From IMG/VR virus record IMGVR_UViG_3300021952_000045, positions 1-20,773 of that record: a stretch of DNA of 20,773 bases; one strand, 5' to 3'. Shown here in pieces: positions 1 to 20,773 of this stretch (positions are counted from its first letter, which is position 1; every line of letters starts with the position of its first letter). Position numbers and translations under genes: made by a program. The notes under the pieces were generated by a model that worked only from the letters and a program-made list of their open reading frames with translations, ran no database searches and was not told the origin of the DNA. This DNA is from a virus.

Positions 1-1300
1 ACATCTTATAAATCGCAGACGTTGAATCCTGAACGTCGCCAGAGTGGTAGTCCAAACCGCAAGCTGTAGCAAAGCCTATCAAAGAGCTGCTACCTACAGC
101 GGGCGTGGTAGTATCCCACAATTCCACAACAGGACGTTCGTCAACTAATGGCAGTGCAGTTAAGTCGCCCGCCAGCATATAATTAGACGGATTAACAGGC
201 GTGTTGATAAGTCCACTTTGCTGGGTTGTTCTTGCTTTGTCTATTGCCAAATGCGTAAAGTTTCCATTTGAAACTTCATAGCCGTTGATCATTGCAGACC
301 CAGGATGCAACCGCATCACCAACTTACTTTCGAGACCACCTTCCGATTCTAGATACACCCCACCGTTATTATTAGAATTTAGATGTTGTAGTAAGTCGTA
401 TCCGTATTCTTTGGAAACATAATTTCCAGACTCTTGATAAGTTCGTTGGGCTAAAACTTTCATCACTTCGCCGTATGCTGTTCGATCTACTTGAGATTCG
501 ATAACGCCGGCTTGAATTGAGGCAAGTTCTATGAATTGCGTGCTCGCTTCAAAAGAATGCGGACGCGACACTAACACAAGATCCATCTTATATCTGTGTG
601 CGCCTGGCGCCATAAAGTTGCTCGAACCCATGGCAGGATCCAGCAACGTGGGGTCATCAGATTCAGAAACAAACAGAGGAACCACTTCAAGGTAAATTTT
701 GGCGGACGGTGTAGAACTGAAAGCGTCGACCACGATGGTCTGAGCGTTTACTCGGCAAAAGTAACCGTTTTTATAAAATGCACCGTCTTCGATATGAGCG
801 ACGGTTGCTCCGCCAGTGGGCGATGCAACATTTTGAACCTGTGCCCAGTCTATAGAATTAACAGTGATCACTTCATTTGCAATCACAGACGACACATCTA
901 AATTCACTCCACCGTTAGCGATAACTTTACCAATGATAGTTGCAGGATTTGTGCCTTGTTCTTCAGTAGCAGCAACGATCTGCATAGACACTCCTGAAGT
1001 TTTTCCCACTACCACCATCCCAACAACATCTTGTGGCGTTACTCTGACACCGTTAAACGTCGAATATAGCTTAACGTGAGTCGTTTTGAAATCTACAGTA
1101 TTTCGACCGGGTGTAACCATATCTCCGTCTTTGAAGACGTGGTCACCCAGAACCCCTAACTGGTGCTGAAGAATGCTTTGAAGTGTATTTAACTCTCTAG
1201 CCTGAACCCCTCTACCCGGTCTAAACAGAACCTTGTAGAACTGTTTAGCAGGGTTAAAATCGTCGTAATATGGTTTCATCCCAACGGTGTTAATTGCCAT
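1..1300 (-). CDS. DUF4815-type phage virion protein (3' part outside window)
   Basis: An open frame runs from the ATG at 1300 to the window edge, giving at least 433 residues; the C-terminus is missing. The start reads MAINTVGMKPYYDDF and is followed by FRPGRGVQARELNTLQSI at about residues 26-43. This is the N-terminal signature I associate with DUF4815 proteins, annotated in marine T4-like phages as structural or baseplate/tail proteins. The rest is beta-rich, with no membrane segment seen. A GAAAGA ribosome-binding site lies about 6 nt before the ATG, and a GCTAAATT late-promoter-like box at 1329-1336 precedes it. It is the last gene of the minus-strand cluster and follows primase gene 61 by 38 bp. 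A structural role is inferred from family resemblance and the late-type promoter; the exact position in the virion is unknown. Confidence 0.72.
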   Translation of the reverse strand, partial: MAINTVGMKPYYDDFNPAKQFYKVLFRPGRGVQARELNTLQSILQHQLGVLGDHVFKDGDMVTPGRNTVDFKTTHVKLYSTFNGVRVTPQDVVGMVVVGKTSGVSMQIVAATEEQGTNPATIIGKVIANGGVNLDVSSVIANEVITVNSIDWAQVQNVASPTGGATVAHIEDGAFYKNGYFCRVNAQTIVVDAFSSTPSAKIYLEVVPLFVSESDDPTLLDPAMGSSNFMAPGAHRYKMDLVLVSRPHSFEASTQFIELASIQAGVIESQVDRTAYGEVMKVLAQRTYQESGNYVSKEYGYDLLQHLNSNNNGGVYLESEGGLESKLVMRLHPGSAMINGYEVSNGNFTHLAIDKARTTQQSGLINTPVNPSNYMLAGDLTALPLVDERPVVELWDTTTPAVGSSSLIGFATACGLDYHSGDVQDSTSAIYKM

Positions 1301-1328
1301 GTTATTCTTTCAATTGTGTATTATGTGT

Positions 1329-1336
1329 AATTTAGC
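1329..1336 (-). promoter_or_regulatory. Late-promoter-like box before the DUF4815 gene
   Basis: The minus strand reads GCTAAATT, 28 nt before the ATG at 1300, just inside the intergenic gap after gene 61. It fits the late-type boxes of the plus-strand structural genes and would allow a virion gene behind an early replication gene to be switched on late. Confidence 0.4.
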
Positions 1337-1338
1337 AG

Positions 1339-2361
1339 CTATACCTTACGCCATTCTGCCAATGCAAGTCTAGCCCTGACTCCAGAAACCGCCCAAGAAG
1401 ATATTAGTTCGTTCACGGGTATTCCAGCATTAACCATATCATCAACGTCCTTCTGTGTAATGTGCTTCGGGTATATAACAACTCTAAATCCGGCGTCTAT
1501 CGCGTGATGAATTTTCTTTACAGCTATTGGTGATCTTGGCTCGTTATCAAATACTAAAATCAATCGTCGTTTGTCGAAATAATGTAATGCAGATTCTAAA
1601 TTTGCATCTGCCGTAGCGATCGAATTTTGCACAAACAGAGATTTTATAGGCCCTTCGAATACATAAACGTCTTCACCCGATATGTCATCAACGCCAAAAC
1701 ATTTTGTAACACCCTCGTCAAATTTAACAGTTTGGTATCTAAAACTTCCTGTTATATATCTAGCTTGGATATATGCAATTTTACCACCAACGACAAATGG
1801 TATCACGATGGCGGGCAATTCTAACAAGCCGTTAGTATATCCGATATCTAACCCCACATTCTCAACGATCTTCGATATCAATTTCTTGAAGTTGCTAGTG
1901 AACCCTAGCTTAGACCATTTACTTTCTGGTATTCCCCTACTCCTGACATATTGAACAGCAACTTCAGAAGCGGAAATCGGAATCACAGCTCGATCGACAT
2001 TACTCTTATGAAGATGTGCAGTGGTAGTGGCCGGAACTACATTCTCAGGCTCACTTGTTCTTGGGGTGGATCTTAGTGCATCTATAAGTAGTTCGTTATA
2101 TAACAACCTATGGTATTTCTTTAAGAAAAATGTGAATGTGTGTGCAGCCCCACAATTCTGACATTTATACCACCAGTTATTGTCGGATTCGTAGATATAC
2201 CCCCGTCGAAGATTTTGTCTTCGTTTAGAGTCCCCACAGATTGGACAACGAAATGCGCAGACGCTTTCGCTAGTCCACGAAAATTTTTCCAAAAATGGGG
2301 ATACCCTAGATATATATTGCTTCTGGAGGTAGGGTTGTATTGTTAGCTTATAATTAGACAT
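1339..2361 (-). CDS. 61: DNA primase subunit, T4 gp61-like
   Basis: This primase makes RNA primers for lagging-strand synthesis with the replicative helicase (gp41 in T4). With the start at MSNYKLTIQP it has 340 residues, against about 342 for T4 gp61. The N-terminal zinc-binding domain shows CPICGDSK at residues 39-46 and CQNC at 67-70. A TOPRIM-like core follows, with VYVFEGPIKSLF and then ILVFDNEPRSP, and near the C-terminus KDVDDMV, all close to T4 gp61. I chose the ATG at 2361 over the upstream in-frame TTG at 2379, because T4 gp61 also begins close to this point and GAAAGA lies just before the ATG. It lies between two probable late virion genes, 27 bp after the 651-aa gene. The function is secure from the motifs. 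Confidence 0.93.
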   Translation of the reverse strand: MSNYKLTIQPYLQKQYISRVSPFLEKFSWTSESVCAFRCPICGDSKRRQNLRRGYIYESDNNWWYKCQNCGAAHTFTFFLKKYHRLLYNELLIDALRSTPRTSEPENVVPATTTAHLHKSNVDRAVIPISASEVAVQYVRSRGIPESKWSKLGFTSNFKKLISKIVENVGLDIGYTNGLLELPAIVIPFVVGGKIAYIQARYITGSFRYQTVKFDEGVTKCFGVDDISGEDVYVFEGPIKSLFVQNSIATADANLESALHYFDKRRLILVFDNEPRSPIAVKKIHHAIDAGFRVVIYPKHITQKDVDDMVNAGIPVNELISSWAVSGVRARLALAEWRKV

Positions 2362-2388
2362 TCTTTCATTATAAGGCAAACTTGCAAT

Positions 2389-4344
2389 TCAAACTACTGC
2401 ACCTCGAAACATTCTTTCTGCCAACCTCTGGAGCGTGTTTTCTTGACTTCTGGGCTGTGGCGAGCTCACTATGGTGGATCGTTGCGCCTGGCCTTGCGAA
2501 TTTACAATCACTGGCGTTGAAGTTATGTTTCGGACTGCGACAGATTCCTTTTTGCTGGTTGCGACTTCCCTACTTTGTTGAATCGCGTTATCTGTCAAGT
2601 CCGCAACATTCTTCTTACGAGCTATCAGTTCAACCTGTTTATTTGCTTCTAGTTGAGGGGTTGCAGATTCCTTCTCTTCGATGGAATTTATGGGTTGATA
2701 TGTGTGTTTATTTGCTTCTAGTTGAGGGGTTGCAGATTCTATAACGTTACCATGCTCATCAACAGCCTTCAACATCGCATTTTGCTTATCAAAGATTGTG
2801 GGCGTGTGCGCGACTTTTGTCGCAGTTTGTTCAGCTTCAACTTTCGCACGCTTTGCTTTAGCGGCGGCGATCGCTTGCTGGTATCTAGGATCTTTCTCTC
2901 TAGCAGCTTCTAGTTCATCTCCTGTAGTGATGTGCCCAAATAACCCCTCAACAGCATTACCTGCGACATTCCTAACGGTGTCAGAGCCATTGTATAACAT
3001 TGTCCCTACACCCGCGCCCAATGCGCCAGCGGCGGCTGAACCCAATGCCACAGTGCCAGCTCCTAATGCACTGACGCTAGTTCCTAGCGTCCCCAATAAC
3101 CCGGATGCACCAGCAGCAGCGATAGACGGTACCGCACCACCTGCGGTATCCCCTAATAGCGAAGTTGGGACTCGATCCTTTAGTTTTTCTACCAACCCTT
3201 TAGCTTTAGATTTTACTGCATCTTTCGCCGAAGAATACTTTTCAGTTGCCTTCGCAGCCTTTTCCTTAACTACATCAAGTTTTTCTGATAATGTAGATGT
3301 GCCACCTTTTTTGGTTTCTGTTAAGTGCTCATCGATTTGACCTAGTTCTTTAACAATCTCACGCTTCTCATCGGTTGGTTTAGCTTTTACCTCAGGAAGA
3401 GTGTTATCGCTCAGAACGGTGGAACGAGCTTTTTCAATTGCATTTCGTAATTCGTCAATACTAGAGGAAATAGAATCTACGTTTTCGGACTGTTTTACAC
3501 CGTGAGACTTAAACAAATCTTTAGAATGGTGTTGGAACTCGTCCGCGGTTATGTTACCTGCGTTTAAATTTCTCTCTAAAGTTGACAGAGTTGTTGCGCT
3601 AGAATCTATTTTTTCAATCTTAGCATTTCTGAGACGTTCTGTAGTTTCAGCAAGTTCAACGTCCTTGATTTTAGTCGTGTCTTGCTCTGACAACCCCTCT
3701 AATTTTGAAGTTCCTTCGAGGTAAGTTTTTCTTGATATTTTCCCAGCATTGAACGCCTTTTCTAAAGCATCGAACTGGAACTTATGCTCTTTGATACGTT
3801 CAGCTTTTGCTTCCTTTGCGGCGCGCTCTTTTTCAACTAACTCATCGTGAGCTCTATCCTCATCGGACTTGAGCATGTCTAATAACGTGTCCTTGATGCT
3901 ATGAAGCTGCTCAATAGTCTTCATGGCACCAGATTCATAAATTTTAGATAGTGCTATATCCTTTAGATTATTACCTAACTTTCTAAGGGCGGACGGCTCT
4001 GCCGTCGAAACATCCACGCCTTTAGAAGTTGGTGTCTTCTTAACAACTTGTTGTAGTGTGTCGTTGCTCGGTTGAACCGTAGAGGCAGCTTTTTCAACCG
4101 CTTCGCTTTGAGCTACTTCAGAAGAGACAGGCAGTGCAAGATTTGAAATGGTCTTGCCAATTTCAACAGGGGGTGAAGAGGTAGAAGTAGGGTTTGGAAT
4201 GGTAACGGGATCTGTGGTAACTACATCCGTTATCAACTCCTTTGTAGGCTGAGGTGTAGTTGAATTATCCGGCGTAACGTGACGTAGCACGGATTTAGAT
4301 GTCCGTGCTACGCGTTCAACTCTTCGTGTTTTTGCAATTTTCAT
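2389..4344 (-). CDS. 651-aa coiled-coil protein, tape-measure candidate
   Basis: I do not recognise the family by sequence. Residues 1-20 are basic, and about 25-110 are Ser/Thr/Pro-rich low complexity. Residues 160-390 are Lys/Glu/Ala-rich and predicted helical or coiled coil. Residues 401-450 form an uninterrupted Gly/Ala/Leu hydrophobic stretch, and a polar tail includes a duplicated decapeptide SATPQLEANK (537-546 and 560-569). A long coiled coil with an internal hydrophobic segment, placed straight after a frameshifted tail-chaperone-like gene, is the usual setting of a tail tape-measure protein. The length (651 aa) is near T4 gp29 (590 aa). It has a GGGAG ribosome-binding site about 7 nt before the ATG and a CATAAATT late-promoter-like box at 4364-4371. 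An internal virion or ejected protein is the main alternative. Confidence 0.5.
   Translation of the reverse strand: MKIAKTRRVERVARTSKSVLRHVTPDNSTTPQPTKELITDVVTTDPVTIPNPTSTSSPPVEIGKTISNLALPVSSEVAQSEAVEKAASTVQPSNDTLQQVVKKTPTSKGVDVSTAEPSALRKLGNNLKDIALSKIYESGAMKTIEQLHSIKDTLLDMLKSDEDRAHDELVEKERAAKEAKAERIKEHKFQFDALEKAFNAGKISRKTYLEGTSKLEGLSEQDTTKIKDVELAETTERLRNAKIEKIDSSATTLSTLERNLNAGNITADEFQHHSKDLFKSHGVKQSENVDSISSSIDELRNAIEKARSTVLSDNTLPEVKAKPTDEKREIVKELGQIDEHLTETKKGGTSTLSEKLDVVKEKAAKATEKYSSAKDAVKSKAKGLVEKLKDRVPTSLLGDTAGGAVPSIAAAGASGLLGTLGTSVSALGAGTVALGSAAAGALGAGVGTMLYNGSDTVRNVAGNAVEGLFGHITTGDELEAAREKDPRYQQAIAAAKAKRAKVEAEQTATKVAHTPTIFDKQNAMLKAVDEHGNVIESATPQLEANKHTYQPINSIEEKESATPQLEANKQVELIARKKNVADLTDNAIQQSREVATSKKESVAVRNITSTPVIVNSQGQAQRSTIVSSPQPRSQENTLQRLAERMFRGAVV
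2636..2739 (-). repeat. 35-nt direct repeat inside the 651-aa gene
   Basis: Two identical 35-nt copies (2636-2670 and 2705-2739) lie 69 nt apart, an exact 23 codons. They encode the duplicated decapeptide SATPQLEANK with its flanking residue. Identity at DNA level, including third positions, suggests a recent duplication. Confidence 0.85.
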
Positions 4345-4363
4345 AATAACTCCCAGTATTATG

Positions 4364-4371
4364 AATTTATG
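4364..4371 (-). promoter_or_regulatory. Late-promoter-like box before the 651-aa gene
   Basis: The minus strand reads CATAAATT, 19 nt before the ATG at 4344, with a GGGAG ribosome-binding site between. It resembles the CATAAATA box before gene 18 and supports late expression of this gene. Confidence 0.4.
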
Positions 4372-4374
4372 CGA

Positions 4375-4542
4375 TTACTTTTTAGCCTTTTCTGCGATTC
4401 TGTCTAATAACAATTCGACATAAACATCTCGCTCGAAAGGTATCATAGTTTCTAATTCTGTGAGGGACCACCCAAAAGCATCCCTTAACACCAGATTCAA
4501 CTTATAGATTTCGTGCAACGTGATCGTGTTGCACGCTATGGA
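4375..4542 (-). CDS. gp51-like C-terminal extension of gp26 reached by -1 frameshift
   Basis: On the minus strand the gp26-like frame reads GAT TTT TTT CCA TAG. Slipping back one base on the T7 run (4542-4548) continues through 55 codons to a TAA at 4375-4377. The extension contains GWSLTELETMIPFERDVYV followed by an amphipathic helix. It looks like a real protein module of the kind found in tail-assembly chaperones, with the Pro-Phe/Trp-Glu-Arg core I associate with T4-like hub proteins. The frame has no ATG before the Met in ETM and no ribosome-binding site, so a frameshift is the natural way to express it. The fusion would be about 294 residues. Sites and frames are seen directly; the homology and the slip are inference. 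Confidence 0.7.
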   Translation of the reverse strand, partial: SIACNTITLHEIYKLNLVLRDAFGWSLTELETMIPFERDVYVELLLDRIAEKAKK

Positions 4543-4548
4543 AAAAAA
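4512..4548 (-). promoter_or_regulatory. Programmed -1 frameshift cassette: T7 slippery site plus stem-loop
   Basis: On the minus strand, seven T residues (4548-4542) lie in phase as T TTT TTT. They are followed by a 6-nt spacer, CCATAG, which includes the 0-frame stop. An 8-bp perfect stem follows, CGTGCAAC (4535-4528) with GTTGCACG (4519-4512), around an 8-nt loop. Heptamer, spacer and downstream hairpin match the classic layout of -1 frameshift signals. Confidence 0.72.
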
Positions 4549-5258
4549 TCTGCCACGCTTTCCAAAGTTAGTTTTGAAACATTCTTACATTTCGGGCATG
4601 TCAACACAATTTCTGCCTTTAATGTGGGCATGTCGGACTTCAATACGGCTTCGATTTCCGTCTTCTTAGAAAGTGGGATGTTTAAGTACCATTCTTTAAA
4701 TTCTCCATAATCTACATCTTCCTTAGAATTCACCTCTGACGGCGTAAATATCATGTCAACCATGTTATAGAGCAATCTGATGTCTATATCCTCGTCTTGA
4801 GAATCAACATTATTCAGCACGTCGTCCGCGGTGTGATAGCGCAGACGCAATTTTACGTCCGACCCCAAATCGATATCTCGAATACCTGAATTATTCACAA
4901 CCTGAATATCGTTCAAGTCAAGTTGATAACTGATAGGGGCACTGCAAACCTTATCATTTACAACATTCAAACACTTATAATTCAGTTCGCTAATTTCTCC
5001 AACCGAATAACCACGAATCTTAAGGAACGCCCAAATCATATCGGCAAATGGTAGGTCTTTAGCTTGTGTTTTGCTGTCAAACGAACACGCGTCGACAATC
5101 TGACACATGTTCAACGCGGTTTTCGACTCGTCTGTACTCTCTTTAAGAAGTAGTAATACCTTTTCTTCTCTAGTAGTGTAAGGACGAACCTTTAACGGTG
5201 TCTTGCTAACGGGTAGATCGATAAGGTATGTGGGTAGGTCTAAGCTCGGTAATGCCAT
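4536..5258 (-). CDS. 26: Baseplate hub assembly protein, T4 gp26-like (0-frame product)
   Basis: The protein of 240 residues starts MALPSLDLPTYLIDLPVSK, followed by LKVRPYTTREEKVLLLLKES. This is the typical N-terminus of the T4 gp26 / T4-type baseplate protein family, which acts in assembling the central baseplate hub. A CPKC motif lies near the C-terminus (about residues 223-226). I prefer the ATG at 5258 over an in-frame GTG at 5288, because homologues begin MALP and the GTG lies in a GC-rich hairpin. No good ribosome-binding site lies next to the ATG; the nearest GGGGAG is inside that hairpin. The frame ends in TAG (4536-4538), 6 nt after seven consecutive T residues. A -1 slip there would add 55 residues (see the 4375-4542 entry). 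Confidence 0.82.
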   Translation of the reverse strand: MALPSLDLPTYLIDLPVSKTPLKVRPYTTREEKVLLLLKESTDESKTALNMCQIVDACSFDSKTQAKDLPFADMIWAFLKIRGYSVGEISELNYKCLNVVNDKVCSAPISYQLDLNDIQVVNNSGIRDIDLGSDVKLRLRYHTADDVLNNVDSQDEDIDIRLLYNMVDMIFTPSEVNSKEDVDYGEFKEWYLNIPLSKKTEIEAVLKSDMPTLKAEIVLTCPKCKNVSKLTLESVADFFP

Positions 5259-5268
5259 ATAGTAGATT

Positions 5269-5288
5269 GTGGGGAGGAAACTCCCCAC
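5269..5288 (-). terminator. GC-rich hairpin between gene 32 and gene 26-like
   Basis: A perfect 8-bp stem pairs GTGGGGAG (5269-5276) with CTCCCCAC (5281-5288). The loop is GAAA in plus-strand RNA and TTTC in minus-strand RNA. No U-tract follows on the minus strand, so an intrinsic terminator for gene 32 mRNA is only one option. If the upstream CTTAAATT box (5295-5303) is a late promoter, the hairpin would sit at the very 5' end of the late hub transcript. Confidence 0.5.
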
Positions 5289-5294
5289 CCTTTA

Positions 5295-5303
5295 AATTTA
5301 AGC
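5295..5303 (-). promoter_or_regulatory. Possible late promoter for gene 26-like
   Basis: The minus strand reads GCTTAAATT here, and its TAA is the stop codon of gene 32. The box resembles late-promoter-like boxes elsewhere in the window (CTAAATA, CATAAATA). The GG residues expected as start points lie just before the hairpin at 5269-5288. The match is weak, and the composition could arise by chance from a stop codon in AT-rich DNA. Confidence 0.3.
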
Positions 5304-6173
5304 GGTTAAAGACTGAAAGAACGCCAGGTCAGCATCTACATCGCCACCCCCACTATTTACAGGCGCGCTATGCTCAACAACTGGCGAAGATTGGATATGC
5401 GCATCACTCTGAGTTTGTGTAGGTGCTACAGAAGAACTATTGACTTTTCGTTCGTAGTCTTGTTTAAGATCAGCATACGATTTGAACTTGTCTGCGCTAT
5501 GAAATTCCGCCAACGAATAGCAAGATTTCAAAACATTTGTCAGTGCAGCTTCGTCCCCGTTCAAGAAATCGCCCGTGCTGATCACAACAGAATCGTCGTA
5601 ATTTCGGAACCCCGCAACCTTTTTCAGTTTCAGTGCAAGATTTGCACCTTCGAAGAAAGAGAACGGGTTTACAGGTTCAACACCTGCCAACGAATCTCCC
5701 GACATCGCGGCGTTCAATTTGTCAAGAATTTTCTTTCCAAATTTAAACAAAAATACCTTACCATTATTTTCTGGCTTTGCTGGGTCTTTGACAATGTAGA
5801 TGTTTGCAATGTACGAAGTGTTCTTTGCGCGAGATTTAGCAGTATCCTTATCAATGTTCCACAATGGATCAACAGCTTCGCACACAGGGCAAGGGGAACC
5901 AATAGTCATTGGGCAATCTTCAATAAACCACTTGTTATTAACTTTGAAACCGTGGCTGAAAACTTTAACCATAGGAAACTCGCCTTCAGTTGCTGCCGGC
6001 ATGAAACGGATTACCGCCCCACCAGTCCCCGACTGGTCCACAGTAGGTTGCCAGAACCGAACATCCTTTTCAAAACCGTTAGATCCCAGCTTTGTGAGTT
6101 GCGCCTTTACGGCGTCTAATTGTGAAGTTGCAGAAGAGCCGCGACGTAGTGCTGCCATATTGATTTGTGTCAT
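5298..6173 (-). CDS. 32: Single-stranded DNA-binding protein, T4 gp32-like
   Basis: The protein coats ssDNA cooperatively in replication, recombination and repair. It has 291 residues (T4 gp32 has 301). The basic N-terminus MTQINMAALRRGS matches the cooperativity (B) region. The core carries the structural zinc site: His74, Cys87, Cys95 and Cys98 in HGFKVNNKWF and CPMTIGSPCPVC. A Ser/Pro/Gln-rich linker follows, then an acidic C-terminal tail with DVDADLAFF, the part that contacts replication partners in T4. AGGA lies 9 nt before the ATG in an AU-rich leader. T4 gp32 represses its own translation by binding such a leader, so similar autoregulation is plausible but not shown. The gene follows gp33 by 75 bp, as in the T4 32/59/33 neighbourhood. 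Confidence 0.95.
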   Translation of the reverse strand: MTQINMAALRRGSSATSQLDAVKAQLTKLGSNGFEKDVRFWQPTVDQSGTGGAVIRFMPAATEGEFPMVKVFSHGFKVNNKWFIEDCPMTIGSPCPVCEAVDPLWNIDKDTAKSRAKNTSYIANIYIVKDPAKPENNGKVFLFKFGKKILDKLNAAMSGDSLAGVEPVNPFSFFEGANLALKLKKVAGFRNYDDSVVISTGDFLNGDEAALTNVLKSCYSLAEFHSADKFKSYADLKQDYERKVNSSSVAPTQTQSDAHIQSSPVVEHSAPVNSGGGDVDADLAFFQSLTA

Positions 6174-6234
6174 TTTATTATATCCTAGGTTAGTAATTTA
6201 CAGTTTTCATATCAAGTTTAAGTTAGGCGATGAA

Positions 6235-6262
6235 TTTACACGTTCCGCCTAAAACGTGTGAA
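6235..6262 (-). terminator. Hairpin at the end of gene 33
   Basis: An imperfect stem of about 10 bp pairs TTTACACGTT (6235-6244) with AACGTGTGAA (6253-6262), with one G-T wobble and an 8-nt loop. The TAG stop of gene 33 lies in the loop, on the minus strand. It may attenuate transcription, or protect mRNA ends, between genes 33 and 32. There is no T-tract. Confidence 0.35.
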
Positions 6263-6479
6263 CTGGTTTAGATGTTGCTTTGAGGTGTCCTAGTTGAACA
6301 CCTTCCCTCATCAATTTGTCTCGCAACACCTTAGACAATAATTTAGGGACATCTATAATGTCAATTTCTTTCTCGTCGCAATATGCCAAAATCGTTGTTA
6401 AGTAACTATCGGATTTATCTTGCACAAATTTGGTTTCTATTTCGTGCGAAAATAGTGTGGATGCGCTTATTCTAGCCAT
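6249..6479 (-). CDS. 33: Late promoter transcription accessory protein, T4 gp33-like
   Basis: In T4, gp33 binds the flap of host RNA polymerase and links it to the gp45 sliding clamp, which activates late transcription. This 76-residue protein starts MARISASTLFSHEIE. It has the helical layout of marine T4-like gp33: an N-terminal segment, SYLTTILAYCDEKEIDI, a VPKLLSKVLRDKLMREG helix and a short polar tail. I chose the ATG at 6479 over an in-frame GTG at 6521. The ATG has GGAAAG about 11 nt upstream and gives a 13-nt overlap with the preceding gene, whereas the GTG would force a 55-nt overlap. Similarity to T4 gp33 itself is weak; position beside gene 32 and the size support the call. Confidence 0.72.
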   Translation of the reverse strand: MARISASTLFSHEIETKFVQDKSDSYLTTILAYCDEKEIDIIDVPKLLSKVLRDKLMREGVQLGHLKATSKPVHTF

Positions 6480-6871
6480 GTTTCGAGCTTTCCGATTAAA
6501 TTTAGCACATACGTTTTCCACGAAACTCGTTCTTGTGTTTGAACTGCTACAGGTTCTACAGCTTTAACAGCATTCGGAACAGATTTAGGAGATTTAGCCT
6601 TTCCTAGATAGTTTTTAAAATCGATAGGGGTGGGTGCTTCAACACTTTGGTCGATGACTTGATCCATCTTTGTTTCGATTTTTAAGTTTCCATAAGAATC
6701 TAAGTGTGCGGAATAATAGTGTAAGACGTACAACCTGGCAGTTCCTGGCTTCACGTGATTAAACTGCTCTGCAAGTGTAGAATCAACATAGTTCACGTGA
6801 GTTCCGGGAACCATAAATGGTGGTTTATCGTGAACAGGCAATTTTAAGAATTCTTGAATAGTAATTGTCAT
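6467..6871 (-). CDS. Hypothetical protein, 134 aa, between thyA and 33
   Basis: I do not recognise this protein. It starts MTITIQEFLKLPVHDKPPF, contains ARLYVLHYYSAH in the middle, then a Pro/Ala/Val linker, and ends with a short amphipathic helix. No zinc site, signal peptide or membrane segment is visible. Its ATG overlaps the thyA stop (ATGA), so translation is probably coupled. Its end overlaps the start of gene 33 by 13 nt. T4 has the gp59 helicase loader (217 aa) in the 32-33 neighbourhood. This protein is much shorter, and I see no resemblance to gp59, so I do not assign that role. Tight packing with genes 32 and 33 suggests a role in replication or transcription, which is inference. 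Confidence 0.75.
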   Translation of the reverse strand: MTITIQEFLKLPVHDKPPFMVPGTHVNYVDSTLAEQFNHVKPGTARLYVLHYYSAHLDSYGNLKIETKMDQVIDQSVEAPTPIDFKNYLGKAKSPKSVPNAVKAVEPVAVQTQERVSWKTYVLNLIGKLETWLE

Positions 6872-7719
6872 ACCGCTACTTTACCTCTCAATGAAGGGTG
6901 TGGGGTGTAATCGTGCAATGTAAAATCTTTACCAATCTCAAACTCCCCTTGCAATAGCTGTTCTGTGGTGAATGTTGGAGCTATTGATAATGTCGGTGGA
7001 CGTTTTAACTCTCTACGTAATACCTCTAAGCACTGGTCTTTATGATTGTCGTAAATGTGTGCATCTCCTAAAGTGTGAATGAATTCACAAGGAATGTATC
7101 CTAAACAATGTGCCATTAACTTAGTCAGCAGTGAATAGCAGGCGATGTTGTAAGGGACACCTAAAAATACATCGGCGGAGCGTTGATAAAGCTGGCATGA
7201 TAAGTACCTAACGCCTATTTCATCTTCGGAAACATCCCACTGTACAAACGCATGACAAGGTGGAAGTTTCATTTCGCTAAGTTCAGCAACATTCCAAGCA
7301 GAAATAATATGACGTCGTGAAAATGGATTGTTCTTTAACGATTTCATCACTTCAGCAAATTGATCGATAGGTTGTCCTAAGTGAAATGTAGATCCGTTTG
7401 TAGAAGTGTATGTGTTACAATTTCTCCATTGATAACCATACACCTTTCCTAAGTCACCATTTTCATCAGCCCATTCATTCCAAATGTTTACTCCCTTATC
7501 TGTTAAGAACTTAGTGTTAGTAAGACCTTTTAAATACCATTGTAGTTCAATTGCTATTGTTTTCAAAGATGTAAATTTTGAAGAAACTAATGGGTATGAA
7601 TGTTGTAAATCATACCTAGACTGATATCCAAAAATTTTAGTTGTACCAACTCCAGTTCTATCATGTGTATGTTTACCACGATTTAATACTTCTGAAATCA
7701 GTTGTTGATATTGCTTCAT
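6868..7719 (-). CDS. thyA: Thymidylate synthase ThyA
   Basis: The enzyme converts dUMP to dTMP with methylene-tetrahydrofolate, supplying dTTP for phage replication. It has 283 residues, near the usual length. Visible motifs are the phosphate-binding DRTGVGT (20-26), the SRRHIISAWNVAEL segment (134-147), the catalytic Cys155 in LPPCHAFVQW, then LSCQLYQRSADVFLGVPYNIA and HTLGDAHIYDNH for substrate binding. The equivalent T4 gene (td) is interrupted by a group I intron; here the frame is uninterrupted. There is no strong ribosome-binding site before the ATG. The start codon lies at the edge of a tandem 50-nt repeat that forms its leader. It is the first gene of the minus-strand cluster and overlaps the next gene by 4 nt. 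Confidence 0.97.
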   Translation of the reverse strand: MKQYQQLISEVLNRGKHTHDRTGVGTTKIFGYQSRYDLQHSYPLVSSKFTSLKTIAIELQWYLKGLTNTKFLTDKGVNIWNEWADENGDLGKVYGYQWRNCNTYTSTNGSTFHLGQPIDQFAEVMKSLKNNPFSRRHIISAWNVAELSEMKLPPCHAFVQWDVSEDEIGVRYLSCQLYQRSADVFLGVPYNIACYSLLTKLMAHCLGYIPCEFIHTLGDAHIYDNHKDQCLEVLRRELKRPPTLSIAPTFTTEQLLQGEFEIGKDFTLHDYTPHPSLRGKVAV

Positions 7720-7839
7720 TCAAATGTTAGTGTTTTGTAATTTTTAAGTTCATACATTTTACAAAAAACTGAAAATTCAAACAACAAAAACATTCAAATG
7801 TTAGTGTTTTGTAATTTTAAGTTCATACATTTTACAAAA
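7717..7839. repeat. Tandem leader repeat before thyA (two copies of about 50 nt)
   Basis: Copy 1 is 7717-7766 and copy 2 is 7791-7839. They are identical except for one T in a T-run, and start 74 nt apart. Copy 1 includes the thyA start codon. Each copy holds an inverted pair TTTTGTAA ... TTACAAAA. A partial third match (CATACATTTTAC) lies at about 7903-7914. It looks like duplication of the thyA leader, possibly with operator or origin function. Confidence 0.8.
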
Positions 7840-7847
7840 TTTTAAAT

Positions 7848-7999
7848 ACGAGTTTTGATATCAAAAATGATAATGTATTAAATTTCAATATACATAATCA
7901 ATAACATACATTTTACTAACACTCTTTTGTTATCATCCACTGTAGAATTTAAACTCGTGATTTGGCTTAGACAGCCAAATATCAAGTCTTTAAACTCGT
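7848..7999. promoter_or_regulatory. Operator-like palindrome and repeated AAACTCGT sites
   Basis: A perfect 14-bp palindrome TTTTGATATCAAAA occupies 7853-7866. The octamer AAACTCGT occurs at 7951-7958 and 7992-7999 (each as part of TTTAAACTCGT), and inverted as ACGAGTTT at 7848-7855, abutting the palindrome. The two direct copies flank the hairpin at 7960-7980. Such dispersed sites may bind a regulator. No binding protein can be named. Confidence 0.4.
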
Positions 8000-8390
8000 C
8001 TCATACTGCGCTAGTTTTGCAAACAGGAAGCGGAACTGAAACTCCCATACACGCACGATTTGTAATAATTCCCCAAGAGTGATAAGAATATGAGGTACTC
8101 ATCACTCTTCACAAGTTGTCACACGGGACAGAGCTTGTATCGTTTGACCTATTAAGGTCTTTTCATTGCCGGGCTTTCCGCTTAACAAACTTTTGACAGA
8201 GGCGGTCTGCGCGAACAACCATTAACACTTACTTCACCCCCGTTTTAAGCTGACTCGCTAATGGCACGTCTTTAATCAACTTAGTTAGAACGGTATAGAT
8301 ACACTTGTAGGGACTCAGATCCTGTGGCAGAGTTTACTTATGTATCTAGGTGTGAGGATTGTAGCCTTCCTCATGTAGGCTCGTAGTTTG
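7948..8390. ncRNA. Candidate structured RNA with hairpins and an H-type pseudoknot
   Basis: Successive stems can be drawn: ATTTGGCT/AGCCAAAT (7960-7967/7973-7980); AAGAGTGAT/ATCACTCTT (8075-8083/8101-8109) extended by GAG/CTC; ACAAG/CTTGT (8111-8115/8134-8138) over TGTC/GACA; GACCT/AGGTC (8146-8150/8155-8159) followed by TTTT on the plus strand; TAGATACA/TGTATCTA (8296-8303/8341-8348). A possible H-type pseudoknot pairs TGAGGA/TCCTCA (8353-8358/8368-8373) and AGCCT/AGGCT (8363-8367/8377-8381). The transcribed strand is unknown. The T-run after the fourth stem favours plus. It matches no tRNA fold. Structure is drawn by eye; transcription is inference. Confidence 0.45.
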
Positions 8391-8420
8391 TAAGTTTAAC
8401 AATAACTTGAAATTCTAACT

Positions 8421-8431
8421 ACTAAATTTAG
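8421..8431 (+). promoter_or_regulatory. Possible late promoter for the resolvase/baseplate operon
   Basis: ACTAAATTTAG lies 28 nt before the resolvase ATG, a spacing like that of the CTAAATA boxes before the fibre and portal genes (about 25 nt). Its core CTAAATTTAG is palindromic, so it could also fire to the left. Confidence 0.4.
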
Positions 8432-8459
8432 CAATAAAGCAACTGAAATATCATGAAAA

Positions 8460-9005
8460 ATGAATAAAAAAGCGTGTGGTATTGACTATAGTATGACGTC
8501 GCCCGGAATCACAGTTTTTATTGACGGTGTAATAACATCGTATTTCTTCACTACGTCAAAAAAGCAAGTTGGCGAATTCTTTACAAGCGGAAACTATAAC
8601 TTGGTTGGAATACAGTATCCAGAGTGGAATAGCCCTGAAGAAAGGTTTAACAGAGTTTCTAAAATCGTTTCCGAACTGATACCAAAAGACTCTAGCGTTG
8701 TTATCGAAGGTTATTCTTTCGGATCTACGTCGTCTAACTTATTTCAGATTGCGGAAAATTGTGGTGCCCTGAAGCAGCGGCTATTTGAAAGGGAAATTCA
8801 CTTCACTGTTGTTCCGCCATCAGCGATAAAAAAATACGCGACTGGGAAAGGAACTGCTAAAAAGGAACAAATGTACGAAGCGTTTATTGCCGAAACAGGT
8901 GTAGATCTTCAACACGCCTTTTCTAAGAAAGAAGGCTCTAAAATAGGCTCGCCTGTCAGCGATATAGTTGACTCATATTTCATGTGCAAATTGGCTTCGG
9001 AGTAA
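8460..9005 (+). CDS. RuvC-like Holliday junction resolvase / endonuclease
   Basis: The protein of 181 residues has the RuvC/RNase H-like layout. The first beta strand carries a catalytic Asp (GIDYSMTSPG, Asp9). A second acidic residue sits in VVIEGYSFGS (Glu83). A basic helix PSAIKKYATGKGTAKKEQM (120-138) follows, and the C-terminal acidic pair is Asp168/Asp171 in VSDIVDSYF. Such enzymes cut branched DNA before or during packaging; in T4 the unrelated gp49 does this. No clear ribosome-binding site precedes the ATG. The stop is 3 nt before gp25, so the enzyme probably heads the baseplate operon and is made late, which fits a role in resolving replication concatemers. The exact substrate is inferred. 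Confidence 0.85.
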   Translation: MNKKACGIDYSMTSPGITVFIDGVITSYFFTTSKKQVGEFFTSGNYNLVGIQYPEWNSPEERFNRVSKIVSELIPKDSSVVIEGYSFGSTSSNLFQIAENCGALKQRLFEREIHFTVVPPSAIKKYATGKGTAKKEQMYEAFIAETGVDLQHAFSKKEGSKIGSPVSDIVDSYFMCKLASE

Positions 9006-9007
9006 GC

Positions 9008-9394
9008 ATGGCAATATACACAGATATAGATCTTTCTTTAAAGAAACACCCGGTTACTGGAGACGTATTACGGCTGTATGACGATGTTGCGGTAGTTCGT
9101 TCAATTTCGCACATTTTGCAAGTTAAATCGACAGACATTGCATTTCACCCTGAAAGAGCGGCTTCATTAGACGAATATCAGTTTGAATTGTTAGACTATG
9201 TAAGCATGGCTAGAATAGAGAGGATGATACGGGAAGCTATAAACTTGTATGAACCTAGGGCTAAGATATTGGCGTTAGATCTTACAGCAGTTTCAGATAC
9301 GCTACCACCAGGAATTAAAATTGGTTTGAAAGTGCAAGTGGTTAATTCCAATTCCGTGCTTCAAATCGACCACTATTTATCAAAGGTAAAATGA
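9008..9394 (+). CDS. 25: Baseplate wedge subunit, T4 gp25-like
   Basis: Gp25 is a small wedge protein that forms the inner baseplate ring with gp6 and gp53 and starts sheath polymerisation. It has 128 residues with the ATG at 9008. That start has a GGAG ribosome-binding site 5 nt upstream and lies 2 nt after the resolvase stop; an upstream ATG at 8984 would overlap the resolvase by 22 nt without support. The conserved EPR motif of the gp25/lysozyme-like family is at residues 82-84 (NLYEPRAKIL), preceded by FHPERAASLDEYQFELLDY. Gene 6 begins 1 nt after its stop. Confidence 0.93.
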   Translation: MAIYTDIDLSLKKHPVTGDVLRLYDDVAVVRSISHILQVKSTDIAFHPERAASLDEYQFELLDYVSMARIERMIREAINLYEPRAKILALDLTAVSDTLPPGIKIGLKVQVVNSNSVLQIDHYLSKVK

Positions 9395-9395
9395 T

Positions 9396-11159
9396 ATGGC
9401 AATACCTCTAACAGACCCGGCTTCTTTAGACGCGGACAGGATAAAACAATCTTTGATTGCGTTTTTGAAAACACAATCTGAGTTTTCCGATTACAATTTC
9501 GCGGGTTCGGGCTTAAATGTTCTTATAGACATTTTAGTAGCAAATACTCATTATTATGCCTTGTACAAGGCAATGATTGCAAACGAATCTTTCTTAGATT
9601 CCGCTATACTACGCTCTTCTATCATTAGTAGGGCAAATGAACGCGGGTATCTTCCTAGAGGCATTATTGTTGCTCGTTCAACTGTAACAGCAACTCTGTC
9701 TAACTCTACAGTCGGTCAGCTCAGTATGGAGATTCCTAAGGGGTCGACGTTTGTTGGCAACTACGGAAACGCACAATTTTATTTTTCTAACACAGATTCT
9801 GCGGCGTTGTTGCCGACGGGAATTTCTGGTCAGTATTCCGGAACCTTTGTAGTTGCGGAAGGATACGAAACAACCACAACCTTTGACGTCGCTCCTGGGT
9901 CGAGGTACATTCTTCCAAATCTGGGTGTTGACCCATCAACGATTCGTGTTCGTGTAGAGACTTCCAGATTTAACACGAACGGGGAAGTGTTTGTAAACTT
10001 ATCTTCGTTAATAACTACTGATAGCTTGTCACCGGCGTATATTTTAACGGAAGACGAAAGCGGAAAATACGAAATTATTTTTGGAAATGGTGTGTTTGGA
10101 AAACCTGTATCTAACGGAAATGTGGTGATTGTTTCATATCACGTATCTACTCCAGGAGCTGGAAATGGTATCGCCACGTTATCACCAACGACACAGTTAT
10201 TTCAAGTTGGCGACCTAACCTTAACCAACACAGTAACTTCAGGGGCAGAGCTAGGAGAAACACTGCTATCTATCAAAGAAAATGTGAAGAGGCACATTCC
10301 CCAACAAAATAGGTGCGTAGTTGAAAGCGACTACGAAACTGAAATTAAGAAGCAATTCCCACAATTCAAGGATGTTGTAGCTTGGGGTGGAGAAAAGAAT
10401 GTTCCACCTGTGTTGGGGAAAACCTTTATATCTGTTCTAACGTCTGATATGATGCCGTTGACTAGGCAGATGAAATCTACAGTGATTACAGCAATAAAAC
10501 GAAAGAACATTACAGCAATCACGCCCGAAATTGTAGATGCGTTGCCTACGAGTATCAGGGTAGCTGCAACACTTAAAGTTAATCTTGCACTATCCAACAG
10601 CACTGTTCAGGACATTTACTCCCTCGTCAAAACAGTTATTTCGAACTACGACGTCGCATACTTAAACAAATTTAAGTCAAAATTTGTCGAGTCGCAATTG
10701 GTGACTAAAATTGTAGAATGTAGCCCATCTGTAATTTCCGCAAAATTGAAAGTGTTGCTAGTTTCAAAAATTTATCCGAATTTAGTGAAGCCTACAAGCT
10801 ATTCAATGTCATTTAACGCCCCGATTGCGCCTGGGTCATTAACGTGCGATTCGTTTACAATTCAAAATCCTACAGTAGCGACAGATTATAAGTTCGTTGA
10901 CGCCGCTGGGGTTGTAAAAATCATCGCAATACCAAATAACGGCGCAACGACATATTTTCTAAATGGGAATTATGGGTCTATAAATTACACGACCGGCGAA
11001 GTGCAAATTTCTGAAGTAATTATCTCCCCGTCCGCAAATTCTGTTGGCTTATCTGTATTTGCAACTCCTGCTGACCAAGACATATTTTCAACAGGCTTAC
11101 ACGTACTATCAATAGACACCACTAACACGGTTGTAACTTCGCAGCAAATAACTTCATGA
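9396..11159 (+). CDS. 6: Baseplate wedge subunit, T4 gp6-like (baseplate J family)
   Basis: Gp6 dimers form the continuous ring of the inner baseplate and drive its opening at contraction. The protein has 587 residues (T4 gp6 about 660). It opens MAIPLTDPASLDADRIKQSL, followed by an FLKTQSEFSDYNFAGSGLNV segment and YYALYKAMIANESFLDSA, which are typical of T4-like gp6. A baseplate-J-like core follows (YEIIFGNGVFG, then ETLLSIKENVKRHIPQQNRC at about residues 287-306, and VVESDYETEI). The C-terminal 130 residues are beta-rich and of unclear relation to T4. AAAGGTAAA precedes the start, and the stop overlaps the next ATG as ATGA, so translation with the gp7-like gene is probably coupled. Confidence 0.93.
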   Translation: MAIPLTDPASLDADRIKQSLIAFLKTQSEFSDYNFAGSGLNVLIDILVANTHYYALYKAMIANESFLDSAILRSSIISRANERGYLPRGIIVARSTVTATLSNSTVGQLSMEIPKGSTFVGNYGNAQFYFSNTDSAALLPTGISGQYSGTFVVAEGYETTTTFDVAPGSRYILPNLGVDPSTIRVRVETSRFNTNGEVFVNLSSLITTDSLSPAYILTEDESGKYEIIFGNGVFGKPVSNGNVVIVSYHVSTPGAGNGIATLSPTTQLFQVGDLTLTNTVTSGAELGETLLSIKENVKRHIPQQNRCVVESDYETEIKKQFPQFKDVVAWGGEKNVPPVLGKTFISVLTSDMMPLTRQMKSTVITAIKRKNITAITPEIVDALPTSIRVAATLKVNLALSNSTVQDIYSLVKTVISNYDVAYLNKFKSKFVESQLVTKIVECSPSVISAKLKVLLVSKIYPNLVKPTSYSMSFNAPIAPGSLTCDSFTIQNPTVATDYKFVDAAGVVKIIAIPNNGATTYFLNGNYGSINYTTGEVQISEVIISPSANSVGLSVFATPADQDIFSTGLHVLSIDTTNTVVTSQQITS

Positions 11160-14100
11160 AGACACCCTTAAACTTATCCCACACAAACTTACGGATACCC
11201 GAGTTTGTTGATAAACAATATCCGTTGTTTGCTTCCTTTATCCGGTACTATTACCAGTGGTTGGGGTTAGATGGCAACCCCGGAGACTTAACAGTCGATT
11301 CATATCGGTCGATTGTGGAGTGCCCAGACGCACATATTCAACATCTTAAAGACGAGCTTTTGCCAGATTTTGTTAATGTTGAAGTTAGCACCTTGCGGCT
11401 GTTGCTACATAGACATCTAGAGTTTTATACTGCAAAGGGGTCTGAAGATTCTATTCGGTTTTTAATCCGTGCGCTTTATAATGACCCGACTGTTGAAATT
11501 ACGTATCCGCAAGAGTGGATATTAAATGCGTCCGACACTGATTTAGTTTCGCCTACAGTGATAATGACGCATAGCACAAATGTGAATATGCCTAATATAG
11601 AAGGCGCGCTGATTTATGGCAGTTCTACCGGAGCAAGTGCAAGGGTGAATAATGTTAGCACCTTGGCAGTTTCAGGTGTTACTTACTGGCTTTTAAATTT
11701 GACGGACATTCTTGGGGATTTTAACCAAGAGACTGTGGTAGATGTAATTCGAGGAACTTTAACTTTTCCGATCACTTTAGATACATTTTTTACGGGCGTC
11801 GATATTACTGCGCCAGGGGCAAATTACTGTGAGGGAGACTTAATCACCGTTTCTGGCACTCAGTTCATTATCACGTCAGTTTCTGAAGGATATATAGAAG
11901 GGGTAACCATTAACCGTAGAGGTGTAGGGTACAGCCTACAGACTTTAATATCCTTCGGAGACGATTTTGATTCTAAGACAGTTTACGGAGTGAGCAAGAT
12001 TGACGACGAAGGCGGAATAATGACACTCACGTTGATCAAGAAGGGTGGCCCATATAAAACAATTCCTTCGCCCGTAATTATAGGAACAGGTGTTGGCGCG
12101 GATATATCGCCTGTTTCTAGCAGCATTGGTAAAGTGCTGTCGATGGAAGTTGCTTCTGTAGTTTCACAAACAAATTCACATGAAGTTTCTGTTTCCACAC
12201 ACGCACCAACAGTTTCTGTATCGTCAATCAACTTGCATTCCGTTTCCGGGGATACTACCCTTACCAACTATACGGTTTCTAATAGTGGGAAATTGTCTAT
12301 ATTTGATGAAGGGGTATATGAAACCAGGACTAATCTTTTCCCTGCATCGGAAACGTTTAATCTAGGTTGGTGGTCTAGTCCAGCTGGAACACTAACATTA
12401 AATTACGATTCGTGGTTAGGTACTAGAGTGCACCTACTCAGTTTGCGAACTGTTTGGTCGTCAATCGCGTCAACTAACAGACAAACGGGCATTCCTAATT
12501 CACAAATAACCGTGTCCTTCTATATGAAAAGAATGTCTGCTTCCGGAACCTTATTTGTAAACGCATACGGTGGCGGGGCAATGAATATAGACATGTCTAA
12601 ATGCAGCGATGATTGGGAGAGAATTACTCCCAATCATCGAGCAGTAACCATGAGTGGAACAGGACTATTAAAGACAGATTCTGTCGGGTTGGGTGTTGTT
12701 AATTTTTATGTTTCGCAGCTACCATCTAACGGATCTGCACTTAGAGCGTTAATAACCGGATTTCAAGTTGAAGTTGGGGACAACCATCAAGTGTATATTC
12801 CAACAACAACTACCCCAGTTTCTAAGAATGTGTATGTTCGGCCAAATTTTCAAAACTACCTTTCAAAAAGTAATTTACTTGCGTCGTATAGACAAACGAA
12901 CACGAACGAATTTAGGCAAAGCAACACATTTACAGACATCGTGTGGTCAACTACAAATGCAATTGTAAAATCTACGAATGTTATATCTCCGGTTAATGAT
13001 CTGAGCGTGTCGTATCTTCAGCCTACAACCGTAGGCGTTGTATCATTACTTCAAACTGTGTTTGCTGGAATTACAACCGGATCACCTGTGATCATTTCTG
13101 CTTGGGTTAGATCTGCAATACCTACATCGGTATCGTTGGTCGTGGGTACCAACCAGTCTGCCGCAATAAATGTTTCGGATACATGGCAGCGGATTTCTTG
13201 GGTAACGACATATCAACAGTCCGTTCAATGCGGTCTTAAATATACCGCAACTTCATCAAATTCACATCTTGGGATTTATGTTTACGGATTTCAACTGGAA
13301 GTCGGAACTGCTGTTTCGGACTTGATAATAACAACAGGTATGATTCCTGTTATGCCTTTAGGTGGGTTCACATTGTATGCGACAACGAACGGGGCTACCA
13401 CCGCTATAAATTATACTGTAGAGGATGGGGTAGTTACAATTTGTGACCCTGGTGTTATAACCACAAACACTACACTGAGTTGGAGTGGGGTTTATGGGGA
13501 TGGGATCAGTGTAGTTTCGCAGCCTGTATCTTTGCATAGTTCAGGTTCTGGCTACCAGCCAATGGCTTATTCTGGGACTAAGGCGGTTTATAGTAGGCCT
13601 GTAGTAAGTTGGAGTGGAAATATCGTTGATGCGGCGGGTGAAACTACTGTAGTTTCAAATTGGCCACTACCTTTAGAGCAGCTCAAAAAGACAGGTGCAT
13701 GTCAACTGTTACCTGAGTCATATCGTAGGTTTAGCGGAAACGGCGGGTTAAAGTTTACCCCGAAAATTGGTAAGGTTTGTAGCCTTTTACCAATCCACAA
13801 AACTGATAAGGGTGTTGCTTCTGGTGGGTCAAAATTTGGTGACGATCAACATTTCCACCCGTTTCATTATTGTGTTCGAACTCAACTTGCTGAAAATATA
13901 ACGCCTTCCATGACAGCCATTCCTGGGTCAGCAATTGCCGGTAATTCTATAGCGGGTCAAATTTCTTATGGTAGTGTTAGAGCATCTGTAGAGAAATTAG
14001 CGCATCCCGCCGGAATGAAAATGAGTTGGGAACAGGTGGGGACGCAAAATACGTGCGGAATAGCAATCGCGGGGAGATCAATTGCTGGAAATTTTAATAC

Positions 14101-14191
14101 TATTCCAGCAGCGTTGTGGAATGACGACGTGTACGATTTTTCATACACTAGGACGCCGGAACAAAGAGTTCTCAATTTTTACGGGAACTAA
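11156..14191 (+). CDS. gp7-like baseplate wedge protein with inserted carbohydrate-binding-like modules
   Basis: The protein has 1011 residues (T4 gp7 1032, different domain order). Residues 11-125 (PEFVDKQYPLFASFIRYYYQWL, with HRHLEFYTAKGSEDSIRFLIRALY near 86-109) match the C-terminal region of T4 gp7. Residues 898-955 (FHYCVRTQLAEN ... LAHPAGMK) match its end. Between them lie beta-rich segments. Two modules of 160-165 residues resemble phage carbohydrate-binding domains: about 391-550 with DDWERIT and GFQVEVG ... YIPT, and 569-732 with DTWQRIS and GFQLEVG. Short flanking units recur (NYTVSNSGKLSIFDEG at 371-386, NYTVEDGVVTICDPG at 752-766). The role as wedge protein is inferred from position after gene 6 and the terminal matches; receptor or glycan binding by the modules is inference. 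Confidence 0.75.
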   Translation: MKTPLNLSHTNLRIPEFVDKQYPLFASFIRYYYQWLGLDGNPGDLTVDSYRSIVECPDAHIQHLKDELLPDFVNVEVSTLRLLLHRHLEFYTAKGSEDSIRFLIRALYNDPTVEITYPQEWILNASDTDLVSPTVIMTHSTNVNMPNIEGALIYGSSTGASARVNNVSTLAVSGVTYWLLNLTDILGDFNQETVVDVIRGTLTFPITLDTFFTGVDITAPGANYCEGDLITVSGTQFIITSVSEGYIEGVTINRRGVGYSLQTLISFGDDFDSKTVYGVSKIDDEGGIMTLTLIKKGGPYKTIPSPVIIGTGVGADISPVSSSIGKVLSMEVASVVSQTNSHEVSVSTHAPTVSVSSINLHSVSGDTTLTNYTVSNSGKLSIFDEGVYETRTNLFPASETFNLGWWSSPAGTLTLNYDSWLGTRVHLLSLRTVWSSIASTNRQTGIPNSQITVSFYMKRMSASGTLFVNAYGGGAMNIDMSKCSDDWERITPNHRAVTMSGTGLLKTDSVGLGVVNFYVSQLPSNGSALRALITGFQVEVGDNHQVYIPTTTTPVSKNVYVRPNFQNYLSKSNLLASYRQTNTNEFRQSNTFTDIVWSTTNAIVKSTNVISPVNDLSVSYLQPTTVGVVSLLQTVFAGITTGSPVIISAWVRSAIPTSVSLVVGTNQSAAINVSDTWQRISWVTTYQQSVQCGLKYTATSSNSHLGIYVYGFQLEVGTAVSDLIITTGMIPVMPLGGFTLYATTNGATTAINYTVEDGVVTICDPGVITTNTTLSWSGVYGDGISVVSQPVSLHSSGSGYQPMAYSGTKAVYSRPVVSWSGNIVDAAGETTVVSNWPLPLEQLKKTGACQLLPESYRRFSGNGGLKFTPKIGKVCSLLPIHKTDKGVASGGSKFGDDQHFHPFHYCVRTQLAENITPSMTAIPGSAIAGNSIAGQISYGSVRASVEKLAHPAGMKMSWEQVGTQNTCGIAIAGRSIAGNFNTIPAALWNDDVYDFSYTRTPEQRVLNFYGN
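12607..12639 (+). repeat. 13-bp perfect inverted repeat inside the gp7-like gene
   Basis: CGATGATTGGGAG (12607-12619) and CTCCCAATCATCG (12627-12639) are perfect complements around a 7-nt loop AGAATTA. The hairpin lies within the first carbohydrate-binding-like module, encoding DDWERITPNHR. It contains the GGGAG/CTCCC core also found in three other hairpins in the window. Confidence 0.85.
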
Positions 14192-14194
14192 ATA
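14188..14194 (+). promoter_or_regulatory. Late-promoter-like box before the tail fibre gene
   Basis: CTAAATA is the late-promoter form described for T4-like cyanophages (TATAAATA in T4). It lies 24 nt before the fibre ATG. Its TAA (14189-14191) is the stop codon of the gp7-like gene. Confidence 0.5.
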
Positions 14195-14218
14195 CTATGA
14201 TACAAACAGGTAACTAAT

Positions 14219-16063
14219 ATGGCATCAACAACATTTATTGACGGGTCAACTCCAATTACCGCTTCTTGGCTGAACGATGTGAATAAGGTGGTTTACACCC
14301 TCATATCTGTAAACGGTTCAGTTCCTAATAATTTAGATCAGCTTGTTGCTAATCTCGGATTAAGTGGGATGGCGAGGCAAAGTGCGAGTAGTGTAGGGAT
14401 TCTCGGTGGTAGTATCAACAACACTACGATCGGCGCAACTACGGCTTCGAGCGGAAAATTTACTACTCTGTGGGCGACCGGGGCAACCACTTTAGAAGGG
14501 ACATTGTCCCAACGTTATTCGGGGCTTACTAGGGCCACGGGCATATATTCGTCTGCCGTCAGTCGCGAATATACGGATATGAATGCAGTTTCTACCACTG
14601 TGTTAGTTGCTCAGTCCTCAGTAGGGACGACGGTGTCTCTGTCGTCAACTGTAGGCATATATCCTGGATATGCTATTACAGGAACCGGAATCGCAGCAAA
14701 CACTCTGGTGTCTTCGGTTTCGCCTACACAGATTACAATGACTCTTTCCAGTACATCAGCTCTTGCAGCGGGTGCTACCTTGACGTTCTTACCACAAGTC
14801 GGGCAGATCGAGTTAGGAACAACATATAACTATAGCATTACGACAAATACCTCTGACGTGTCTGGGGCGTCATATTTGTCTAAATTTGACAGCACTAATA
14901 ACACATATTCATTCAAATATGCCCCATCTTTGACGGCGGGTGTATTTGTTCCTGCTGGGACGTGGAATACTCCATTTACATTTGATCTTACTACTGGGAA
15001 CTTTAAATCTGCTGGATATCTTGGTCAAGAGTTTGCAGGGCTTACTAGATTATTAACTCCTAGCACGGGTGCTAGGATCCGTGAATATATAGGTGTAGTC
15101 ACCAATACCGTTGGAGGTTGCGAGGTTGCAACTACTTACAACTGTTCTGTAAATACGACGACTGGCGTATGGGCGGGTAGAGACATCGCGGATGCTTGTT
15201 GGGTTCAACGAGTGTCAGATTCCGCGCCGTTTAAAAATTCTATCTGGTTTGCTGCAAGTGATGTAGCCGGAGCTGTCCCGACGTGGGTTCTGAACTATTC
15301 GTTAGACTTCTCTACAGGATCGTTATCTCTAGGAACCCTTACATCTACATCGACGACCACACCAACTTATTGTAGTCTTGGTGGAACGTATTCTACAGAA
15401 TTAGGAACGTATAACTCAAGTAAACTTCGAGTTTACGATGCAACCACATCGATGTTTGGGTTAGGTGCTACCGCAACATCTGGCGTTTATAACTTATTTG
15501 GAACGAACTGGTCTGGCGGCCACACGTTCTACAATAACTCTGTCCTCCAGGCAACCGTAGGTTCTAGCACGTCGTTTCTTTCGTTACCCGGCGGAACTAC
15601 TACAAAATCTGCGTTGGTCATTGCGCCTGGCTCAAAATTGACTACCGCTGTTCAGGGCGGAATTGAGTTCGATTCCACAAACTTGTATTTCACTCCATCA
15701 GTCTCGGTAGGGAGAAAGAAAATCTCCCTAATATCAGAGGTTATTTATTCGTTACCGACTGTCGGTGCCGGAACCATGACTGCGAGCGGTTTAATAAACG
15801 GTGTAGTTTTCAGAACAGGTCCGACAGCGGCCTTTACAGATACGACAGATACTGCAACAAATATCACCTCACTAACCAGTGCCGTAGTAGGGACTACTTT
15901 TACGGTGTTATACGTAAACACTACCGCGTTTGCGGCAACAATTGCTGCCGGAACAGGTGTAGCTTTGTTGGGTATAGCACCGACGGCGGTAGCTGCTGGC
16001 GGATGTAAAGAATACATAGGCGTAGTGAATTCGGGCAGTTCCGTTTCATTGTATGGTATCTAA
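14219..16063 (+). CDS. Tail fibre / receptor-binding protein
   Basis: The protein has 614 residues. The N-terminus FIDGSTPITASWLNDVNKVV matches the attachment segment of many phage tail fibres. A GGSINNTTIGATTASSGKFT repeat-type shaft motif follows (63-82). A beta domain at about 135-192 has GYAITGTGIAANTLVSS. Two units begin with GLTR (102 and about 276). The C-terminus is Gly/Ser/Thr-rich and ends KEYIGVVNSGSSVSLYGI. No peptidase or deacetylase chaperone motif is seen. AGGTAA lies before the ATG and a CTAAATA box 24 nt upstream, so it can be expressed apart from the baseplate genes. The fold is probably trimeric and fibrous; receptor binding at the C-terminus is inferred from architecture. 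Confidence 0.85.
   Translation: MASTTFIDGSTPITASWLNDVNKVVYTLISVNGSVPNNLDQLVANLGLSGMARQSASSVGILGGSINNTTIGATTASSGKFTTLWATGATTLEGTLSQRYSGLTRATGIYSSAVSREYTDMNAVSTTVLVAQSSVGTTVSLSSTVGIYPGYAITGTGIAANTLVSSVSPTQITMTLSSTSALAAGATLTFLPQVGQIELGTTYNYSITTNTSDVSGASYLSKFDSTNNTYSFKYAPSLTAGVFVPAGTWNTPFTFDLTTGNFKSAGYLGQEFAGLTRLLTPSTGARIREYIGVVTNTVGGCEVATTYNCSVNTTTGVWAGRDIADACWVQRVSDSAPFKNSIWFAASDVAGAVPTWVLNYSLDFSTGSLSLGTLTSTSTTTPTYCSLGGTYSTELGTYNSSKLRVYDATTSMFGLGATATSGVYNLFGTNWSGGHTFYNNSVLQATVGSSTSFLSLPGGTTTKSALVIAPGSKLTTAVQGGIEFDSTNLYFTPSVSVGRKKISLISEVIYSLPTVGAGTMTASGLINGVVFRTGPTAAFTDTTDTATNITSLTSAVVGTTFTVLYVNTTAFAATIAAGTGVALLGIAPTAVAAGGCKEYIGVVNSGSSVSLYGI
15708..15730 (+). repeat. 8-bp inverted repeat inside the fibre gene
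   Basis: TAGGGAGA (15708-15715) pairs with TCTCCCTA (15723-15730) around an A-rich 7-nt loop. It shares the GGGAG/CTCCC core with the hairpins at 5269, 12607 and 19355. It is in-frame coding sequence (GRKKISL). Confidence 0.7.
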
Positions 16064-16081
16064 TCTAAAGGAAATTTTTAA

Positions 16082-16279
16082 ATGGGTCACGATTTGCGAT
16101 ATTACCCGCCTGTTAGCACACCAGATGCAATCAGGTCTAACCGTGGGTGGCTACACCCACTAACAAAAGAGCTGCTGGTAGCCATTGAAATTTTAGATAT
16201 TCCTACGGAGGCTAGTATGTCTGAACCTACAAATGAAACCTTGGTGGCTAAACCTAATCCAACAAATAAGCGAAAATAG
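16082..16279 (+). CDS. Small hypothetical protein, 65 aa
   Basis: I do not recognise this protein. It starts MGHDLRYYPPVSTPDAIRS and has NRGWLHPLTKELLVAIEIL in the middle and a polar Thr/Pro/Lys tail. AAAGGAAA lies about 7 nt before the ATG, so translation is likely. A hairpin GTGGGTG/CACCCAC (16143-16160) is inside it. A second, stronger ribosome-binding site GGAGG (16207-16211) lies 5 nt before an in-frame ATG at 16217, which would yield a 20-residue C-terminal product. The gene sits between fibre and sheath genes, and its stop is 1 nt before the next start. A fibre accessory or assembly role is possible but unsupported. Confidence 0.65.
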   Translation: MGHDLRYYPPVSTPDAIRSNRGWLHPLTKELLVAIEILDIPTEASMSEPTNETLVAKPNPTNKRK

Positions 16280-16280
16280 T

Positions 16281-16652
16281 ATGTTGACAGACGAAGAATT
16301 AGATTCGAAGATAGCTACCGTTTGTTCTGAACTAGAGGATATCACAAATCCTTTAGATACCGTAGATACTGTAGAATCTGTAAGGCGCGTGTTTGATAGA
16401 TGTGTTGCTGCTCTGGACGATAACGGAGTATCGCACGCGGACTTGCCAACTAATGAGGTTATTGAAGACTTAGAAACTGATGAGGTAGTATCGATAACTT
16501 CAAACGTGAGAGTTGAAGATGAGGACCTAGAATTTACGTTTGAGTATAGCAGAATACCGTCTGGCAGCTTCGTTATTTTTGCGGATCTAGATTTTAAGTT
16601 TGTCGATGATGAGGTAGAAGACGATGCAGAACCTGCCGATTTTGACGCATAA
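16281..16652 (+). CDS. Acidic hypothetical protein, 123 aa
   Basis: I do not recognise this protein. It starts MLTDEELDSKIATVCSELED, is strongly acidic throughout, and ends DDEVEDDAEPADFDA. A beta-rich middle part (LEFTFEYSRIPSGSFVIFAD) is seen. I chose the ATG at 16281, one base after the preceding stop (TAGTATG, a restart layout), over an ATG at 16233 that overlaps the preceding gene. No good ribosome-binding site lies right before either. It ends at a TAA that overlaps the CATAAATA box before the sheath gene. Acidic small proteins near tail genes can be chaperones; here that is only a guess. Confidence 0.7.
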   Translation: MLTDEELDSKIATVCSELEDITNPLDTVDTVESVRRVFDRCVAALDDNGVSHADLPTNEVIEDLETDEVVSITSNVRVEDEDLEFTFEYSRIPSGSFVIFADLDFKFVDDEVEDDAEPADFDA

Positions 16653-16655
16653 ATA
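16648..16655 (+). promoter_or_regulatory. Late-promoter-like box before the tail sheath gene
   Basis: CATAAATA is one base from the T4 late promoter TATAAATA and lies 24 nt before the gp18 ATG. Its TAA is the stop codon of the acidic 123-aa gene. A strong ribosome-binding site (AGGAGAAG) follows before the ATG at 16680. Confidence 0.55.
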
Positions 16656-16679
16656 TGTAATATAATTAGGAGAAGTAAT

Positions 16680-19349
16680 ATGTCAAATTTACAAAGTCCG
16701 GGGGTATCTTATGTTGAAAACTCGGTTACTAACGCTCTAAAACCAAAGACTTCCTCTATCGGGGGTTATGTCGGGAAATTTGCGTGGGGACCAGCGTTCA
16801 GCATTCGTCAAATTTCTTCCGAGCTAGAGCTACAAACAATCTTTCACAATCCGAATTCGTTTAACGCGGATGACTGGTTCAGTGCTAGAAATTTCTTAGA
16901 CTACTCTAGCAACCTAAAAGTTGTTCGGGCTGTAGATTCTACAGCTAGAAACGCGTATTCATTCACAGGTGGCACAGTTTTAAATTGTCGAGTTGATAAC
17001 GCTTCGGATTGGGAATCTAAAAAACTTACACCTGATATCGTTTCTGCACAAGTTCTTGCAAAATATCCAGGAACTTTAGGTAATAGTATCGAATTTTCTA
17101 TGGCGGATTCCGCTACATTTGAACAGTGGAAATATCGTCAGCTATTTTCCACATCTACAGTTCGATATAGTACAACTGTTTCTACAGTTGCGACATTTAC
17201 GGGTTCTGTAGTTGTCGGTACAAATACTATCAACAACATATCCTTGGTAGGTGCTGGTAAATTAGTCGTTGGACAAGTTCTAACGGGTGCTGGGACATTA
17301 TTTCCTACGGGAACTACAATCACATCGATTGTTAATTCCGCGTCTATTCAAGTCAGTGCTGCTGCAACTTCTACCGGAACAACTCTATCCACAGCGACTT
17401 TAACCACTACAGTTTCTACAGTTCCTGGTGCTCCAGGTACGACTAGATGGTGTGCGCTTGCGGGTGGTGCCAATGACGAAGTTCATGCTGTGGTAGTTGA
17501 CATCGATGGTAAAATTTCAGGAACTGCTGGCACGGTCTTAGAAATTTACAAGGGGTTATCTAAAGCGATTGATTCGTTAGACAATAACAATATGTCTAAT
17601 TATTACATGAGCGTGATTAACGATAAGTCTAATTGGGTTTGGCTTTCTGCTATCGCACCAACACAGGCGGGTGCGGACGCTATGGCGTCCCATACCATGA
17701 CAGGTTGTTCCGGTTCTGCAACTTCACAGATCGTTAATTACACAGGTTCTAGCATCCCTTTGTCGATCTTAGACGCCGTTTATTACAAAGGTGTGTATAT
17801 TGGCGTAATCATTGGTAAGAATGCAACGTCTGTCACGTTAAATGTTCCACTCACAGCAGACATCCCTGCTAATAGCACATTGACGTTTGGTGCTGCTCCT
17901 GCGTTGCCTACAGTAACCGGGACTGTCAATGCTACATTACAGCGATTTACATTGGCAAATGGATCGAGTGCGGTTGTTGTAGGTGATACTGCCATTACAT
18001 TTGCAGCAGGTGCTCCCGCAATGGCAGCAGGCACAGCACTATACCTAAGTACGGGTGCAAGAGTGGGGGTGCTAACAGCCGCAGTGACGGCTGGACAATC
18101 AACTCCTGCCTCAATCACTTCAGCGGACGTTGCGGTTCCTGCTAACGCGTCGTTGATCAGTACATTGTGTACATATACAACTTCAACTATCGGTGGTGGG
18201 TATATTTTTGGATCTGCCATTTCGGGAGTTGGAATTGCAGCGGGAACCACTGTCATTAGCCAACCTTCTGTTGCTGGTGGCGTAACTACAGTCACATTGA
18301 GCTCCCCATGTACAGTGAGCAACGTAGGTCAATTGAGAGTTACCTACGGAAATGGTTATTCGCCTGTTGGAAGTACGTCTGGCAATAAATTTGGATTCTT
18401 CCGTTCCCAGTTGGTTTACAACTTAGAAAGTGGTGTTGACGGATATAACAGCATCACAACCGCGGATTTTATGACAGGATATGACTTGTTCAAAGATGCT
18501 GGGTCTGTTCAAGTAGATCACTTAATTATGGGGTCTGCGAACGACGGAATCAACGATGGTGAATTGACTAGATACTGTATTGAAAGCATTGCTGAAGTTC
18601 GGAAGGATTGTATTGTTTATCACTCCCCTAAATTGGCGGATGTGTTGAACGTAACTCCTGAAGCTGCGATGTCTAACATCATTGCATATCGTCAGAAATT
18701 TAATAACAGCACGTATGCCGTGATGGATACGGGTTGGAAATACCAATACGATCGTTTCGCAGACACTTATCGCTGGGTTCCATTAAATGCGGACATTGCT
18801 GGACTATCAGCACAAGTTGATAGAACAAATGATGTGTGGTGGTCATTCGCGGGCTATTCACGCGGGTTAATTAAAAATGTTGTGAAATTAGCATTTAACC
18901 CAGCTAGAAAAGAAACTCAGCGTGATGTGCTTTACCCGTTAGGTATTAACCCTGTAGTTGCGGAAGAAGGTGCTGGAACTGTATTGTTAGGCGATACGAC
19001 AATGACAACAGATTCTACATTGTTCGGACAAATCGGAATCCGCAAATTGTTTATCGCGCTAGAACGCACGATCGGGGATGCGAGCAAACGTAACTTGTTT
19101 GAATTTAACGACGAGCCAACACAGACTAGATTCTTTAACTCTACGTCTAAATATCTGCGTGATATTCAAGGACGACGCGGAGTTGCGGATTTCAAAGTCA
19201 TTTGCGATTCGACTGTTAATACTCCTATCATTGTAGAGTCTAAACGGTTTGTTGGTAAAATTTACGTGAAGCCGAATATGTCTATCAATTGGGCCGAGTT
19301 GAATTTTACAGCAGTTGGTGCGTCTGTAGCGTTCTCTGAAATTGGTTAA
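16680..19349 (+). CDS. 18: Tail sheath protein, T4 gp18-like, with inserted domains
   Basis: The sheath polymer contracts to drive the tube through the host envelope. The protein has 889 residues against 659 in T4. The N-terminus MSNLQSPGVSYVENSVTN and GGYVGKFAWGPA (28-39) is typical. The core continues at residues 255-322 and from about 558, where VDGYNSITTADFMTGYDLFK, then YAVMDTGWKYQYD, VPLNADIAGLSAQVDRT and the C-terminal IGIRKLFIALERTI are conserved sheath parts. Two regions look inserted. Residues about 165-250 form one domain. Residues about 323-557 form perhaps three tandem beta domains rich in Thr, Ser, Gly, Val and Ala. The last of these (ISGVGIAAGTTVISQ) resembles the domain in the fibre protein. 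AGGAGAAG lies before the ATG. Confidence 0.95.
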   Translation: MSNLQSPGVSYVENSVTNALKPKTSSIGGYVGKFAWGPAFSIRQISSELELQTIFHNPNSFNADDWFSARNFLDYSSNLKVVRAVDSTARNAYSFTGGTVLNCRVDNASDWESKKLTPDIVSAQVLAKYPGTLGNSIEFSMADSATFEQWKYRQLFSTSTVRYSTTVSTVATFTGSVVVGTNTINNISLVGAGKLVVGQVLTGAGTLFPTGTTITSIVNSASIQVSAAATSTGTTLSTATLTTTVSTVPGAPGTTRWCALAGGANDEVHAVVVDIDGKISGTAGTVLEIYKGLSKAIDSLDNNNMSNYYMSVINDKSNWVWLSAIAPTQAGADAMASHTMTGCSGSATSQIVNYTGSSIPLSILDAVYYKGVYIGVIIGKNATSVTLNVPLTADIPANSTLTFGAAPALPTVTGTVNATLQRFTLANGSSAVVVGDTAITFAAGAPAMAAGTALYLSTGARVGVLTAAVTAGQSTPASITSADVAVPANASLISTLCTYTTSTIGGGYIFGSAISGVGIAAGTTVISQPSVAGGVTTVTLSSPCTVSNVGQLRVTYGNGYSPVGSTSGNKFGFFRSQLVYNLESGVDGYNSITTADFMTGYDLFKDAGSVQVDHLIMGSANDGINDGELTRYCIESIAEVRKDCIVYHSPKLADVLNVTPEAAMSNIIAYRQKFNNSTYAVMDTGWKYQYDRFADTYRWVPLNADIAGLSAQVDRTNDVWWSFAGYSRGLIKNVVKLAFNPARKETQRDVLYPLGINPVVAEEGAGTVLLGDTTMTTDSTLFGQIGIRKLFIALERTIGDASKRNLFEFNDEPTQTRFFNSTSKYLRDIQGRRGVADFKVICDSTVNTPIIVESKRFVGKIYVKPNMSINWAELNFTAVGASVAFSEIG

Positions 19350-19352
19350 ATA
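19346..19352 (+). promoter_or_regulatory. Possible late promoter for the tail tube gene
   Basis: TTAAATA overlaps the gp18 TAA stop. The expected start points lie at the base of the hairpin that begins at 19355. The match is weaker than the boxes at 14188, 16648 and 19986. Confidence 0.3.
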
Positions 19353-19354
19353 AA

Positions 19355-19375
19355 TCGGGGAGGATTCCTCCCCGA
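19355..19375 (+). terminator. GC-rich hairpin between genes 18 and 19
   Basis: TCGGGGAGG (19355-19363) pairs with CCTCCCCGA (19367-19375), a 9-bp perfect stem with a 3-nt loop. There is no T-tract. It may slow or end the sheath transcript, or stabilise the 5' end of a gp19 transcript. Confidence 0.55.
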
Positions 19376-19388
19376 ATAAAGGAAGAAT

Positions 19389-19925
19389 ATGTCAAGTATT
19401 AGTGAGTTTAAAGCCATTTTCAAAGGTGGCGCACGCAATTCGTTATATCGAGTTACGGTTACGTTCCCAAATGTTTTGGGGACAGATGCAGAAGCATTGA
19501 ATAGAACGTTTAATTTCTATTGTAAGAGTGCTCAACTTCCAGGTATGTCGACTGGACAAGTGGAGGCTTGGTTTAACGGTCGTTCAATTAAAATGGCAGG
19601 AGACGTGCAGTATGAGCCAATCAGCTTAACCATTGTTAATGATACAGACTGGATTGCAAGAACAACGTTTGAAAAATGGCTCAACTTAATCAATAAGGCG
19701 CGAACCAATACTGGTGCCACCACGTTGGGTGAGTATAGTGCAGATATGATGATCGAGCAGCTTGCTAGAGACGGTTCGACACTTGCTTCATACAAGTTTG
19801 TTGATGCGTGGCCTTCAGACGTTTCTGCGATTGAAGTTGGGCACGACCAAGTAGATCAAATTGAAGATTTTAGCGTTACTATGGTATATCAATGGTGGGA
19901 ACGCGAAGCTGCTAAGATTATCTAA
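19389..19925 (+). CDS. 19: Tail tube protein, T4 gp19-like
   Basis: Gp19 stacks as hexameric rings to form the inner tube through which DNA passes. The protein has 178 residues (T4 163). The N-terminus MSSISEFKAIFKGGARNSLY and FNFYCKSAQLPGMSTG (about 42-57) are typical of the family, as is the C-terminal DFSVTMVYQWWERE. AAGGAAG lies about 5 nt before the ATG. It follows the sheath gene by 39 bp with a hairpin between, so tube and sheath levels may be adjusted separately. Confidence 0.95.
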   Translation: MSSISEFKAIFKGGARNSLYRVTVTFPNVLGTDAEALNRTFNFYCKSAQLPGMSTGQVEAWFNGRSIKMAGDVQYEPISLTIVNDTDWIARTTFEKWLNLINKARTNTGATTLGEYSADMMIEQLARDGSTLASYKFVDAWPSDVSAIEVGHDQVDQIEDFSVTMVYQWWEREAAKII

Positions 19926-19927
19926 CA

Positions 19928-19980
19928 GTTAAGAGTGTGATGGCTGTACTAGCAGCCATCATATATTTAACACTTTTAAC
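19928..19980 (+). terminator. Compound hairpin between genes 19 and 20
   Basis: An inner stem pairs TGATGGCTG (19938-19946) with CAGCCATCA (19953-19961). It stacks directly on an outer stem pairing GTTAAGAGTG (19928-19937) with CACTTTTAAC (19971-19980), with one G-T wobble. A 9-nt bulge (TATATTTAA) lies on the 3' side. It is probably a terminator or mRNA-processing structure for the tube transcript, since it ends 5 bp before a late-promoter-like box. Confidence 0.6.
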
Positions 19981-19985
19981 AGGTG

Positions 19986-19992
19986 CTAAATA
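19986..19992 (+). promoter_or_regulatory. Late-promoter-like box before the portal gene
   Basis: CTAAATA lies 24 nt before the portal ATG, just after the compound hairpin. It matches the fibre gene box in both sequence and spacing. Confidence 0.55.
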
Positions 19993-19993
19993 T

Positions 19994-20020
19994 ATGATTA
20001 CATACAATCACAACACATGA
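19994..20020 (+). other. Possible 8-codon leader ORF overlapping the portal start
   Basis: ATG at 19994 opens MITYNHNT and stops at a TGA that overlaps the portal ATG (ATGA). The portal start has no good ribosome-binding site of its own, so translational coupling is conceivable. No ribosome-binding site is seen for the leader either, and a late transcript would start very close to it. Confidence 0.2.
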
Positions 20021-20773
20021 GCCTTTTTGAATCTGTAGGTGCGTTCTTCAGCAATAAGCCTGATACGTTAAAGACTCCTAAACCTAAGGAAGTGGTTTCG
20101 TTTGCGGAGCCGTCTGCAACGACAGGTGCGGTTGTGGCTGAAGGTGGGAAATTTAACCAACATTTAGATTTTGGTTATATCGGCACGAATGATAGTGAGC
20201 TAATAAGTAGATATCGCACAATCGCGAGAATTCCTGACGTATCCCGTGCCGTTGATGAAATCGTAAATGAGATACTCAGCGAAGATAGCGAAGGTAACAT
20301 AGTCAATCTTAATTGTGATAAAGTTGAACTTCCTAGAGCTACGAAGAAAAGTCTTTTTAGCGAGTTCGATACAGTTTTAAGATTAGTTGATCTAAGTGGC
20401 GATGGTGAAAGTTATCTACGTCGTTGGTATGTCGATGGGAAATTATACTGCCACCCGATAATCAATAAAGAATCGCCAAAAGACGGCATCTTAGAGCTTC
20501 GTTATTTGTCTCCAAGTTCTGTGTCGCTTGTCAAAGAATACGAGCGCGTAGTTACTGGCGGGATCGAGTTAAACAAAACTGTTGATGAGTATTGGATATA
20601 TGACCCAAGCCGTAAACTAACAACAGCAACACTGGCGGATAAGACGAAACAGCTACTATCTAATCCTAGAGCTGGGCTGCAAAATGCTAGATTGAAAATT
20701 GATAAGCGTTCTATCGTTTCCGTTACATCTGGTAGATATGACGACGAACTAGCAAGCGTCGTTTCTCACCTAC
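20017..20773 (+). CDS. 20: Portal vertex protein, T4 gp20-like (3' part outside window)
   Basis: The portal is a 12-subunit ring at the head vertex used for head assembly, packaging and tail attachment. The window holds 252 residues (T4 gp20 has 524). The start MSLFESVGAFFSNKPDTLK is followed by ELISRYRTIARIPDVSRAVDEIVNEIL, a typical T4-like portal segment. DGESYLRRWYVDGKLYCHPI, LELRYLSPSSV and VDEYWIYDP then follow, as in other gp20 proteins. The ATG at 20017 is the only early in-frame start; no clear ribosome-binding site lies before it. Gene order 18-19-20 is as in T4. The reading frame is open to the window edge. Confidence 0.95.
   Translation, partial: MSLFESVGAFFSNKPDTLKTPKPKEVVSFAEPSATTGAVVAEGGKFNQHLDFGYIGTNDSELISRYRTIARIPDVSRAVDEIVNEILSEDSEGNIVNLNCDKVELPRATKKSLFSEFDTVLRLVDLSGDGESYLRRWYVDGKLYCHPIINKESPKDGILELRYLSPSSVSLVKEYERVVTGGIELNKTVDEYWIYDPSRKLTTATLADKTKQLLSNPRAGLQNARLKIDKRSIVSVTSGRYDDELASVVSHL

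Follow-up and report, generated by a model that had tools for sequence, protein, structure and literature searches.

The window, meaning the whole stretch of DNA that was analysed, is a metagenomic IMG/VR virus record of 20,773 bases from an uncultivated phage, and its source is a T4-like myophage. The minus strand of the window carries a baseplate hub gene, a further coding stretch in the -1 frame that begins at the end of the hub gene, and a long gene behind both (Table 1). The earliest possible start of the hub ORF is GTG 5288. Nevertheless, the likely start is the ATG at 5258 (MALP...), favoured because the cyanophage homologues also begin with MALP. The 3′ end of the hub gene reads GCA GAT TTT TTT CCA TAG on the minus strand, and the encoded protein ends with ...ADFFP-stop.

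Table 1. Features of the hub gene locus in the window
Feature	Coordinates	Strand	Description
0-frame gene	4536..5258	(-)	predicted T4 gp26-family hub assembly protein, short form, TAC-N-like, 240 aa
Slippery heptamer T TTT TTT	4542..4548	(-)	in phase with the 0 frame; from sequence
Spacer CCATAG, 6 nt	4536..4541	(-)	contains the 0-frame stop TAG 4538-4536
RNA hairpin	4512..4535	(-)	candidate stimulatory element; 8-bp perfect stem, 8-nt loop
-1 frame: FF + 55-aa extension + TAA	4375..4548	(-)	predicted gp51 C-terminal domain, TAC-C-like; TAA at 4377-4375
Next gene	2389..4344	(-)	651 aa, rich in Ala, Lys, Glu, and Thr; tape measure candidate on positional grounds only

A preliminary description of this DNA had interpreted the end of the hub gene as a programmed -1 frameshift site. 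The elements that it named are all present, including the T7 run in phase as T TTT TTT, the 6-nt spacer with the 0-frame TAG, the perfect 8-bp hairpin after the spacer, and the 55 open codons of the -1 frame. The hairpin begins 6 nt 3′ of the heptamer, and its stem arms are CGTGCAAC/GTTGCACG. Its fold was calculated at -12.6 kcal/mol (z = -3.66), and none of 200 shuffled sequences was equally stable. The -1 frame is open from the two Phe codons to the TAA, and its translation beyond the putative slip site is FFSIACNTITLHEIYKLNLVLRDAFGWSLTELETMIPFERDVYVELLLDRIAEKAKK-stop. The extension had also been described as having no usable start of its own. This holds for ATG, which does not occur in the window's -1 frame before codon 34 counted from the slip site, but TTG and GTG codons are found earlier, and no Shine-Dalgarno sequence was seen by eye ahead of them.

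The body of the hub protein is assigned by its profile matches to the gp26 family, represented by PF12322 (E=6.1e-38) and by phrog_150, "baseplate hub" (E=5.7e-40). The AF2 model of the body has a pLDDT of 92.6, and a BFVD fold search with it matched baseplate hub subunits, the best at 1e-18. The window protein shares at most 33% identity with the known relatives found in the analysis, and a search of viral contigs with this protein alone detected no relatives. Similarly, the search of sequence profiles of body and extension against solved structures found none.

The 57 residues formed by the two Phe and the extension match phrog_634, "baseplate hub assembly catalyst" (2.1e-13), and the extension also matches the far C-terminus of phrog_150, weakly. 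The Pfam search of the window extension returned no matching model. The search with tblastn revealed matches of the extension in 574 phage records, and among the matches listed nearly all start at the gp26 end, including both Phe residues. Each of the 55 sequences in the alignment of the extension matches phrog_634, and the extension can be aligned with the C-terminal end of T4 gp51. Based on the phrog_634 match and the position of the tblastn matches at the gp26 end, the 55-aa extension is assigned as the gp51 C-terminal domain. Its AF2 model consists of three helices (pLDDT 81.6). The combination of a gp26-like body with a gp51-like extension, as proposed in the preliminary description, is in agreement with these matches.

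In phage T4, gp26 and gp51 are hub assembly chaperones, and gp51 is required and absent from the particle (PMC3004832). T4 gp26 (208 aa) matches phrog_150 positions 14-235, and T4 gp51 (249 aa) matches phrog_150 positions 13-280 in addition to phrog_634. In the comparison with the fused forms, the alignment of T4 gp51 passes the junction without a break and includes the extension, whereas T4 gp26 stops at the junction. The alignments identify the two T4 proteins as paralogues, of which gp51 comprises body and extension, and gp26 the body alone. Therefore, the 55 residues of the window match only the C-terminal part of gp51, and the earlier label "gp51-like" applies to that part, since the whole gp51 also includes a gp26-like body. 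The T4 gp26 gene ends with GAG TTC TTT GAG TTA CTA TAA and lacks the heptamer, TTC TTT not being slippery; gp26-like genes adjoining other in-frame gp51 genes lack it as well. As gp26 of T4 has no heptamer and gp51 is in frame, T4 possesses two genes in place of one putatively frameshifted gene. The T4 gp26 and gp51 genes (locus L007, 1716-3142) are divergent in orientation.

Homologous loci were gathered regardless of the slip site, mostly via conserved stretches at the N-terminus or in the interior of the hub protein, and with the addition of named phages a total of 171 distinct junctions with the domain was obtained. An alignment of homologues had been suggested as a check of the heptamer and of the -1 frame, and both proved to be conserved. 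The gp51 domain lies in the -1 frame in 171 out of 171 distinct junctions and never in the 0 or +1 frame, and an in-phase T TTT TTN is found just before the stop in 169 of the 171. These heptamers comprise 145 TTTTTTC, 18 TTTTTTT, 4 TTTTTTA, and 2 TTTTTTG, and in 152 of the 169 homologues exactly one sense codon separates the heptamer from the stop. Elsewhere in the homologous genes, an in-phase TTTTTT occurs only 25 times in 39,687 other codons, and therefore the frequency of the heptamer near the stop is beyond chance. The groups with this pattern are Kyanoviridae, the KVP40-type, the CC2/Aeh1-type, S13, Pootjesviridae, pf16, and Moby.

Codon usage at the junction indicates that the constraint acts on the nucleotides, beyond the Phe-Phe residues alone. 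TTT is used for none of the other Phe codons in RL38J1 (0/14) and phiM9 (0/11), and for one out of fourteen in pf16, yet all three have TTT at the slip site. Under each gene's own synonymous usage, the probability of NNT TTT across 69 diverse loci is 10^-33, a figure that treats the 69 loci as independent, which relatives are not. The programmed -1 frameshift of the preliminary description is strongly supported by this comparative evidence, namely the heptamer in 169 of 171 loci, the nucleotide-level constraint, and the contrast with T4. Very probably, the product of the hub gene is a tail (baseplate hub) assembly chaperone that would be made in two forms via a -1 slip.

Alternatively, the extension could be a separate small gp51-like gene, translated by ribosomes that reinitiate once they have terminated at the hub stop (coupled reinitiation). 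In many cyanophages and vibriophages, 'gp51' is a gene of its own in the database annotation, and the TAATG or TGATG overlaps present in several relatives (TAATG in KVP40 and others) could permit such reinitiation. However, start codons are few: besides the late first ATG of the window, 37 loci have no ATG, GTG or TTG within the first 13 codons, and an SD-like motif was found at only 10 out of 211 early start-like codons. In 137 of the 169 loci FF is immediately followed by a conserved Arg, so that a conserved FFR lies upstream of any start, and the heptamer is conserved at the nucleotide level even in GC-rich phages. Furthermore, T4 gp51 is a fused protein, and in CC2, Aeh1, P-RSM1, and S13 the annotation lists no separate gene at this place. 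An independent gp51 gene was rejected on the scarcity of starts and SD-like motifs and on the conserved FFR and heptamer, and we consider it very unlikely. Slightly less probable still is transcriptional slippage, in which RNA polymerase would slip on the T run and mRNAs of altered length would encode the fusion. The T7 run of the window, where one extra T fuses the frames, would suit such slippage, but most homologues (145/169) have T6 followed by C, and T6 is a short run for RNA polymerase slippage. The fixed codon phase and the occurrence of TTTTTTG also fit the expectation for tandem tRNA slippage, and transcriptional slippage was rejected for these reasons. The least credible explanation is a sequencing or assembly error, a T missing from the T7 run of a metagenomic record whose frames an eighth T would join into one truly in-frame fused gene, and it was rejected at the family level because the same frame break, mostly as T6C, is present in independently sequenced isolates and in 169 of the 171 loci.

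RNA folding directly downstream of the slip site is enhanced, with a mean z of -1.18 (se 0.22) in 69 diverse homologues, compared with mean z values of -0.62 to +0.08 at control offsets in the same genes. The search for one hairpin common to all groups was negative, neither position nor sequence being conserved; the mean pair probability of the best shared helix is only 0.34, and this helix applies to a single subset. Therefore, the stem of the window is regarded as a candidate stimulatory element for slippage and not as a conserved element.

Under the programmed -1 frameshift, most ribosomes would stop at the TAG and release the 240-aa, gp26-like short form, and a minority would shift by one nucleotide into the -1 frame at T TTT TTT, possibly aided by the hairpin 6 nt downstream. 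The slipped product would be the long form, equivalent to T4 gp51, whose 55-aa C-terminal domain is predicted to be mainly helical. The analogy with lambda gpG/gpGT suggests a division of tasks, in which the short form may serve to coat or hold the tape measure protein and the extension to recruit a tube or baseplate partner. Both forms would assist while the tail is assembled on the tape measure protein, would then dissociate, and would be absent from the virion.

In lambda, the short chaperone gpG and the -1 frameshifted longer form gpG-T serve the tape measure protein, with most ribosomes yielding the former and a minority the latter (PMC5009743). The window resembles this system in the short form and the -1 frameshifted long form, but the slippery site differs. 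When the hub model was compared by Foldseek with 350,542 PDB chains, the HK97 tail assembly chaperone (PDB 2ob9) ranked first, with a non-significant E = 0.62 over about 62 aligned columns at 6% identity. No significant sequence or fold link to the lambda or HK97 chaperones was detected, and there was no sequence match in PDB. In view of the E value of the HK97 match, descent shared between the hub chaperone and the G/GT family is a hint only. Of the lambda-like strategy put forward in the preliminary description, the comparative evidence supports the strategy itself and does not extend to homology with lambda G/GT. The TAC locus of Vandenendeviridae and Andersonviridae, located upstream of the tape measure gene, has a GTTTTT slippery motif and a conserved -1 frameshift near the TAC-N end (PMC12846349). 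The window is similar in the predicted -1 slip on a T run near the TAC-N end, but belongs to a different phage group.

The window shares with the TAC-N/TAC-NC proteins (gp26/gp51) of T4-like phages the same protein family and the same short and long forms. Vladimirov et al. reportedly found frameshifting conserved in several T4-like groups, with T4 using genes 26 and 51. Tail assembly chaperone genes have been identified in T4-like phages (Vladimirov, Gautam & Davidson 2022, Virology 566:9-15), and some of these phages, as that work is summarised for PRFect (PMC10885494), encode the short form by its own gene and the long form by a fused one. PolyT slippery signals in T4-like TAC-N genes are mentioned in PMC12846349, citing Vladimirov et al. 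Because of the 2022 publication the central idea is not new, and the tie of T4 hub chaperones to tail assembly chaperones was already in print as far as these two accounts describe it (PMC10885494, PMC12846349). The locus of the window is a further member of the known T4-like tail assembly chaperones, from an undescribed uncultivated phage. For the strategy, which had been proposed for T4-like phages before, the analysis adds evidence at the nucleotide level. Possibly unreported are the evidence from codon usage, the enhanced folding downstream of the slip site, the case of Aeh1, and the exception of the Ackermannviridae.

The gp51 of cyanophages was described as reaching only some 20% of its normal length, and Aeh1 as lacking gp51 (Sullivan et al. 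2010, PMC3037559). The short length would result from the frameshift, and the reported absence in Aeh1 from a -1 extension that was left unannotated; the Aeh1 junction reads GAT TTT TTC GAC TGA and is accompanied by such an extension. This indicates that in hundreds of cyanophage, vibriophage, and rhizobiophage records one frameshifted gene is annotated as two, or its C-terminal domain is missed. In Aeromonas phage Aeh1 (locus L213), the unannotated gp51 domain is located at 1501-1668, in the -1 frame after gp26. Unannotated gp51 domains in the -1 frame are also present in CC2, P-RSM1, S13, and S-CAM1.

Ackermannviridae of the SFP10-type (L013, L198-L212) possess a conserved -1 extension, G[YI]S..E...MPWHL. 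Their hub gene ends with GAR ATT TTC ATT TAA, and neither this end nor the junction GARATTTTCATTTAATTTTTG contains a tandem slippery heptamer. The invariant sequence at the Ackermannviridae junction is GARATTTTCATTTAATTTTTGAAATTG. The -1 extension is also conserved in Vibrio phage 1.255, whose hub gene ends with CTT TTT CGC TAA TG, likewise without a tandem slippery heptamer. Tentatively, the frameshift could be ancestral in T4-like phages, with a duplicated gene taking over from the slip in the T4 lineage and a non-canonical signal in Ackermannviridae, although we regard this as somewhat doubtful. If true, the frameshift, the T4 duplication, and the Ackermannviridae signal would form a natural series setting the same short:long chaperone ratio.

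The 651-aa ORF starts 30 nt downstream of the extension, and it is plausible that it encodes the tape measure protein. No relative of this ORF was detected in 50,697 phage records, and the usual TM-like segment was not found in it. The syntenic gene of HTVC008M matches tape-measure families (PHROGs). The commonest organism names among the matches of T4 gp29 do not include Synechococcus. Elsewhere in the window, an 889-aa ORF on the plus strand (16680-19349) looks like a tail sheath (gp18); it is well longer than T4 gp18 and has a long low-complexity insertion rich in Ser/Thr/Val/Gly. A ThyA-like thymidylate synthase ORF, recognised by eye, is located at 6868-7719 on the minus strand, between replication and structural genes.
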